Below, piece after piece: positions 1-64,000 of a stretch of 64,000 bases of DNA. The first letter of the stretch is position 1. Every line of letters starts with the position of its first letter. Source of the DNA: Chitinophagaceae bacterium (GTDB lineage: Bacteria; Bacteroidota; Bacteroidia; Chitinophagales; Chitinophagaceae); the NCBI GenBank assembly GCA_947447265.1, contig CANFKC010000026.1:1-64000 (forward strand), given 5' to 3'. The translations under genes were made by a program, and so were the position numbers. The notes beneath the pieces are model-generated. The model was not told the DNA's origin. It was given only the letters and a program-made list of their open reading frames with translations, and ran no database searches.

Positions 1-25
1 ACGGAAAACTTGTCCTCAAAATTGC

Positions 26-213
26 ATTAAGCAAAAAAAGACGAGCCTGGTTCTCCGGCTTATGGAATTACTCAAAAGAATTTGAGTATCCTTTTATTTT
101 GTCTAATGCGTAATCTGGGATTAAGCAAAAAAAGACGAGCCTGGTTCTCCGGCTTATGGAATTACTCAAAAGAATTTGAGTATCCTTTTGTTTTGTCTAA
201 TGCGTAATCTGGG
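26..213. repeat. 94-bp tandem duplication with two stem-loops per unit
   Basis: Two head-to-tail copies (26-119 and 120-213) differ at a single visible base (attttg versus gttttg near each end). Each unit holds an AGCCtGG/CCGGCT hairpin with a TTCT loop (44-60 in copy 1), then a perfect 8-bp TACTCAAA/TTTGAGTA hairpin with a 4-base loop (69-88), then a T-rich tail. The second hairpin plus tail resembles an intrinsic terminator read on the plus strand. No ORF is credible here. Confidence 0.9.
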
Positions 214-258
214 TTAAACGTAAAGAACGCGCAAAGTCACGAGGGATTTCCAAAGCCT

Positions 259-290
259 AAAATGCAAAGAACCGCGGCTCTTTGCATTTG
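259..290. terminator. Hairpin downstream of the MlaF-like gene
   Basis: An 11-bp perfect stem (AAATGCAAAGA with TCTTTGCATTT) encloses a GC-rich loop, about 60 bases past the stop codon of the minus-strand ATPase gene. The T tract on the minus strand is short, so it may be a weak or bidirectional terminator. Confidence 0.6.
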
Positions 291-351
291 TACACCCTAA
301 CCTAATGGGGCATCGTATTATTTTTGACGGAATTTTAATGCTCAAATATTA

Positions 352-1125
352 TTACTTCCCCTTGGCTTCCTGCATCGTCATTTCTTTTGCCTTTGTAAGG
401 AACTCGGATGCGAATATGAAGTTATTCAGCTTTTCGTCATTGCTGAATATGATCTCTTTGTTGGTGCCTTCCCACTGCTTATACCCCTGGTACATATAAA
501 CGATGTGGTCGCCATATTCCATAACGGTATTCATATCGTGGGTATTTACAATGGTGGTGATGTTGTATTCTGTGGTAAGTTCTTTTATCAGCTTATCAAT
601 AACCAAAGATGTTTGCGGGTCGAGGCCGGAATTGGGTTCGTCACAAAACAGGTATTTAGGGTTTTGCACTACTGCACGGGCGAGCGCTACCCTTTTCTTC
701 ATACCACCACTTATCTCTGACGGGAATTTCTTATTGGCGTCTTTCAGGTTTACCCTATCCAGCACCTCGTTTACGCGCTTCAGCTTTGTAGCGTAATTAT
801 CTTTCGTAAACATATCCAGCGGAAACATCACATTTTGTTCCACGGTCTTACTATCAAATAAAGCACTACCCTGAAAAAGCATACCCACCTGCTTACGAAG
901 TTCTTTCAATTCAGAAGGATTCATCTTGGTCATGTCCACACCCTCATAAGATACCGAACCACTATCTACACCCATTAACCCCACGAGTATTTTCATGAGT
1001 ACGGTTTTACCGCTACCGCTGCTGCCAATTATAAGGTTAGTTTTTCCCGCCACCATCTGCGCCGAAACATCTTGCAGAACAACTTTGTCCCCAAAACTTT
1101 TGCGCACATTTTTTATTTCAATCAT
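352..1125 (-). CDS. MlaF/Ttg2A-type ABC transporter ATP-binding protein
   Basis: This 257-aa protein is a complete ABC ATPase of the kind that powers MCE/Mla phospholipid transport between the membranes. Visible motifs are Walker A GSSGSGKT (34-41), Q-loop Q85, the signature SGGMKKR starting near 139, which has the Met-Lys/Arg form typical of MlaF, Walker B with D162-E163, and switch H196. The usual partners are a MlaE permease and an MCE (MlaD) protein. Neither is seen on either side within the window, although the sequence before position 1 is unknown. A TACTTTTG -7 box lies at 1173-1180, and four heptamers sit between it and the ATG. Substrate is inferred from family only. Confidence 0.88.
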   Translation of the reverse strand: MIEIKNVRKSFGDKVVLQDVSAQMVAGKTNLIIGSSGSGKTVLMKILVGLMGVDSGSVSYEGVDMTKMNPSELKELRKQVGMLFQGSALFDSKTVEQNVMFPLDMFTKDNYATKLKRVNEVLDRVNLKDANKKFPSEISGGMKKRVALARAVVQNPKYLFCDEPNSGLDPQTSLVIDKLIKELTTEYNITTIVNTHDMNTVMEYGDHIVYMYQGYKQWEGTNKEIIFSNDEKLNNFIFASEFLTKAKEMTMQEAKGK

Positions 1126-1129
1126 TCTG

Positions 1130-1157
1130 TTAGTACATAGTAGTTAGTAGATAGTAG
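1130..1157. repeat. Heptamer run (TTAGTAC/ATAGTAG family)
   Basis: Exactly four 7-base units (TTAGTAC, ATAGTAG, TTAGTAG, ATAGTAG) begin five bases upstream of the MlaF-like start codon, so they occupy its 5' leader. Confidence 0.8.
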
Positions 1158-1172
1158 CAAGACTTGATTTGT

Positions 1173-1180
1173 CAAAAGTA
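1173..1180 (-). promoter_or_regulatory. -7 promoter box for the MlaF-like gene
   Basis: The reverse complement reads TACTTTTG, an exact match to the Bacteroidota -7 consensus TAnnTTTG, about 48 bases upstream of the start codon. I see no clear -33 TTTG partner. Confidence 0.5.
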
Positions 1181-1247
1181 TGAAGTCTGGTTTGTTTTCC
1201 GGCATTCGTAGTTACCCGCAAATACACTCTTAACGTTTTAAAAATAT

Positions 1248-1276
1248 AAAAGTGCTGCAAACTGCAGCACTTTTCT
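1248..1276 (-). terminator. Intrinsic terminator of the carboxylase gene
   Basis: A perfect 12-bp stem (AAAAGTGCTGCA with TGCAGCACTTTT) has a 3-base loop and is flanked by A/T runs. It lies about 110 bases past the stop codon of the minus-strand carboxylase. Confidence 0.85.
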
Positions 1277-1382
1277 TATAAAATTCAATCTTAAATGTAC
1301 TTTATGCCTACCGGAGACCTGCTTATTTAGTTTTCATTCTACTCACGATACTCGTCAGACCAAAAAAACTATCTGTTTCAAA

Positions 1383-3011
1383 TTACACCTGAAACACCCC
1401 CATCTTAAACTCCTTATTATCCTGCGAATGGTTGGCGGCATTGATACCTTCTGATATTACGCTGCGGGTATCTACAGGGTCAATTATTTCATCGACCCAA
1501 AGGCGTGCTGCTGCATAGTAGGCTGATGTCTGTGTATCGTACCTGTCTACTATTTCTTTCAGCATAGCTTTTTCTCTTTCCGGGTCAATCACTTCTCCCT
1601 TGGCTTTTAACGTGGCCACTTGTATCTGCATGAGCGTTTTAGCTGCTGCTTCACCACCCATTACAGCTATCTTGGCATTTGGCCACGCATAGATAAACCT
1701 TGGGTCGTAAGCCTTACCGCACATAGCGTAATTGCCAGCGCCATAAGAATTACCTATTACAATAGTTATTTTAGGCACAACGCTGTTCGCTACCGCATTT
1801 ACAAGCTTGGCGCCATCTTTAATTATACCGCTTTGCTCGCTGCGGCTACCCACCATAAAGCCGGTAACATCCTGCAAAAATACCAGAGGTATTTTCTTCT
1901 GGTTGCAATTCATAATAAACCTTGCCGCCTTATCCGCACTGTCGTTATAAATAACACCGCCCATCTGCATTTCGCCCTTGCCGCTCTTTACAATTTTACG
2001 TTGGTTGGCTACAATGCCCACAGCCCAACCATCGATGCGCGCATAACCGCAAACTATCGTCTTGCCGTAATCTTCTTTAAACTGGTCGAATTCTGATTTA
2101 TCAACAAGACATTTTATCACATCAACTACATCAAAATTCTTGTTGTTCTGTGCCGATATGAGGCCATAAATTTCGGCCGGATTCTTAGCCGGTGCTTCAG
2201 GTTTTATCCTGTCATAGCCTTTTAATGGCTGATGACCGGTTTTATCCATTATGCGGCGCACCTGGTCCAGGCACTCCGCTTCGGTATCAAATTTATAGTC
2301 AGCAATACCACTTACTTCGGTATGCATTTTTGCACCACCTAATGCCTGCAGATCAGCATCTTCGCCTATTGCAGCCTTTACCAGGTAAGGGCCAGCCAGA
2401 AATATAGAACCATTCCCTTCTACCATCAACGTTTCATCGCTCATAATAGGCAGGTACGCACCACCGGCAACGCAGCTTCCCATTACAGCCGCTATCTGGC
2501 TGATGCCCATAGCACTCATTTGTGCATTGTTTCGGAAAATACGGCCAAAGTGCTCTTTATCAGGAAATATTTCATCCTGCATAGGCAGGTAAACGCCCGC
2601 GCTATCTACTATATATATTACAGGCAGGTAATTTTCCATGGCAATTTCCTGCATACGCAGGTTCTTCTTCCCTGTTATCGGGAACCATGCACCAGCCTTA
2701 ACTGTATTATCATTGGCCACTATTACGCACAGCCTGCCACAAACATAACCCAGACCGGCAACAGTGCCACCTGCAGGGCAACCGCCATGTTCCTTATACA
2801 TGTCATAACCGGTAAATGCACCGATCTCTGTAAAAACACTATCCTTATCAATAAGGTAATTAATGCGCTCCCGTGGGGACATTTTCCCTTTTTCTTTGGC
2901 TTTTTCAATTGCTTTTTTACCACCGCCCAAACTTATTACCGCGTGGCGTTGCTTCATCTGGCTTACGGCCAGCTTCATACCATCTTCATTTTTATTGAAT
3001 TCCAGATCCAT
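1383..3011 (-). CDS. Acyl-CoA carboxylase beta subunit, methylcrotonyl-CoA carboxylase type
   Basis: This 542-aa carboxyltransferase moves a carboxyl group from carboxybiotin to an acyl-CoA. The closest family type is the beta subunit of methylcrotonyl-CoA carboxylase in leucine breakdown. Supporting motifs are FGRIFRNNAQMSAMGI in the N-terminal crotonase half, the oxyanion region SCVAGGAYLPIMSDE, and GAGNYAMCGKAYDPRF in the C-terminal half, all characteristic of the MCC-beta branch rather than propionyl-CoA carboxylase. Length fits the family. No biotin carboxylase/BCCP alpha subunit is adjacent, so the partner must be encoded elsewhere. A second beta subunit of a different branch is at 57669-59207. 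A downstream hairpin at 1248-1276 ends transcription. Confidence 0.88.
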   Translation of the reverse strand: MDLEFNKNEDGMKLAVSQMKQRHAVISLGGGKKAIEKAKEKGKMSPRERINYLIDKDSVFTEIGAFTGYDMYKEHGGCPAGGTVAGLGYVCGRLCVIVANDNTVKAGAWFPITGKKNLRMQEIAMENYLPVIYIVDSAGVYLPMQDEIFPDKEHFGRIFRNNAQMSAMGISQIAAVMGSCVAGGAYLPIMSDETLMVEGNGSIFLAGPYLVKAAIGEDADLQALGGAKMHTEVSGIADYKFDTEAECLDQVRRIMDKTGHQPLKGYDRIKPEAPAKNPAEIYGLISAQNNKNFDVVDVIKCLVDKSEFDQFKEDYGKTIVCGYARIDGWAVGIVANQRKIVKSGKGEMQMGGVIYNDSADKAARFIMNCNQKKIPLVFLQDVTGFMVGSRSEQSGIIKDGAKLVNAVANSVVPKITIVIGNSYGAGNYAMCGKAYDPRFIYAWPNAKIAVMGGEAAAKTLMQIQVATLKAKGEVIDPEREKAMLKEIVDRYDTQTSAYYAAARLWVDEIIDPVDTRSVISEGINAANHSQDNKEFKMGVFQV

Positions 3012-3089
3012 TGATAAATCGTGTTTTGTAATTTTTCAGATTGTAAACTTACTATCTTTTGTACTATTCGCATAGCCGGACCCAACCAA

Positions 3090-4613
3090 CTATTGGTCCC
3101 ATACCCACTTTTCAAAATCTTTGCGGCTAACTGGACTGGCTTTGTATTGCATAACGTTCTCCCAAATCCGTAGCTCCCTGTTCCAATGTTCTGGAATTGC
3201 ACTCCACAATATTTTTTTATCAGAGCTAACTATCAGCGACCTGCAATACAATGTAGACATAGAAACAAATATATCGCCACCCGGCAACTCCACCACATTA
3301 CCCCCGTAAGTAAACTGGAAACGGCTTTGTGTAGGGCCTTTCTCCCCCTCTATCGGGCATACATATTCCCAAACCTTATTAATACGCTCACCATCGCTGG
3401 TATTGGGGTCAAACATTACTACACTCGGGAAGCCGGTAAAATGGCAGGCATTATTATTATATAATAAAATATTTCCTTTCGAGGTAACTTTAAGGCTATG
3501 CTGCTTACAAAACACACCATTCCCGGCTTCGCGCTCATGCGGTTTTAGTGTTTCTCCATACGCTTTCAGCACCTTACCTTCCGGATATTTTATTTTCAAC
3601 ACCCTGCTTATATCGCGGAAACCAACATAGAGCATTTTTGCCTTCTCATCAAAAAAGAAGGAGTTCTCATGCGCATTAATATCAATATAATCTCCCTTGG
3701 TAAGGTGGTTAAAAATATCGCTGGTCTTAAAGTAGTTTGCTGATCGCCATGACCATACTATCTGCCCCTTTTTATTATATTCAATTACAGTACCGAACGG
3801 GGTTTTCTGGTACCCGGAATTGGTCGCAACCTTTTTGCGGCCATCACGTGGAAAATAAAGGGCAGTACTATCGTTGGCTGCGGCGAAACTGCGGTCATGA
3901 TCGGCTAGCTCGCTGCCCATGGTCATATAATTACCATTGCTCAGCCGCCTGAATTCATGGTGGATATACTCGTCTGTATCCGTGCTCACCTTACCTTCTT
4001 TCGGTGTGCGGAACAGTATTTTGCCATTATAATTGATCTCGTAACCAGCCAATCCATCATATAAAAATGTAGCCGTACCCTGGTTGGTTACCTGCATATC
4101 TTGCGGAGTAGCGTATTCTGATGTCACCCCATCAACCGGAGGCAAGCACCATACCGGACGGCCATTCATATCGTAGACCGCCTTATAGGCCTCAATAAAT
4201 ACAAAATCGCTTTTATATTTTTTGGCAGAATCAATAATTCTTAACCTGTTTTGTGTGGAATCGACCCATTTGTAGTATTGGGTACTAAAGTGGTGCAACG
4301 GACTTTTGGTCAATACTTTTTTATCACTGGTGTACACCACCCGCCAGGTATAATCGCGGCCAAAGGAAGGCACCTCTTCTATCAGTTTGTTGGTTTTGCT
4401 GGGATGTTTCACAAAAACCTTACCAACAAATGAGTCCTCAATAAAATGTGTTCCTCGGGCAATTTCAAGCACATAGCTGTTTTTTGCCTTTTCCGGGAAG
4501 GAGAATCCAATGATGCGGTAATTAATGAACGAGCCATCCTTCGGCAGCACCTGTGCCACAAGAAGCAATGGAAAAACAATTGCAAGGCAAAGCGCCGTTA
4601 CATTTTTAAACAT
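3090..4613 (-). CDS. Secreted arylsulfotransferase (ASST)-like beta-propeller protein
   Basis: This 507-aa protein starts with a signal peptide (ending near VLLVAQ). An N-terminal beta-sandwich-like region (about 25-110) is followed by a propeller-like region with ASST-type signatures: HHEFRRLSNGNYMTMG, GQIVWSWRSANYF, and CKQHSLKVTSKGNILLYNNN. ASST family enzymes transfer sulfate between phenolic compounds in the periplasm. Whether the catalytic histidine is retained cannot be judged without alignment, so the activity is uncertain. It has a clear paralogue of nearly identical length and motif order at 12817-14334. A TACATTTG -7 box lies 30 bases upstream (4643-4650). Confidence 0.72.
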   Translation of the reverse strand: MFKNVTALCLAIVFPLLLVAQVLPKDGSFINYRIIGFSFPEKAKNSYVLEIARGTHFIEDSFVGKVFVKHPSKTNKLIEEVPSFGRDYTWRVVYTSDKKVLTKSPLHHFSTQYYKWVDSTQNRLRIIDSAKKYKSDFVFIEAYKAVYDMNGRPVWCLPPVDGVTSEYATPQDMQVTNQGTATFLYDGLAGYEINYNGKILFRTPKEGKVSTDTDEYIHHEFRRLSNGNYMTMGSELADHDRSFAAANDSTALYFPRDGRKKVATNSGYQKTPFGTVIEYNKKGQIVWSWRSANYFKTSDIFNHLTKGDYIDINAHENSFFFDEKAKMLYVGFRDISRVLKIKYPEGKVLKAYGETLKPHEREAGNGVFCKQHSLKVTSKGNILLYNNNACHFTGFPSVVMFDPNTSDGERINKVWEYVCPIEGEKGPTQSRFQFTYGGNVVELPGGDIFVSMSTLYCRSLIVSSDKKILWSAIPEHWNRELRIWENVMQYKASPVSRKDFEKWVWDQ

Positions 4614-4642
4614 AGTATAAAAGAAGAATGGTGAAGGTAGTA

Positions 4643-4650
4643 CAAATGTA
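4643..4650 (-). promoter_or_regulatory. -7 promoter box for the first ASST-like gene
   Basis: The reverse complement reads TACATTTG, matching TAnnTTTG, with an expected transcript start about 20-25 bases before the ATG at 4613. The -33 region is unclear. Confidence 0.5.
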
Positions 4651-4848
4651 AAAGGAAAATGCGGAAAAGTTAACTCTCTGGCAAATACAATGCAGCCTGC
4701 CGATGCACCACAAACACGATTATCAATTAAAAATTAATAATAGATAAAATAGCGTAAAAACGCCGCCCGCCTTTTTACCCAAATATTACCCCTCCGGCTA
4801 TTAATATTGCAAAAATTAGCTTATTTTTATCCCAATATTTGAATACTG

Positions 4849-4905
4849 CCTCCCCGAAAGGAGACGGAAGTCATATAATTTGCTGTGAGCGAACCTTACA
4901 GCAAA
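4849..4905 (+). other. Structured leader of the 1734-aa secreted protein gene
   Basis: Two hairpins lie in the 5' region. CTCC/GGAG encloses a CCGAAA loop (4850-4863), and a perfect 8-bp TTTGCTGT/ACAGCAAA stem spans 4879-4905. They end about 70 bases before the start codon at 4977. The rest of 4614-4848 is AT-rich with no ORF. I cannot match the structure to a named riboswitch class. Confidence 0.45.
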
Positions 4906-4976
4906 CGTGATATGGTATGGTATGCCTTTGCCGGTATGCCCGTGTGCATAACAAACTTTTAAAACAAATTTTTTTT

Positions 4977-7900
4977 ATGGTTAAGAACTATTACCCACGT
5001 CTTAAAAACCTTATCGGGTCGTTGGTTACAGGTATTACTGCATTTGGGCTGCTGAATGGCGGCCAGGTATTGGCTCAACCAACTATTACCAGCGTAGTAT
5101 CGGCATCCCGCATTCCGGGCAGTACTGACACCATTAACGGTACTAACTTCAATGCGATACTGAACAAGAACATTGTAAGATATGGCGCTACAAAAGCTAC
5201 CTTACTTTCGGGTTCTACAACGCGATTAGTTGTTACTGTGCCACTGGGTGCTACCAACGCACCTATTACGGTAACTGATACGTCTGCGTCGGTTCACACA
5301 ACCGGCTTCCAGCAATATCCGAACGTACCGAAGTATGATAACAGCTGTTTCATACCGGGTCAGTTTAATTTTGCAGCAAAAATTGATTTAAGTGTACCAG
5401 CCGGCACTACGCCCCGACCATATATAGCCCAGGTCGGAGACCTTGACGGAGACGGCCTTGCCGACCTTGTTACAGCCAATCACGGAAGTAACCTGCTTTC
5501 AATATTTCGCAATACCAGCACTGGTCCCGGAAATATTTCTCAATCATGGGTTTCTAATATTAACCCTTCCTCATCTCCTGCCAATATTAAGTTTGCTGAC
5601 TTTGATGGTGATGGAAGGTTGGATATGGTGGTAGCATTTGACAACAATGTGAATATTGCAATATACAGGAACACATCATCCCCGGGTTCTATTACATTTT
5701 CCTCGGTACGACTTGTCCAAATGATAACGTCTGCTACTCCTCCTCCATCAATTCAACAAGTTACCGTAGGCGACTTTGACAATGACGGCAGGCCTGACAT
5801 AGCAGTTGCAGCAAAAGGTATTGATTCAATTTCAGTTATAAGAAATCAGATAGCGGTAATTCCAGCTACTCTTTTTGTTGCAGGTTCTTTTAGTGCCCAC
5901 AAATCTTTTTATGTCGGCAGCGGCACTGCGCCTGGCAGCTTATTTGCTTCTGATATTAACGGTGATGGCAAAACAGATATCGTAACCTGCAATGCTGGAA
6001 GTATTTCTGTTTTCGCTGATACCTCTACTGTAGCTGGCTCTATTGGATTTTCAACCCCATCAAGTTTTGCCACTGTGAGTGCTACAGCGTCAGTTGATGT
6101 TATTGCTACAGACCTTAACGGAGATGGAAAGCCAGACGTTGCGGTAACCATGAATGATGCGTCATATCTCGGTACATTATCCGTCTTTCGTAACACATCA
6201 TCTTCAGGGGCAGTCAGTTTTGGAACACGTGTTGACTATGCAACAAGTACGTCAATACCTGACATTCTTGCCGGCCTTACCTCTGCGGACTTCGATGGCG
6301 ATGGCAAAACCGATATTGTTGCAACCCAAAAATATGCCAACACGATTTACCTCTTCCGTAATGTATCATCTTCAGGCACTATTGCCCTAAGTGCAGCAGG
6401 AACATATACAACTGGTTTGTCGCCAACTGCCGTTACGGTCGGCGATATGGATAATGATAAACGCCCTGATATCATAGTTGGCAATTCGCCTACATCAGGA
6501 ACAGTTGCTGGAGATATCTCCATCTTCCGTAACATCCCAATCCCTTATGTTGACGAAATTACCGGACCTACCACAATTTGTATGGGTTCGTTAACCGATA
6601 CTTTACGCGATTCTACTTCAGGTGGATACTGGACATCGACCAACCCTTCAGTAGCTGTAATTAACGCTACAACTGGCGCAGTTTTACCAATAGCTCCGGG
6701 TGTTGATACCGCTATCTACACTTTCGTTTGCCAGGGCGATACCGCCAGCGTAATGAGGGCATTTACAGTAGCCGCAGCGCCAACTGTATTGCCTGTAGGT
6801 GGTGGCTCTTCAAGCATCTGCTCCGGCACTACATCTGCTGCCTTTACCGATTTTTCTGCGGGTGGCACATGGTCAGTTACACCAGCTTCTGTAGCAACAA
6901 TTACCTCTGGTGGTGTTGTGCACGGCATCAGCGGTGGCACTGCAACTGTTTCGTATACTGTTTCAAGTGGCGTATGCGGTAGCGTATCTGCAACTTCAAC
7001 CATTATTATTAACCAGACACCATCAGCAATAACCGGCGATGTACACCAGTGCGTAGGTACCTCTGACACTCTGGGTAATGCCTTTTCAGGTGGCACCTGG
7101 ACCAGTTCGCCATCAACAATAGCATCTGTTACTGCTTCAACAGGTATTGTACGTGGTGTTACTACAGGTACTGCAACCATTACCTATACCTTACCAGGCG
7201 GTTGCTATGTAACCAGAGGTGATACTGTTTCATCAACACCATCTGTGGCTGCAATTACCGGCCCGACCGTTGTTTGCACAGGTAGCACCATTACACTGGC
7301 AACTACTACTACCGGTGGCAGCTGGAGCAGCGCAAACAACGCAATTGCAAGTGTGAATTCATTCGGCGTAGTTACCGGCAACTCTGCTGGTACCGTTAAT
7401 ATTACCTACTCTGTTACGAACAGCTGCGCTACTGCTTTCCAGATACGCACTCTTACTGTAAATACAACTCCTTCAGCTATTACTGGCACTTTCAACATTT
7501 GCTCTGGTACCAGCACAACATTAGGCAGTTCTCCATCAGGTGGCTCATGGTCATCAAGCGCTACAGGCACTGCATCTATCGGTTCTTCAAGTGGCATCAT
7601 GTATGGTGGCAGCACATCTGGCTCAGCTACCATTACCTACACGCTTGCAGGTTGCTCAGTAACACAAGCGGTTACTGTTAACCCTGCGCCTCCGGGTATT
7701 TCCGGCAGTGCATCAGTTTGTGTTGGTTCATCTACCACACTTACTGACGGTGTTGCAGGTACATGGTCAAGCAGCAACCCTGCAGTAGCATCAATTGAAT
7801 CTACAACCGGTGTTACTTATGGTGTTGCTACCGGTTCAGTTACCATTACATTTACCTCAACTGCTTATGGCTGCGGCATTACAAGTGCCTTCACTGTTAA

Positions 7901-10181
7901 CCCATTGCCTGCGGCAATAGGCGGACCTGCAACTGTTTGCGCAGGCAGCACTATAACACTTACCGAATCAACTACTCCAGGTACCTGGAGCAGCAGCGCA
8001 ACATCAGTTGCAACAGTTGTTGGTGCAGCTACAAGTGCAACCGTTTTTGGTAGCACAGGTGTTACTTCAACAAGTTTTGTTACCATTACCTTTACTTCAA
8101 CGGCTACAGGTTGCCAGGCTTCAACAACAATAGCTGTTGAGCCAGTGCCTGCTGCTATTGCCGGTTCACATGCAGTTTGCGTCGGCAGCACTGACACATT
8201 ATCATCTGCTACCACTGGCGGCACATGGAGTGTACTTTCTGGCGGCACTTTCGCTTCTGTAACTTCAGGTGGTGTTGTAATACCAACCGGAACACCAGGC
8301 ACCGCTACTATTAAATATGCATTAACTGCAACCGGTTGTTTCGTTTCTTATGCGGTTACTGTTAACCCGGTTCCTGCCGCTATTACAGGTCTTTCTTCAG
8401 TATGCCCAGGTTATGCTATAGCACTTAACGATGCCACTACAGGCGGCACATGGTCGAGCGCTGACACTTCACTGGCTACAGTAGTAGCGGGATCAGGTAG
8501 CAGCTCTATCGTAACCGGTCGTGCTACTGGCAGCGATGTTATCTACTATACTTTATCTACAGGTTGCCGTGCACAAAAAACAATCACTATCCTTCCTGCA
8601 CCAGCGCCGATTACAGGCTCTGCAACAGTTTGCGCTGGTTTTACTACCGGCCTTATCGATACGCCTACAACGGGTGGTATCTGGACCAGCAGCGCTCCTG
8701 GCATAGCACGCGTTGACACTTTCACCGGTTTAGTACATGGCGCTGCCGCTGGTACTGCGGTTATCACTTACACCACCAGCACTTATGGTTGCTCTGCATT
8801 CCTGCCGATTACTGTATTGCCAATATTGTTACCTTCAGTAGGTATTACGATGAGCACATCAACTTCAATTTGCGCAGGCACTTCGGTTACCTACACCGCA
8901 TCACCTACAAATGGAGGCACCGCTCCGACTTATGTTTGGAAGGTTAATCGTGTTGTTATAGGTACCGGCGCAACACTTACATATACACCAAATAATGGTG
9001 ATACAGTGCGAGTAGTAATGACCAATAATCTTACCTGTCCAGCGCATACGCGCGACAGTTCTTTCGTAAGAATGACAGTTAACCCATTACTTGTTCCTTC
9101 AGTTAATATTACTACCGGCATCGGCGATACAGTTTGTACCGGCTCTTCTATTACATTTAACCCTAACCCGGTTAATGGTGGTTCTACCCCTACATTTAAC
9201 TGGACGGTTAACGGCGTATCTGTATGGACAGGCGCAACCTGGACTTACTATCCTGCAAATGGCGACGTTATCAGGGTATTGATGCACACCAGCGTAACCT
9301 GCAGAACAACCGATACCGTAAGCGATATACTGCATATTACAGTAAGCCCTTACCTTACACCTGCTGTGACCGTTACCGGTTCTGATACCGCTTGCGAAGG
9401 CTACCCTGTAGTTTTACATGCTAACCCTGCAAACGGCGGCTTTACACCTACTTATCAATGGCAGCTCAATGGTACCACAGCAATAGGCACCGGCAGCACA
9501 CTTGCTTACATGGCAAGCAATGGCGACGCTATCCGCGTTAAGATGACCAGCAGCTTCCCTTGCGTGGTTACACCAACCGCTTACAGCAACCCTTATGATA
9601 CCATAACTGTGGTTCCGGTTGATACCCCGGTTGTAACAGTGATTGTATTACCTGGCTACATACTTTCAGCAGGTTCTACTGCATGGTTTGCGGCAACTGT
9701 TGTTGGCGGTGGCTCTGCTCCTACTTTCCAATGGTACAGAATGGGCGGCATTATTCCTGGCGCAACACTTTCTACCTACCACACCAATGTATTTGCAAGT
9801 GGCGATTCATTTATCTGCCGCGTAACCAACCACGATTTCTGTAACGGAATTACCGGTTTCGACTACCAAAGGGTTTACATTGGCGATAACGTTGGCGTGA
9901 AAGAAGTTAATGCCGACAACAGCAATGTTACTTTAATGCCGAATCCGAACAACGGTTCGTTCACTATTAAGGCTGACCTTGCTGCAGCAATTGATGAAGA
10001 TGTAGACGTTGAAATTACCAATATGCTGGGTCAGGTTATTTATAAAAATAAACTGAAGACCAGTCACGGTAGCTTTGAAGAACACATAACGCTTGATGGC
10101 ACACCAGCCAGCGGAATGTATATGATAAACGTGCATTCAGAACACTTGTCAAAAGTGATCCGTTTCGCACTGGAAAAATAA
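4977..10181 (+). CDS. T9SS-secreted multidomain protein with FG-GAP and Ig-like repeats
   Basis: The preferred start at 4977 gives 1734 aa and places a signal peptide (MVKNYY to VLAQP) at the N terminus; the in-frame start at 4917 would add 20 residues unlike a signal peptide. Order of parts: IPT/TIG-like domain; seven FG-GAP/VCBS repeats with Ca-binding cores such as DLDGDGLAD, DFDGDGRLD and DINGDGKTD; about ten BIg2-like repeats of roughly 75 aa, each with a (V/I)C(A/S/V)G motif and a GG(T/S)WSS core; four longer Ig-like repeats with APTYVW/STPTFNW; and a T9SS type A domain beginning VTLMPNPNNGSF and ending FALEK. It is probably exported by T9SS and held on the surface or released. Function (adhesion, glycan or matrix binding) is an inference. 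A terminator follows. Confidence 0.85.
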   Translation: MVKNYYPRLKNLIGSLVTGITAFGLLNGGQVLAQPTITSVVSASRIPGSTDTINGTNFNAILNKNIVRYGATKATLLSGSTTRLVVTVPLGATNAPITVTDTSASVHTTGFQQYPNVPKYDNSCFIPGQFNFAAKIDLSVPAGTTPRPYIAQVGDLDGDGLADLVTANHGSNLLSIFRNTSTGPGNISQSWVSNINPSSSPANIKFADFDGDGRLDMVVAFDNNVNIAIYRNTSSPGSITFSSVRLVQMITSATPPPSIQQVTVGDFDNDGRPDIAVAAKGIDSISVIRNQIAVIPATLFVAGSFSAHKSFYVGSGTAPGSLFASDINGDGKTDIVTCNAGSISVFADTSTVAGSIGFSTPSSFATVSATASVDVIATDLNGDGKPDVAVTMNDASYLGTLSVFRNTSSSGAVSFGTRVDYATSTSIPDILAGLTSADFDGDGKTDIVATQKYANTIYLFRNVSSSGTIALSAAGTYTTGLSPTAVTVGDMDNDKRPDIIVGNSPTSGTVAGDISIFRNIPIPYVDEITGPTTICMGSLTDTLRDSTSGGYWTSTNPSVAVINATTGAVLPIAPGVDTAIYTFVCQGDTASVMRAFTVAAAPTVLPVGGGSSSICSGTTSAAFTDFSAGGTWSVTPASVATITSGGVVHGISGGTATVSYTVSSGVCGSVSATSTIIINQTPSAITGDVHQCVGTSDTLGNAFSGGTWTSSPSTIASVTASTGIVRGVTTGTATITYTLPGGCYVTRGDTVSSTPSVAAITGPTVVCTGSTITLATTTTGGSWSSANNAIASVNSFGVVTGNSAGTVNITYSVTNSCATAFQIRTLTVNTTPSAITGTFNICSGTSTTLGSSPSGGSWSSSATGTASIGSSSGIMYGGSTSGSATITYTLAGCSVTQAVTVNPAPPGISGSASVCVGSSTTLTDGVAGTWSSSNPAVASIESTTGVTYGVATGSVTITFTSTAYGCGITSAFTVNPLPAAIGGPATVCAGSTITLTESTTPGTWSSSATSVATVVGAATSATVFGSTGVTSTSFVTITFTSTATGCQASTTIAVEPVPAAIAGSHAVCVGSTDTLSSATTGGTWSVLSGGTFASVTSGGVVIPTGTPGTATIKYALTATGCFVSYAVTVNPVPAAITGLSSVCPGYAIALNDATTGGTWSSADTSLATVVAGSGSSSIVTGRATGSDVIYYTLSTGCRAQKTITILPAPAPITGSATVCAGFTTGLIDTPTTGGIWTSSAPGIARVDTFTGLVHGAAAGTAVITYTTSTYGCSAFLPITVLPILLPSVGITMSTSTSICAGTSVTYTASPTNGGTAPTYVWKVNRVVIGTGATLTYTPNNGDTVRVVMTNNLTCPAHTRDSSFVRMTVNPLLVPSVNITTGIGDTVCTGSSITFNPNPVNGGSTPTFNWTVNGVSVWTGATWTYYPANGDVIRVLMHTSVTCRTTDTVSDILHITVSPYLTPAVTVTGSDTACEGYPVVLHANPANGGFTPTYQWQLNGTTAIGTGSTLAYMASNGDAIRVKMTSSFPCVVTPTAYSNPYDTITVVPVDTPVVTVIVLPGYILSAGSTAWFAATVVGGGSAPTFQWYRMGGIIPGATLSTYHTNVFASGDSFICRVTNHDFCNGITGFDYQRVYIGDNVGVKEVNADNSNVTLMPNPNNGSFTIKADLAAAIDEDVDVEITNMLGQVIYKNKLKTSHGSFEEHITLDGTPASGMYMINVHSEHLSKVIRFALEK

Positions 10182-10203
10182 AAAAAGGTAAGTACAAGTA
10201 CGG

Positions 10204-10272
10204 GTTCCGGCTTTAGTCCAATCTTGAAGGGATAACACCCAACACGATGAAACTAAAGCCGGAACTTTTTTT
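10204..10272 (+). terminator. Intrinsic terminator after the 1734-aa gene
   Basis: A perfect 14-bp stem (GTTCCGGCTTTAGT at 10204 with ACTAAAGCCGGAAC at 10252) is followed by seven Ts. The 34-base loop is long. Confidence 0.8.
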
Positions 10273-10352
10273 ATGAAGGGGCATCCGCTACTCGACAGGT
10301 GTTGGGTCAAGCCGAAATCGTCTGTCAAGAGAATACGTTTCGCACTTTTAGG

Positions 10353-10380
10353 TTTTGACTTTTTACTTTTGACTTAATAC
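10353..10380. repeat. Heptamer run (TTTTGAC family)
   Basis: Four 7-base units (TTTTGAC, TTTTTAC, TTTTGAC, TTAATAC) lie upstream of the tolC-like gene. Confidence 0.75.
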
Positions 10381-10426
10381 GGCTCAGTATTTCAATATAA
10401 AATGTAGCCTATAGCAATTTTTCTGC

Positions 10427-10434
10427 TACTTTTG
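10427..10434 (+). promoter_or_regulatory. -7 promoter box for the tolC-like gene
   Basis: TACTTTTG is an exact TAnnTTTG match, 33 bases before the ATG at 10468. No convincing -33 TTTG is visible. Confidence 0.55.
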
Positions 10435-10467
10435 TAAGAGACATAGTCAAAATTTGTCCGCCGGTAT

Positions 10468-11946
10468 ATGCACCGATATTTTAGTTTAACTCACCCCGTA
10501 ATCGCAAAAACTTTATTTGCCTTCCTTATTGTTGCTTTCTCCATTTCCGCAGATAATGTATCAGCACAGCAGGGAACAATCTGGAGCCTGCAACGTTGTG
10601 TGCAATACGCTATCGACCACAATATTTCCATAAAACAAGATTCACTGAATGCGCGCCTTGCACGGTATACGGTTTTGCAAAGCCAATTATCTCAAATCCC
10701 GAGTGCCAGTGCATCCGCATCTTACGGCAAGAACTTTGGCCGTTCCATTAACCCGACCACTAACCAGTTCGTAGAAGGCAGCTACAATGCGCTGAGCCTT
10801 TCCGCGACTGCCAATGCCCTCCTTTTTGCAGGTTTGCAAACACGTAACAACATTGCCAGAAACAAACTGAACCTGGAAGCATCAATCGCCGACCTGGAAC
10901 AATTAAAGGACAATGTATCACTGAGCGTTGCAAATGGCTTTTTGGTGGCCTTGCTTGCCCAGGAACAGATAAACATAAGCAAGAGCCAGGTTGAGGTAAC
11001 CAAGGCGCAACTTAGCCAGACACGCGCCTTCGCTAACGCCGGCCGTCTGCCTGAGCTTAATGTAGCCCAATTGGAAAGCCAGCTGGCAACTGACAGCGCT
11101 AACCTTATCAATTCTATATCATCTTTCAATTCCGCAATACTGGATCTTAAAGCCTTGCTGAATCTCGATTTTGACGAACCATTCACGATACAGGTTCCGG
11201 ATGCTGAAGTAAGTGGCCAGCTATTGGTTTCAGGCCTGCAACCAGCGGATATTTATGACAAGGCAAAAATGCATTTTGGATCCATAAGGGGAAGCCAACT
11301 AAGGGTGAGCGCAGCCGAAAAAAGCCTCGCGGCGGCAAAGGGCGGCATGTATCCGCAACTGAGCGCGGGCTACCAGGCAGGAACCAATTTCGCCAGCAAT
11401 TACCAAACCTATAAATATACACTCGATGGTACCTATAACCAGGTAGGTACCGCCGGCTTCACCGCCGATAGTCCATTGCTGTTTGTTTATCAGCCCAATG
11501 TAGTTGCTGCTGGCACTACAGTGCCGTTCAACACACAATTTGACAATAATCTGCGCCACTTTGTGTATCTTAACCTTAACATACCCATTTTTAGCGGCTG
11601 GCAGTCAGGCTACAATGTAAAACAGGCCAAAATAAACCTGGCGTCGCAGGAGCTGAATGAATATAATGCAGCATTAACGCTGAAACAGGATGTTTATAAG
11701 GCACACAACAATGCACTGAATTCTATACAGAAGTACAGTGCAGCACGCAGGGCCTCAGAAGCGGCTAACAGGGCATTTGAGTTCGCTAAAAAGCGCTATG
11801 ACCTTGGCCTTACCAGCACAGTAGACCTGCTGGTAACACAAAATAGCCAGTTCACCGCCGCTTCGAACATAGTTATTGCAAAATATGACCTTATCTTTAA
11901 GCTGAAAGTGATTGATTATTATTTAGGAAAAGAAATAAAGCTGTAG
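10468..11946 (+). CDS. TolC-family outer membrane efflux protein
   Basis: This 492-aa protein has a signal peptide (through NVSAQ) and the two long coiled-coil helical stretches per half typical of TolC/OEP channels. They are rich in Gln/Ala/Asn, for example around 130-240 and 380-470. The C-terminal half carries the FEFAKKRYDLGLTSTVDLL motif, a hallmark of the family (second OEP repeat). It forms the outer-membrane exit duct for a tripartite efflux pump or type I secretion system. No inner-membrane pump or periplasmic adaptor is adjacent. It is followed after 3 bases by an inositol monophosphatase-family gene, so the two are probably co-transcribed. Confidence 0.9.
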   Translation: MHRYFSLTHPVIAKTLFAFLIVAFSISADNVSAQQGTIWSLQRCVQYAIDHNISIKQDSLNARLARYTVLQSQLSQIPSASASASYGKNFGRSINPTTNQFVEGSYNALSLSATANALLFAGLQTRNNIARNKLNLEASIADLEQLKDNVSLSVANGFLVALLAQEQINISKSQVEVTKAQLSQTRAFANAGRLPELNVAQLESQLATDSANLINSISSFNSAILDLKALLNLDFDEPFTIQVPDAEVSGQLLVSGLQPADIYDKAKMHFGSIRGSQLRVSAAEKSLAAAKGGMYPQLSAGYQAGTNFASNYQTYKYTLDGTYNQVGTAGFTADSPLLFVYQPNVVAAGTTVPFNTQFDNNLRHFVYLNLNIPIFSGWQSGYNVKQAKINLASQELNEYNAALTLKQDVYKAHNNALNSIQKYSAARRASEAANRAFEFAKKRYDLGLTSTVDLLVTQNSQFTAASNIVIAKYDLIFKLKVIDYYLGKEIKL

Positions 11947-11949
11947 TGT

Positions 11950-12735
11950 ATGAATGATATGAAAGAAGTGTTACTGAGAGCCACTGCCGAGGCGGGGAAG
12001 ATCATCCAATATTATTTTAACGGCACCTTTAAAGTAAATAATAAAGAAGGCATCAACAACCTGGTAACAGAGGTTGACCAGCTTTCAGAAGATAAAATAA
12101 TTGAAGTAATTAAAGCCAACTTCCCGGAGCACAGTATTATAAGCGAAGAAGTGGGCGAGCTATTGCAGCCTTCCGACTACCAATGGATAATTGACCCTAT
12201 TGACGGCACGGTAAACTTCGCACATGGCATACCTATATGTTGCGTGAGTATTGCCCTCAAGTATAAAGATGATCTTATGCTGGGTGCAGTATTCAACCCA
12301 ATGATGAATGAGATGTTCTTTGCTGAAAAAGGCAAGGGCGCAACGCTCAACGGGCTGCCAATATCGGTATCTACAAAAACAGATTTTAAGAAAGCATGCC
12401 TTGTAACCGGATTCCCCTATAAGTGGCCGGAATCAGAACAGCACCCTATTAAAGTATTTGAACGCTTTATTATGGAGGGTCTGCCTATCCGCCGCCTCGG
12501 TTCTGCCGCACTCGATCTTTGCTGGGTTGCCTGTGGTCGCTTCGATGGCTTCTGGGAATATAACCTCAGCTCTTGGGATGTTGCCGCCGGCTACCTTATA
12601 GTACAGGAAGCAGGGGGCATAATAACCAACTTTGAAGGTTCGCCGTACAATGTATTTGAGCGCGAAACGCTGGCAACAAATGGCCATATACATAACGCCA
12701 TGCTCGAAGCTATAAACCGCAGAAAAGAAAACTAA
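11950..12735 (+). CDS. Inositol monophosphatase family protein
   Basis: This 261-aa enzyme belongs to the Mg-dependent, Li-sensitive phosphatase superfamily that includes inositol-1-phosphatase (SuhB) and related sugar or nucleotide phosphatases. The metal-binding residues are visible: E66-E67 in SEEVGE, the D82-P-I-D85-G-T motif, and W209-D210 in SSWDVAAG. Length matches the family. A second in-frame ATG three codons in (11959) is an alternative start. It sits 3 bases downstream of the TolC-family gene. The substrate cannot be settled from sequence; inositol phosphate, histidinol phosphate or PAP are all possible within the fold. Confidence 0.88.
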   Translation: MNDMKEVLLRATAEAGKIIQYYFNGTFKVNNKEGINNLVTEVDQLSEDKIIEVIKANFPEHSIISEEVGELLQPSDYQWIIDPIDGTVNFAHGIPICCVSIALKYKDDLMLGAVFNPMMNEMFFAEKGKGATLNGLPISVSTKTDFKKACLVTGFPYKWPESEQHPIKVFERFIMEGLPIRRLGSAALDLCWVACGRFDGFWEYNLSSWDVAAGYLIVQEAGGIITNFEGSPYNVFERETLATNGHIHNAMLEAINRRKEN

Positions 12736-12816
12736 CAGCACACCCAATTTATACCCTGGAATATCCGCTCTTAAACCCCGGTGAATACCGTGTTTTTCTG
12801 TTGATGTAATTAACCC

Positions 12817-14334
12817 ATGACGTATAAATTATCTACTTTACTTTGTTTGTTGTTGTTGGCTGCTACCAACAGTATGGCGCAATTATCGCCGGCTGAAGGC
12901 AGGGAACTGCACTACCGTATAATCGCTTTCTCCGGAGAGAAAGCAACCACTGGTTCCATGCTCGAAATTGCAACGGGAACCTACACCACCGCGGCCGATT
13001 TCCAGAAGAACATATCCATACATATACCCTGCACTGGCGCTGCTACCATTGCAGAAGTACCCGCTTTTGGCACCGCCTATACATGGCGGATATCAGCAGG
13101 CAAAACGGCAAAGACGGATGCAACGCTACATCACTTTACAACCCTCCGAAATCCAGTCTTAGATACTGCACAAAACAGGTTCCGCATTATTAAGAACAAC
13201 GGAAAATATAACGGCGCCTACTTTATTGTTGATGGCACCCGGTGCATGTATAACAGCACGGGCTTGCCGGTATGGTATCTGCCCGATATTGATGGCTTCA
13301 TTAATGCAGGCACTCAGGTGCGCGATATAAAAATTACACCGCAAGGCACCATTACACTCCTTGCCGGTGAAAATGCCTTTGAAATAAATTACGACGGCAA
13401 GCTACTGTGGTATAAGCCAACTACAACTAAGCTACGCGACCTGGAAATACCCGAAGCCCATCTGCACCATGAGTTTACCCGCTATAAAAACGGACATTAC
13501 ATGGTATTGGGTAACGAGATATACTGGTTTAAATTACCAACCCCTGAGGCGGATTCCTTCACCCGCATAAAGAAGACAGAGATGCTGCCTGATCCCGGTC
13601 ATAAAAAATATGCCAGTGCGCAATTCGGCACCATACTGGAGTATGATAAAGCGGGCAAGCTCGTATGGTCGTGGAAAGCAGTAGATCACTTTAATACAGC
13701 AGACCTTTACTATCGCAAACTGCCGGGCGTAATGGGTAACCTCGACCTGCACCAGAATGCATTCTATTTTGATGAAGCGACAAAACACATTTATGTAAGT
13801 TTTAAGCCCATAAGCCAGGTATTAAAGATAAAATACCCTGAAGGCGATGTAGTGAATGCCTTTGGCAAAAGCTATATTGCCGGCGAAACCGGCGACAACT
13901 TTTTCTGCGAACAGCACAGTTGCAAACGCTCGAAAGAAGGCTACCTCTATGTTTTCAATAACAACCTTTGCGATTCGCTGGCGATACCCTCCATTGTTAT
14001 GATGAAGGAGCCCGCAAATAACAATGAACGTTTAAAGAAAATATGGGAGTTTGAAGTTCCCGTAGAAGAAGCACAAAAAAATGAACTCCGTTCGCTGGAC
14101 AAATCACACTTTGGTAGTGTGCTGGAGCTGCCGGACATGAACCTATTCGCGTCTGCCTGCAGCCCTTACGGGAATGTATTTATAGTAAACAGAAGCAAAG
14201 AAGTACTGTTCCATGCGGTATCAGAGAAATACGATTCTTCTTCAAACAAGTGGAACGCACAACCCACTTACCGTGCCAGTTTCATCGCATCACGCGCGGC
14301 GCTGAACAAGGTAATCGTGACCCACAAGAATTAA
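12817..14334 (+). CDS. Secreted arylsulfotransferase (ASST)-like paralogue
   Basis: This 505-aa protein parallels the one at 3090-4613 along its whole length. It has a signal peptide ending near NSMAQ, an opening ELHYRIIAFSGEKA that matches NYRIIGFSFPEKA in the other copy, then HHEFTRYKNGHYMVLGNE, GKLVWSWKAVDHF, SQVLKIKYPEG and CEQHSCKRSKEGYLYVFNNN. The two genes lie on opposite strands on either side of the 1734-aa gene, tolC and the phosphatase gene. It could be a periplasmic sulfotransferase or a non-catalytic propeller. Its 3' end overlaps the convergent lipoprotein gene by 4 bases. Confidence 0.72.
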   Translation: MTYKLSTLLCLLLLAATNSMAQLSPAEGRELHYRIIAFSGEKATTGSMLEIATGTYTTAADFQKNISIHIPCTGAATIAEVPAFGTAYTWRISAGKTAKTDATLHHFTTLRNPVLDTAQNRFRIIKNNGKYNGAYFIVDGTRCMYNSTGLPVWYLPDIDGFINAGTQVRDIKITPQGTITLLAGENAFEINYDGKLLWYKPTTTKLRDLEIPEAHLHHEFTRYKNGHYMVLGNEIYWFKLPTPEADSFTRIKKTEMLPDPGHKKYASAQFGTILEYDKAGKLVWSWKAVDHFNTADLYYRKLPGVMGNLDLHQNAFYFDEATKHIYVSFKPISQVLKIKYPEGDVVNAFGKSYIAGETGDNFFCEQHSCKRSKEGYLYVFNNNLCDSLAIPSIVMMKEPANNNERLKKIWEFEVPVEEAQKNELRSLDKSHFGSVLELPDMNLFASACSPYGNVFIVNRSKEVLFHAVSEKYDSSSNKWNAQPTYRASFIASRAALNKVIVTHKN

Positions 14335-15083
14335 TAATAACTGATCACTCGCTCCGTAATACTTACTGGTTTATCTTTCACAATTGTAGTTCGCTTTAAC
14401 CAGTTACCCTGCTTATCGTAAACATCATACCGGTATTGCGTTACCCAACCCTCGTCATCATCTTCGCCAAACTTATGTTCTTCAATTTTATAACCGGTGT
14501 CGTTATAGGCATAAGTTACGCGCATAACAATGTTACTGTCCGCATTAAAAAAACTGCACGCTGCTTCCAGTCCCCTATCATTATAGGAATAAACATTTTT
14601 GCGCAATAATTTACCGTTTTCCCAGCGTGATATCTCTTCGGCTACATTACTATTTACATCGTAAAGAAACCGCATGGTCAAATTCAGGCTATCTCTGCCG
14701 TCATACTGATCTTGCCCGGTAACCAAGCCGTGCTCGTCATAAATAAATATCGTTTTATACGCAAAACTACTGTCATCATTGTATTTAATTGCTTGCAGCG
14801 GCCGACCCGAATTATCAAACTGGTACACGCATTTTTTCACATGATCATTCGCCAACCATATCAGTTCAACAGAAGTATTGCCGCGGTTATTAAATTGCCA
14901 TGCGCTCTTATTAAGTAGGCTATCACCATCGTTTTTCGCTCTTGCCGGCTTCACTTTGTATTCGGTTTGCTCCAACGATTTCACCTTGCCTTTGAGACCC
15001 ATTTTAACCAACGAATTCTTAGACCTGTCGTGAGAACAGGATACAAACAATACCGATGCAACTATGAGGACCAACCACTTCAT
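14331..15083 (-). CDS. Predicted lipoprotein with RHS/YD-like repeats
   Basis: This 250-aa protein has a short hydrophobic leader ending in a lipobox-like FVSC (Cys16), so it is probably a lipoprotein. The body is made of repeated short beta units such as YQFDNSGRPLQAIKYNDD, FLYDVNSNVAEE, YSYNDRGLEA and YAYNDTGYKIEE. This YD/RHS-like pattern is common in small uncharacterised Bacteroidota envelope proteins. No enzymatic motif is seen. The next minus-strand gene (15162-15902) lies just upstream and is also a small secreted repeat protein. A TATCTTTA box at 15088-15095 is only 5 bases from the ATG, so its role is doubtful. Confidence 0.7.
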   Translation of the reverse strand: MKWLVLIVASVLFVSCSHDRSKNSLVKMGLKGKVKSLEQTEYKVKPARAKNDGDSLLNKSAWQFNNRGNTSVELIWLANDHVKKCVYQFDNSGRPLQAIKYNDDSSFAYKTIFIYDEHGLVTGQDQYDGRDSLNLTMRFLYDVNSNVAEEISRWENGKLLRKNVYSYNDRGLEAACSFFNADSNIVMRVTYAYNDTGYKIEEHKFGEDDDEGWVTQYRYDVYDKQGNWLKRTTIVKDKPVSITERVISYY

Positions 15084-15161
15084 TTTTTAAAGATATAAAC
15101 ATTGCAGCAAGAAAGGAAAAGCAGCACGGAATACCCGTTAGGCATGGAATACGATTCACAA

Positions 15162-15902
15162 TTACCTAACCCTGTAATAGTATCGTCTCGCTGTGTTGCT
15201 TCGTTGTTCTGTAGCCAGCAACCTTACGCCAAAGACTTTGCGCTTTCCATTATCTCTGTAATTCGCTGAAAAACGATAGTATTTTTCGGGATAGTCAAAT
15301 TGCCCGGCGAGTATTAATGCACCTACTTTAGCAGTATCGCCTGGTGCTATTGCTACCGTATGAAATTCATCTGAATTAAACATTCTATCGGCATGAACAA
15401 CAACCTGTCGCCTGGTATCATTTACAAACCAGAAGTCCGATGAATAAACAGCCTCGGGCATCACTACTCTTTCATTTTGAATCGCAGGCCGTATGGTTGG
15501 TTCCTGCTTAGGGGAGAATACCCGAGGGCAATCATCATAGCTATTTTCTGTAAAACCGGTAACGCTACCGTCAATAGCAAACTTTGTAACTGACCTATAC
15601 CACTGTATACCACCATCAGGCGCAGAACTCCATTCCGCTTTGCTTACAGCCCCATTATCATAATAAGAAAAATAAACCGAACTATGCCCACCAACCTTTC
15701 TTATCTCCTGCTCATAAATCACTTTACCATTGATGTCGTATGCAATCGCTTTCCCGAAATTGCTGTTAACATAACATTGAGTTGTTGATATTCTACCATT
15801 ACTAAAATAATGTTTTTCGCAGCCGTCTTTACCCTGCGCGAAGAGGCATACTGCTGAAAACTGCAGACAAATAACTAAACAAATTCCTGGCCAATACTTC
15901 AT
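15162..15902 (-). CDS. Secreted protein with MORN/YwqK-like repeats
   Basis: The ATG at 15902 gives about 246 aa starting MKYWPGICLV with a signal peptide ending near CLFAQG; the upstream in-frame TTG at 15911 is less likely. The first half has short repeats of the MORN/YwqK kind (HYFSNGRIS, AYDINGKVIYEQE, YYDNGAVSKAEW). The second half (about 125-246) is a beta-rich region with no recognised motif. Function is unknown. It shares orientation and repeat character with the lipoprotein gene downstream, 78 bases away. Confidence 0.65.
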   Translation of the reverse strand: MKYWPGICLVICLQFSAVCLFAQGKDGCEKHYFSNGRISTTQCYVNSNFGKAIAYDINGKVIYEQEIRKVGGHSSVYFSYYDNGAVSKAEWSSAPDGGIQWYRSVTKFAIDGSVTGFTENSYDDCPRVFSPKQEPTIRPAIQNERVVMPEAVYSSDFWFVNDTRRQVVVHADRMFNSDEFHTVAIAPGDTAKVGALILAGQFDYPEKYYRFSANYRDNGKRKVFGVRLLATEQRSNTARRYYYRVR

Positions 15903-16061
15903 AATGTACAAGTTCCCTGTATTGCGGTTGCCAAAATGCGTGCCAAAATAAAACTAATGAGATGAACACCCCACCCAAAGGTCACAACAAATTCATATAA
16001 AAACGGCAATACTGAACTCCTGTTTAATATAAATTTCCTAATTTTAGGTATTCAATCCCCC

Positions 16062-16886
16062 ATGAACAGGTTATTTGTTATTCCCTTTGTATTTTCATTA
16101 CTTGCCGCCGGGCGCAGCCTTGCTCAGGAAAAAGGTAACGTAGCTATACATACCGACCCGCGCCTGGCACTCGTGCTCAGCCGTAGCAAGGCAGTGGAAA
16201 GGGCTGATGATGACGAAGTAAAAATAGCTCCCGCAAAAAAAGTAAAAAATAAAACCGCAGCCAGCATTTCAATTAAACCGAGTAACAGGTCGGCTAATAC
16301 TACTGTGACCACACAGGATAGGGAGCCCATAAAAAAGGCAAAGGCGGTCTACAATCCTGAAGAAGACGATGCTATCGTGGAAAAGCCAACCAGAGGGAAA
16401 CATTCAGCCGAGAAGGACGACAAGCAGGAACGAATAGCCTATACCAGGGCTAAAGCAGCGGAAAAGGAAAACATAACTAACGAAAAATCGAATGAAGAAG
16501 AAATAAGGGCTTACCGCGAAGGCATAGAAAAGGAAAGAGGAGAAAAAGGCCCTTCAAAAAAAATAGGAAAGTCTGGAATTGCCGCCGATGAAGTAAGATA
16601 CCTTACTACGAGCGTGAGCGGCACCAGCCGTGGTGGCAGGTATAATGGTAACGGCTTCCGGGTGCAGATATACTACGGCACCAGCCGCGAAGAAGCAATG
16701 CGCCGCAAAGCCGAATTTATGCGCCACTATCCCGGTGTACCAACCTACTTTTCATATGCTACCCCAACCTACCGCGTAAAAGTAGGCGACTACCGCCGCC
16801 GCGAAGACGCTATAAGCATGTTTCGCGAAGCGAATGGCACCTACAGCCCCTGTATGATAGTACCTGATAATGTAGCCATTCATTAG
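16062..16886 (+). CDS. SPOR domain-containing exported protein
   Basis: This 274-aa protein has a signal peptide (ending near SLAQE), a long, highly charged and probably disordered linker rich in Lys/Glu (about 40-190), and a C-terminal SPOR-like domain (about 197-274). The domain shows GFRVQIYYGTSREEAMRRK, then YRVKVGDYRRREDA. SPOR domains bind septal peptidoglycan stripped of stem peptides, so a role at the division site or cell wall is likely. A weak TAATTTTA box lies 15-25 bases upstream of the ATG. A heptamer run begins within three bases of the stop codon. Confidence 0.78.
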   Translation: MNRLFVIPFVFSLLAAGRSLAQEKGNVAIHTDPRLALVLSRSKAVERADDDEVKIAPAKKVKNKTAASISIKPSNRSANTTVTTQDREPIKKAKAVYNPEEDDAIVEKPTRGKHSAEKDDKQERIAYTRAKAAEKENITNEKSNEEEIRAYREGIEKERGEKGPSKKIGKSGIAADEVRYLTTSVSGTSRGGRYNGNGFRVQIYYGTSREEAMRRKAEFMRHYPGVPTYFSYATPTYRVKVGDYRRREDAISMFREANGTYSPCMIVPDNVAIH

Positions 16887-16888
16887 GA

Positions 16889-17019
16889 ATTGGCAGTGTG
16901 CAGTTGACAGTTTGCAGTCTTCGGTTTTATCAAGGGCCATTCATCGAATGTTGACAGTATTCAGTTGGCAGTCTACAGTTATTTCATGGGCAATACTATT
17001 ATGCAGTCGCCAGTCCGCG
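16889..17019. repeat. Heptamer run (nnnnCAG family)
   Basis: Runs of 7-base units ending in CAG (TTGGCAG-like, TGTGCAG, TTGACAG, TTTGCAG) occupy 16889-16926, 16951-16980 and, more decayed, 17002-17019. They begin almost at the stop codon of the SPOR gene. Confidence 0.75.
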
Positions 17020-17069
17020 GTTGTTTCGTCAGAAGCCTGTAAATCGCAAAGTGATTGCATTTCGTTCAG

Positions 17070-17155
17070 CCCTGAAGGGGCGCAATATAGCATCGATGGG
17101 CAACGCCCATCGTGAAAGGGAATTGAAAACACAAGCCCAGAAAGGGCGAAATATA
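17070..17155. repeat. Palindromic interspersed element with direct arms
   Basis: A perfect 8-bp hairpin CGATGGGC/GCCCATCG with an AAC loop (17094-17112) lies between two similar arms (17070-17089 and 17135-17155), both containing a GGGCG(C/A)AATATA-like core. The layout looks like a small non-coding mobile repeat. The remaining sequence to 17263 shows no gene. Confidence 0.6.
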
Positions 17156-17263
17156 ATGTTCCATTTGCACCGACTGTAACACAAAATGAGAAAAGCATTC
17201 ACACCCAAGTATCCCTGAAAATTTCGGGACTATCACTTTGGAAAAAAATGTGCAAATACCACC

Positions 17264-19750
17264 CTACTTCTTCACCAGCTTTTCTACCAGTAACCGCTGA
17301 CCGTTTTCATCGAATAATGCGATCATATACAAGCCCGGAGCCAAGGAAGCAATATCCATTTCGCTAACCGAATAACCCTCTAACAGCGTGCGCCCGTCAA
17401 TACCCGAAACCACTGCATGTACAAGCACATCCGCTTTAATAAACACCTTATCAGTTGCCGGATTTGGATAGATAGTTGGCGCATCTACCGCATTGGCTTG
17501 TGCTACACCAAGGGTGAGTTTATGAAGTGGATATGTATTGGCAACAGAATGGCAGCCATTTGTATCGGTTACAATAACTGCATAATCACCGGTATCCGTA
17601 GGATGCAGCATATAAGTTGTTGCTCCGGGTATTATAGCGGAACCTTTGTACCACTGAAAGCTTGCGTAGCTGCTCAGCGTTCTTAAGTAACCGCCAATAT
17701 AATTAATAGGTGGATTCACTAAAGGAAAAACATTTACGTAAACAGCAGCTGTTGTGCCTACGCAGCCGCCACCGATATTGATAAAGCAGGTGTAATAACC
17801 TGAAGCCATTGCATTGTACGTAGTGGATGTAGCTCCTGTTATATTAATACTATTGTGTTTCCACTGGTAGGTGATGCCCGAAGCAGACGAACTGATGGTC
17901 AGGTAAAGATTTACGCTACCACCCCAACAAAACGAGAGTGAACTGCCATACATAATCGCCGGTATGTCAACAACCGTAACCAAAACCGCCGAGGCCATTG
18001 AATTAGTTGTGCAACCCGCCGGAGTAGTAACTTTTACATAATAATAACCTGTTACTGCAGCGGTATATGCTGAAGCAGTTGCGCCGCTTATAGGTGTTGC
18101 TGTAGCTGCACTAGCGCCGAAATACCATTGGTAAGTATTACCACCGGCAGCTAACGTGCTGAGAGTAACATTACTACCCGTGCAGAAAGAAAGAGGCCCA
18201 GACGCAGTTATAGCAGATACCGGGGCAACGTTTACCACAACTACAAATGCGCCCGACGCAGTAGTATCAGAACAGCCAAAGCTATTGGTAACTTTTAAAC
18301 GATAGTTATGTGTGCCGGGAGTGCGCGCAGTATATGTTGTATTTGTGGCTCCAGCAAGTACGGTAGTACCATCCATCCATTGATAGCTATATCCGGCAGA
18401 TGTAGTAGCCGTAAGTACTACACTATCGTAAGAACAAAAAGTGAGCGCACCCGATGCCGTGATAACCGCGGTAGGGGCAGGATTCACAACAACAGCAACA
18501 GATGCCGATGTATCTTTACAGCCGGTAGTCGCCGTTATTTCCACTTTATAATTGCTGGTGGTTGATGCCGTATAACTTATAGAAGTTGAGCCAGTAATTA
18601 CACCAGCAGTATTAAACCATCTATAAGTATAACCAGCACCGGTTGTTGCGTTGAGCAGAACCGTATTGGGAGAACAAACAGTAGTAGCTCCCGCAGGCGT
18701 AATTACCGCAGTTGGGGTAGCTAGTACAGTCACCGTAACTGCAGCTGTGCCCGTGCAGCCAGACGCACTGGTTACCAAAACAGAATAGCTGGTAGTCGCA
18801 GTTGGGGAAGCCGTATAAGTACTATTGGTAGCGCCTGCAATTGCAGATGCCCCGTTATACCATTGGTAGCTTACACCTATGCCCGATGTTTCTGACAACA
18901 CAACACTCCCGCCCCTGCAAAACGATGTGCTGCCTGAAGTAGAAATTACAGGAGTGATACCCGGGTTTACAGTTACCGTTACAGCTGTTGTTGCAAGGCA
19001 TACACCAGGACCATAACCGGTTACAGTGTAGGTGATAGTAGAACCAGGGCTCGATGTTACTGTTGCACCAGTTGTTGCACTTAAAGAAGAAGCCGGAGAC
19101 CAGGTATAGGTTGGTGTACTGCCCGCGCCGGAAGCAGTAAGATTTACGCTGCCAATACCGCAGATAACCGGCGTTGGTGGCGTTACGGCGAGGCTAGGGT
19201 TACTACAGGTAGCTTTCAGATAGTAATCGTTGGCCTGACCCCACTTTGCAGAACAAGGAGGATTAATGGTAGTAATAGCACCACCACTTGAAGGTGGCTC
19301 CCCGAGGAATACACGCATGTGTATGTTACTATTGGTTACGATGCCCGTAAGCGGAATTGTGAAACTATAAGTGCCACCGCCGGTACCGGCTGGCAAAGTG
19401 AGCGTTGAACCGGCCTGTTCTGTAAGTTCGTAGGTGCCATTATCATTCCAGTCAACATATACCAGAAGGTATGCGTAATAGGTGGCCAACCTCGAAAAAT
19501 TAATATTAACTGTTGTCCCGGTAGGCGCTGTAACGCCTTGCGTGGAGAACATATCAAAGTAACTGGATGTGCACGAGCTTCCTGAAAAACTGATAGTTGA
19601 TGTTACGCCACTACCCGATGCGGTTACCGCGGTAAAATACTGCGAGGTGCAGCTAGAAGTAAAGCTGGGAGCAGTGCTTATAGCGCATTGGCCGAAGGCA
19701 TTCCCACCAATGAAAAGTAAAAAGCTGGTCAATAGTAATAGGTTCTTCAT
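17264..19750 (-). CDS. T9SS-secreted protein with GEVED-like domain and Ig-like repeats
   Basis: This 828-aa protein has a signal peptide (to NAFGQ). A GEVED-like domain follows (about 50-185), with YVDWNDNGTYEL and a terminal GQANDYYLKA. Six to seven Ig/PKD-like repeats come next (about 190-740), each with a (S/V)FC or VC motif, a SYQWY core and a T-Y-T ending. The T9SS type A sorting domain starts at PTIYPNPATDKV and ends VEKLVKK. It is expected on the cell surface or in the medium. The gene has its own TAACTTTG -7 box at 19825-19832. Binding target is unknown. Confidence 0.85.
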   Translation of the reverse strand: MKNLLLLTSFLLFIGGNAFGQCAISTAPSFTSSCTSQYFTAVTASGSGVTSTISFSGSSCTSSYFDMFSTQGVTAPTGTTVNINFSRLATYYAYLLVYVDWNDNGTYELTEQAGSTLTLPAGTGGGTYSFTIPLTGIVTNSNIHMRVFLGEPPSSGGAITTINPPCSAKWGQANDYYLKATCSNPSLAVTPPTPVICGIGSVNLTASGAGSTPTYTWSPASSLSATTGATVTSSPGSTITYTVTGYGPGVCLATTAVTVTVNPGITPVISTSGSTSFCRGGSVVLSETSGIGVSYQWYNGASAIAGATNSTYTASPTATTSYSVLVTSASGCTGTAAVTVTVLATPTAVITPAGATTVCSPNTVLLNATTGAGYTYRWFNTAGVITGSTSISYTASTTSNYKVEITATTGCKDTSASVAVVVNPAPTAVITASGALTFCSYDSVVLTATTSAGYSYQWMDGTTVLAGATNTTYTARTPGTHNYRLKVTNSFGCSDTTASGAFVVVVNVAPVSAITASGPLSFCTGSNVTLSTLAAGGNTYQWYFGASAATATPISGATASAYTAAVTGYYYVKVTTPAGCTTNSMASAVLVTVVDIPAIMYGSSLSFCWGGSVNLYLTISSSASGITYQWKHNSINITGATSTTYNAMASGYYTCFINIGGGCVGTTAAVYVNVFPLVNPPINYIGGYLRTLSSYASFQWYKGSAIIPGATTYMLHPTDTGDYAVIVTDTNGCHSVANTYPLHKLTLGVAQANAVDAPTIYPNPATDKVFIKADVLVHAVVSGIDGRTLLEGYSVSEMDIASLAPGLYMIALFDENGQRLLVEKLVKK

Positions 19751-19824
19751 TATTCAGTAGTCTTTTAAAATAGCGCCAAAAACAGGCGCAGGAACTTAAG
19801 GCAATCTATTATTATAATAATCTG

Positions 19825-19832
19825 CAAAGTTA
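19825..19832 (-). promoter_or_regulatory. -7 promoter box for the 828-aa gene
   Basis: The reverse complement reads TAACTTTG followed by C, an exact TAnnTTTGC match. It leaves a leader of about 70 bases, with an AT-palindrome and a small GCGCC/GGCGC hairpin, before the ATG at 19750. Confidence 0.6.
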
Positions 19833-19950
19833 GACCCACCGCCTGTTGGAGACCGGCCATAAATATTATCTGTGTGTTACCAAACAGTTAAGCCACTGTA
19901 GCCAAATAAAAATAAAAAGCATTGGATGCAGGCGTTGCATGTTGCGCAAT

Positions 19951-19985
19951 AAAAAGCCCGCAACATTGCAATAAATGTTGCGGGC
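19951..19985 (-). terminator. Intrinsic terminator of the 2372-aa gene
   Basis: A perfect 12-bp stem (GCCCGCAACATT with AATGTTGCGGGC) has a 6-base loop. On the minus strand it is followed by five Ts, 18 bases past the stop codon. Confidence 0.9.
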
Positions 19986-20003
19986 CGGATAACAAATTGA
20001 TGC

Positions 20004-23000
20004 TTATTCTTTTACCAAACGTTGAACAACTTTTTCTTTACCTGAAGTAAGTTCAACCACGTAAATTCCGGGGGCAAACGTACTTAAAGAAACATTTGCC
20101 GATCCTTTTACCTGCATTCCCATATCCTGGTGGAATATACTTACTCCGGCAATATCAGTTATGCTCACGGTAACACCTGTTGCATTGGTTTGTGTATAAT
20201 TAATAACCACTTCATCCGTTGCAGGGTTAGGGCTTAATGTAACCTTCAAACCTTCGGAACTAACTGTGTTCGCTGGTTTTGCAGCCAGCTCAAACCTGCC
20301 ATCACCCTGCGTAGCTACATTGTTGCTCACGGTGAAACGATATTCCGTTCCGGCTTGTAATAACACATACTGTTGCAGTAACTTATCATGCAAGTATAAC
20401 TTTGCGTCGGTCGGCAGTGCTATTATTTCCGCCTTAATTATATAATCCTGCGCAACGTTTGTGGTAACACCCAATGCTATAGTTTTCTCATTGTCGTAAG
20501 GCCTGCTATCGATAATTAATTTCTGATCATCAGAGGAAACGCTGTAGAAATTTAAACCAGCTCCACCGAATGGTTTAACCGCATCAAGCGCATAGTCATT
20601 AGCCGTTGTTGCTGCATCATTGAATTGTAAATACACCATATCATAAGGGTGATAATCAGCATCATAAATTTTCAATGAAATAAAGTCCTGCTGCGCTTTG
20701 AATAAATTGGCTGTTGCCGCAACACCCTTGTTATTTTCATTAAAGGTTAATGTGCTGCCGTTATATGCAGCCCTTATCTGGAAAGCATTACATGTTTGCA
20801 AGTAATATGGCACTGCTGTTGTCGTTGTAATAAATTGCGCCTGGAATTGTCCTGCGGTTCCCAAAGATGGATTCCATATAAAATATGCCGGGCCAACTAC
20901 ATTACCTGCAGCCAGACCATTATGTATAACCGTACCTATGTCGGTTGGTGAAGCGTAAGGGTTACCCACCATGTTGTAATCCTGGTAAGGGCTTGCTGAT
21001 CCCTTTGAAAGGGTAACCGTTTGCGTGCCCTGGTTAACAGCGCCCCATTGGCCAATTGTTACTGCCGATGGCACGTAAGGCAAATAACCTAAACCTTCGC
21101 CTTTGGCTCCCCTATAGAACAACCTGATGCCCTGGTAAGGGTGTATACGGTTACTATCAGCCGTTGTATAAGCACTCGTAAATGGTTTCCAACCCGGATC
21201 TGAAGTTAAAGACGAATTTCCCACAAGCGGATTGTAACGGAAAGCAGAAGGTGATGCCGAGGCAGTATAGGTAAAACCATTTGACGGCCCACCAGCCCCC
21301 GAAACATCGATATAATTCAATACCTGTGTAAGACCAGTGTTACCGCTGAACGGATGCGACCAAAAACGGTAAGCACGACGGCCACCTTCTATATACGTGA
21401 GTACCTTTACATTGCCGGAGATTACAGCGCCAGACGCAGGTAACGGAGCAATACGTGCAGTGGATGCAGAGTCCGAATTAAGTACTACGCTATCACCAGT
21501 ATTCAACGTACCTGTTGTTACGGAAAGGGTACTTTTAATAAGTATTCTTGCTGCGGCATCAACAGTTGAACCGGCAGCGTTATTCAGGTCAAAATTGTTA
21601 ACTGAACCTATACCCTGTATGTGTTGTGCAGAAGAGCCGGACATAGACAAAGCACCACCACCGGTAACACTTCCATTGTTGATAAGATTCCCCTTAACTG
21701 CAAGCGTCGCATTTGAATTAACCACAACGGTAGCGCCGGAAGCGATTATTAAGTTCTTAACCGTTGCGCTGTCTGCTGTAGCCAGTGTCGGCTGGTATGT
21801 TGTACCTGCAGGTATAGTAGCATTGTCACCAATCCCTGGAACAAAACCACAAGCCCAGTTGGCTGCGGTATTCCAGTTTGTTTCGTTGCCTGCTGTACCG
21901 CCAACCCACTCCATTGGTGTAGGATTAATAGTTATCGTAGTATCTATTGTAGTTGCGCATACCGGGTTATGTGCATCGATCAGCCTGTAGGTATGCGATG
22001 AGGTAATAACACCTGTACTCAGCGTGTAAGTACCACCTGTTAATGTAGCATTGAAAGGGCTAGCGCCATCAATAGAATAAGCAATTATTGCGCCAGGCGT
22101 ACCGGTAAAAGTAATATTTGTTGCATAACCAGAACACAGACCCGGAGCTGATGTGATAGCAGCATCAGGATGCGCGTAAACAGTTATGGTAAAGTTATAA
22201 GTGTTACTGGTACAATTTGCGTTGGCTACCGTTAATGCCCCGTGGAAAACACCCGTTGCGCCAGTAGGTAAACTTACCGATATTACTGACGGAAGACTGG
22301 CGCCGGTAATATTGCTGAAACCAGCCGCAAGTGTGGCAGCATCCCATGTAATGCTATAAGTAGTTGGGCTACCGGTAGCACTCGAGTAAGAAATATTAAC
22401 ACTTGTTGCCGGAAGGCAGATAGAAGGATTAGCACCCACCGCAATTGACGGAAGATAGTCGACCGTAACGGAAGGGCTGGTAACCGGAGCGCTTACGCAA
22501 CCCGGCTCATTATAGGTAACAGTAAGGCTGTAAATGCCTGACTCTGCTGTTGTAGTAGGTGTAATTGTTCTGCTGCCTACAGTTGTAGCTGTGCCGGTTG
22601 AAAGATAAGAGTTTGGACCAGACCATGAATAAGACTGCAATGTAGCGCCTGAAGGTCCTGTTGGCGTACCCGTCTCCGAAAGAATCAGAGTAGCACCAGA
22701 ACCCAAACAAATATTTGTAGCCGAGACACCGATGGTTCCTGCTGTTGGCAATGCATCAACAGTAACACTTGCAGTACCGGCGGTACAACCCAAAACTGAA
22801 ACTGTGTAAATAGTGCTTACTGTTGGTATAGCGGTTGCAGTGAGGCCTGTTGCAATAGAGAGGCCTGCAGCTGGCGACCACGAATAAGCTGACGTAGGTG
22901 GAGTACCCGTTACCTTGGCGTTATCAACGGCAAAAAGGTAAGATGTTCCTGCAGATGCTTTGTCGTACCTGAACCTCATTTTAACGTTGCTGTTACCTAC

Positions 23001-26000
23001 GTAGGCATTCAGCGAAACAGTGTATGCGCTCAGTGAATATGCGCCGCTTGAGGTCCAGTTATTGGTAGCATTGAAAACCGAAGTCCAGGTGGTGCCGCCA
23101 TTCGTTGATATATCAACACCAGCGGTTTCTGAACTGCCCAGGTCAAAGAACGAATTGAAAGTTAAAGAAGCACTCGCTAAACCTACAAGCGAAAATGAAG
23201 GAGAAACAATGTGTGAAGATGTATTTGCGCTGATACCGTCGTTAAGAATATAAAATTTACCAGAGCTCGAAATAGAACTACTTGACCATGAATAAGTGGC
23301 ACCTGTTGTTTGTGCCCATGCAACTGTAGTGTAGTCGGTTGTCCAGCCATCGCTGCTTATTGTACCATCAAAATTTTCATTTAAAATGGTAAGCGGTGCA
23401 GTACCCGGAGTTACCGTAAGCGCACGACCAGGGGAAGCGCAGATTGCTGTAGTTGCCGGTGTTACCGTAAATGAAGGTGCACCATAAACAATGGCACTGC
23501 CTGACATATTTAAAGCACAGCCCCCGCCAACACTTGCCTGCACAGTGTAAGAACCTAATGTTGAAATAGTACCAAAACTAATTGCAGCACCAGATCCCGT
23601 AACCGGACTTCCGGTTGCCAAACCATAATTATATAGTTGATAGCGTGCACCTGCATCAGTTGCCGAAACACCTATTGCCAGACCAGGAGAAGTACAACCA
23701 GTTCCGCCTGTAACGCTGTATGAATTGAGTGTGCTATAAATATCTGAACTGCCCGTCATTGTTTGTGTGCAGCTGCCAATAGTAGCTGATACGGTATAGG
23801 TGCCTGCTGTTGTAATTGCCGCACCACCATTAAATGTAATTGCGGCACCTGTACCTGCAACAGGGCTACCCAGCGGGCTTGCTCCCCTGTATAACTGATA
23901 GCTTACGCTCGGTTGGGAACTGCTTAATCCTATAATAAGACCCGGACTTGCGCAACCTGCTCCGCTGGCAACACCGCCACCGGTTACATTGTAGGTAGCA
24001 ATAGTGTCGTAAATAACCGCACTGTCATTCATGTATTGCGAACAGCTGCCGTTATCGGCAAAAACAGTATAAACGCCAGGTGTAGTAAATGTTCCAAAGC
24101 TGAATGCACTTCCTGTGCCCAGGATAGCGGCTCCTACCGAACTGCCACCTCTTTGCAATTGGTACATAACACTGCCATCAGAATTTGAGATACCTATGTT
24201 AATTCCAGATGAAGCGCAACCAAAACCACCCGTAACACTATAAGCAGCTGGCGAAGCAACGTTCAGGGATACTGAAGAAGCAAGTGGCGCGCTAGTGCAA
24301 CCGGGATAAGAATACGTTGCAGACACACTGTAAACCCCGCTCATCGCGCTGGTTGTTGGCGTAAAGGAAGTTGTTGCTGCAACACTGCTACTGGCATATG
24401 CTCCCGGACCAGTCCAGTTGTAGGCAACGAAAGTACCTGTACCCGAGCCAGATGTGCTACCGGTAAACGTAAGTGAAACCGATGAACCCGGACAAACGGT
24501 AGTAGGCGACAGCGCAAATGTGCCAGATATAGTTGGCTTAGGATTTACAGTAACGGTATCGCTAGCTGTTACTGCACACGAGCCATTAGTAGCTGTGGCA
24601 GTATACACTATTGTAGATGCAGCAGTGTCAGCCCCGGCATAAACGGTGTCGGCAATTGAGCCAGCGTAAGCAACAGTACCCGCAGCATTGTTGAAAAGCC
24701 TTGTTGTTGGCGACCAGGTTACTGACCTGTAATTGTAATTAAGGGTCAGAGACCAGTTGTTGAGTGTACCGCTTGGGTTAGCGAACGTAGTAGCCTGGTA
24801 AAAAACTATAGTCCAGTTACCATTAGGCGTACCTGTTAAGCCACTCCATGCCGTTACGTTCGATACGTATGGAGAACCGCCAACTGTATTAATAGCATCG
24901 GCCTGGAAGGTGGTCGACGCAGGTATTGTAGAACCACCACCGACAAACGGATTGGTGCTGTTTGAACTTATTGTAGTATTAGAGAAGCTACCACCACCAA
25001 CACTATGTATACCTTTCTGATTAATCAGGTTAAACACATGTCCGTCAGGCGAAACAAGGTTTACTACATAGTCGTCCTGCCATGGCAGGCTTGCAGTGAG
25101 GTTCACCGACGCAGCTGTAATACTTGCACCCGCAGGTATACCGGTAACGGTTAATGTATGCGTAGTAGTTGCAAGCGCCCCGCCATTTACACTAAGGCTT
25201 ATGGTGCCGCTGCTAGCTGTTGTTGGGCCTACACTACCACCTGAAACAACTATGCGCTGCGGCGTTGCACCGGGACACATTGTTATTGCCGACGGGCTTA
25301 ATGAAATTGCCGACGGGCTGAGATTGTAAGTAACGGTAACAGTATTGGTGCCAATGCAACCAACAGAAGATGTGCCAGAAACAGTATAGGTTATTGTTGT
25401 GGTAGGTGTTGCAACCGTAGTTGCCGTCGCGGTAGCAGATAAACCTGTTGCAGGCGACCAGGTATAAGAACTCGCGCCAGAAGCAGTCATACTTAACCCA
25501 CCGGCACCAGAGCAAACTGCCCCACCCGCTGGTGTAACAGCAATGGTGGGTAATGGGCTAATGGTAACCCTTGCACCCGTAGAGGTATTAGATAAACCTG
25601 AAACACTGCAAGTGGTAATAACGTGATAATATCTTGTTGAAGTCAGGGTTCCTGTTGCCAACGTAGCATTGGTAGCGCCCGACACAGCAGTCCATGTGCT
25701 GCTATCGCCCGATGATTCCCATTGGTAGCTGATACCGGCACCCGTAGACCCTGAAAAAGTAATAGTTGTCGATCCGCTTGCGCAAAACAAAGTAGTACCC
25801 GCTATAGCAGTACCTGCTGCCGGCGTACCCGAGCAGGTAACAGCCGGAACAGTAACCCTTTGCGTATCGGAAACAGAACAGGAGCCAATAGTTCCGGCAT
25901 AAGTTATTATTGCTACCCCCGATGACACACCCGTAACATTGCCCGATGCATCGACAGAGGCTATTGTTGAGGCGCTGCTGGTCCATGAATCGCCTGTAAT

Positions 26001-27122
26001 CGTGCCACCGGCAACACTTGCTGTTAAGGTAGTAGTAGAGCCTGCAATTACAGTGTAGGCACCTGTTACTGTCAGGCCCGGAACTGAAGTAGTATTTGTT
26101 GCAGCTGCTGTTCCGCCACAATAGTTAACGGTAACAGTTTTACTGCCAGTCGTCAGCCATTTAATGGTAACAGTATTGCTGGTATTGCTGGTACTGCCTG
26201 AAACCAATGTCCAGTCTGTACCTACTGTGCCTGGTACGCTCCAGCTATAATTGGTTTGTCCTGATTGTGTGGTATAAGTTACGTTGGTATTTAAGCATGT
26301 TGTAGAACCAGCTGATGCGGTAAAGGTTGGTGTTGCTGCTGCGCAACCGGCAATGGTTGGCGTAACGCTGATATTATCAAGCCCGATGCCCTGGCCGTTA
26401 GTGCTGCCGCCGGTACCTGTAGAGGTCCACCTGAAATAAAAACCAGCACCATTAGGTAAAGGCGACGCAAGTGTTATTGTAACTGATTTACTTGTAGTTG
26501 TTGGTGGGTTAACGACTGCGTTGGCGCCATCTACTCCATAAGATTGTGTACCTCCAGACATAGTGGCAAATGTTGTGCCGTTCCTGCCCGTATCAAAGGT
26601 CATGGTCCATGCTCTTGTGCCTGCGCGGTATTTTTCATAGTCGAACGCGACAGTGAAGGCTGTGATATTGCTGCCGGAATTATTTTGTACCCACATATAC
26701 AAATAGCCGGGCGAAGCAAAGGAACCGGAATTTAACCAACCAACAGCCCTGTCAGACGAAGATGCGGTAACGCCGTTTGCAAAATTATAAAGCGCTCCAC
26801 CAGATGACCCTGTGAGTGCTCCTGTACCGGTTGTACCTGCGGCAGCAGTCGTTGCTGTGCCAGCAGCAGTATAGTTGGTAGCGCCACTTCCCCCTATCTT
26901 AAATCCTGTAGGCAAGGTTGCGGCAGCGGTTGCTCCAAGGCTCGTGAAGTCTTGAGTAATTGCCGACCCCGATGTAATGCTTATCTGCCCGAATGCTGAA
27001 ATTGCCGCGAGTTGCAGCACCAACGCAGTTAAAAACAACCGAAATACTTTGCCCAGTTGCTTTTGAAGCACATTCAGGAGGAAAAGAGTAGTAGGGTGAG
27101 ATTGAAATAATTTGTTTTTCAT
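20004..27122 (-). CDS. Giant T9SS-secreted multidomain adhesin-like protein
   Basis: This 2372-aa protein starts with an unusually long signal region (about 46 aa, to SAFGQ). Recognisable parts in order: a jelly-roll-like N-terminal domain (about 50-260); Ig-like repeats; a P/homo-B-like domain (about 630-795, with WQDDYVVNLVSPDGH and NGNWTIVFYQ); three repeats of about 80 aa starting (Y/S)(S/N)VTGG (about 955-1205); a MAM/concanavalin-like domain beginning ILNENFDG (about 1243-1400); more Ig-like repeats; a beta-helix-like segment with NWNTAANWACGFVPG (from about 1750); and a T9SS type A domain beginning VTLSPNPATDEV. P domains normally follow secreted proteases, yet no protease domain is present. 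A binding or structural role is inferred. Confidence 0.85.
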   Translation of the reverse strand: MKNKLFQSHPTTLFLLNVLQKQLGKVFRLFLTALVLQLAAISAFGQISITSGSAITQDFTSLGATAAATLPTGFKIGGSGATNYTAAGTATTAAAGTTGTGALTGSSGGALYNFANGVTASSSDRAVGWLNSGSFASPGYLYMWVQNNSGSNITAFTVAFDYEKYRAGTRAWTMTFDTGRNGTTFATMSGGTQSYGVDGANAVVNPPTTTSKSVTITLASPLPNGAGFYFRWTSTGTGGSTNGQGIGLDNISVTPTIAGCAAATPTFTASAGSTTCLNTNVTYTTQSGQTNYSWSVPGTVGTDWTLVSGSTSNTSNTVTIKWLTTGSKTVTVNYCGGTAAATNTTSVPGLTVTGAYTVIAGSTTTLTASVAGGTITGDSWTSSASTIASVDASGNVTGVSSGVAIITYAGTIGSCSVSDTQRVTVPAVTCSGTPAAGTAIAGTTLFCASGSTTITFSGSTGAGISYQWESSGDSSTWTAVSGATNATLATGTLTSTRYYHVITTCSVSGLSNTSTGARVTISPLPTIAVTPAGGAVCSGAGGLSMTASGASSYTWSPATGLSATATATTVATPTTTITYTVSGTSSVGCIGTNTVTVTYNLSPSAISLSPSAITMCPGATPQRIVVSGGSVGPTTASSGTISLSVNGGALATTTHTLTVTGIPAGASITAASVNLTASLPWQDDYVVNLVSPDGHVFNLINQKGIHSVGGGSFSNTTISSNSTNPFVGGGSTIPASTTFQADAINTVGGSPYVSNVTAWSGLTGTPNGNWTIVFYQATTFANPSGTLNNWSLTLNYNYRSVTWSPTTRLFNNAAGTVAYAGSIADTVYAGADTAASTIVYTATATNGSCAVTASDTVTVNPKPTISGTFALSPTTVCPGSSVSLTFTGSTSGSGTGTFVAYNWTGPGAYASSSVAATTSFTPTTSAMSGVYSVSATYSYPGCTSAPLASSVSLNVASPAAYSVTGGFGCASSGINIGISNSDGSVMYQLQRGGSSVGAAILGTGSAFSFGTFTTPGVYTVFADNGSCSQYMNDSAVIYDTIATYNVTGGGVASGAGCASPGLIIGLSSSQPSVSYQLYRGASPLGSPVAGTGAAITFNGGAAITTAGTYTVSATIGSCTQTMTGSSDIYSTLNSYSVTGGTGCTSPGLAIGVSATDAGARYQLYNYGLATGSPVTGSGAAISFGTISTLGSYTVQASVGGGCALNMSGSAIVYGAPSFTVTPATTAICASPGRALTVTPGTAPLTILNENFDGTISSDGWTTDYTTVAWAQTTGATYSWSSSSISSSGKFYILNDGISANTSSHIVSPSFSLVGLASASLTFNSFFDLGSSETAGVDISTNGGTTWTSVFNATNNWTSSGAYSLSAYTVSLNAYVGNSNVKMRFRYDKASAGTSYLFAVDNAKVTGTPPTSAYSWSPAAGLSIATGLTATAIPTVSTIYTVSVLGCTAGTASVTVDALPTAGTIGVSATNICLGSGATLILSETGTPTGPSGATLQSYSWSGPNSYLSTGTATTVGSRTITPTTTAESGIYSLTVTYNEPGCVSAPVTSPSVTVDYLPSIAVGANPSICLPATSVNISYSSATGSPTTYSITWDAATLAAGFSNITGASLPSVISVSLPTGATGVFHGALTVANANCTSNTYNFTITVYAHPDAAITSAPGLCSGYATNITFTGTPGAIIAYSIDGASPFNATLTGGTYTLSTGVITSSHTYRLIDAHNPVCATTIDTTITINPTPMEWVGGTAGNETNWNTAANWACGFVPGIGDNATIPAGTTYQPTLATADSATVKNLIIASGATVVVNSNATLAVKGNLINNGSVTGGGALSMSGSSAQHIQGIGSVNNFDLNNAAGSTVDAAARILIKSTLSVTTGTLNTGDSVVLNSDSASTARIAPLPASGAVISGNVKVLTYIEGGRRAYRFWSHPFSGNTGLTQVLNYIDVSGAGGPSNGFTYTASASPSAFRYNPLVGNSSLTSDPGWKPFTSAYTTADSNRIHPYQGIRLFYRGAKGEGLGYLPYVPSAVTIGQWGAVNQGTQTVTLSKGSASPYQDYNMVGNPYASPTDIGTVIHNGLAAGNVVGPAYFIWNPSLGTAGQFQAQFITTTTAVPYYLQTCNAFQIRAAYNGSTLTFNENNKGVAATANLFKAQQDFISLKIYDADYHPYDMVYLQFNDAATTANDYALDAVKPFGGAGLNFYSVSSDDQKLIIDSRPYDNEKTIALGVTTNVAQDYIIKAEIIALPTDAKLYLHDKLLQQYVLLQAGTEYRFTVSNNVATQGDGRFELAAKPANTVSSEGLKVTLSPNPATDEVVINYTQTNATGVTVSITDIAGVSIFHQDMGMQVKGSANVSLSTFAPGIYVVELTSGKEKVVQRLVKE

Positions 27123-27555
27123 GTGATTGATTTTACAGGCAGCAAAAGTCCACCACCAGTATTAACCAACTGAACCCTGAATATTATTATAAAATTACCA
27201 TACAATTACCATACAATTACCACACATTAATCATACTTAAATGCATGCGCAAGGCTAAGCTATTATAGATAATAATCTTTTTACATTAGTTAAAAAATAT
27301 TTCAACCATGTCAATCCATCAAAAAAAGAAGCCACTTTTGCTGAACTAAAATGCCTGAAACTATTGCCCGTATTAACTTCCAGGCAAATATGCCCTCTGA
27401 GAGATTTAAGTTATTTCTACAAGAAATGTAACGTGCCAGCTAAATACTAATATATATTTTTTGCAATCGTTATATTTTTTTAATTGAAAGTAATAAAATA
27501 GCTACTCAATACTAACCATCCTGGCATATCGAGGGTAATCACCAAAAAAAACAGA
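27123..27555. other. AT-rich divergent intergenic region
   Basis: This 433-bp stretch separates the 2372-aa gene from the Panacea gene. It is strongly AT-rich and without a credible ORF. It probably holds both promoters. The only ordered feature is a set of 11-bp direct repeats near the giant gene. Confidence 0.6.
27193..27227. repeat. Three 11-bp direct repeats (AATTACCATAC)
   Basis: The unit AATTACCATAC occurs three times with 11-bp spacing, the last copy with one change (CCACAC). The spacing is close to one DNA helical turn, as expected for an operator bound cooperatively. It lies about 70-105 bases upstream of the 2372-aa start codon. Confidence 0.55.
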
Positions 27556-28101
27556 ATGTCATTTAGATTCTCGCACATAAAAGGAATAAACATTACACTC
27601 TTTGCTTTGCACAGTATGGGAAAGGTTGCCGAGCCATCAAGGCTATTTTTGCTGTTCTATCTCGCTGATCTGAAACATCTTGCAAACTATGGCACACTCA
27701 TCACCGGCGACAGATATGTAGCCATGAAGTATGGTCCGGCACCCAGCCAGATACTCGCGATATGCCAGCAAATAAAAAGCGATACCGAGGCCAATGAAAA
27801 CAAATTCAAAAAAATGTCGCCTCTTGCAATAAATGAGCAACACCAGATAGTTGCAAGAGATACCTACAATATCAAATACCTGCAGGCAACTGAAGTAGAA
27901 TGCATCTTTGAAATATTGCACCTTTATAAAAACGCATCGCAGGAAATGCTAAGCCATATTACCATGGGAAAAGCCTGGGCAAATGCAGATATTAACGGAG
28001 AGATCAGCATTGCTGAAATGGCGATGGAAAGTAGTGCAACGCCAGCGATGCTAGCCCGCATAGAACGAAATTGTACCGAAGAAATGCTTGCATTCAAATA
28101 A
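27556..28101 (+). CDS. Panacea domain protein (SocA/DUF4065 family)
   Basis: This 181-aa protein matches the Panacea (formerly DUF4065, SocA-like) antitoxin family. The N-terminal KGINITLFALHSMG...SRLFLLFYLADLKHLANYG is the family's opening helix pair, followed by TGDRYVAMKYGPAPSQI, the conserved (Y/F)GP motif. Panacea proteins usually neutralise a toxin encoded next to them. Here no ORF long enough and convincing enough to be a toxin lies on either side: 27123-27555 and 28102-28541 are non-coding. It may be an orphan antitoxin, or one whose toxin has decayed. The region downstream carries interspersed repeats. Confidence 0.8.
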   Translation: MSFRFSHIKGINITLFALHSMGKVAEPSRLFLLFYLADLKHLANYGTLITGDRYVAMKYGPAPSQILAICQQIKSDTEANENKFKKMSPLAINEQHQIVARDTYNIKYLQATEVECIFEILHLYKNASQEMLSHITMGKAWANADINGEISIAEMAMESSATPAMLARIERNCTEEMLAFK

Positions 28102-28144
28102 CAGGTTGCTGCGCGAAAGCGCTCACCAGTTCATATTGCCGCGC

Positions 28145-28263
28145 CACTCGTCTGCGTTTGTAATGCGTACGCCCCGGAACAGCGATTATGATGCGTGTAT
28201 AAAAAACACTCGTCCGCGTTTGTAACGCGGATGCCACGGATTGGCGTTTGTATCGCCCGTATA
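28145..28263. repeat. Interspersed GCGTTTGTAACGC repeats
   Basis: A CACTCGTCYGCGTTTGTAA unit recurs at a 62-bp interval (from 28145 and 28207), and a shorter GGCGTTTGTATCGCC version follows at 28242. The GCG-TTTGTAA-CGC cores are imperfect palindromes. The rest of 28264-28541 has no gene. Confidence 0.6.
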
Positions 28264-28541
28264 AAAACCCATCCACATCAATGTTAAGAACATTGGCCAA
28301 AAACACAAAAAGAAAAATCAAACAGAAGTTTACAAAAAAATACACCCATGCCAGATTTTACAAAAGCGCAGGGCAATTCTTGCTACACCATGATTCTCAA
28401 TGCCTCCAATTCCCATTAATAACAATTAGTTAATGGCCGTTTTTCAGTAACAATTTGCTGCAATACACATAACACACCAAATGCAATTCGCCCCGTTTTT
28501 CCGTCTCAATTTTACGGCTCACTGTTAAAAACCAGTAAAAA

Positions 28542-31500
28542 ATGAAACAGAAAAACTTTTTGAACCAGGACGCTGCAACTGCAGGCGCACTGAAAGAAAA
28601 CAGGCAGGTAAAGCCCACAAGGCTTTCCGGTAAAATGGCATTGCTCAGCGGTGTGGTTATGATGTGCATGCAGCTGCTGGGCAGTAAAGCAAATGCACAA
28701 ATTGCTACCTACACAGGTACCGGCGGCACCAGCACGGCTATTACCTATGTAGCCAATGAAACAGGTACAGTATTGCAAAAAACAGGCTTCGGCACAGCTA
28801 CTCCATGCGGCAGTGGTGGCTTAAGTGGTATGACCAACAATGGTATTACTACTTATGCTTCAACTCACGCACATGCATTCTTCCAGGTACTCCCAAACAC
28901 CGGCTTTCAACTAAATGTTACCTCTCTTTCTGTAAAAATCAGAAGGTCAGGTTCAGGTCTTGCTAAAGTACGTTTCGCTTATAGCCTCGACAATGGCGCG
29001 ACATGGACCGATGATGGTGTTGACCATGCACCCGACAACGCATCTTGCGGTGCAGGTTCTACGGTATTTACATGGGGTGGCGGCACCTTACCTGTAGGTA
29101 TCACCAGCACAACTAACGGCATCATATTTGGCTTCTACGCTTATGCTCCAATAGCAGCAGGCGGCGTGTTCCAGATCAATTCCATCACGGTAGGCGGCGC
29201 TGTAGTTGCAGCGGGCTCATGCACAGGCACTCCTTCTGCAGGTACTGCGGCCGGAAGCCCTGCAAGCCTTTGCGGCAGCGGCTCTTCTGTACTTTCACTG
29301 AGTGGTGCTACTGCAGGCACAGGTATTTCTTACCAGTGGCAGTCGTCTTCAGCAAGCTCTGGTCCGTTCTCCAATATTTCGGGCGAAACTAACCTTACTT
29401 ACAATGCATCAGTATCAACAACAACTTACTATCGTTGCGTTACTACCTGCGCTTCTTTCGGTTCAGCAAATTCAACAGTTGCAAGTGTAACCGTTAACCC
29501 GCTGCCAGCTGGTATAACAGGTACAACTACAATACCACAACATACAACATCAACGTTAGCTGATGCTGATGCAGGTGGCACCTGGAGCAGCAGCGACGTT
29601 TATACTGCAACAGTTAACCCTTCAACGGGAGATGTATACGGTGTGGCTTCTGGCGCAGCTACAATTACCTACACACTGCCTACAGGTTGTGCAACAACAA
29701 CTGGTGTAACCATCTCTAATATTCCTTTCAATACCTGCGCACGTAACCTTGTTGTGTTAACGGCTAACGGAACCAGCAGCGCTGCTGCATCAGTTACGTT
29801 GAGGGAGTATGACAACTTTACACTTAACCAATCAGCACCTATCAGCACTGACGCTATTCCATCAACCGGCGCAGGCAAGTTAACCATAAGTGGTTCTGCT
29901 TCAACTGAAGGCCACCTTGCATTAGACGCTGAATGGACACACCTTGTATTTGCAGGTTATGATGCCGCTCCGGGCACTGCCAATGTAGCAACTGCTGCCA
30001 GCATAAACAGGAAAATATATTCTGTTGACGCATCTGCAACTAACACACAGGTAGCTAACGATGGTCAGACAACAACCTTCAGAACATCAAACATCCGTAG
30101 CGCAGCTGCTAACGGTTCCAACTACTATTCATCTGGTAACAGCAGCACAGCCGGTACAGCAGGCATCCAGTTAAATGGAGCTACAACGTCTACACAAATC
30201 ACCGCTACTACGCTTAACACACGTGTTGTAGGCATCTTCAATGGCCAGTTGTACTACACCAGCGCAAGCGCAGCCGGCATGGGTCTTCCTTTCGGTTTGT
30301 ACAAAGTAGGTACCGGTATCCCAACTACTATTACCGCTTCTGCTAACGAGATCACTACTGATACTAATTCAAGTCCGCTTGGCTTCTCTGTTAGCCCTGA
30401 TGGCAATACTGCTTACATCGCTGATGACAGGTCAACTGCAGGTAAAGGCATCTACAAGTATACACGCTCTGGTGCTACATGGTCTTTTGCATACAAATTG
30501 GCAAATGGCGTAGGTGCACGTTCAGTAGTTGTTGATTATTCTACAGTGCCTTATGCTACTGTTTATGCTACCACTGCAAGCAATACTGCAACAACACGCG
30601 ATACACTTATCAAAATAGTAGACAGTAATGCAACTGCTGCTTATGTTAACCTTGCAACTTCTGATTCAGGTACCAGCTTCCGTGGTGTTACTTTCGCTCC
30701 GGGTTGCTGCGCTAAGATCTACGCAATAACTCCTGATACTATCTGCAATGGCGACAGCGCTATGGTTGTTATCTATGGCAACCCGGGTGCTACTGTTTAC
30801 TACAACGATGGCACTACAACTTTCATGGTTACATTAAATGCAAGCGGTACTGATACTATCCGTACAGGCGCATTAGCTGCAACACTTACTTACAGCCTGG
30901 TGGCTATTACTACCAGCACCTGCGATTCAGTTTCACTTACCGGTTCTGCTACAATCACTGTAAATCATGCACCTGAGGTTGATGATATCTCTGCTGATTC
31001 CGGCACTTCTGTTTGCGAAGGCAGTACACTTGCTTTAGGTGACGCTTTCCCTGGTGGAGTATGGAGCAGCAGCGATAATGCTATTGCTACAGTTGACGCT
31101 GCTACTGGCTTAGTTACTGGCGTTAGCGCTGGTTCCGTTACTATTTCTTATACCGTAACTAACAGCTGCGGTTCTACTACCGTTACTATCGGCATTACCG
31201 TTGACGCAGCACCTCCAGTGGCTGCAATCTCTGGTGCTTCAAGTGTTGCTGTTGGCAGCACTATCACTTTAAGTGACGCTACCACAGGTGGCACATGGAG
31301 CAGCAGCGACGTTTTAGTTGCTACAGTTGACCCAATCTCTGGCGACGTTACAGGCGCATCTACAGGCCTCGTTACTATCACTTATACAGTTACCAACTCT
31401 TGCGGCAGCGCTTTCGCAACTTACGATGTTCAGGTAACAGGCTTATTGAAAGGTATTGCAGCAAACAATGCTACAACTACTGCTACTTCAAATATCAGCT

Positions 31501-31709
31501 TGTATCCTAACCCGGCCAACACTACTTTAAACATCAGCGCTACCGAAAAAGTAAACGTTACTATTCTCTGCGTTGACGGAAAAGTATTGATGGAACAGAA
31601 AGATGCTACTTCAATAAACGTTAGCAATCTTGCAAGCGGCGTTTACATGATCAAGATATACAACACAGAAAATGTGCTGATCAAAAACACTCGTTTCACC
31701 AAGAACTAA
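28542..31709 (+). CDS. T9SS-secreted protein with propeller-like centre and Ig-like repeats
   Basis: This 1055-aa protein has a long N-terminal region (53 aa to KANAQ); a start at the internal Met32 (28635) would give a more ordinary signal peptide. An N-terminal beta-sandwich-like domain (about 54-230) is followed by two Ig-like repeats. A domain with propeller-like features (about 395-730) has SVSPDGNTAYIADD and GLYKVGTG. Two BIg2-like repeats with GG(V/T)WSSSD cores (about 810-960) resemble those of the 1734-aa protein. The T9SS type A domain starts ISLYPNPANTTL and ends RFTKN. Function is unknown beyond surface display. A strong terminator follows. Confidence 0.83.
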   Translation: MKQKNFLNQDAATAGALKENRQVKPTRLSGKMALLSGVVMMCMQLLGSKANAQIATYTGTGGTSTAITYVANETGTVLQKTGFGTATPCGSGGLSGMTNNGITTYASTHAHAFFQVLPNTGFQLNVTSLSVKIRRSGSGLAKVRFAYSLDNGATWTDDGVDHAPDNASCGAGSTVFTWGGGTLPVGITSTTNGIIFGFYAYAPIAAGGVFQINSITVGGAVVAAGSCTGTPSAGTAAGSPASLCGSGSSVLSLSGATAGTGISYQWQSSSASSGPFSNISGETNLTYNASVSTTTYYRCVTTCASFGSANSTVASVTVNPLPAGITGTTTIPQHTTSTLADADAGGTWSSSDVYTATVNPSTGDVYGVASGAATITYTLPTGCATTTGVTISNIPFNTCARNLVVLTANGTSSAAASVTLREYDNFTLNQSAPISTDAIPSTGAGKLTISGSASTEGHLALDAEWTHLVFAGYDAAPGTANVATAASINRKIYSVDASATNTQVANDGQTTTFRTSNIRSAAANGSNYYSSGNSSTAGTAGIQLNGATTSTQITATTLNTRVVGIFNGQLYYTSASAAGMGLPFGLYKVGTGIPTTITASANEITTDTNSSPLGFSVSPDGNTAYIADDRSTAGKGIYKYTRSGATWSFAYKLANGVGARSVVVDYSTVPYATVYATTASNTATTRDTLIKIVDSNATAAYVNLATSDSGTSFRGVTFAPGCCAKIYAITPDTICNGDSAMVVIYGNPGATVYYNDGTTTFMVTLNASGTDTIRTGALAATLTYSLVAITTSTCDSVSLTGSATITVNHAPEVDDISADSGTSVCEGSTLALGDAFPGGVWSSSDNAIATVDAATGLVTGVSAGSVTISYTVTNSCGSTTVTIGITVDAAPPVAAISGASSVAVGSTITLSDATTGGTWSSSDVLVATVDPISGDVTGASTGLVTITYTVTNSCGSAFATYDVQVTGLLKGIAANNATTTATSNISLYPNPANTTLNISATEKVNVTILCVDGKVLMEQKDATSINVSNLASGVYMIKIYNTENVLIKNTRFTKN

Positions 31710-31734
31710 TCATTGCTGAAAATTTGTGCTCATT

Positions 31735-31762
31735 GAGCCGCTCCATTTGGGGCGGCTCTTTT
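31735..31762 (+). terminator. Intrinsic terminator after the 1055-aa gene
   Basis: A GAGCCGC/GCGGCTC 7-bp stem with a 10-base loop is followed by TTTT, 26 bases past the stop codon. Confidence 0.85.
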
Positions 31763-31879
31763 GCTGTTGAACAAATCGTGCATTGCAAGCTATGAAGCAA
31801 CCTCACATCAACCCGGCAAATCAGCGCGCAAATTCTTTTGCTGCATTCTCATCGACCCATTTCTCCGATAAATCCACAA

Positions 31880-31910
31880 TTGGCGCTTTAATCATAAAAC
31901 TATACTTTTG
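31880..31910 (+). promoter_or_regulatory. Promoter of the M20 amidohydrolase gene
   Basis: TTG at 31880-31882, then 20 bases, then TACTTTTG (31903-31910), fits the Bacteroidota -33/-7 layout. The box overlaps an upstream in-frame TTG, which argues for translation from the ATG at 31935. Confidence 0.65.
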
Positions 31911-31934
31911 AAAAACAACTTTCAATTGTACAAT

Positions 31935-33116
31935 ATGCTTCATAAAATACGCGAAAAAGCGCAACAGTACTTCCCCGATGTGCAGGCTATCCGTCACCAT
32001 ATTCATGCCAATCCCGAACTATCATTTATAGAATACAATACTTCAAAATACGTTTCCGGAAAGCTCACAGAATGGAATATTGCGCATGAAGCAGGAATTG
32101 CCGATACCGGTATCGTAGCGATTATAAAAGGTAAAAATCCGGAGAAAAAATGCATAGCTCTGCGCGCAGAACTGGATGCGCTCCCCATAAAAGAAGCGAA
32201 TGAAGTGCCCTACAAATCGAAAAACGCAGGCGTTATGCACGCCTGCGGCCACGATGTGCATGCCAGTTGCCTGCTGGGTGCCGCACGCATCCTGTACGAC
32301 CTGAAAGACGAATGGGAAGGGACCATTAAGTTGATATGGCAGCCGGGTGAAGAAAAGCATCCCGGTGGCGCCAGCCTCATGATAAAAGCCGGTGTGCTGG
32401 AAAACCCAAAACCAGAGGCAATATTTGCACTGCATGTTTACCCACACCTGCCAAGCGGCCAGACGGGTTTCAGGGCCGGCCAATATATGGCTAGCGCTGA
32501 TGAGGTGTATATTACTATTGAGGGTAAAGGCGGCCATGCTGCCCTGCCCCACCAAACCATCGACCCAATCGCTATTTCAGCATTGGTTATTACTGGGTTG
32601 CAGCAGGTAATATCGCGAAAGGGCAATCCGCTTATCCCGTCCGTTCTTACGTTTGGCAGCATACAGGCAGGCTTTGCCACTAATGTTATACCTGATAAAG
32701 TAGAGATACTCGGCACCTTCCGCACCATGAATGAAAAATGGCGCTACGAAGCCCACCAATGGATAAAAGACTTTACTGAACAAACCTGTGCTGCATATGG
32801 CGCAAAAGCAACAGTAGAAATTCCAGTTGGCTACCCATCGCTTTTCAACGACCCGGCTCTCACAGCAAAAGCCGAAAACTGGGCAAAAGAATTTGTAGGT
32901 AACGAAAACGTGCACATGCTGGATATGCGCATGGCCGGCGAAGATTTCAGCTTTTATACACACGAAGTGCCTGGCTGCTTTTTCCGTATCGGCACGAGCA
33001 AAGCAGGGAAGGAGTTTCTTGCCCCTGTGCACAATGCCCACTTTGATATTGACGAACAGGCTATGGAAACAGGCATGGGCATTATGGCATGGATGGGTGT
33101 TAATGCTTTGCAGTAA
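31935..33116 (+). CDS. M20 family amidohydrolase (N-acyl amino acid/hippurate hydrolase type)
   Basis: This is a 393-aa cytosolic metallopeptidase-fold enzyme that removes acyl groups from N-acyl amino acids or related amides. Numbering from the ATG at 31935, the metal-binding motif HACGHDVHA spans 102-110, the catalytic Glu139 with Glu140 lies in PGEEKHPGG, a further ligand is H167 in ALHVYP, and the last is in PVHNAHFDIDE near the C terminus. No signal peptide is seen. The TTG at 31908 would add nine residues but lies inside the promoter box. The gene stands alone between a terminator and a heptamer run. Confidence 0.9.
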   Translation: MLHKIREKAQQYFPDVQAIRHHIHANPELSFIEYNTSKYVSGKLTEWNIAHEAGIADTGIVAIIKGKNPEKKCIALRAELDALPIKEANEVPYKSKNAGVMHACGHDVHASCLLGAARILYDLKDEWEGTIKLIWQPGEEKHPGGASLMIKAGVLENPKPEAIFALHVYPHLPSGQTGFRAGQYMASADEVYITIEGKGGHAALPHQTIDPIAISALVITGLQQVISRKGNPLIPSVLTFGSIQAGFATNVIPDKVEILGTFRTMNEKWRYEAHQWIKDFTEQTCAAYGAKATVEIPVGYPSLFNDPALTAKAENWAKEFVGNENVHMLDMRMAGEDFSFYTHEVPGCFFRIGTSKAGKEFLAPVHNAHFDIDEQAMETGMGIMAWMGVNALQ

Positions 33117-33229
33117 TGAAATAGTTGGGCCGACAACTAATGAATCATATTACAATCGCCCGAAATCCCCATTTTCCTTTGCCCGATACACAATTTACGA
33201 CTTAAATGATTCGTATCCTTATGCATCGC

Positions 33230-33257
33230 TTACGACTTTCGACTTATGACTTACGAC
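33230..33257. repeat. Heptamer run (TTACGAC family)
   Basis: Four exact 7-base units (TTACGAC, TTTCGAC, TTATGAC, TTACGAC) lie in the 247-bp gap between the M20 gene and the next promoter. A degenerate extra unit is at 33195-33202. Confidence 0.8.
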
Positions 33258-33289
33258 TAAAAACAAGTTGCACTAAAATTTGCAAAACC

Positions 33290-33321
33290 TTTCTTTTATA
33301 TCCGCCAAGTTATATATTTGC
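33290..33321 (+). promoter_or_regulatory. Promoter of the Cys-rich secreted protein gene
   Basis: TTTC (33290-33293), 19 bases, then TATATTTG followed by C (33313-33321), matches the Bacteroidota -33/-7 arrangement, 43 bases before the ATG. Confidence 0.6.
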
Positions 33322-33363
33322 AAGAGTTTGTGGTAAATTAATCACATTATAAATCGTTCAATA

Positions 33364-33828
33364 ATGACAGGCCGTATATCGCTTTTACTTTTTTTACCTC
33401 TGTTTATACTTTGCTCCCTTACTTCAGGTGCTCAGGATCTGAATTACAATTCGCATAAAAAATATTTCGACCTGTGCTCTTATAAGAAAGAATGCTATTC
33501 CTGCGAGTCTTGCCCAAGGGAAATGTACAAGGTGAAGATCAAAAACAATACCGATAAAAAAATCAAGTCAGTATTCTACCAATATTATTCTCCGTTGTAC
33601 CAAAAAAACCTGACTAAAGAAGCGGTACTGGAAGGCGACCAGATCGAAAAGAACGACATTGGCTATCTTTTCATTTGTGTTAAAAACAAGCTGCACTGGG
33701 CTATTACCAAAATAGTGTATAGCGATAACAGCGATGTTTCATTCGTAGTTGATGGTCCGCTTCGCACATACCACCAGGAACCTGATGAGTGCCCTTGCAA
33801 CACCACCGCAAAAGAACGTAAATACTAA
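33364..33828 (+). CDS. Small Cys-rich exported protein of unknown function
   Basis: This 154-aa protein has a signal peptide (to SGAQ). A cluster of cysteines follows at about residues 38-52 (LCSYKKECYSCESCPRE), with another pair near the C terminus (DECPCN). The cysteine spacing would suit disulfides or metal binding in the periplasm. The central part is beta-rich. I do not recognise a family. It has its own promoter (33290-33321) and a strong terminator (33848-33885), so it is probably a single-gene unit. Confidence 0.72.
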   Translation: MTGRISLLLFLPLFILCSLTSGAQDLNYNSHKKYFDLCSYKKECYSCESCPREMYKVKIKNNTDKKIKSVFYQYYSPLYQKNLTKEAVLEGDQIEKNDIGYLFICVKNKLHWAITKIVYSDNSDVSFVVDGPLRTYHQEPDECPCNTTAKERKY

Positions 33829-33847
33829 TTATACATCTCATTTATTG

Positions 33848-33885
33848 AAAAATATCCACTCTTACATGGGTGGATATTTTTATTT
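33848..33885 (+). terminator. Intrinsic terminator before the rhodanese gene
   Basis: A perfect 12-bp stem (AAAAATATCCAC with GTGGATATTTTT) with a 10-base loop is rich in A on the left and T on the right, so it may work in both directions. Confidence 0.8.
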
Positions 33886-33914
33886 TACATACTACACAAC
33901 ACAGCACTACAGCA

Positions 33915-34214
33915 ATGCAGCAGGTTACACCACAGCAACTAAAAAACTGGACCGAGAACAAAAAAGACTTTGTACTGATCGATATTCGGGAAGGCTGGGA
34001 AAGAGTCGCTTTTAATATTGGCGGCACACACATACCTATGGGCGACCTTATGGCAAGTCTTAGTGAAATACCAAAAGATAAAGATGTGGTTATCTATTGC
34101 GAAAAAGGAATTCGCAGTGTAATTTCCATACAACGCCTCGAAGGTCAGGGCTTCAACAACCTTTTCAACCTGAATGGCGGTATGAGTGCATGGAAGTACG
34201 AATATGGCAACTAA
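33915..34214 (+). CDS. Rhodanese-like sulfurtransferase domain protein
   Basis: This 99-aa single-domain rhodanese starts at the ATG at 33915 (MQQVTPQQLKNW); an earlier in-frame ATG at 33870 lies inside the terminator stem. The active-site loop is CEKGIRS with Cys62, and the family motif LIDIREGWER is near residue 21. Such proteins carry persulfide sulfur for thiolation or detoxification, usually in the cytosol. No signal peptide is present. It converges on the LD-carboxypeptidase gene with a 4-base overlap. Confidence 0.88.
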   Translation: MQQVTPQQLKNWTENKKDFVLIDIREGWERVAFNIGGTHIPMGDLMASLSEIPKDKDVVIYCEKGIRSVISIQRLEGQGFNNLFNLNGGMSAWKYEYGN

Positions 34215-35104
34215 CCAACAGCCAGTACACTACCTTCGGCATTTACAGTCAGGCTATGTTCTAACCCAAGCGCCAGTGTATAGTTAACATCCTGGTGCCC
34301 GCAAGGGAAATTGAAACAAACCGGGTAGTCATACTCACTGACTTTATCCCAAATTATCTCTTCAATGGTTTGCCCGAAAGGCCGCTCAGTATCTTGCAAA
34401 TCGGTAAACCCACCAACCACCAGAGCCCTTAATCCTTTTAGCTTCCCTGCTCGTTTAAGGTGCATCAGCATCCGGTCAATATGATACAAATGCTCGCCCA
34501 GGTCTTCGATAAATAAGATCTTCCCGTTAGTGTCAACTTCAGAAGCAGATGCGGTAAGATGCACCAGCAACGACAAATTACCCCCGGTCAGAATACCTTT
34601 CGCAACTCCATGCCTGTTAAAACCAGACGGAGGTGCAATATATTGCTGAGCTTCACCGGTAAGCGCCCGCTTTAGGGAAAGCAGATAATCTTCATGCTCC
34701 GTTTCCGGCTTAAAATGGCCGCACATAGGGCTATGAAGGGTTGGTATGCCAAAATTGGCTTGTATGTGGTTGTGTATAACGGTTATATCGCTAAATCCAC
34801 TTACCCATTTCGGCTTTTGTTGGAATTTTGTAAAGTCAAGACCATCAATAATCCGGCTCATGCCATAACCACCCCGCCCCATCAGTATGGCATCAATAGC
34901 CGGGTCGTCCAGCATTAGCTGGAGGTCCGCCATTCTTTCCGCATCGGTACCAGAAAAATAATGGTGCTCTGAACCTATTGTTTTCCCTTTTTTTACCTCA
35001 AAACCCCAATCGTTGAGTACTTTAATAGCATAGCTTACGCGCTCCGCTGCAACATAGCCCGAAGGGCATGTTATACCAATTACCGACCCCTTTTTAAGAT
35101 TCAT
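34211..35104 (-). CDS. LD-carboxypeptidase, peptidase family S66
   Basis: This 297-aa enzyme cleaves the L,D bond before the terminal D-Ala of peptidoglycan tetrapeptides during wall recycling, or acts on related substrates as MccF does. The catalytic triad is clear: Ser105 in GFSDIT, Glu200 in LFIEDLGE and His270 in CGHQDVNY. The start is placed at the ATG at 35104 because the upstream in-frame TTG (35125) is above the -7 box at 35109-35116. That box leaves only a very short leader. It lacks a signal peptide, which fits cytosolic recycling. Confidence 0.9.
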   Translation of the reverse strand: MNLKKGSVIGITCPSGYVAAERVSYAIKVLNDWGFEVKKGKTIGSEHHYFSGTDAERMADLQLMLDDPAIDAILMGRGGYGMSRIIDGLDFTKFQQKPKWVSGFSDITVIHNHIQANFGIPTLHSPMCGHFKPETEHEDYLLSLKRALTGEAQQYIAPPSGFNRHGVAKGILTGGNLSLLVHLTASASEVDTNGKILFIEDLGEHLYHIDRMLMHLKRAGKLKGLRALVVGGFTDLQDTERPFGQTIEEIIWDKVSEYDYPVCFNFPCGHQDVNYTLALGLEHSLTVNAEGSVLAVG

Positions 35105-35108
35105 GAGC

Positions 35109-35116
35109 CAAAAGTA
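35109..35116 (-). promoter_or_regulatory. -7 promoter box for the LD-carboxypeptidase gene
   Basis: The reverse complement reads TACTTTTG, 5 bases upstream of the ATG at 35104, implying a nearly leaderless transcript if used. Confidence 0.45.
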
Positions 35117-35217
35117 AAATTTCAATTTGGTTTTTCTCGCCCGGCAATTAGATAAGACGTCCTAAATTTAACTTCCAGGTGATATTTCTTTGGCGGAATT
35201 GTGTTTATTTTGCTTGC

Positions 35218-35248
35218 TTTGCAATCCTGAAAAAAGTTATATCTTTAG
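35218..35248 (+). promoter_or_regulatory. Promoter of the TPR protein gene
   Basis: TTTG (35218-35221), 18 bases, then TATCTTTA (35240-35247) fits the -33/-7 layout with one departure from TAnnTTTG. Confidence 0.5.
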
Positions 35249-35301
35249 AAATTATTACTATTTGATTGACGCTCAGTAGGGTTTAAACAAAATATTTAAA
35301 T

Positions 35302-36375
35302 ATGATGCAGTTAAAAAAAATATATATAATCTATTGCATTACCCACCTGGTTATATTTAGTGCTGTTGCACAGGCAGATAATTCAAATATTCAAAAATCA
35401 AAGGCATACGCTAGCAGGGGCAAGTTTCATTACGATCATGGCCGCTTTGACTCTGCTGTACTTTATTTTAATGCTGCTTTAAAACTGAATGCAAAAGATG
35501 CCGCCGCATTCTTTTACCGTGGTAATGCAAAGGAACAATTGAAGCGCTATGACGAGGCAATTGCAGATTTTAATGAAGCGATAAAACTCGATCCAAAGGA
35601 CGCCAGCAACTATTGCAATCGTGGTATAGCAAAAACTGAACTGAAACAATACGACGAAGCAATAGCCGACTTTAATGCGGCCATTAAGGCCGACCCGAAA
35701 TCAGCAAGTGCCTACTTCTACCGCGGCAATGCGCACGACGAATTGAAAAAATACAGCGAAGCGCTAACTGACTATAACATGGCCATAAAACTCGATGGCA
35801 AAAACGCAGCGGCATACAACCACAGGGGCATCACGCTTATTAACCTGAAAAAATACAAAGAAGCGGTTAATGATTTTAATGAAGCCATTAAGCTCAACCC
35901 TAAAAATGCAGCCAGTTACGACAATCGCGGTACTGCAAAATTTGAATTAAAGGAGCAGGCTGAAGCCATAAAAGATTTCGATGCGGCAATAAAACTCGAC
36001 CCGAGGAATGCCAAGGCTTACGATAACCGTGGCCGTGCGAAAGATGACCTGAAGAAGCACAAAGAAGCAATTGCCGATTACAATCAGGCCCTGCAACTTG
36101 ACCCTGAGAATGCAAATGCACTTAACAATCGAGGCTATGCAAAGGCCCAGTTAAAGGACTACAAAAACGCACTGAAAGACTTTGAGCAATCTATAGCGTT
36201 TGATGCTAATAACCCGATACCTTTCAATAATATCGGTTATGCTTATTACAAACTGGGCGATTGCAAAAAAGCAATTGCTAATTATGATAAGGCAACCACA
36301 TTAGGCGGCAAAGACTACACTCCACACTTTCTGTACAGGGAAGACGCGGTAAAGGTGTGCAATGGCAAGAAATAG
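35302..36375 (+). CDS. Exported tetratricopeptide repeat (TPR) protein
   Basis: This 357-aa protein begins with two adjacent Met codons and a signal peptide ending near SAVAQA. The rest is about nine consecutive 34-residue TPR units. Their consensus pattern (A-Y-x-N-R-G-x-A-K, then Y-x-E-A-I-x-D-F-N-x-A-I-K-L-D-P) is very regular, for example AYDNRGRAKDDLKKHKEAI. TPR superhelices serve as docking surfaces, here in the periplasm or on the outer membrane. No partner gene is evident. A heptamer run starts eight bases after the stop codon. Confidence 0.88.
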   Translation: MMQLKKIYIIYCITHLVIFSAVAQADNSNIQKSKAYASRGKFHYDHGRFDSAVLYFNAALKLNAKDAAAFFYRGNAKEQLKRYDEAIADFNEAIKLDPKDASNYCNRGIAKTELKQYDEAIADFNAAIKADPKSASAYFYRGNAHDELKKYSEALTDYNMAIKLDGKNAAAYNHRGITLINLKKYKEAVNDFNEAIKLNPKNAASYDNRGTAKFELKEQAEAIKDFDAAIKLDPRNAKAYDNRGRAKDDLKKHKEAIADYNQALQLDPENANALNNRGYAKAQLKDYKNALKDFEQSIAFDANNPIPFNNIGYAYYKLGDCKKAIANYDKATTLGGKDYTPHFLYREDAVKVCNGKK

Positions 36376-36382
36376 TTTGCTG

Positions 36383-36413
36383 GTAGGTAGTCGTTAGTAT
36401 TTAGTAAATAGTA
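36383..36413. repeat. Heptamer run (GTAnnTA family)
   Basis: Four 7-base units (GTAGGTA, GTCGTTA, GTATTTA, GTAAATA) plus a partial fifth begin 8 bases after the TPR gene's stop codon. Confidence 0.75.
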
Positions 36414-36500
36414 CGCGGTGCTATTTTGTGCTATATTATTAGGAGTAATGGGTTTGTGCACCTACGCCGCCGTTACCTGACCTATTCTTGAAGCCGCCAA

Positions 36501-36535
36501 TTTTTAACTTACCATTTATAATTTACAATTGAAGA
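36501..36535. repeat. Heptamer run (TTTAnAA family)
   Basis: Five 7-base units (TTTTTAA, CTTACCA, TTTATAA, TTTACAA, TTGAAGA) lie 28 bases upstream of the phosphohexomutase start codon. Confidence 0.65.
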
Positions 36536-36562
36536 ACTTATCTTCGCTCTACAATATTCTAT

Positions 36563-37942
36563 ATGGCATTAATTAAATCTATTTCGGGTATACGGGGCAC
36601 TATTGGCGGTAAAGCGGGTAAAGGCTTAACGCCACTTGATGTGGTTAAATTCACAACTGCATATGGTGCATGGGTGGCCGGACAAGGCACTAACAAAAAG
36701 ATAATCATTGGTCGTGACGGCCGCATATCAGGTGAACTGGTACGCAACCTTGTTGTGGCTACATTACAAGGCGTTGGCTGCGATGTAATTGACCTGGGGC
36801 CAAGTACTACCCCAACGGTAGAGATGGCCGTTAAAATGGAAAATGCAGGTGGTGGCATTATACTCACTGCAAGCCATAACCCTAAAGAGTGGAATGCACT
36901 GAAACTCCTCAACCATAACGGTGAATTTTTGAATGCAGCGGAAGGCCAGTGGATACTGGACTATGCCGAAAAAGGTGAACACGAATATGCCCTTATTGAC
37001 GAACTGGGAAAACTCACCATTGACGACTCTTACATTGCGAAGCACATTATGGAAATACTGGCACATCCGCTGGTTGACGTTGCCGCTATCCGCAAAATGA
37101 ATTATAAAGTGGTGGTCGATGCTGTTAACTCTACCGGAGCAATATCAGTTCCACCAATGCTGCATGCACTCGGCGTTACCGATGTTATTGTAATAAATGA
37201 AGAAGTAACCGGGCATTTTGCACACAACCCAGAACCACTGCCTGAAAATCTGGTGGGCCTTTGTGATACCGTAAAAAGCAGCAATGCAACGCTCGGTATT
37301 GCGGTAGACCCTGATGTGGACAGGCTTTGTTTTGTTTGTGAAGATGGCCGCCTGTTCGGAGAAGAATATACGCTTGTAGCGGTAGCTGATTACATACTTT
37401 CACATAAAAAAGGAAATACGGTTTCCAACCTTTCTTCTACCCGTGCACTTAAAGATGTGACCGAAAAACACGGTGGGTCTTATTCGCCTAGCGCAGTAGG
37501 CGAAGTGAATGTGGTGAAACGCATGAAAGAAACCAACGCTGTTATTGGCGGTGAAGGTAATGGCGGTATAATTGTACCTGAATTGCACTATGGCCGCGAT
37601 GCCTTAATAGGCATTGCATTGTTCCTTACGCACCTTGCAAAATCAGGGCTGAGTGTAAAAGCATTACGTAACACCTATCCTAACTACTTTATCTCTAAGA
37701 ACAAGATAGAATTGAAGGAAGATGTGAACGTAAAAGCAATTTTCGAAGAGATTAAGAAGAAGTATGCAGCACAGCCGATCAACACCGAAGACGGACTGCG
37801 TATCGATTTTGATAATAACTGGGTGCACCTGCGCACATCAAATACAGAACCAATAATCCGCATCTACTCAGAAAGCCCGACAGAAGCCACCGCTAACGAA
37901 CTGGCGCACAAAATAATGGACGACATCAGGGGATTGATGTAG
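36563..37942 (+). CDS. glmM: Phosphohexomutase, probable phosphoglucosamine mutase
   Basis: This 459-aa enzyme of the alpha-D-phosphohexomutase family would convert glucosamine-6-P to glucosamine-1-P for UDP-GlcNAc and peptidoglycan synthesis. Phosphomannomutase activity is the main alternative. Visible sites are the phosphoserine loop TASHNPKEW with Ser104, the Mg-binding DPDVDR (249-254), the sugar-binding GEGNGG, and the C-terminal phosphate-binding RTSNTEPIIRIY. Length and motif order are normal. The gene ends in a strong terminator at 37966-37997. The assignment to GlmM rather than ManB rests on general similarity, not on a decisive residue. Confidence 0.85.
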   Translation: MALIKSISGIRGTIGGKAGKGLTPLDVVKFTTAYGAWVAGQGTNKKIIIGRDGRISGELVRNLVVATLQGVGCDVIDLGPSTTPTVEMAVKMENAGGGIILTASHNPKEWNALKLLNHNGEFLNAAEGQWILDYAEKGEHEYALIDELGKLTIDDSYIAKHIMEILAHPLVDVAAIRKMNYKVVVDAVNSTGAISVPPMLHALGVTDVIVINEEVTGHFAHNPEPLPENLVGLCDTVKSSNATLGIAVDPDVDRLCFVCEDGRLFGEEYTLVAVADYILSHKKGNTVSNLSSTRALKDVTEKHGGSYSPSAVGEVNVVKRMKETNAVIGGEGNGGIIVPELHYGRDALIGIALFLTHLAKSGLSVKALRNTYPNYFISKNKIELKEDVNVKAIFEEIKKKYAAQPINTEDGLRIDFDNNWVHLRTSNTEPIIRIYSESPTEATANELAHKIMDDIRGLM

Positions 37943-37965
37943 TAACTGATTCATAATTTTTAGAC

Positions 37966-37997
37966 AAAACCGGGAGCCGCTGCTCCCGGTTTTTTTA
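37966..37997 (+). terminator. Intrinsic terminator of the phosphohexomutase gene
   Basis: ACCGGGAGC/GCTCCCGGT (9 bp, extended by A-T pairs to 12) with a 4-base loop is followed by a run of Ts. It ends 13 bases before the next start codon. Confidence 0.92.
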
Positions 37998-38009
37998 TTA
38001 CATTAGGGG

Positions 38010-38612
38010 ATGAAAAAGATCCTTTCCATATTGCTCTTCAGTTTTTGCTTATCTGCCTACGGCACAACTGGTGCTCATCACTTTGAACAAAAGTTAGCTC
38101 AATTTATTAAGACCTACAAAAAAGGCATTCTGGATCGCGATTTTTGCGAGCATCAAAAAAAGCTGTGCGATAGCTTCTACGGGGAAGTGGAGCACTATAA
38201 AAAAGGCCCCGGGATAACTAACGAAGATATATCGGGCTGCGAAGCAATTCAAAAAAAGATATTTACACTGAGAAACTATATCGATGCAATAACTGTGTTT
38301 TGCCAGCCAATTACCGAAGCTGAATTTATGGCCGGCAATAACCTTGTAGGCGGCATAATAACAGAGGTGAACAAAGGAAAATACTGCATGCCGGTAGTTA
38401 AAATAGTGATTGGAAAATACATTGTATTCGCTGTGAAAAACAACTCATCGAAAAGCACGACAGTAGAATTTGACATAGTCGCTAAGGGTGTAAAGTCGTA
38501 CGGTTCAGGCACGCTGGATGTGCCGGCTAATAGCCTTTGGTGGATCGACGACAACCACATGTATCCCGAGAAAAAACAATTTACAGTGAGTGTAATAAAA
38601 TGCGGAGACTGA
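38010..38612 (+). CDS. Exported protein of unknown function
   Basis: This 200-aa protein has a signal peptide (to about YGTTGA). The N-terminal half is helical and charged with four cysteines (DFCEHQKKLCDSF, SGCEAIQ), and the C-terminal half is beta-rich (VVKIVIGKYIVFAVKNNSSKS...). It resembles FxLYD-like small secreted domains only loosely. No enzyme motif is seen. It lies directly behind the phosphohexomutase terminator, and a repeat copy starts 11 bases after its stop. Confidence 0.6.
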   Translation: MKKILSILLFSFCLSAYGTTGAHHFEQKLAQFIKTYKKGILDRDFCEHQKKLCDSFYGEVEHYKKGPGITNEDISGCEAIQKKIFTLRNYIDAITVFCQPITEAEFMAGNNLVGGIITEVNKGKYCMPVVKIVIGKYIVFAVKNNSSKSTTVEFDIVAKGVKSYGSGTLDVPANSLWWIDDNHMYPEKKQFTVSVIKCGD

Positions 38613-38623
38613 CAACGTGCCCC

Positions 38624-38706
38624 CTGGTCTAAGCCTCCCGCTTCGTCCCAACATGCTGAAGCGTCTCGCTTCCGACACAAAAATTATACAGCTTGCAAGC
38701 GGAACG
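38624..38706. repeat. Left copy of an about 80-bp direct repeat
   Basis: It shares with 39373-39458 the order CTGGTC, AAGC, CGTCCCAACATGC, GAAGCGTCTCGCTTCCG and GCAAGCGG. The GAAGCGTCTCGCTTC core is a palindrome. It lies just downstream of the unknown gene at 38725-39300. Confidence 0.75.
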
Positions 38707-38724
38707 AATGAAATAGAGAAAAAC

Positions 38725-39300
38725 TTAGATAGCCCGCCAAACCCCTAAAAACCCTTTCATAGTGGCGGCAGTAGTGTCGTCAGGATTGTCGTTGATAATT
38801 TCTTCCAGCATAACGAAATACTCAGATAAGGCCGTTTTCGTAGCATCGTAAAACTCACTTTTATCGAGAATAACATCTGTAAAAAAGCGCTCGCCTCTCA
38901 CTTTGTTATCGGACGTAACGCCATTACGTAAAAATGAAAGCGACACATTTTCTGAAATTATTTTTACAGTTAACGAATGACCGCCGGTGGTAAGAACATT
39001 AACGCTATCGGTTGATTCTTCATCGAACCACGACGATGTTCTACCTTTTATCTTGTATAAAGCATGTAACAGAAAGGCGACTATCTTGCACAAATTGTAA
39101 AAATCAAGTGATCTGAAAATGACGCGGTATTCGTCAATTACAATTTCCAATCCCCCGCTTCGGCACCAGAAATTATCCGGTACATATTCTTCCTGCCCCA
39201 TATAACTACTGCCTGCCAAAACGTCCCTCAAATAGACTTCGCGATTATCTCCTGTTAAATAGATAATTGACAACTCAGTACTTTTTTTACCGCTCTCCAT
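38725..39300 (-). CDS. Protein of unknown function flanked by direct repeats
   Basis: I place the start at 39300 (MESGKKSTELS), giving 191 aa. A longer in-frame reading to 39525 would run through the flanking repeat and has no promoter above it. A TATCTTTA box at 39320-39327 fits the shorter form. The protein has no signal peptide or membrane segment. It is an alpha/beta mix with a helical C terminus (ILDKSEFYDATKTALSEYFVMLEEI). I do not recognise the family; immunity-like small proteins can look like this, but that is a guess. Imperfect direct repeats of about 80 bp lie on both sides. Confidence 0.55.
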   Translation of the reverse strand: MESGKKSTELSIIYLTGDNREVYLRDVLAGSSYMGQEEYVPDNFWCRSGGLEIVIDEYRVIFRSLDFYNLCKIVAFLLHALYKIKGRTSSWFDEESTDSVNVLTTGGHSLTVKIISENVSLSFLRNGVTSDNKVRGERFFTDVILDKSEFYDATKTALSEYFVMLEEIINDNPDDTTAATMKGFLGVWRAI

Positions 39301-39319
39301 TTTCGTTTTGTTAGTGAAG

Positions 39320-39327
39320 TAAAGATA
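39320..39327 (-). promoter_or_regulatory. -7 promoter box for the repeat-flanked gene
   Basis: The reverse complement reads TATCTTTA followed by C, the same variant seen upstream of the TPR gene. It lies 20 bases before the start at 39300. Confidence 0.45.
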
Positions 39328-39372
39328 AACATATACTTTCCCAGTAACAGTTTCTTTCTGGTCTACTTTACA

Positions 39373-39486
39373 CTGGTCGAAGCGTACGCTGCGTCCCAAC
39401 ATGCCGAAGCGTCTCGCTTCCGTTAAAATTATGTGCAACTCGCAAGCGGGACGCTTGCATATAGTAAGAACAAGCGGGGCGCTTGG
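39373..39486. repeat. Right copy of the direct repeat, with GCAAGCGGGACGCTTGC palindrome
   Basis: The segment 39373-39458 matches 38624-38706 in the same orientation. It ends in the palindrome GCAAGCGGGACGCTTGC (39442-39458), followed by a diverged second version, AAGCGGGGCGCTTGG (39472-39486). A related palindrome recurs at 51990. Confidence 0.75.
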
Positions 39487-39542
39487 ACTAGTTGGAATAT
39501 CATTAAACCAGCTCTTCGCACGCAATCTCCGCTGTCCCCTTT

Positions 39543-40334
39543 CTATCCTACCAATTCCGCTTCCAACTCTTTAAAATACTCAACGGCTTGCAGCATACGG
39601 CTGCCATACCAACTGAACATTTCGCCATCAACCAGCCTTACTGCTGCGTGGGGAAGGGCCGCATTAATTTCAGCAATATGCTGTTCTTTAAAAGGGAAGG
39701 GTTCTGAGGAAAGGAGCACAAGGTCTACATCGAGCGCAGCTATTTCCTCAATTGATAAATGAGGATAGCGGAACCTGTTTTCAAGCACGTTAACCCAGCC
39801 CAGGCGACTGATCATATCGCTGATAAAGGTATCACCACCAACTGACATCCAAGGGTCGCGCCAAATGAAGTAGGCCACCTTCCGGGGGCGGCGCGTTTTA
39901 GCGAGGTTTCTGTAGGTACTTTTTAATACGCGGTCAAGCTCTATGGCATTAGTCATTGTGCCTGTAAGCACGCCAACATTGCGTATCATGCACATAGCAT
40001 CACTCACCGTCTTTATATCAGATATCCATACAGGGAAAGACCGGGCCAGTTCTTCAATTTGTTCCTGAGTGTTTTCTTCTTTATTGGCCAGTATCAGGTC
40101 GGGCCTGAGGCTCTTAATAATATCGAGGTGCAGCGATTTGGTGCCGCCTACCCGCTTCTTTTCGCGAAACCACTTTTCGGGATGTACACAAAATTTGGTA
40201 ATACCTATTACTTCATCCTGCAGGCCGAGGTAATGTAAAAGCTCTGTTTGCGATGGTACAAGCGACACGATTCTTTGAGGTGAAAGACTCACCTCAACTG
40301 GCCTGCCGGTCATATCTATAACCGAACGTTCCAT
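39543..40334 (-). CDS. BtuF-like helical-backbone metal receptor, probably cytosolic
   Basis: This 263-aa protein has the periplasmic-binding-protein fold of the cobalamin/Fe-siderophore class. The motifs IVSLVPSQTELLHYLGLQDEVIGIT and GGTKSLHLDIIKSLRPDLILANKEEN are typical of BtuF-like domains. It has no signal peptide or lipobox, so it may act in the cytosol, as several family members do, or be a corrinoid-sensing protein. No ABC permease or ATPase gene is nearby. It overlaps the upstream membrane protein gene by one base (TAATG), implying translational coupling. Confidence 0.82.
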   Translation of the reverse strand: MERSVIDMTGRPVEVSLSPQRIVSLVPSQTELLHYLGLQDEVIGITKFCVHPEKWFREKKRVGGTKSLHLDIIKSLRPDLILANKEENTQEQIEELARSFPVWISDIKTVSDAMCMIRNVGVLTGTMTNAIELDRVLKSTYRNLAKTRRPRKVAYFIWRDPWMSVGGDTFISDMISRLGWVNVLENRFRYPHLSIEEIAALDVDLVLLSSEPFPFKEQHIAEINAALPHAAVRLVDGEMFSWYGSRMLQAVEYFKELEAELVG

Positions 40335-40693
40335 TACCTGAATCGCTTAAAATAAAACATAATAAAAAAACTAAAAAGAAGATCAATAAGAAAAATTGGG
40401 CTACCATTGGATGGTCTATGGCCTACAGCATAAGCCATATACCAAACGACAATACTTACAACTGTAACCCCAATGTAGCCAAGTGCCCCCCATTTACGCA
40501 AGTCGGCTGTACCTACCCAAAAGAACGCGTATGCTGTCATCCAAAGCAATCCAAGATAAGTCGTATTACCTGGCTCCTTTATTGCAGTGTATAGGGTAAT
40601 ACATAGCAATACGATATGAAAAACTGCTACCAACGGAAATAATACCGGCGGCTTCCTGAAAATATCGCTGACAAATGTTTTTAGGTCGCGCAA
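40334..40693 (-). CDS. Small four-helix membrane protein of unknown function
   Basis: This 119-aa protein has four hydrophobic segments (about 18-37, 45-62, 70-88 and 100-116) and a short basic N terminus (MRDLKTFVSDIFRK). The start is a TTG at 40693; no upstream in-frame ATG fits, so the start is uncertain. Its stop overlaps the ATG of the BtuF-like gene by one base. The coupling hints at a shared role. Family not recognised. Confidence 0.6.
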   Translation of the reverse strand: MRDLKTFVSDIFRKPPVLFPLVAVFHIVLLCITLYTAIKEPGNTTYLGLLWMTAYAFFWVGTADLRKWGALGYIGVTVVSIVVWYMAYAVGHRPSNGSPIFLIDLLFSFFIMFYFKRFR

Positions 40694-40816
40694 ATTGATA
40701 TAGGTCTTTAGTCGTGTTTTAAGTTATCAGAAAAGCTAAAAATAACTGCATTCAGGTTGTTAGACAAGCAATTTATTAAATAAATATTTTGCATGTAGCT
40801 ACACTAAAACCAATCA

Positions 40817-42184
40817 TTAACCTTTCGAAAACGCATTCAAAATGTCATACTTTGTAAGAATATTGTATTGCCCGCTTTCATCGCGTACCAGCACAGCGCC
40901 ATTGTCCTTATTAATGTAGTGTGTAAGGCGCTCCAGAGCTGTATCCATATCTACTTCAGGCAATTTATGTTCCATAACATCGCCCACCAACTGGTCGCGT
41001 ACATCGGCAATTTCTATCAGCTTTTTAAACAGACCTGCCTGTGTGAGCGAACCTGTTACTTCGTTGTTCAGGGTTACCGGCAACTGCTCAATATCATACT
41101 TCTTCATCAGTTCCAGCGCATCTGTAACTTTGCTGTTCTGATCAATAGTCACCAGCCTTCTGCGGCCTAATCCACTCAGCAACTGACGAACGGTCTTCAC
41201 TTCCAGGAAGCCCCTGTCCATCATCCACTCATCATTATAAACCTTAGCTACATAACGGCTGCCATGGTCATGAAAAATCACTACCACCAGGTCATCTTTT
41301 GTAAGCTGGTCTTTCAACTGGCGAAGGCCCGCAATTACTGACCCGGCAGAATAACCAATAAAAATACCTTCTTCCTTGGTTATACGGCGGGCCATAACGG
41401 CACCATCTTTATCGGTTACTTTTTCAAAGTGGTCAATAGCTGCACGGTCATAGTTTTCGGGTAAAAAATCTTCTCCGAATCCTTCTGATATGTAAGGGTG
41501 TACCTCGTTCATATCCAACTCCCCTGTTTCGTGCCATTTCTTCAGCAAGCTACCATAGGTATCAATTGCCCATACTTTAATGTTGGGATTTTGTTCTTTA
41601 AGATACCTTCCGGTACCTACCACTGTACCGCCGGTACCCGATGCAACTACCAGGTGGGTTACCTTACCTTCGGTTTGCTCCCATATTTCAGGGCCTGTTT
41701 GTTCGTAGTGGGCCTGGCGGTTAGCAAGGTTATCATACTGGTTTACGTACCATGAATTAGGTATCTCAGTCTGTAACCTGCGCGCAACCTGGTAGTAAGA
41801 CCGTGGGTCTTCCGGATCAACGTTTGTTGGGCAAACAATAACTTCGGCGCCATGCGCTTTCAGTATATCCGCCTTTTCTTTACTTTGTTTATCAGTAGTT
41901 GCAAAAATGCATTTGTAACCTTTAATTATGGCAGCAAGCGCTAAACCCATACCGGTATTACCGCTGGTGCCTTCTATAATTGTGCCACCCGGCTTTATCT
42001 TTCCCTCTTTTTCGGCTGTTTCCAGCATCTTCAGGGCCATACGGTCTTTAATACTGTTACCGGGATTGAACGTTTCAACCTTGGCATATACTTTACATGG
42101 CAAGTCGGCAACAACCCTGTTCAGGCGTACAAGTGGTGTGTTACCAATAGTTTGCAATATATTGTCGTAAACGCGATTTGCCAT
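40817..42184 (-). CDS. Cystathionine beta-synthase with C-terminal CBS domains
   Basis: The ATG at 42184 gives 455 aa; the 19 codons upstream are basic and unlike the family. The PLP enzyme core shows QTIGNTPLVRL, the cofactor lysine K46 in NPGNSIKDRMA, and the phosphate-binding EGTSGNTGMG (71-80). Two CBS modules follow (about 330-455). The enzyme condenses serine (or O-acetylserine) with homocysteine or sulfide. A C-terminal CBS pair fits cystathionine beta-synthase better than plain cysteine synthase. A TATCTTCG sequence in the leader is a weak -7 candidate. The gene stands apart from the carbonic anhydrase operon, separated by a terminator. Confidence 0.88.
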   Translation of the reverse strand: MANRVYDNILQTIGNTPLVRLNRVVADLPCKVYAKVETFNPGNSIKDRMALKMLETAEKEGKIKPGGTIIEGTSGNTGMGLALAAIIKGYKCIFATTDKQSKEKADILKAHGAEVIVCPTNVDPEDPRSYYQVARRLQTEIPNSWYVNQYDNLANRQAHYEQTGPEIWEQTEGKVTHLVVASGTGGTVVGTGRYLKEQNPNIKVWAIDTYGSLLKKWHETGELDMNEVHPYISEGFGEDFLPENYDRAAIDHFEKVTDKDGAVMARRITKEEGIFIGYSAGSVIAGLRQLKDQLTKDDLVVVIFHDHGSRYVAKVYNDEWMMDRGFLEVKTVRQLLSGLGRRRLVTIDQNSKVTDALELMKKYDIEQLPVTLNNEVTGSLTQAGLFKKLIEIADVRDQLVGDVMEHKLPEVDMDTALERLTHYINKDNGAVLVRDESGQYNILTKYDILNAFSKG

Positions 42185-42250
42185 AAACTTATTTTTTATT
42201 CGGCGGCGAAGATAATAAATAAAGCTGACGGCATATTGCACCTACCTGTT

Positions 42251-42306
42251 AAAAAAGAGCGCCCGAATCCAATTACCGACTCTTCAAAATCACTTCCGGG
42301 CGCTCT
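42251..42306 (-). terminator. Intrinsic terminator of the SulP/carbonic anhydrase operon
   Basis: A perfect 10-bp stem (AGAGCGCCCG with CGGGCGCTCT) with a 31-base loop is followed on the minus strand by six Ts, about 80 bases past the carbonic anhydrase stop codon. Confidence 0.82.
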
Positions 42307-42387
42307 TAACCACACACACTTGTTCACATTTAAAATCCCCAACGTCAATTCGGGCTTCAAACTATCTTTTCACTTGTTTGCCAAATG

Positions 42388-43083
42388 CTATACTACAGCC
42401 GTCTCCGGCACCTTCTCAATTTCACTATCTGCATTTTTACCATGTGGCCCTAAAACTGCGTCTTCACTGTAAAAATGTATTTTGCCCGTAGCTATGTCGT
42501 ACATAGCGGGTATAATACCTACCTGTCCGGATCTTACCAGTTCACGTATAATACTGCTGCTGTTAATAATTTCCTTTGCAGATTGCCTTGCATGCAGCCT
42601 GGCAACACTGTTAACAAAATCAGGATTAGTACCGGTCCTGTTGTGTTGTGTACTGCTTTCTTTGTGAATAGATGGTTCTATTTTTTCAAGTAGCCCGGTG
42701 AGGTTGCCCATTTTCACCTCGTTGCAGGCACCCGCTATTGCGCCGCAATTCGTATGCCCCAGCACCACTATCAGCTTTGAACCGGCAACACCGGTGGCGT
42801 ATTCCAGCGAACCGAGTACATCTTGCGAAATAACATTACCGGCAACACGTATGCTGAAAATATCACCAAAACCCTGGTCGAATATCAGCTCCGCAGATGT
42901 GCGCGAATCCATGCAGCTTAATATTGCCGCAAAAGGACTCTGACCATCCTTGGTCTGATCAACCGTAAGCAGGTGGTCGCGGTCCATGCCAATGTTATTT
43001 ATAAAACGGAAATTGCCGTGTTTCAGTATTTGCAACGCCATTGCGGGCGTCAGCGTTTCGTATGGTTGATTGAACGTTCTCAT
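42388..43083 (-). CDS. Beta-class carbonic anhydrase
   Basis: This 231-aa enzyme interconverts CO2 and bicarbonate. Zinc ligands are C57 in SCMDSRTS, H110 and C113 in LGHTNCGA; the D59-R61 dyad is also present. No signal peptide is seen, so it acts in the cytosol. It follows the SulP transporter gene after 34 bases on the same strand, and a terminator lies just downstream. The pairing of SulP with a carbonic anhydrase is a known arrangement for bicarbonate import and use. Confidence 0.93.
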   Translation of the reverse strand: MRTFNQPYETLTPAMALQILKHGNFRFINNIGMDRDHLLTVDQTKDGQSPFAAILSCMDSRTSAELIFDQGFGDIFSIRVAGNVISQDVLGSLEYATGVAGSKLIVVLGHTNCGAIAGACNEVKMGNLTGLLEKIEPSIHKESSTQHNRTGTNPDFVNSVARLHARQSAKEIINSSSIIRELVRSGQVGIIPAMYDIATGKIHFYSEDAVLGPHGKNADSEIEKVPETAVV

Positions 43084-43117
43084 TGTTGTATGTTGTTAAA
43101 AGGCTTATCTGATTAAA

Positions 43118-44794
43118 TTATTTTGTACCACCCGGCGCCGGGGTTTTCCTTAGCAAGCCCAGCAATTTTTCATATCCACCGGCTGTGCGCTGCGGCACCT
43201 CATTCACATTTACAAAATCAGAGACTATTTCGGACTCTGAAATTGTTTTGGGTAAGTTGTAGGTTTCCATAAACCCAACCAGCGACATCTTTATGTTGCG
43301 CTCCGGCGCCTTGGTGTTACTGAAATCTTTTATAATATCCAGAACATCAAAGTCAATGTATTTTGTGTTGCCAGCATCCAGTATCACGCTGCAATTGCCC
43401 GGCAGGTTGTCCAGCGTTTCTTTAATGCTCGCTTTGTTAAGGAACGAAACTTCTTCGGCAAGCGATATCTTTATCAATTCACCATTACTGAAGGTACTGC
43501 GCTGGAAATAGTAAGGGATGCGCATATTCTGGCGCAAAATATAGAAGATACTTATCAGTAGCCCCAGGCCTACGCCTTTCAGCAGATCAAGCGACACAAC
43601 CGCAACAGCTGTTGCTACAAATGGCACAAACTGTGTCCAGCCCCCCTTCCACATATGCACAAACACCTGCGGCTTACACAATTTATAACCGGTGAATATC
43701 AATATCGCAGCCAGCGAGGCCTTAGGTATCATGTTTAGTACCATAGGTATTGAAGCCGCACAAACCAACAACAATGTACCGTGAATAATGGTGGAGAATT
43801 TCGATTGAGCACCTGCATTTACGTTAGCTGACGAGCGAACAATAACCGAGGTCATAGGTAAGCCGCCAACAAGGCCGCTAACCATATTACCTATACCCTG
43901 GGCAATCAGTTCCCGGTTGGTTGATGTATTCCGCTTGTGCGGGTCAAGTTTATCGGTTGCTTCTATACACAATAAGGTTTCAATTGACGCCACAATGGCA
44001 ATTACGAACCCGGTTTCCCATACCGCAGGATTTTTAAAGCCTTCTATGTTAGGCAACGTAAACTGGCCGATAAATTCACTGAAAGAATGCGCTACTGGCA
44101 GGCTCACCAAAAAATTATTTTCCAGCATCAAAGATGAACCGTTCATTTTAAATAGCGAATTGATAGCAACTCCTACTAAAACAACAATCAGCCCTGCGGG
44201 TATCATTTGCGCCTTTTTAAACGCCTTGGTCTGCCACATAATAAGTATGAACAGGCCAACCGCAGCAATAATAAGCGCAGCAGGTTCAATATGCCTGAAT
44301 AACTTTCCGAAATTATCGGCAAGGAAGCCATCGTCCGCATCAGTCATGCCGCCACCTTCTATTACAGCCTGCTTTAAAAAGCCAACCGCATCGGGCACCT
44401 GCTTAATAATAATAGTTAAACCTATACCCGCAAGCATACCTTCAATTACACTGGAGGGAATAAAGTTTGCAATGCCACCAGCCTTCACAAAGCCGAGCAG
44501 CATCTGCACCGCCCCTGCAATAATTACAGAGCACAGAAAAATATCGAAAGCATTCAATTTGGTAATGGCTGCCAGCACAATAGCTGTTAAACCTGCCGCC
44601 GGACCAGAAACGCTCAGTTGAGAGCCGCTCATGTAGCCGATAATAATACCACCAATAATGCCGCTGACAATACCGGCAAACAATGGTGCGTGTGAGGCCT
44701 GGGCTATTCCCAGGCATAAAGGAAGGGCTACCAGAAATACGATAAGGCCCGAAAAGAAATCTTTTTTAAAGTTAAATGACGTTGGAGTTGGCAT
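43118..44794 (-). CDS. SulP-family anion transporter with STAS domain, probable bicarbonate importer
   Basis: This 558-aa membrane protein has about 11-14 hydrophobic segments, the SulP opening (FNFKKDFFSGLIVFLVALPLCLGIA) and the core SGSQLSVSGPAAGLTAIV. A C-terminal STAS domain (about 440-545) contains CSVILDAGNTKYIDFDVLD. SulP proteins carry sulfate, bicarbonate or other anions. Co-transcription with a carbonic anhydrase supports bicarbonate, as in BicA-like systems. The start codon lies inside a 6-bp hairpin (44792-44807) and the leader contains a second one (44835-44850), so translation could be controlled. Confidence 0.88.
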   Translation of the reverse strand: MPTPTSFNFKKDFFSGLIVFLVALPLCLGIAQASHAPLFAGIVSGIIGGIIIGYMSGSQLSVSGPAAGLTAIVLAAITKLNAFDIFLCSVIIAGAVQMLLGFVKAGGIANFIPSSVIEGMLAGIGLTIIIKQVPDAVGFLKQAVIEGGGMTDADDGFLADNFGKLFRHIEPAALIIAAVGLFILIMWQTKAFKKAQMIPAGLIVVLVGVAINSLFKMNGSSLMLENNFLVSLPVAHSFSEFIGQFTLPNIEGFKNPAVWETGFVIAIVASIETLLCIEATDKLDPHKRNTSTNRELIAQGIGNMVSGLVGGLPMTSVIVRSSANVNAGAQSKFSTIIHGTLLLVCAASIPMVLNMIPKASLAAILIFTGYKLCKPQVFVHMWKGGWTQFVPFVATAVAVVSLDLLKGVGLGLLISIFYILRQNMRIPYYFQRSTFSNGELIKISLAEEVSFLNKASIKETLDNLPGNCSVILDAGNTKYIDFDVLDIIKDFSNTKAPERNIKMSLVGFMETYNLPKTISESEIVSDFVNVNEVPQRTAGGYEKLLGLLRKTPAPGGTK

Positions 44795-44850
44795 AGAAAA
44801 ATCTATGGAATATGGATGTGCAATAACAAGGGGGCATGTTGTAAAACATG
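44792..44850 (-). other. Two leader hairpins of the SulP gene, one covering the start codon
   Basis: CATAGA/TCTATG with an AAAA loop spans 44792-44807 and includes the start codon. CATGTT/AACATG with a 4-base loop spans 44835-44850. Both stems are perfect 6 bp. The remaining leader to 45013 shows no gene. Confidence 0.5.
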
Positions 44851-45013
44851 TTCCGCGATGCTAAAAAACGACATACCGGGTTAAATGAATGGTCCGCTGG
44901 CAGTGTATGGGTGCCCAGCTTTGGAAAGCGGATTTGCCTGTACAGCGCACAAAGAAGCCATAGCAATACTATAGCATGCGCAAAAGGTCAAAATTCCGCA
45001 ATCGAATTATTCA

Positions 45014-45328
45014 TTAACAAACGTCGGGAGGAGGGGTCGGGATACTGGAAACGAAGTGGTCGGGCAAGGCTGATGCCTGGTGTATGGCCACCCGTACTTT
45101 GTGATTGAATGACCGCACTGCTACAATTACCTCATGAGGCGCGTATTCAGTAAACGGGTCAACTTCCTTTTTTATTTTACACATACCATCATCATCACCA
45201 CCTGGACAATCTTCGGAATGTACCTCTTCAGTAGTTTGCGCCTTACCCAACAACTTGCCTATTTCCCGTAGCGGAGCTATGGACAACAGCAGTGTTAAAA
45301 TAAATAAGACAGCAATTACTTTTTTCAC
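45014..45328 (-). CDS. Small exported or membrane-anchored protein of unknown function
   Basis: This 104-aa protein begins at a GTG (45328) with a hydrophobic leader MKKVIAVLFILTLLLSIAP. An acidic, Cys-containing stretch follows (HSEDCPGGDDDGMCKIKKEVDPF), then a basic tail. The acidic CPGGDDDGMC segment could bind a cation. It lies between the ammonium channel terminator and the SulP leader. Family not recognised. The GTG start and the absence of a clear ribosome-binding sequence leave some doubt about the exact N terminus. Confidence 0.6.
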   Translation of the reverse strand: MKKVIAVLFILTLLLSIAPLREIGKLLGKAQTTEEVHSEDCPGGDDDGMCKIKKEVDPFTEYAPHEVIVAVRSFNHKVRVAIHQASALPDHFVSSIPTPPPDVC

Positions 45329-45338
45329 TATTACAAAG

Positions 45339-45369
45339 AAAGGGGAAACTTGTTAAGTTTCCCCTTTTT
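45339..45369 (-). terminator. Intrinsic terminator of the porin/ammonium channel operon
   Basis: A perfect 13-bp stem (AAAGGGGAAACTT with AAGTTTCCCCTTT) with a 3-base loop lies 30 bases past the stop codon of the ammonium channel gene. Confidence 0.88.
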
Positions 45370-45397
45370 ATAGCGATAATAAATTGTTAATTGAACA

Positions 45398-46636
45398 TTA
45401 AACTACTCCCGCATCATAAGCCTGCTCACCATGTATAGCTGCATCGAGGCCTTCTTCTTCGGCTACTTCATCAACCTTAACTTTTGTTACCATGTTAATA
45501 AGTGCAAGCATGCCATAAGTGAAAATATAAGCATATATACAAGTTGCTACTACTGCCAGTGTCTGGTACAGGAAGAATTTAGTGCCTCCGTATATAAGGC
45601 CGTCAGCACCCGTTGCATTAATAGTCTTTGATGCGAATACACCCAGCAGAATAGAGCCAAGGCAACCACCTATACCATGCACGCCCCAAACATCAAGGGC
45701 ATCATCCCAACCCATCCTGTTTTTAAGGTGCACTGCAAGGTAACATACTGCACCGGCAGCAATACCTATAGTTACTGCTGAAGTAAGCGAAACATAACCA
45801 GCAGCTGGTGTTATGGTAGCCAGGCCCGCAACCGCACCGGTAAGCAAACCAACAAATTTAGGCTTCTTAACCAGGCTCCACTCTATGGCCAGCCACGTAA
45901 CAGCAGCGAAAGAAGCGGCTACGTCGGTATTGATAAAAGCCTGTGCGGTAATACCATCAACATCTAACTCGCTACCTGCATTAAAGCCATACCAGCCAAA
46001 CCACAATAAACCTGTACCTATGGCTATAAGTGGTATACTGTTCGGGGGCGATTCCCTGTCCCTTCTCTTACCTACATACATAACTGATGCTAATGCCGCA
46101 AAACCAGCGGTAGCATGCACCACTATTCCGCCCGCAAAATCCCGCACCCCAAGCTGGAACAGCAGACCGCCACCCCAAACCATGTGTACGAACGGATAAT
46201 ATACCAGCACCTGCCACAATACCAGGAAAACCAGGTATGATTTAAAGGTTACCCTGTTCACAAACGCACCCGTTATTAATGCAGGGGTAATAATAGCGAA
46301 CATCATCTGGTATGCAAAAAATACAAATTCAGGAATTTTACGTCCTTCACCACCAACAGCATAGGCCGAATTGAGGTCAACCCCATTCATAAATGCTTTA
46401 TGCATATCTCCTATAACACCCCCCATTTCATTGCCACTAAAACACAACGAATAACCAAACATATACCACAGTATAGTGGTTATACCCATCGATACGAAAC
46501 TCTGTATCATTATACCCAGTATGTTACGCTTACCTGCAAGCCCGCCGTAAAAGAAGGCCAGCCCGGGTGTCATTAACATTACCAAACTTGTGGCGAGTAG
46601 CATAAAAGCGGTACTGCCGGTGTCGAAGTTAGCCAT
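45398..46636 (-). CDS. amt: Ammonium transporter, Amt/MEP/Rh family
   Basis: This 412-aa inner-membrane channel conducts ammonium/ammonia. It shows the Amt signature motifs: LLATSLVMLMTPGLAFFYGGL near the N terminus, the FVNRVTFKSYLVF helix, DFAGGIVVHATAGFAALA with a conserved pore His, and DVWGVHGIGGCLGSILLGVFA with the second pore His. About 11 membrane helices are expected. Unlike many bacterial amt loci no PII (glnK) gene is adjacent. It is instead preceded 31 bases upstream by a BBP2-type porin gene and probably transcribed from that gene's promoter. Confidence 0.95.
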   Translation of the reverse strand: MANFDTGSTAFMLLATSLVMLMTPGLAFFYGGLAGKRNILGIMIQSFVSMGITTILWYMFGYSLCFSGNEMGGVIGDMHKAFMNGVDLNSAYAVGGEGRKIPEFVFFAYQMMFAIITPALITGAFVNRVTFKSYLVFLVLWQVLVYYPFVHMVWGGGLLFQLGVRDFAGGIVVHATAGFAALASVMYVGKRRDRESPPNSIPLIAIGTGLLWFGWYGFNAGSELDVDGITAQAFINTDVAASFAAVTWLAIEWSLVKKPKFVGLLTGAVAGLATITPAAGYVSLTSAVTIGIAAGAVCYLAVHLKNRMGWDDALDVWGVHGIGGCLGSILLGVFASKTINATGADGLIYGGTKFFLYQTLAVVATCIYAYIFTYGMLALINMVTKVKVDEVAEEEGLDAAIHGEQAYDAGVV

Positions 46637-46667
46637 AGCTGTATTGGTTTTAAAAGATTAGTTAGTC

Positions 46668-47861
46668 TTATTTTGTATGCGTAACCACTCCCTTCAACAT
46701 GTCGAACGTAATACCGGCATGCAACATCACCTCAAACCTGTTATTTTGTGCTGCGCCATTGTAACGGAATATCCACTGGTCCTGGTCCATCTGCAATACC
46801 CTTCCTTCTAACTTTACATAAGAACCGGTAGTAGGTTTGTATTCTGCACCAAGGGTTGCACCGGTAAGTTTATAGCCGGTAAATTTGTTTGCCTGATCCC
46901 TGATAACACCTGTCATAATGCCATCGGCATCGTTAAGCATTTCGCCACGCGCATAAATACCAAATAATTTTGTTGCCTGGAATTTTACCGTAAGCAATGC
47001 ACTATACATATTTGCAGCCTTGGTACTGTTTTCTATTCCTGAATTCTCCTGTATGCAATAGTCGCCACCAGCCTGTACTCTCCATTTCTTTTTCTGGTAA
47101 TTCACATAGGCATTCTGATGCACGCGCAGCTTAGATATACCACCCACAATGTTGTCATCGCCTATGTAATTAGTATAGCCAATATTCCAGTTATCATTAA
47201 AGGTGTAGGTTACTGCCGCCCCAAAAGATTTTGTTTCATTATTATCGGTATAAATACCATAACCGTTCAGCAAATAAAGGTTGATATCCAGTTTACTGGT
47301 TGGGCTATAGTTAAGCCTGAGGCCACTTTCGTAGTAAGGCTCATAATAAGTACCTACTGCAACCGAGCTGGCAATATTTTCAGAAGGCAGTAAATATTCA
47401 GTGCCGAAGTGAGTACGGAACATACCGGCATCCAGCCACAGGTTTTTACGGATCTTAACACCCGCATGTGCCTCCATCAGTGGTCCGTATTCGTTTGACC
47501 ATGTGCTGTTGGCAATATCACCTACATGCAACGCAACCATAGTACGCATTTTGTTACCGTTGTATTGGAACGATAACATAGCGGTATTCAGCGACGGGCT
47601 GTTACTGCGTGGCGATACCGAAGGAAACTTCTGGAATTTACCTGGGTCAACATCATCAGTATACATTGCATAGTAAGCATCCACATAACCCGTAAGAGAA
47701 TAGGTGGCCACTGTTTCAACTTTAGGAGTTTCATCCTTATCTTCTTTCGCGTTTAATGCCGCCGGAGGCACAGTAACATCAAGAGAAGGATTTTGGGCGT
47801 AAGTGTTACCAGCAGTTAGTAAAAGCGCCGGCAAAGCTGTGATGAGAAAACGTTTTATCAC
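46668..47861 (-). CDS. Outer-membrane beta-barrel porin, BBP2/OmpL-like
   Basis: The GTG at 47861 gives 397 aa starting MIKRFLITALPALLLTAGNTYAQ, a clear signal peptide. The upstream TTG at 47885 overlaps the -7 box. The mature part is a series of amphipathic beta strands: SLTGYVDAYYAMYTDD, NTAMLSFQYNG, YYEPYYESGLRLNYS, NWNIGYTNYIGDDN. This is the pattern of the putative beta-barrel porin-2 family. Cotranscription with amt suggests it lets small nitrogen compounds across the outer membrane. That role is inferred from context. Confidence 0.82.
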   Translation of the reverse strand: MIKRFLITALPALLLTAGNTYAQNPSLDVTVPPAALNAKEDKDETPKVETVATYSLTGYVDAYYAMYTDDVDPGKFQKFPSVSPRSNSPSLNTAMLSFQYNGNKMRTMVALHVGDIANSTWSNEYGPLMEAHAGVKIRKNLWLDAGMFRTHFGTEYLLPSENIASSVAVGTYYEPYYESGLRLNYSPTSKLDINLYLLNGYGIYTDNNETKSFGAAVTYTFNDNWNIGYTNYIGDDNIVGGISKLRVHQNAYVNYQKKKWRVQAGGDYCIQENSGIENSTKAANMYSALLTVKFQATKLFGIYARGEMLNDADGIMTGVIRDQANKFTGYKLTGATLGAEYKPTTGSYVKLEGRVLQMDQDQWIFRYNGAAQNNRFEVMLHAGITFDMLKGVVTHTK

Positions 47862-47882
47862 GAATAGTGTGTTTAGTTCCAA

Positions 47883-47913
47883 CAAACATATTCAAAAAGT
47901 TCTAAAAAGTCAA
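47883..47913 (-). promoter_or_regulatory. Promoter of the porin/amt operon
   Basis: On the minus strand TTG (47911-47913), 20 bases, then TATGTTTG (47883-47890) gives the best -33/-7 match in the window. It places the transcript start just inside the upstream TTG and supports the GTG start at 47861. Confidence 0.7.
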
Positions 47914-48224
47914 TAGGCAGAAAAATATAATTCAGGCGTCATGGTTAATGAGCTGAATACCAGGAAAAATAACCCCTAATACGTTAGTGCAGCCTCTTTT
48001 CAACTATTTTGGTACGGCGGCAGATATACACTTAAAGGCATTACATCTAAATTATTCTTTCCGGACTGCAAATTTCGGAACCAGGATTTGAACCCTAAGT
48101 TCGCAGAGGCGTCAAAAAGAATGCCCAAAGGCAACGATATTTATGCCAAATTCGCACGTTTAATTGACATGAGAATGATTCCCCCTTGGACTCCGTCAAA
48201 ACAGCATCCACTAGCCATAGCTTC

Positions 48225-48525
48225 TTTCATTCACCATTCACCATTCCCATTCACCATTCACCATTCACCATTCCCATTCCCATTCCCATTCACCATTCAC
48301 CATTCACCATTCACCATTCCCATTCACCATTCCCATTCCCATTCACCATTCCCATTCACCATTCACCATTCACCATTCCCATTCACCATTCACCATTCAC
48401 CATTCACCATTCACCATTCACCATTCCCATTCCCATTCCCATTCCCATTCACCATTCACCATTCATCATTCATCATTCACCATTCACCATTCACCATTCA
48501 CCATTTGCCATTTGCCATTCCCATT
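48225..48525. repeat. Long 7/6-bp tandem array (CACCATT with CCCATT)
   Basis: About 45 uninterrupted units run to the stop codon of the M1 peptidase gene. Most are the heptamer CACCATT. About a third are the hexamer CCCATT, a one-base deletion, in irregular order, with a few CATCATT and TGCCATT near the right end. Apparent open frames rich in His, Ser, Pro, Phe and Ile through it are repeat translations, not genes. The flanking 47914-48224 has no convincing gene. Confidence 0.92.
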
Positions 48526-51500
48526 AAAACGCCCGGTTCACACCAACCACATACCGTACAGCGAGGTAGTTATTATTGCTGTAAGGCGCGCGGTTAATAA
48601 AGAATGGGAAATCGAGCCGAAGCGTAAGCGGGCGGGCTTTTTCAAAAACACCAAAGCTCTTAATAGTAAATGCGGTGCCCAGACCTGCATCTATGTGCAA
48701 GTCTCCCCACTTTGAAGTAGGGCTAATGGCATAGACATTAGTACTGGTGAACGTGCTCAGTTCCATTGCGCCCGCATCAGCGAATGCATATACATTTGCA
48801 TGGAGCCATTTGCGGGTAAGGCGTGGCTTCAGCGGGATATAGTTTTCGAATGCAACCTCAATGTTCGCCGAGGCACCACTACGGCCCTTATAGCCTTCCA
48901 GAACCTGTCCGTTGCGCTCATCAGGTGCATTATAACCTGCGTAACCGCGAAGGTTTAAACCACCACCCTGCTGAAAATGATTTACGTCGTAGCGGGAAAT
49001 ACCCTGCCAGTCTGCCGGCACAAAGCCAGCGCTACGCGTATACTTGTTCTCATTCTGTTCCTCAGGGCTCGCGCCAGCCATGTACAGCAAACTCTCGTTC
49101 GGGAACCGTGCCCCCATTCCGAAACGACCAAATACGCGGGTGCGCACTTCCAGCTTAGCGACATTGCGGTTATTTATTGATTCCAGTTGGGCATAAGAAT
49201 AATTGCTTGCTGCACCATTCGCATTCAGGAATGGGGCACGCACACTTAATGTGTAGTTACCATTGCCGTTGAAATAGTTATAGCTGTGGGTCCAGGCTAC
49301 ATTCAGCGAAGTATTCGGCTTAGACCATACACTACTCCAATCTCCCGGAGCAAGTAAATAATCCGCCGAATTACCGTTCGACCGCCACATACTCTGGGCA
49401 TAACCCTGTATTAAATTCTTCTCCGTCACCATCCAGTTAAAACCACCGCGCTGGTACCATCTGCCATCAATAAACCGGCTATTGATCTGCATTTGCAGCT
49501 TTGGATAATTGCGGCTTACCGGGCTTATGTAGTTAACCGAATAGTTAACCGGCGCATACCTTAAATAAGGTGCATCGCCGGTATATGACAAATAAGCGTC
49601 TTCCTGCAACACATGGGTATTCCACCATACTGTAGCATCGATTTTATTCATGGTATTCAGGTAGTCGCCTTCAAAATGTATGCCTGCTTTAATGCCATCA
49701 AGCGGGTTCCACCAAAGGTCAGGGCGCACATACAGTCGGTAATTGCGCCTATCCGTTACATTGGCTAGTCCTCCATCCAGTTTCACCTTCACGGCTCCCG
49801 GAAAAGAAAATAAACTATTATTCCTGTGGTTATCTACCACATCCCTGTCGCCCAGGCGGTAGGTAGTATCTATCTGCACACTTTTTATACCACCCGGCAC
49901 ATTCACTTTTGCCGTATAGGTTGTGCCAAGCTTACCCCAGCCATACCATTTTGGCAATACTGTAGCAGGCGAGTTTTTTGCGAACCAGGTATTGGGTATA
50001 TTGAAGTTATAGGTTTTGCCTGTTTTAGATGTCACGGTAAAATCAATCGGCATCTGCATTTCGCCTCTGCGCCTGAATTTTACGGCGAAGTTGTCACCGC
50101 TTTCTTTGCGAATACCTGTTACACTGTAGTCGAGAGATTTGGTTGTCTCGAACCACTCATCGAAAAACCAGGAAAGGTCAACATGTGTGAACTGGATAAC
50201 AGAAGCGCGGAAGTCTTCGAAATAAGGGTGGGCGAATTTCCACTGTTCAAAATAATGATGCATAGCCGCCTTGAACAAGGAATCACCGAGCGTGTATTCC
50301 AGGTTATAAAGCATATTGCCTGTTTTGTAATAAACGGTGCCATAACCACCGCCCTGACCCAACGCACTATGAAAATCGTCAGAATGTGTATTCAATGGCA
50401 GCTCATTCTGGTTCAGCTGGTTTATGGCATAAGAATTAGCGAGGGTGCGGTCAAATACCATAACCGGCTCAGCAAAATGCCTTCTGTATCGCGATTTGGC
50501 TGGCTGCGTCATTACCGTATCGCCATCTATTACCTTAGTACCTAAAACCGTCAGGTACTGGGTAAACCCCTCGTCCATTGCAGCGCGATAAGTTTCGTTG
50601 CTGCCTACCTGTCCGTAAAACCAGTTGTGCCCTATCTCATGCACCAGTAATCCCCTGTAACCAGGCTCTGCGCCGCCATCCATCGTAATCATCGGGTATT
50701 CCATGCCATCCGCTGCATCTGCTGCTACTATTTTCGGGTAACGATACAAACCTATGTTTTCAGAAAAAGCCTTAATGATCTTGGTGATATAATCAGGTGC
50801 ATTTTGCCAGCCGGAAGCATGCGGCTCTTGTACTAGGGCAACGCACTCTATACCATTCCAGTAAGCTGTGCCAATACGGTACGATGGGTCTGCCGTAAAA
50901 GCGAAGTCATGCACATTGTTGGCTATAAAATGCCATTGTTTGCGCTCGCCTTTCGTGTAAGGAATAATGGTCGATGGCGCTTCATCCCACTTTTTGGTTG
51001 CGAAATTTTTAATATCCAGTTTTGCCCTCAGCGTATCCGGCAGCATCTCCTTGCGGTTCTGCAATTCACCAGACGCCTCCAGAATGTAATTTGATGGAAA
51101 ATCGAGTGTTACGTCATACAAGCCATAGTCGCCATAAAACTCCCGGTTCAGGTGTTGGTAAGTGTCCCACCCGTGCATACGGTCGTAAACCGATATTTTC
51201 GGGAACCACTGGCAGCCATTATAATGCTTAAAGCCCCAGGCATCATACATTTTCATACGGCGACGGGTATTGCCATTATCGTAATAAGTATTGAAATTCA
51301 TCTTTATCACGATCTTGCCACCCGGTTTAAGACTTACCGGCAAGTATACTTTCATTATCGTATTATCCAGCTCTGTTCTGGCTGCGTTACCATCAACCTG
51401 TATATTATCTAACACAATACCGAGGCCGGCGGCCTCTTTTTTGCCCATATTGGTCTTTACCTTATTCGCAATTTCAAGGTCATGCAAATGCGAGCCTGCG

Positions 51501-51781
51501 ATAAATGCGTTCTGGTAGAGGTGAAAATAAACGCAGGCAAGGGTGTCCGGCGAATTATTCCAATAGGTAAGCTCTTCTGTGCCTTCCACTTTGTTTTCTT
51601 CTTCGCGCATAGTAGCATTAATCTTATAGGCTACATCCTGCTGCCAGTAGGCAGCATCAGGCTTGCGGTTTTGCCAGTAGTGCTCATTGCTGGTGCTGCG
51701 GTGCGCATTATCATTCAATTGCCCTGAAGCGTGTAATACAATAGTGGTTGATAATATAGAAAAAAGTACCCTTAGGTTCAT
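48524..51781 (-). CDS. M1 family metallopeptidase with C-terminal outer-membrane-like region
   Basis: This 1085-aa protein has a signal peptide (to HASGQ), an M1 N-terminal beta domain (about 40-300) and a thermolysin-like catalytic domain. That domain contains GMEYPMI, the zinc motif HEIGHNW (around 381) and the third ligand in MDEGFTQY, exactly 18 residues on from HExxH. A long C-terminal part (about 650-1085) is rich in alternating strands and ends in AVRYVVGVNRAF. This resembles a surface-antigen-type barrel, so the peptidase may be anchored at the outer membrane. M1 enzymes remove N-terminal amino acids. The stop codon overlaps the last unit of the tandem array. Confidence 0.88.
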   Translation of the reverse strand: MNLRVLFSILSTTIVLHASGQLNDNAHRSTSNEHYWQNRKPDAAYWQQDVAYKINATMREEENKVEGTEELTYWNNSPDTLACVYFHLYQNAFIAGSHLHDLEIANKVKTNMGKKEAAGLGIVLDNIQVDGNAARTELDNTIMKVYLPVSLKPGGKIVIKMNFNTYYDNGNTRRRMKMYDAWGFKHYNGCQWFPKISVYDRMHGWDTYQHLNREFYGDYGLYDVTLDFPSNYILEASGELQNRKEMLPDTLRAKLDIKNFATKKWDEAPSTIIPYTKGERKQWHFIANNVHDFAFTADPSYRIGTAYWNGIECVALVQEPHASGWQNAPDYITKIIKAFSENIGLYRYPKIVAADAADGMEYPMITMDGGAEPGYRGLLVHEIGHNWFYGQVGSNETYRAAMDEGFTQYLTVLGTKVIDGDTVMTQPAKSRYRRHFAEPVMVFDRTLANSYAINQLNQNELPLNTHSDDFHSALGQGGGYGTVYYKTGNMLYNLEYTLGDSLFKAAMHHYFEQWKFAHPYFEDFRASVIQFTHVDLSWFFDEWFETTKSLDYSVTGIRKESGDNFAVKFRRRGEMQMPIDFTVTSKTGKTYNFNIPNTWFAKNSPATVLPKWYGWGKLGTTYTAKVNVPGGIKSVQIDTTYRLGDRDVVDNHRNNSLFSFPGAVKVKLDGGLANVTDRRNYRLYVRPDLWWNPLDGIKAGIHFEGDYLNTMNKIDATVWWNTHVLQEDAYLSYTGDAPYLRYAPVNYSVNYISPVSRNYPKLQMQINSRFIDGRWYQRGGFNWMVTEKNLIQGYAQSMWRSNGNSADYLLAPGDWSSVWSKPNTSLNVAWTHSYNYFNGNGNYTLSVRAPFLNANGAASNYSYAQLESINNRNVAKLEVRTRVFGRFGMGARFPNESLLYMAGASPEEQNENKYTRSAGFVPADWQGISRYDVNHFQQGGGLNLRGYAGYNAPDERNGQVLEGYKGRSGASANIEVAFENYIPLKPRLTRKWLHANVYAFADAGAMELSTFTSTNVYAISPTSKWGDLHIDAGLGTAFTIKSFGVFEKARPLTLRLDFPFFINRAPYSNNNYLAVRYVVGVNRAF

Positions 51782-51908
51782 ATACCAGATTTGGCGATAA
51801 AAATACTTTTAAAAATCGGATTAGTGCTACTCTAACAATTTTCCAACTTACGCAAATTTCGAAGCAACTATTGTCAATACACCTGCACCACGGTGCAGAA
51901 TTAAATCT

Positions 51909-51948
51909 CCCTTCTCTATGGGAGAAGGGCCGGGGATGAGGCCCCACC
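51909..51948. repeat. Interspersed CTCCCTTCTC/GAGAAGGG palindrome
   Basis: A CCCTTCTC-TATG-GGAGAAGGG palindrome is followed by CCGGGGATGAGGC. The form is widespread as a dispersed repeat in many bacterial genomes. It lies in the gene-free gap 51782-52098. Confidence 0.6.
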
Positions 51949-51989
51949 GGGCGAATCGTCCAATTCAGTATGCAACAATGCTGCGCGTA

Positions 51990-52025
51990 CTTGCAAGCGG
52001 GACGCTTGCAGAAAGTAAGACCAAC
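51990..52025. repeat. GCAAGCGGGACGCTTGC repeat, third copy
   Basis: The palindrome and its right flank (a GAAAGTAAGACCAA-like tail) match 39442-39471 in the copy upstream of the repeat-flanked gene. The remaining gap is otherwise featureless. Confidence 0.7.
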
Positions 52026-52098
52026 TAAGACACTTGCACCGCGAGTGATTGGCTTAGCGGAAACCGACTATAGCATAATATCGAAAATCAGCGCACGA

Positions 52099-52482
52099 CT
52101 ACCATAAAATCCGCACATCATATAGCGGAATGATATTATCTTTTGTAATAAACGTCAAGTCTTCACTAATGGCCTGCGCTATTAAAAGCCTGTCAAACGG
52201 GTCCTTATGATGATAAGGTAGCGACGCTAGCCTAAGAAGATGATCGCTTCGTACAGGTAATTCGGTAAAACCGGTTTTTTTAATGATATCAAAACAATCA
52301 CTCAAACTCATTTCCAAATCAAGGGCTTTCAACGAAAATTTTATAGTTATTTCCCAAAGTGACACAATGCTAAAGAAACAAACATTTTTGGTGTCGGAAA
52401 TATGAGTGCGAGCAACCCGCGAGAGTTGACTGCTATCCTGAATAGCCCAAAGCAGTGTATGTGTGTCGAGAAGAAATGGCAT
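52099..52482 (-). CDS. PIN-domain toxin, VapC-like
   Basis: This 127-aa PIN-domain ribonuclease would be the toxin of a type II toxin-antitoxin pair. The acidic site is complete: D6 in LLDTHT, E45 in SLWEI, D95 and D98 in KDPFDRLLIAQA, and D116 in FITKDN. The HKDPFDRLL form is typical of the family. The gene starts 3 bases after the antitoxin's stop codon, the usual arrangement. Targets of PIN toxins are generally tRNA or rRNA; the specific one here is unknown. Confidence 0.9.
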   Translation of the reverse strand: MPFLLDTHTLLWAIQDSSQLSRVARTHISDTKNVCFFSIVSLWEITIKFSLKALDLEMSLSDCFDIIKKTGFTELPVRSDHLLRLASLPYHHKDPFDRLLIAQAISEDLTFITKDNIIPLYDVRILW

Positions 52483-52485
52483 GGG

Positions 52486-52686
52486 TTATAAATATGCTTC
52501 CATGCCAGGAATAGGATCGTCAAAATTATCCTTAATAGTAATCTTTCCTTTTGCCAATCCCAACGGGCGAGATCTTTTTTCGCCTGGTTGTACTTTTTGC
52601 TTCAAAAAGGCAATAAAATCAACCACTTCCTGTTTTAAGTTTTCAGGAAGCGATGACAACTCGTTATATAACTGCAAATCAGTCAT
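52486..52686 (-). CDS. DUF2281-type antitoxin
   Basis: This 66-aa protein matches the DUF2281 antitoxin pattern: an N-terminal helix LYNELSSLPENLKQEVVDFIAFLKQK, then the C-terminal LGLAKGKITIKDNFDDPIPGMEAYL that would wrap around the PIN toxin. It precedes the toxin gene by 3 bases in the same operon. A TAAATTTG -7 box (52691-52698) lies 4 bases above the ATG, so the transcript may be nearly leaderless, and the antitoxin may repress it, as is common for such pairs. Confidence 0.88.
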   Translation of the reverse strand: MTDLQLYNELSSLPENLKQEVVDFIAFLKQKVQPGEKRSRPLGLAKGKITIKDNFDDPIPGMEAYL

Positions 52687-52690
52687 GCAA

Positions 52691-52698
52691 CAAATTTA
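52691..52698 (-). promoter_or_regulatory. -7 promoter box for the toxin-antitoxin operon
   Basis: The reverse complement reads TAAATTTG, an exact TAnnTTTG match. No -33 partner is obvious. Confidence 0.45.
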
Positions 52699-52821
52699 AT
52701 GAATTTTTGTTTAGAAAATCATCGCATAGTGCAGTACCAACTATAAAATCAGAAACTTGAAAGGGTATCTGCATTGGACAATAAAACTATTTCAATAGAG
52801 AAGATAACATTTTCTATCCCT

Positions 52822-52829
52822 TACTTTTG
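52822..52829 (+). promoter_or_regulatory. -7 promoter box for the DUF445 gene
   Basis: TACTTTTG followed by C is an exact match, 26 bases before the ATG at 52856. A second variant, TATCTTTA, lies closer to the gene. Confidence 0.55.
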
Positions 52830-52855
52830 CAGGCTTTTTATATCTTTATCTCTGT

Positions 52856-53467
52856 ATGAATGAAATTCTGTTCTGGATGCAGCCTGTCACATCAGCTTTT
52901 ATTGGCTGGTTCACTACGTGGCTGGCTTTTTATATGTTGTTTCATCCGCGCAACCCCATCCGTATTTTCGGAATCACCATCCAGGGAATTTTCCCTAAAC
53001 GGCAAACTGTTTTTGCCGCAAAACTAGGTGCTGTAGTGGGTAAGGAGCTGATTCATTTCGATGAAATTGCCCGCCAGATAAAAGACCCCGAAGCACTCGC
53101 TAAAGTAATGCCCGGTATTGAAGCCCATATTGATACCTTCCTGAATGAAAAACTTAAAGAGAAATTACCTATTATAGGCATGTTCGTTGGCCAGGGTACC
53201 ATGGTAAAAATAAAAGAAGGGTTGCTGGAAGAAATTAACCTGATGCTGCCGGAAGTAATAGGGCAATATGCTGATAACCTTTCTCAGAAAATTGATGTAG
53301 AGAAAATGGTCACCGAAAAGATAAACCAATTTTCATCTGATAAACTGGAAGAAATCCTCCATTCTGTACTCAAAAAAGAATTTCGCCTTGTTGAGCTTAT
53401 TTGCGGCGTATTTGGCTTTGTAATTGGTTGCATTCAATTGCTGCTCGCCTGGATAAGTATGAAGTAG
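52856..53467 (+). CDS. DUF445 family membrane protein
   Basis: This 203-aa protein belongs to the DUF445 (YheB/UPF0754-like) family. An N-terminal membrane segment (about 8-30) ends with the typical LAFYMLFHPRNPIRIFGITIQGIFPKRQ. A helical soluble domain (about 50-175) has the KLGAVVGKELI motif, and a C-terminal hydrophobic segment (about 178-200) closes it. The biochemical function of the family is not established. It converges on the UbiA-type gene. Confidence 0.85.
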   Translation: MNEILFWMQPVTSAFIGWFTTWLAFYMLFHPRNPIRIFGITIQGIFPKRQTVFAAKLGAVVGKELIHFDEIARQIKDPEALAKVMPGIEAHIDTFLNEKLKEKLPIIGMFVGQGTMVKIKEGLLEEINLMLPEVIGQYADNLSQKIDVEKMVTEKINQFSSDKLEEILHSVLKKEFRLVELICGVFGFVIGCIQLLLAWISMK

Positions 53468-53595
53468 GTAGTGGCAGCAAATTGCGAGAGCGCGATGAGC
53501 GTACCGTATTTAAGTGAATATTTTTTTATAGTCTGGAGTTACTTGCTGCATCTTCCACCACTACCGAACTTCCTCATAGTCAAATTCAATTACTA

Positions 53596-54444
53596 TCAGG
53601 GCAACAGAAACACCAAAGCAACGTAAACCAACATAAGGCCATCGCCTAATAAAGCATATCTTCTTTCGGTGGGGTGCCGCCTCAAATAAAGCGCTACATA
53701 GTGGGTAAGCACCGCTGTAATAAAGCTGCCTGCAAATCGTTCCCATACAGGGTAGCGAAAATATTGCAGAAGGCTCAGGGCAATGAAAATGAGAATAGAA
53801 ATATCTATAAGCCTGTAACTATTTTTGAGACCAATCGTATTGGGAAGAGTCTGGATATTTTCGGCAGCATCTCTGCGCACATCCCTCAAGTCAAAAATAA
53901 TACACAATGTAAAAATGAAGGCAAACCGGAGTAGTATCTCGAAAGGATATTTTGAAACGGTATGGTGCCAGTAAAGTACCGGCAAAACGGACGTTACAAC
54001 GGTCCAGACGCCTGCAAGCGCTAAAATTTTAAGCCAGCCATATTCCCGCAGGCGTTTTCTGTTCTTAAATGGTAGAATAGGCAACGAATAGGCGAATGAC
54101 AGCACACCCAGCACAAGGCAACCCTCTATCATGGCCGGGGTAAAAATAGTAAAACCTGTTAACGCAAGCACCAGGCCTGCTGCCCCTGTAACAAAATAAA
54201 CAAATTGAGGCAAGCGCACACCCGGCTGCTGCCCTGCCCGCCGCGACCTGAAGATTTTTGCGATACTATGTATATTGTAAACCAACAGAGAGCAACCAAA
54301 CACAAACAGATGAAGTGCATTAAAAATTGCCGGCGTTTCATTATTAACCAATTTCTCCGTGGCCATGCAAAGGCATACTGCGCACAATGCAGTAAGCGCT
54401 GAGGAGAACAGGAAAAGGTCAGCTAAAAAACGAATTTGCTTCAC
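53596..54444 (-). CDS. UbiA-like membrane prenyltransferase family protein
   Basis: This 282-aa protein has seven to eight hydrophobic helices and a GTG start. The second Asp-rich motif of UbiA enzymes is intact (DLRDVRRDAAENIQTLPNTIG, about 187-207). The first motif is degenerate (YNIHSIAKIF, around 59-68, with no Asp). Several Bacteroidota paralogues share this, so the enzyme may use a different substrate or be inactive. It is the last gene of an apparent operon, 25 bases after a DUF305 lipoprotein gene. Confidence 0.75.
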   Translation of the reverse strand: MKQIRFLADLFLFSSALTALCAVCLCMATEKLVNNETPAIFNALHLFVFGCSLLVYNIHSIAKIFRSRRAGQQPGVRLPQFVYFVTGAAGLVLALTGFTIFTPAMIEGCLVLGVLSFAYSLPILPFKNRKRLREYGWLKILALAGVWTVVTSVLPVLYWHHTVSKYPFEILLRFAFIFTLCIIFDLRDVRRDAAENIQTLPNTIGLKNSYRLIDISILIFIALSLLQYFRYPVWERFAGSFITAVLTHYVALYLRRHPTERRYALLGDGLMLVYVALVFLLP

Positions 54445-54469
54445 GCAACAAAGGTAGCCTGCGGCATGC

Positions 54470-55075
54470 TTACCGCAGCTTATTTTTTAAGAGCCATTGT
54501 TGCAGCGTTTCTATTTCAACAGTTTCGTTCTGGTCAATGGTTTCCGCCAACTGCTTTAAAAACGGCGACTGACAATTGTGAACGATCATATCCGCAAGGT
54601 CTATTCCACACTGCCTTTGCGGCAAAATAAGAATGGCAAAATCGTAGTCGTTATTATCCTTAATCAACTGCAGGTCTGCCGTATGCTGCATTTTATCAAT
54701 GGTGCGTTTCACCTCGGCATAATTGCCTGATATGGTCGATACTGGTTTGTAATTGTTTAAAAAGGAATCTATAACCAATAGCTCGTGTTTGTCATTTTCA
54801 AGTATGGCCGATGCTATTTGCTTCATAACAGCGTTTTTGGCGTGCTCCATTTCGTATTGCGCCAATTCTACAGAACACTCGTGGTGAAGTTTTAGTGCGG
54901 CTGCAAGGTCGTAATCGTCATCGCCCTTGTATACATACTTATCAATAGACATAGCACTATCCAGTATCTTCATTTCCTGGCAGTTATCGTGCTGCTCATA
55001 ATAGGTTACCTTCTGCGAAGGTTCGTGGCACGCACAAACAATTACTGACAATACTGCAAATAATACTTTCTTCAT
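54470..55075 (-). CDS. DUF305-type lipoprotein with internal duplication
   Basis: This 201-aa protein has a lipobox-like VCAC (Cys16). Two related halves each carry the DUF305 pattern: DYDLAAALKLHHECSVELAQ...MKQIASAIL (about 52-105) and DYDFAILILPQRQCGIDLADM...LKQLAETI (about 145-190). DUF305 proteins are ferritin-like four-helix folds linked to copper handling (CopM). The histidines of the first half are kept, and those of the second are largely lost. Position between a TonB receptor and a UbiA-like gene suggests metal or cofactor handling at the outer membrane. That link is inferred. Confidence 0.75.
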   Translation of the reverse strand: MKKVLFAVLSVIVCACHEPSQKVTYYEQHDNCQEMKILDSAMSIDKYVYKGDDDYDLAAALKLHHECSVELAQYEMEHAKNAVMKQIASAILENDKHELLVIDSFLNNYKPVSTISGNYAEVKRTIDKMQHTADLQLIKDNNDYDFAILILPQRQCGIDLADMIVHNCQSPFLKQLAETIDQNETVEIETLQQWLLKNKLR

Positions 55076-55131
55076 CCTGCTTTAAAGTTAAGGCAATTTG
55101 CTATCGGTATCTTCCTCATAATGCGCTGTGT

Positions 55132-57309
55132 TTACAAATTGATCTTCAATCCACCATTGGCAATAAATCCATCAAGCGGCGCATAAATATCGCGGAAGGA
55201 AGGGTTGTCAATTGTGCCGGAATAAATATGATCAAAGCGGGTTTGACGGGCATCCAGCATATTTTCAAAGTTGACGTACACTGAAAATTTCTTCCACAAT
55301 TTTTCAACCATAAAGCCACACAATACATAGTCTTTACCCAACAAACCATCGCTCAGGTGCTGCGAACTGTAGTAGTAGGCCTCCAGGCCAATTTTTATTT
55401 TATTTTCCACTTCATACATCAGTACAGAATTGGTATGGTGGCGCGGCGTAAGCGGCGTTTCTACAAAAATGCCCTCATTATGCCTGTGCGAATGCGTATA
55501 GGTATACCCTAAAAATAATTTAAAGTGCTTGTAGCCCAGCTTTATATTTGTTTCCGCTCCCTTGGCTTCAATTACCGCAGGCGAATTTTCGAAGCGGTAA
55601 AGGTTATTCAGCTGCGGCGTAAGCAGCAGCGGGTCGCGGATAATGGTATAGAAAAAAAGCTGGTTGATACTGAAGGTGATTTTGCCTTCAGCAAATGTTC
55701 TTTTATAATTTACGTCCCAGTTGGCGCCATAACTGTGCTCCAGTTTATTAGAATCTGGCTTTACAGGCAGTACATCTTTATAACTGATGCGCTCACTTTC
55801 TTCGGTAAATATACTCGGGGCCTTGTAGCCCAGACCACCACCTAACCGCGATGTTATGCCCATTCCGGGCTTGAATAAGAATGATATTTTAGGCAAGGCA
55901 ACAAACCCATACTGATTTACGTAATCGCCCCGCAACCCGGCCTCCAGCACAAATTTAGGACTAACATCCCAGGTGTTTTGCACAAACGCACCGAACGTGG
56001 ATAGCTGGTAATTGCGCAGCCCTACAATGGTAAGCGCCTTTTCTTTAAAGCCATCGGTATACACATTCGCACCACCTATCCACTCCATCTTGCCTTTGTG
56101 TATCACATAACTCAATTCCGAGAACGATGCCGTTTGGGTGCCGTCAAAACTGTTATCTGAGGCCGCTATAATACGGTTAAAGTGGTTAATGCTGTTTTTG
56201 AGCGTTAAGGAGCCGCCATTGGCAAGTCGTTTCCTTACATCGAAAGTAGTGCTGATACGCTCACTGTTATTGTCTTCAAAATACCGGTGCAAGCTATCGC
56301 CGCGACCCTGTATGTATTGTATATCCCCGCCTTTACGCTTTTCCGTCAACGCATTTACACCAAACGACACATCGACTGTTGAATTAGGATACCAGAAAAT
56401 TTTAGGATTAAGGGTATACCGGCTGAACCTCGGAATTGCAGTGAACAAAGTTTGGACAGGTGCATAAGCCTCATTGCCATTAAATGCAGCATAAAGCGTT
56501 ATACCGAATTTGCCCCACAACTTGCTGTAAAAACTGCTGACATCAAAACCCTTGGCAGTGGTGCCGTTTAAAATAAAACGCAGCTCACGCGTAGCAGATG
56601 GTGTTTTTGAAATGAGATTAATTAGCCCCGCAATTGCCCCACCGCCATACAAGGTTGACGATGCACCCTTAATAATTTCTACCCGTTTAAGATCAAGCGG
56701 GGGAGTTTGCATTAATCCCAACCCACCGGAAAAACCCGCAAATAGCGGGTACCCATCTTTCAGCACCTGCGAATAGCGCCCATCCATGCCCTGGATTCTT
56801 ATACTGGAATTACCCGATGTAGCCGATGTCTGCAAAGTTTGTATACCCGTGCTTTCGCTGAGCACCATCCTTATATCACCTGGCTTCATATTGGCTTTTT
56901 CACCCAGTTCTTCGCCTGCAATTAGTTCAATTCTTGTGGGCACATCGTTAATGGTGCGGCTGCTTCGCGTACTGCTCACGGTTACTTCTTCCAGCGCCTC
57001 TTCATCCTGCTCCATAAACACCACTGCTGTATCCTTGCTGCTAAAGGGCAGATTAAGCGTATCCAGACGCTCGTTATACCCCACCGCCTGGTATTGCATA
57101 ATTACCCGACCTTCCGGCACATCTTTCAACACAACTATCCCCCTGCCATCGCTTGCAGAACCTAATGTGGTATTTACAATATGGGCAACAACACCGGCAA
57201 GCGGCTCATTAGTTTTAGCGTCTTTAACAATTACATAAAAATCATAGCTTCCGCCGAAGGAAATGAAATTAAAACAGCAGAAAAACAATGACAGAAAGAG
57301 GTACTTCAT
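55132..57309 (-). CDS. TonB-dependent outer-membrane receptor
   Basis: This 725-aa protein has a signal peptide, a carboxypeptidase-regulatory-like domain (about 22-95, with KDAKTNEPLAGVVAHIVNTT), a plug domain (about 118-225, with VPTRIELIAGEELGEKANMKPGD and IRIQGMDGRYSQVLKDGYPLFAGFSGGLG), and a 22-strand barrel to the C terminus. It imports a chelated metal or cofactor using TonB energy. It leads an operon with a DUF305 lipoprotein (56 bases downstream) and a UbiA-like gene. Copper or another metal is a reasonable guess from the DUF305 neighbour. The ligand cannot be read from sequence. Confidence 0.9.
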   Translation of the reverse strand: MKYLFLSLFFCCFNFISFGGSYDFYVIVKDAKTNEPLAGVVAHIVNTTLGSASDGRGIVVLKDVPEGRVIMQYQAVGYNERLDTLNLPFSSKDTAVVFMEQDEEALEEVTVSSTRSSRTINDVPTRIELIAGEELGEKANMKPGDIRMVLSESTGIQTLQTSATSGNSSIRIQGMDGRYSQVLKDGYPLFAGFSGGLGLMQTPPLDLKRVEIIKGASSTLYGGGAIAGLINLISKTPSATRELRFILNGTTAKGFDVSSFYSKLWGKFGITLYAAFNGNEAYAPVQTLFTAIPRFSRYTLNPKIFWYPNSTVDVSFGVNALTEKRKGGDIQYIQGRGDSLHRYFEDNNSERISTTFDVRKRLANGGSLTLKNSINHFNRIIAASDNSFDGTQTASFSELSYVIHKGKMEWIGGANVYTDGFKEKALTIVGLRNYQLSTFGAFVQNTWDVSPKFVLEAGLRGDYVNQYGFVALPKISFLFKPGMGITSRLGGGLGYKAPSIFTEESERISYKDVLPVKPDSNKLEHSYGANWDVNYKRTFAEGKITFSINQLFFYTIIRDPLLLTPQLNNLYRFENSPAVIEAKGAETNIKLGYKHFKLFLGYTYTHSHRHNEGIFVETPLTPRHHTNSVLMYEVENKIKIGLEAYYYSSQHLSDGLLGKDYVLCGFMVEKLWKKFSVYVNFENMLDARQTRFDHIYSGTIDNPSFRDIYAPLDGFIANGGLKINL

Positions 57310-57399
57310 GCAACAGGTATTAACAAATGTCCCCGGAAACGCATATGCTTTGTCCGGTTTAGCTTAAATGGTATTTCTAAGGTAGCAATTAAAACGTAA

Positions 57400-57428
57400 A
57401 AAGTGCACAATTAATTATTGTGCACTTT
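57400..57428 (-). terminator. Hairpin downstream of the carboxylase gene
   Basis: A perfect 12-bp stem (AAAGTGCACAAT with ATTGTGCACTTT) with a 5-base loop lies between the carboxylase stop codon (57669) and the TonB receptor start (57309). Short T tracts on both strands allow two-way action. The 240-base distance from the carboxylase stop is long. Confidence 0.7.
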
Positions 57429-57581
57429 ACATTTCTTTATTTAATGCCCATTAAAGCAACTTTTTACAAACCGTCAGAAGATAATTTTCACCATCAATTT
57501 GAAATAATCCCCTGAGTTCTGGAACTGGAATCCCACCCCTTAAAATTTAGAATTTCTCGTCAGGGACTTCACTCCAGAACT

Positions 57582-57671
57582 GAGCATTTTTATTTTTTAC
57601 TTCTAATTTTTACTTTTTATCCCCTCCCCTCACGAGCATTTTTATTTTTTACTTTTAATTTTTACTTTTTA
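57582..57671. repeat. T-rich heptamer-like duplication covering the carboxylase stop codon
   Basis: Two 38-bp copies (57582-57619 and 57634-57671) start GAGCATTTTTATTTTTTAC and repeat at 52 bp. Inside each, A residues recur every 6-7 bases (TTTTTAT, TTTTTAC). The carboxylase TAA stop (57669-57671) is the last triplet of the right copy. Confidence 0.8.
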
Positions 57672-59207
57672 CAAAGGGATGTTTCCATGCTTGCGCCTTG
57701 GGTTCACCACAACCTTGTTTTCCAGCATCTTAAACGCCTTTATCAGTTTCAAGCGGGTATCAGCCGGCATAATTACCTCATCAATAAACCCTCTTGCAGC
57801 CGCACTATATGGGTTGGCGAACTTATCAATATACTCCGCTTCCTTTTCAGCAAGCTTCGAATATTGGTCTGTAGCCTCCGATATTTCCTTTTTGAAAATG
57901 ATCTCCGTCGCGCCCTTTGCACCCATTACCGCAATCTCAGCAGTTGGCCATGCATAGTTCAGGTCTGCACCTATATGCTTGGAATTCATTACATCATACG
58001 CACCGCCATAAGCCTTACGGGTAATGACCGTGATACGCGGCACCGTAGCCTCGCTAAACGCATAAAGCAACTTAGCGCCCTCAGTAATAACACCATGCCA
58101 TTCCTGATCAGTGCCCGGCAAAAAGCCCGGAACATCGACCAACACCAGCAGCGGAATATTAAAACTATCGCAGAACCGCACAAATCTTGCACCCTTCTTG
58201 CTCGAATTAATATCCAGCACCCCAGCCAGGTAAGCGGGCTGATTGGCAACTATGCCTATACTGCGGCCGCCAAGGCGCGCAAAACCGACTACAATGTTTT
58301 CTGCATAACTTTTATGCACCTCCATAAAAGAATTGCTATCCGCCAATGCGTCAATCACTTCTTTTACATCATAAGGCTGATTAGGGTTTTCCGGAATTAT
58401 TTTATCAAGTTCCGGTCTTGCCTCATTGCCTGCTTCATAGGCATACATTGGGGCATCATCTTCGCAATTCTGAGGTATGTAGCTGATAATGCGCTTAATA
58501 TTTTCAATGCACTCCACCTCGTTAGCGCACGCAAAATGAGTTACGCCCGATTTTGCCGCATGCGTATGTGCACCACCCAGCTCTTCGCTGGTTACCGTTT
58601 CATGGGTTACCGTTTTTACCACATTCGGACCCGTTACAAACATGTAAGAGGTATTTTCAACCATCAGGATAAAGTCAGTAATGGCAGGCGAATATACCGC
58701 ACCACCAGCGCACGGACCCAGTATGGCCGATATCTGTGGCACGACACCCGAGGCTTTCACATTCCTGTAAAAAATATCAGCATAGCCGCCCAGCGAAACA
58801 ACACCTTCCTGTATACGGGCGCCGCCGCTATCATTCAGACCTATTATTGGCGCGCCATTCTGCAGCGCGAGGTCCATTATTTTTACGATTTTTTCCGCGT
58901 GGGTTTCCGAGAGGCTGCCGCCAAACACAGTAAAATCCTGTGCATAAACATATACCAGGCGGCCGTTTACGGTACCATAACCGGTAACTACGCCATCACC
59001 CAGGTACACCTCTTTTTCCATGTTGAAATCCACGCTGCGGTGGGTCACCATCATCCCGATTTCCTCAAACGAACCCTCATCAAGTAACAATTGCAGCCTT
59101 TCACGGGCAGTAAGTTTATTCTTTTTGTGTTGCGACTCCATACGCTTCACACCTCCACCCAGCAGGGCCTCTTTTTGTTTCTCTTTAAGAATAGTAAACT
59201 TATTCAT
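57669..59207 (-). CDS. Acyl-CoA carboxylase beta subunit, propionyl-CoA carboxylase type
   Basis: The ATG at 59207 ([19 protein letters not shown]) gives 512 aa. It belongs to the propionyl-CoA carboxylase/methylmalonyl-CoA decarboxylase branch: [39 protein letters not shown], the C-terminal oxyanion region [18 protein letters not shown], and [20 protein letters not shown]. It carboxylates propionyl-CoA with biotin from a separate alpha subunit not found nearby. The C terminus ends in [11 protein letters not shown], the usual ending for the family. It is distinct from the methylcrotonyl-type subunit at 1383-3011. Confidence 0.9.
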
Positions 59208-59300
59208 GTATGTTCTGTAGAATTGACGTTGCAAACGTACTGCAAAAAAGCAAATAAAAAAGGTTAGTTAGAAAACCTCACGCAAACTCAAAAGACGCCG

Positions 59301-60112
59301 GTCATTGCGAGGCCCTTCGCCGAAGCAACCTCACATTAACCACTATTAAAAAACACTTTGTCATCCTGACGTAGGAAGGATCTAATCACACTAGCCGCTC
59401 TCCACACTCGCTCTTCGCCCTATCATGGCGTGCCCCAGCCTGCGGTAGGCCAGCCTGTCCCGCTTTTTCAGCGGGAGGCTATCCGCTACTACTCCGCGCC
59501 CTCGACACCTCGGGCTTGCGGGGTATCCGCTACCGTCACTGCGAAGTATGAAGCAGACTCACGCAAAAAACACGCCCTGTCCCGCCCCTTCCGGCGGGAG
59601 TCATTGCGAGCGCAGCGAAGCAACCTCACATCGCGTTCTTGCTCGCCATCAGGTGAGATTGCTTCGTACCTCGCAAAGACCCACACGAGAGCAACAAAAA
59701 CACGAGTCTTTGCGAGCGCAGCGAAGCAACCTCACATCGCGTTCTTGCTCGCCATCAGGTGAGATTGCTTCGTTCCTCGCAAAGACCCACACGAGAGCAA
59801 CAAAAACACGAGTCATTGCGAGCGTAGCGAAGCAACCTCACTTCACGTTCTTGCACAGACCCACATAAGATTGTTTCGTACCTAGCAAAGACCCAAACGG
59901 GAACAACAAAAACACGGGTCATTGCGAGCGTAGCGAAGCAACCTCACATCAACCCCTAGCAAAAACACGAGTCATTGCGAGCCCGCCCCTTCCGGCGGGA
60001 GAAGCAACCTCACAAAACACGAGCGTCATTGCGAACGCAGTGAAGCAACCTCACATCACGTTCTTGCTCGCCATCTGGTGAGATTGCTTCGTACCTCGCA
60101 AAGACCCACCTT
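59301..60112. repeat. 106-bp tandem array of the gtcattgcgag palindromic repeat (left part)
   Basis: Units begin GTCATTGCGAGCGYAGCGAAGC and close with a complementary GATTGCTTCGTACCTCGCAA, so each full unit can fold on itself. Starts at 59600, 59706, 59812 and 59918 are exactly 106 bp apart; half-length copies start at 59971 and 60025 (53-54 bp steps). An isolated copy is at 59301. A second repeat type (GTCATCCTGACG...GGAAGGATCT) is at 59360, and 59390-59580 holds GC-rich mixed repeats with no gene. Confidence 0.92.
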
Positions 60113-60114
60113 GA

Positions 60115-60408
60115 TTAAACCATATCTTCACCCAAGTCCCTCCAGTCATGATTAAACGTATTAATCAGGTCCTCTTTCTGTTTTCTGCTACCTCCTTTAA
60201 TTCGCTTCTCCTCAGCAATAGCGTCTTCTACACGCACAAACTGCTGGTAATAAACAAGCATAACGCAATTGTATTTTGCCGTAAAACTCTCAGGATGAAA
60301 TTTAGTCTTGTGTTGCCACACCCTCTTTACCAAATCAGACGTTACGCCGGTATACAGGACGTTCCCATTTGGCGATGCCATAATATAAACCGTACCACCT
60401 TTCTGCAT
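60115..60408 (-). CDS. GIY-YIG nuclease domain protein
   Basis: This 97-aa single-domain protein carries the GIY-YIG fold: VYIMASPNGNVLYTGVTSDLVKRVWQH, with the YIM and YTG halves (about 8-10 and 19-21), the catalytic Arg29 and His33, and a candidate metal-binding Glu in AIAEEKRIKG. The C terminus (WRDLGEDM) is typical of the small YhbQ/UPF0213-like proteins. They act as endonucleases, and their cellular role is not well defined. The gene is embedded in the 106-bp repeat array: its stop lies about 4 bases from one copy and its start about 30 bases from the next. Confidence 0.88.
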   Translation of the reverse strand: MQKGGTVYIMASPNGNVLYTGVTSDLVKRVWQHKTKFHPESFTAKYNCVMLVYYQQFVRVEDAIAEEKRIKGGSRKQKEDLINTFNHDWRDLGEDMV

Positions 60409-60430
60409 ACCTAAAAATAAAAACTTTTCA

Positions 60431-60645
60431 CAAAAAACGAGTCATTGCGAACGCAGTGAAGCAACCTCACTTCACGTTCTTGCACAGACCCACATAAGAT
60501 TGTTTCGTACCTCGCAACGACCCACACGAGGAACAACAAAAACACGGGTCATTGCGAGGCCCTTCGCCGAAGCAACCTCACTTCACATTCTTGCACAGAC
60601 CCACGTAAGATTGCTTCGTACCTCGCAAAGACCCACACGGGGAGT
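60431..60645. repeat. 106-bp tandem array (right part)
   Basis: The array resumes with the linker tail CAAAAAACGA and two further units starting at 60441 and 60548 (107 bp apart). It ends a few bases from the stop codon of the HsdR-like gene. Confidence 0.9.
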
Positions 60646-60648
60646 TGG

Positions 60649-63177
60649 TTAAGCTACAAACCTGCTGCCATCCACATTATTTTTAATATACTCCGGAATC
60701 AGCACCCGTAGCTCCTTCGATAGCTGGCGAAAACTATCGCCATTAGGATGGGTATTGAGCAAAGCCAGGTTGCCGCTCTCTATTATTTCCCGGAAACCAT
60801 CATCAGTGAGGTAGGTTTTAAAAAAGTTCTTGGCATAAACAAAATACGCCTCATCAGGCAGGTATCGCGAATCAAACTTATCAAACTCTTCTTCCGATAA
60901 GTCATTCATATTCTTATAATAAGGTATCAGCCCCATTATTTTTTCTATAACCTCACGCATCGTTAGCCGCCTGTCAAGGCCTACTGCTTTGCGCAGTTTG
61001 CCCAGATTGTAATATTCATCCGGTTTATCAAAATAGTTATCTCTTATATAAGCTTCTATGGCTTCATAATCGCTCACCCGCATCAGTTGGTGCACAGTGT
61101 CGTCAGCCCTCACCTTTTCTTCAAAATGATCGTAATAAAGCATACGGTCAATCTTCATGCCATCTTCACCTATCTCATTTACCTGCAGGGTTTGCAGCAG
61201 GTCAGCTTTATTACTTTTATAATCATCCGGCCTTATATAAGTTGCTTCCCGTCCGCCATCTTTTGCCGATGGCTGCGCAGGCAATTTAAGCACCTCGTCA
61301 TAATTAAATTCTTCCTCAAAATATTCGCAGTTCGCAAAAAAATCAAACAGCTTAAACTTCTTCTTATCGGGGTGCAGCACCGTTACCGCCGCCTCTTTAT
61401 CTATATATTCTTCTAGGAAATTATGCTTGCGTGTTCCCCTGCCTTTAATCTGTATAAAATCAGTCGGCGAGAATATCGGGCGCATCAGGCATACATTCAG
61501 CAGGTCAGGGCAATCATAGCCTGTGGTCATCATCCCCACGGTTACGCAAACCCGTGTCTTGCTTGTTTTGTATAACTCATCAAAATTACCGGTGCCACCC
61601 AATTTGTTATTGGTAAAATTGATGGTCATCTGTTGCGCATCCATCACCTGCGACGTCACCTGCATAGCAAAATCAGACTGATATTTCCGGGGGAATATGA
61701 TATGAGCAAACTCGTTCAGAATCTGCGTCACCTTCGCCGCATGATTCTGGCTCACGCAAAATACTATGGTCTTCCCAATCTCGCCGGTTACCGGGTCACG
61801 GAAAGCGTTTTCCAGGAAAGTTTTACAGAAAATTTTATTGGTATTCTCGCTAAAAAACTTCTTCTCAAAATCGCGCTGAAAAAACGATTCCTCTTCCTCA
61901 TCGCCCTCATCGTTAGTCGTGGTAATGCTATAGCCCTTATCCGACAATAATTGGGTGGTAATTTCAGAACGCGCATTAACCACCGTCGGATTTATCAAAA
62001 ACCCTTCCTTAACACCATGCAGCAAGCTATACTGGAAAGTCGGCTTCCCATCAGCACAGCCAAATATGCGGTAGGTGTCCAGCAGCATGCGCCTTTCCAG
62101 TTCGCGAGGGTCGCGCTCACTCAGTTGCAGCGTATCAATCTTCTTTAAATAATCCTTCGGGGTTGCTGTAAGCCCCAGTTTATACCCTATAAAATATTCA
62201 AATACAGCCCTGCTGTTGCCGCCTATACTGCGGTGAGCCTCATCTGATATTACAAGGTCAAAATCCGTTGGCTTAAAAATACGCTTGTACTTATTTTTGA
62301 ACAAAAATGACTGTACCGTCGATACCACAATTTCAGCCTTGCGCCAATCATCCCGGTTTTCTTTGTAAACAACCGATGTGTAATCATTCTTTAAATATTG
62401 GGTAAATGCTTTATTGGCCTGATCTTCCAGTTCCAGCCTGTCCACAAGAAATAAAACACGGCGGGCGTTGCTGGTCCTTAAAAACAATTTTATTACAGCA
62501 GCGGAGGTTAGTGTTTTACCTGTGCCTGTAGCCATCTCAAACAGGAACCTGTCTTTACCTGCCTTCACTTCTTCCTGTATTCTTTCTATAGCCCTGACTT
62601 GGTAATGCCGCAAAAAGCGCAGTTTGGTTTCCTCTATGTATGCCTTGCGTTGCGCCGCGTCCGCATAGCGCGGATCCTTCGCATAATCTGGGTTCTGTGT
62701 AAGGGCAATATAATTATCTGCTACAACTTCACTTACCAAACGTTGAGGGTCGGGTGTAAACTCACTATAATTATTCGCTGTCTCAGGTGTAGGAAAACGG
62801 GTAATAATATTAGGATTGCCCCTTTCCAGGTCCCAGAAATAATGCTCATTACCATTCGAAAGTATGATAAACCTGCACTTTTGGGCTACTGCATACTTTC
62901 GGGTCTGCTCTTTTGCAGAAAGCGGATTAACTCCTTCCTTCTTAGCCTCCAGAACTATAAATGGGAAACCGTTGCCATCAAGCAACAGATAATCAGTAAA
63001 GCCGTTCTTGGTTTGTTCAAAATCATCCCCAAACTCATCAAGCAAGGTTTGCGTGATTTTTACATTATTCTCCAAAATAATATTAGCCGGTCCTTGCTCT
63101 TCATCAAAGAATCGCCACCCCGCTTCTTCAAGCAGTTTATTAATTTTAATCCGGGCATGGGCTTCCTTCGGTGGCAT
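60649..63177 (-). CDS. Type I restriction enzyme R-subunit-like helicase-nuclease (HsdR family)
   Basis: This 842-aa protein has an N-terminal HsdR nuclease domain: D62 in FTDYLLL, E77-A-K79 in VLEAKK, then the QTRKY (Q91-Y95) motif that is a type I R-subunit signature. An SF2 motor follows, with Walker A ATGTGKT (216-222), DEAH (312-315), a long C-terminal helicase half, and an EcoEI-R-like C-terminal region ending in VDGSRFVA. It would translocate and cut DNA when directed by HsdM/HsdS. No methyltransferase or specificity gene is present on either side in this window, so it may be unpaired. A TACATTTG box (63185-63192) is a candidate promoter. Confidence 0.88.
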   Translation of the reverse strand: MPPKEAHARIKINKLLEEAGWRFFDEEQGPANIILENNVKITQTLLDEFGDDFEQTKNGFTDYLLLDGNGFPFIVLEAKKEGVNPLSAKEQTRKYAVAQKCRFIILSNGNEHYFWDLERGNPNIITRFPTPETANNYSEFTPDPQRLVSEVVADNYIALTQNPDYAKDPRYADAAQRKAYIEETKLRFLRHYQVRAIERIQEEVKAGKDRFLFEMATGTGKTLTSAAVIKLFLRTSNARRVLFLVDRLELEDQANKAFTQYLKNDYTSVVYKENRDDWRKAEIVVSTVQSFLFKNKYKRIFKPTDFDLVISDEAHRSIGGNSRAVFEYFIGYKLGLTATPKDYLKKIDTLQLSERDPRELERRMLLDTYRIFGCADGKPTFQYSLLHGVKEGFLINPTVVNARSEITTQLLSDKGYSITTTNDEGDEEEESFFQRDFEKKFFSENTNKIFCKTFLENAFRDPVTGEIGKTIVFCVSQNHAAKVTQILNEFAHIIFPRKYQSDFAMQVTSQVMDAQQMTINFTNNKLGGTGNFDELYKTSKTRVCVTVGMMTTGYDCPDLLNVCLMRPIFSPTDFIQIKGRGTRKHNFLEEYIDKEAAVTVLHPDKKKFKLFDFFANCEYFEEEFNYDEVLKLPAQPSAKDGGREATYIRPDDYKSNKADLLQTLQVNEIGEDGMKIDRMLYYDHFEEKVRADDTVHQLMRVSDYEAIEAYIRDNYFDKPDEYYNLGKLRKAVGLDRRLTMREVIEKIMGLIPYYKNMNDLSEEEFDKFDSRYLPDEAYFVYAKNFFKTYLTDDGFREIIESGNLALLNTHPNGDSFRQLSKELRVLIPEYIKNNVDGSRFVA

Positions 63178-63733
63178 TGAATATCAAATGTATAGAAAAA
63201 CCAGTTGTAGTTATATTTATTTATGAAGTTTACTTTTCTGCAATGTTCTTGATAACCCGAACGATGATTTCTCAATGCAAATAATCCGTAAACATTCCTA
63301 TTATTCGTACCTCCAACAAATAACTCACATCACAAAAACACACCACATCGCCTCATAAAAAACTACAAACCAACCTCCTACCCACAAACTAAAAATCACA
63401 TGTGCAAACAGCGGGTATAACGGTTGGCTGGGTCATTATAAAACAGAAACTTTGTAGAAAATCATGCCCAAAATGGATGCAAAGCAAAAGGATATTCCGT
63501 TCGCAAAACGTTACGCAAAGCAGTTGCGGCAGCATGCACACTGCTATATGCACGCTTCATCACTACAATCTGCAAAAGTATTTTTGAATTTTGCAGGCAG
63601 CAGTTAACAACCCAATAACGTACACCCGGTAAAAAGTAATTTCATTTTTTCAGGCACCACTTAACAAACCAATAACCCAAAAAAACATGCTACACACCAA
63701 CTCTCACCACCATATGTACAACTCGTTGGCGGA
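63178..63733. other. Gene-free stretch with a short duplication
   Basis: About 550 bases without a credible ORF. A near-identical segment of about 30 bases (GCAGCAGTTAACAACCCAATAA-like) occurs around 63595 and 63648. The phrase ACTCGTTGGCGG is repeated at 63721 and 63779. The left edge holds the candidate HsdR promoter box at 63185-63192. Confidence 0.5.
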
Positions 63734-63835
63734 TTCACAATTCACCATTCACCATTCACAATTCACCACCGTGTCCCTAACTCGTTGGCGGCCTCACCAT
63801 TTATCATTAACCATTCACCATTCACCATTCAAAAT
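63734..63835. repeat. Heptamer runs (TTCACCA family) reaching into the murF end
   Basis: Five units (TTCACAA, TTCACCA, TTCACCA, TTCACAA, TTCACCA) span 63734-63768. A second run of TCACCAT-type units (63794-63835) continues through the murF stop codon and its last few codons. Confidence 0.85.
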
Positions 63836-64000
63836 CACCTCCATCTTACTGCCCCGCGAACCCTTCACCAAAATAGAACTGTTTTGGGGTGCATTTTGGG
63901 CAACGTAATGTGCAGCATCAACTGATGTTTCAAACCAGCGGTAGGCGCCTTCGAGGCCTTTAAACTCTTTGCCTACAAGTATTACGTCGGCCCATGTGTA
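63815..64000 (-). CDS. murF: C-terminal fragment of MurF, UDP-MurNAc-tripeptide:D-Ala-D-Ala ligase
   Basis: The window's right edge contains the last 61 codons of a minus-strand gene whose 5' part lies beyond 64000. The reading frame gives YTWADVILVGKEFKGLE, then AHYVAQNAP, and ends NSSILVKGSRGSKMEVIL. The (I/V)LVKGSRGxKME motif is the C-terminal signature of MurF, which adds D-Ala-D-Ala in peptidoglycan precursor synthesis. The last residues NGEW and the stop TGA (63815-63817) come from the heptamer repeat, so this end has been altered by it. The full gene could not be checked. Confidence 0.8.
   Translation of the reverse strand, partial: YTWADVILVGKEFKGLEGAYRWFETSVDAAHYVAQNAPQNSSILVKGSRGSKMEVILNGEW

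Follow-up and report, generated by a model that had tools for sequence, protein, structure and literature searches.

Small GIY-YIG nuclease genes associated with REP-type palindromes in Bacteroidota and other phyla

The window analyzed here, a 64,000-nucleotide stretch from a Chitinophagaceae bacterium, carries a palindromic repeat array at positions 59301-60645, in which a 294-bp gene for a small GIY-YIG nuclease splits one linker and beyond which the array continues. The array elements lie on the plus strand. A single repeat located by repeat matching (GTCATTGCGAGGCCCTTCGCCGAAGCAACC, 59301-59334) marks the left end, and the stretch from this first repeat to the remaining array (59340-59575) is out of register. 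Three 106-bp units follow: the first, an inverted REP pair (hairpin) plus linker, at 59600-59705 (fold z -4.9), the second at 59706-59811 (z -7.0), and a more degenerate third at 59812-59917 (z -1.9). Two half-units, 53 and 54 bp long, occupy 59918-60024, the latter of them containing a CCCGCCCCTTCCGGCGGG insert, and lead into the final unit ahead of the gene (60025-60110, z -3.0), whose linker is broken at ACCCACC. On the far side, the array restarts in the linker tail (CAAAAAACGA) together with a 107-bp unit (60430-60547, z -1.65) and closes with its last unit at 60548-60645 (z -4.2). A Type I restriction-like helicase/nuclease gene (HsdR-like, 60649-63177) adjoins the array.

Five copies of a 141-nt reference start at spacings of 106, 106, 213, and 416, the last of these jumps being one period plus 310 bp, and the half-units begin at 59907, 59960, and 60014, i.e., at the 53-54 bp spacing named in the original prediction, which had been made from the sequence alone. 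Its statement that full units repeat at exactly 106 bp agrees with the spacings of 106 and 106; a spacing further on measures 107 or 111, depending on the repeat family, so that the statement is true of only some units. The break that it placed inside a linker is found as described: the left array stops at ...CTCGCAAAGACCCACC at about 60110, and the right array resumes at about 60430 in the linker tail (CAAAAAACGAGTCATTGCGA), uninterrupted linkers reading GACCCACACGAGAGCAACAAAAACACGAGTCATT. All six folded dimers (83-87 nt) were better than the mean of dinucleotide shuffles (z -1.65 to -7.0), with two of them, in the third unit and at the restart, unexceptional in that 11/200 and 15/200 shuffles fold equally well. 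The exact word GTCATTGCGAG occurs 13 times in the genome from which the window was taken, six times in the array, and its reversed form only twice. Given these counts and the folding, the array is far beyond chance. Degenerate copies of the repeat are dispersed across many contigs of this genome. A second dispersed repeat family, seen at L008:1604-1658 (contig C4 of the same genome), has dozens of copies both there and in genome G002.

The single gene in the linker, an open reading frame at 60115-60408 on the minus strand, encodes a 97-aa nuclease of the REP-associated small GIY-YIG type. PF01541 is the sole Pfam family matched (45.2-45.5 bits against a cut-off of 22.6), and the HUH motif and catalytic tyrosine domain of RAYT / IS200-IS605 tyrosine transposases were not found. 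The AlphaFold2 model is confident (pLDDT 94, pTM 0.85), the predicted fold is intact, and the protein amounts to approximately a bare catalytic domain. Residues Y8, Y19, R29, and E67, which we take to be catalytic, are invariant in two alignments of 12 sequences each (A1 and A2). The nearest solved structure, both by sequence and by fold (Foldseek), is UPF0213 (1zg2), and the profile matched only two solved sequences, the UPF0213 / small GIY-YIG proteins 1zg2 and 1ywl. The window's protein is like these in being a small GIY-YIG protein; to our knowledge, no repeat association is known for UPF0213. PADLOC gave no match for the nuclease, nor did one query of phage records.

When named genomes were searched with alignment A2, the best 80 of at least 500 relatives yielded 79 loci, a set that leans to close relatives because only these were kept. 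By their titles, the loci presumably all belong to Bacteroidota (Chitinophagales, Sphingobacteriales, Cytophagales, Bacteroidales, and Flavobacteriales). An exact GTCATTGCGAG lies within 700 bp at 64/79 of these best-matching loci, and the sites number 220 in 129,240 bp near the genes versus 49 in 442,100 bp of outer flank. Repeats recur across the gene as direct copies at 41 loci, as inverted copies at 34, and as either at 56; at locus L222, the gene is bracketed by a perfect 64-bp inverted repeat. We additionally applied a strict palindrome detector (GTC, a 5-nt stem starting with AT, a loop of 3-22, the reverse complement of the stem, and C) and compared the 500 bp around the gene with the remainder. 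Strict palindromes occurred at 1.89/kb near and 0.093/kb far from the gene and at 0.007/kb in the reversed sequence; 46/79 loci passed the test, 32 of them on both sides, and 33/79 failed. Thirty loci from a survey of the order, the window's included, gave 1.80/kb near, 0.145/kb far, and 0.011/kb reversed, with 18/30 passing (12 on both sides) and 12/30 failing, and 51 loci of a tRNA-associated class, serving as control, gave 0.12/kb near and 0.008/kb far with 3/51 passing. Palindrome density thus drops about 20-fold beyond 500 bp of the gene. In many loci that fail, including the window's, which does so even at a 5-bp stem, inspection by eye reveals tags that are degenerate or have another spelling, and alternative repeat spellings such as CGTCATTTCGA and CGTCATTCCGA are found at some loci.

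A hexamer comparison made without a prior motif, between the 400 bp around the gene and stretches more than 1 kb away, gave TGCGAG at 74 of the 79 Bacteroidota loci near versus 17 far, CGTCAT at 70 versus 23, and GTCATT at 72 versus 26. The window's own units mostly read AGTCAT or GGTCAT at the tag. The tRNA-class loci were enriched in GTTCGA (43/51 near versus 6 far), which we take to be the tRNA T-arm, and GTCAT was not in excess there. A chance insertion of the gene into repeats is ruled out by the survey, namely by the share of loci with the exact word, the strict-palindrome density, and the hexamers.

Many relatives on viral contigs and in a plasmid collection are flanked by palindromes of other sequence that follow one plan, GTCAT-stem-loop-stem-C (e.g., GTCATTCCCGCGAAAGCGGGAATCCAG, GTCATGGCCGGGC..GCCCGGCCATCCA, and GTCATCCTCGGGCTTGACCCGAGGATCCA). 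In the viral-contig set (41 loci, near-identical contigs included), strict palindromes occurred at 1.78/kb near the gene, 0.088/kb far, and 0 in the reversed sequence; 23/41 loci passed within 500 bp, 16 of them on both sides, and 18/41 failed. The hexamers TCATTC (23 near versus 4 far, of 39) and GTCATT (25 versus 8) were enriched, with unrelated hexamers scoring similarly and CGTCAT outside the top 12. From 33 plasmid records, 16 loci were chosen to cover genera, and 11/16 passed the strict test with local spellings. Nine of these 11, one of which counts a palindrome overlapping the gene end, have palindromes on both sides (Neisseria gonorrhoeae, three Shinella, Azospirillum lipoferum, Aeromonas caviae, Rhizobium CIAT894, Neorhizobium, and Planktothrix), and Spirosoma and Photobacterium have them on one. 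Among the failures, Novosphingobium and Sphingobium carry inverted repeats of 31-37 bp tagged GTCG or GTCA and S. meliloti carries long direct repeats; no repeat pair was found at the Sinorhizobium C101 and Rhizobium tumorigenes plasmid loci, the former showing by eye a single CTCAT-tagged palindrome upstream. Several proteobacterial loci appear by eye to have a longer stem. The tag of the nearest upstream and downstream repeat points outward in 16/20 and 17/19 cases in the viral set, 29/39 and 23/39 in the Bacteroidota set, and 8/15 and 11/15 in the order survey, so that only the viral loci show a clear orientation and elsewhere it is a bias; in the window, the nearest tags face inward. The association between gene and palindrome is specific, as the samples of the survey proposed in the original prediction (64/79, 23/41, and 11/16 loci) favor, and it spans several phyla.

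The association is a property of one part of the small GIY-YIG genes. The window's genome has seven PF01541 matches, five of them small genes, and the loci of the four other small genes contain no exact TCATTGCGA. One-mismatch words are present in L002 and L003, in the latter within tRNA copies, and three of the four genes lie between a tRNA gene and its altered or partial second copy (Ala, Val, and Leu). These four rule out that small GIY-YIG genes in general are linked to gtcattgcgag. Within the broken tRNA copies are short palindromes (TCCCGA..TCGGGA, CCTGCCTGTCCGGCAGGCAGG), placed by eye in the anticodon or D arm (L001:1374-1499, L002:1745-1812, and L003:1308-1468). In the order survey (59 genomes including the window's own; 95 small genes in 90 loci among the matches listed, after exclusion of a match interrupted by two stops and another lying in a frame of 966 aa), a tRNA lies within 300 bp of 56/95 small genes and on the same strand in 56/56. 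Direct repeats flank 62/95, and the strict palindrome test was passed by 14/95, six of which also have a tRNA. A small set of control reading frames of 70-160 aa located more than 900 bp away in the same loci (n=31) had a tRNA in one case, direct repeats in two, and inverted repeats or strict palindromes in none. Tandem tRNA-plus-nuclease units occur at L057, L060, L064, and L107; these and L001, L002, L003, L037, L041, and L045 are among the tRNA-adjacent genes, which cover many isotypes and are often flanked on the opposite side by an incomplete copy of that tRNA.

Among loci whose protein is of the window's type (KGG-VYI motif or near it), 8/10 contain the 11-mer, allowing one mismatch, anywhere in the locus, and other members of a broader class have different repeats. 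A C.D.SYYTG-like subfamily (L019, L021, L031, L178, and L392) is flanked by inverted or direct repeats, with no tRNA near the five loci and no gtcattgcgag word in L019, L021, L031, and L178. At L023, L066, L085, and L102, long direct repeats of 63-217 bp (96-98% identity) bracket small GIY-YIG genes, with neither a nearby tRNA nor an Rfam match found, and an Rfam search of 12 loci lacking a tRNA matched no known RNA family.

Genomes that carry the gene are more often rich in repeats. The order sample comprised 248 genomes, 74 with a match to the gene at E up to 1e-15 (profile A1) and 174 without; at least five exact words were found in 28/74 of the former versus 6/174 of the latter (odds ratio 17, p 9e-12). 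Label shuffles within families reached 28 in 0/20,000 trials, the reversed word shows no difference, and the direction is the same at cut-offs of 4 and 8 words and at 1e-30 and 1e-35. A phylum set of 118 genomes (profile A2, E up to 1e-20; counted by eye) gave 22/49 with the gene versus 8/69 without (odds ratio 6.2, p 7e-5), or 21/47 versus 8/63 (p 3e-4) once eight genomes common to the order set were removed. The count of repeats with and without the gene that the original prediction had suggested came out in favor of a specific association in both samples. Fewer than five exact words were found in 46/74 genomes with a gene match, partly because other spellings are used. Repeats also abound without the gene: G271, a complete genome of one contig (3.9 Mb), holds 602 exact GTCATTGCGAG and no small GIY-YIG match, its only two PF01541 matches lying in large frames of 609 and 460 aa. 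G221 has 53 copies without such a gene, and G145, G302, and G362 have 32, 31, and 31 copies without a match at the threshold, G362 possessing a small GIY-YIG gene of another subfamily. These repeat-rich genomes indicate that the gene is not needed for the repeats to persist, and it may not be their sole source.

Presence or absence of gene plus repeats was seen at one compared locus. In Azospirillum lipoferum, sufB and sufC are separated by a block in which palindromes flank the gene on either side, and this block is absent in A. ramasamyi, A. oryzae, and strain B510, where the gap between sufB and sufC measures 91, 87, and 129 bp; the exact junction was not readable in this comparison of three relatives. 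Shinella PSBB067 has its own GIY-YIG gene with a different palindrome, apparently in the same sufB-sufC gap; the Azospirillum and Shinella loci are L355 and L367. For the window's locus, nine genomes of the same genus were searched, in which the neighboring carboxylase gene was found whole in seven, in part in one, and not at all in one. The array and the nuclease gene are absent from the 0.5-1.5 kb beside the carboxylase gene at 7/7 loci, as is the HsdR-like gene. Since protein identity is 85-88% and the intergenic DNA is too diverged, the junction cannot be placed at this locus, and no clean strain-level empty site was found. Flanks of a lone REP (L008) matched only at 65-75% identity without a usable junction, and the Rhizobium and Shinella loci gave no usable empty-site pair among the matches listed.

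Among six pairs of copies within one genome, three (L230/L245, L234/L276, and L246/L275) are collinear over the gene plus 0-57 bp and then have only shuffled repeats in common, one (L201/L202) additionally has more than 1 kb of array in common, and in the remaining two the similarity is confined to part of the gene. In G193, the copies have 82-88% identity, their repeats are interleaved, and sharp ends are lacking; those compared in G187 and G127 have at most one stretch in common. Several gene matches in the order and phylum sets contain internal stops.

The protein and its repeat diverge together. Across 30 non-redundant loci, drawn from 34 viral and plasmid loci that each have a strict palindrome, protein distance correlates with repeat-stem distance (r 0.55, permutation p 0.0002), part of which host relatedness could account for. 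A quick tree of 160 proteins, in which the 79 Bacteroidota loci were represented by a random draw of at most 30, was labeled by CGTCAT within 500 bp for the Bacteroidota REP class, and loci with both a tRNA and a palindrome were counted as tRNA. With 46 undetermined rows set aside, one change separates the 55 tRNA-labeled from the 59 REP-labeled rows; with these rows counted as outsiders, the REP label requires 17 changes and the tRNA label 12. Many forks are weak because the tree has few columns.

On balance, we think it probable that the gene encodes a putative REP nuclease, one of a group of stand-alone GIY-YIG genes residing in GTCAT-stem...stem-C palindromes that resemble CGTC REPs, with the REP as its substrate and with repair both expanding the arrays and copying the gene. 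The enzyme would cut the REP palindrome in which its gene resides, and the cut REP would be repaired by recombination with another REP cluster. Such repair could lengthen local tandem arrays, here in 106-bp units, and could copy the gene to other REP sites, with REPs as homology arms. The palindrome is most likely the substrate by analogy, given the precedent of the phage enzyme SegB and the fact that both the REP and the tRNA class consist of a minimal nuclease among amplified copies of one sequence. We infer REP cutting and the recombination route; the enzyme may also have a part in the spread of gene-free repeats, but the repeat-rich genomes that lack it call for caution about its creating the scattered copies.

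The original prediction compared the gene to RAYT transposases with their flanking REPs and suggested that a GIY-YIG enzyme could fill this role for the gtcattgcgag family. The parallel is apt insofar as the gene is flanked by REP-type palindromes, and these resemble the CGTC rather than the GTAG super-family. The association is specific, whereas movement of the repeats by the enzyme is hypothetical, and repeat-rich genomes occur without a match to the gene. A RAYT-like mobilizer that disperses CGTC-type REPs and REP pairs, with lone pairs as miniature derivatives of an element of gene plus REPs, is possible but rather unlikely. It would explain why repeat number goes with the gene, the tight bracketing by inverted repeats as in L222, the outward tags of the viral-contig loci, and the co-divergence of protein and repeat. 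It is harder to square with the genomes that hold tens or hundreds of copies but lack a gene match, and with an orientation bias that is weak or nil in the order survey; neither a target duplication nor a transposition intermediate was seen. We know of no small GIY-YIG domain that acts as a transposase, which further counts against this explanation. The tRNA clade, moreover, was not seen scattering tRNA genes, and with the same layout it makes an enzyme that lives in and cuts its target fit at least as well as one that is a transposase.

That tRNA- and REP-labeled genes stay in separate parts of the tree, that more than 500 bp from the gene the palindromes are about 20 times less dense, and that the palindromes vary by lineage yet keep one plan all argue against passive shelter, in which a mobile gene that does no harm would persist best where intergenic DNA is rich in repeats, with no functional tie to the repeats. 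We regard this as improbable, even though many repeats occur without the gene and REPs are intergenic as described by Di Nocera et al. 2013 (PMC3733652). Least credible is a domesticated regulator or processor, an Slx1-like structure-specific nuclease that would trim or resolve REP hairpins or cruciforms for the host and be kept beside its substrate: Slx1 structures are the next Foldseek matches after UPF0213, weak at E 0.025 or worse, and the repeats fold as hairpins, but the patchy presence (74/248 genomes) and the loci missing from relatives look selfish rather than housekeeping, and broken copies with internal stops occur.

A nuclease that cuts the REPs around it would bear on a gap in the REP literature. 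According to Di Nocera et al. 2013 (PMC3733652), REPs form two super-families, GTAG and CGTC, of which the latter, with CGTC, TGTC, or CCTC as its tag and including neisserial dRS3 and rickettsial RPE-4/6 and with Azospirillum lipoferum and Neisseria named, 'apparently lack a dedicated transposase'. A broader proposal, which we advance only tentatively, is that small GIY-YIG proteins are the missing enzymes of CGTC REPs in Bacteroidota, Proteobacteria, and Cyanobacteria and, by recognizing the GTCAT-tagged hairpin and cutting there with subsequent repair, build and disperse these repeats, with the tRNA clade doing likewise for tRNA-derived arrays. No earlier report of a GIY-YIG-REP link was found among the matches listed in the open-access literature, including the accessible text of later CGTC/GTAG REP papers (PMC12306157, PMC6006769). 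A co-diverging partner nuclease makes the question of the missing CGTC REP enzyme, as posed in PMC3733652, testable by cleavage, and if the partner role is true, an enzyme class unrelated to RAYT can occupy RAYT's niche. From the tRNA clade, a shared principle suggests itself, that of a small nuclease among amplified copies of its own target, for which SegB is a tested precedent (PMC13096335).

Among known systems, the RAYT parallel described in REPIN work (PMC3116915) is close in layout. As with RAYT, REPtrons, and REPINs, a small gene is flanked by tagged palindromes with repeat clusters beside it, and as with RAYT and GTAG REPs, protein and repeat types co-diverge and repeats also occur without the gene. 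The enzymes differ, GIY-YIG here and an HUH tyrosine transposase in RAYT, as do the tags, GTC(AT) here and GTAG there. Several proteobacterial loci fit by eye the published plan of CGTC REPs (CGTC, an AT stem base, and a CCA tail), whereas the gtcattgcgag repeats of the window and other Bacteroidota, unlike the four families described there, have a shorter, interrupted stem rather than an 8-9 bp stem, a 4-5 base loop, and a CCA tail. The phage GIY-YIG enzyme SegB, which is reported to cleave within tRNA genes and thereby to bring about segmental amplification (PMC13096335), resembles the enzymes described here, as do other free-standing phage GIY-YIG homing endonucleases, in being encoded by a stand-alone gene, and another clade here is also located at tRNA genes. 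In contrast to phage SegB, the present enzymes are mostly about 80-110 aa, are mostly found in bacterial genomes, and have one class located at REPs. SegB adjoins the sequence it cuts, and its cutting drives tandem amplification, a relationship that the GIY-YIG genes and their palindromes would mirror if the putative cutting takes place.
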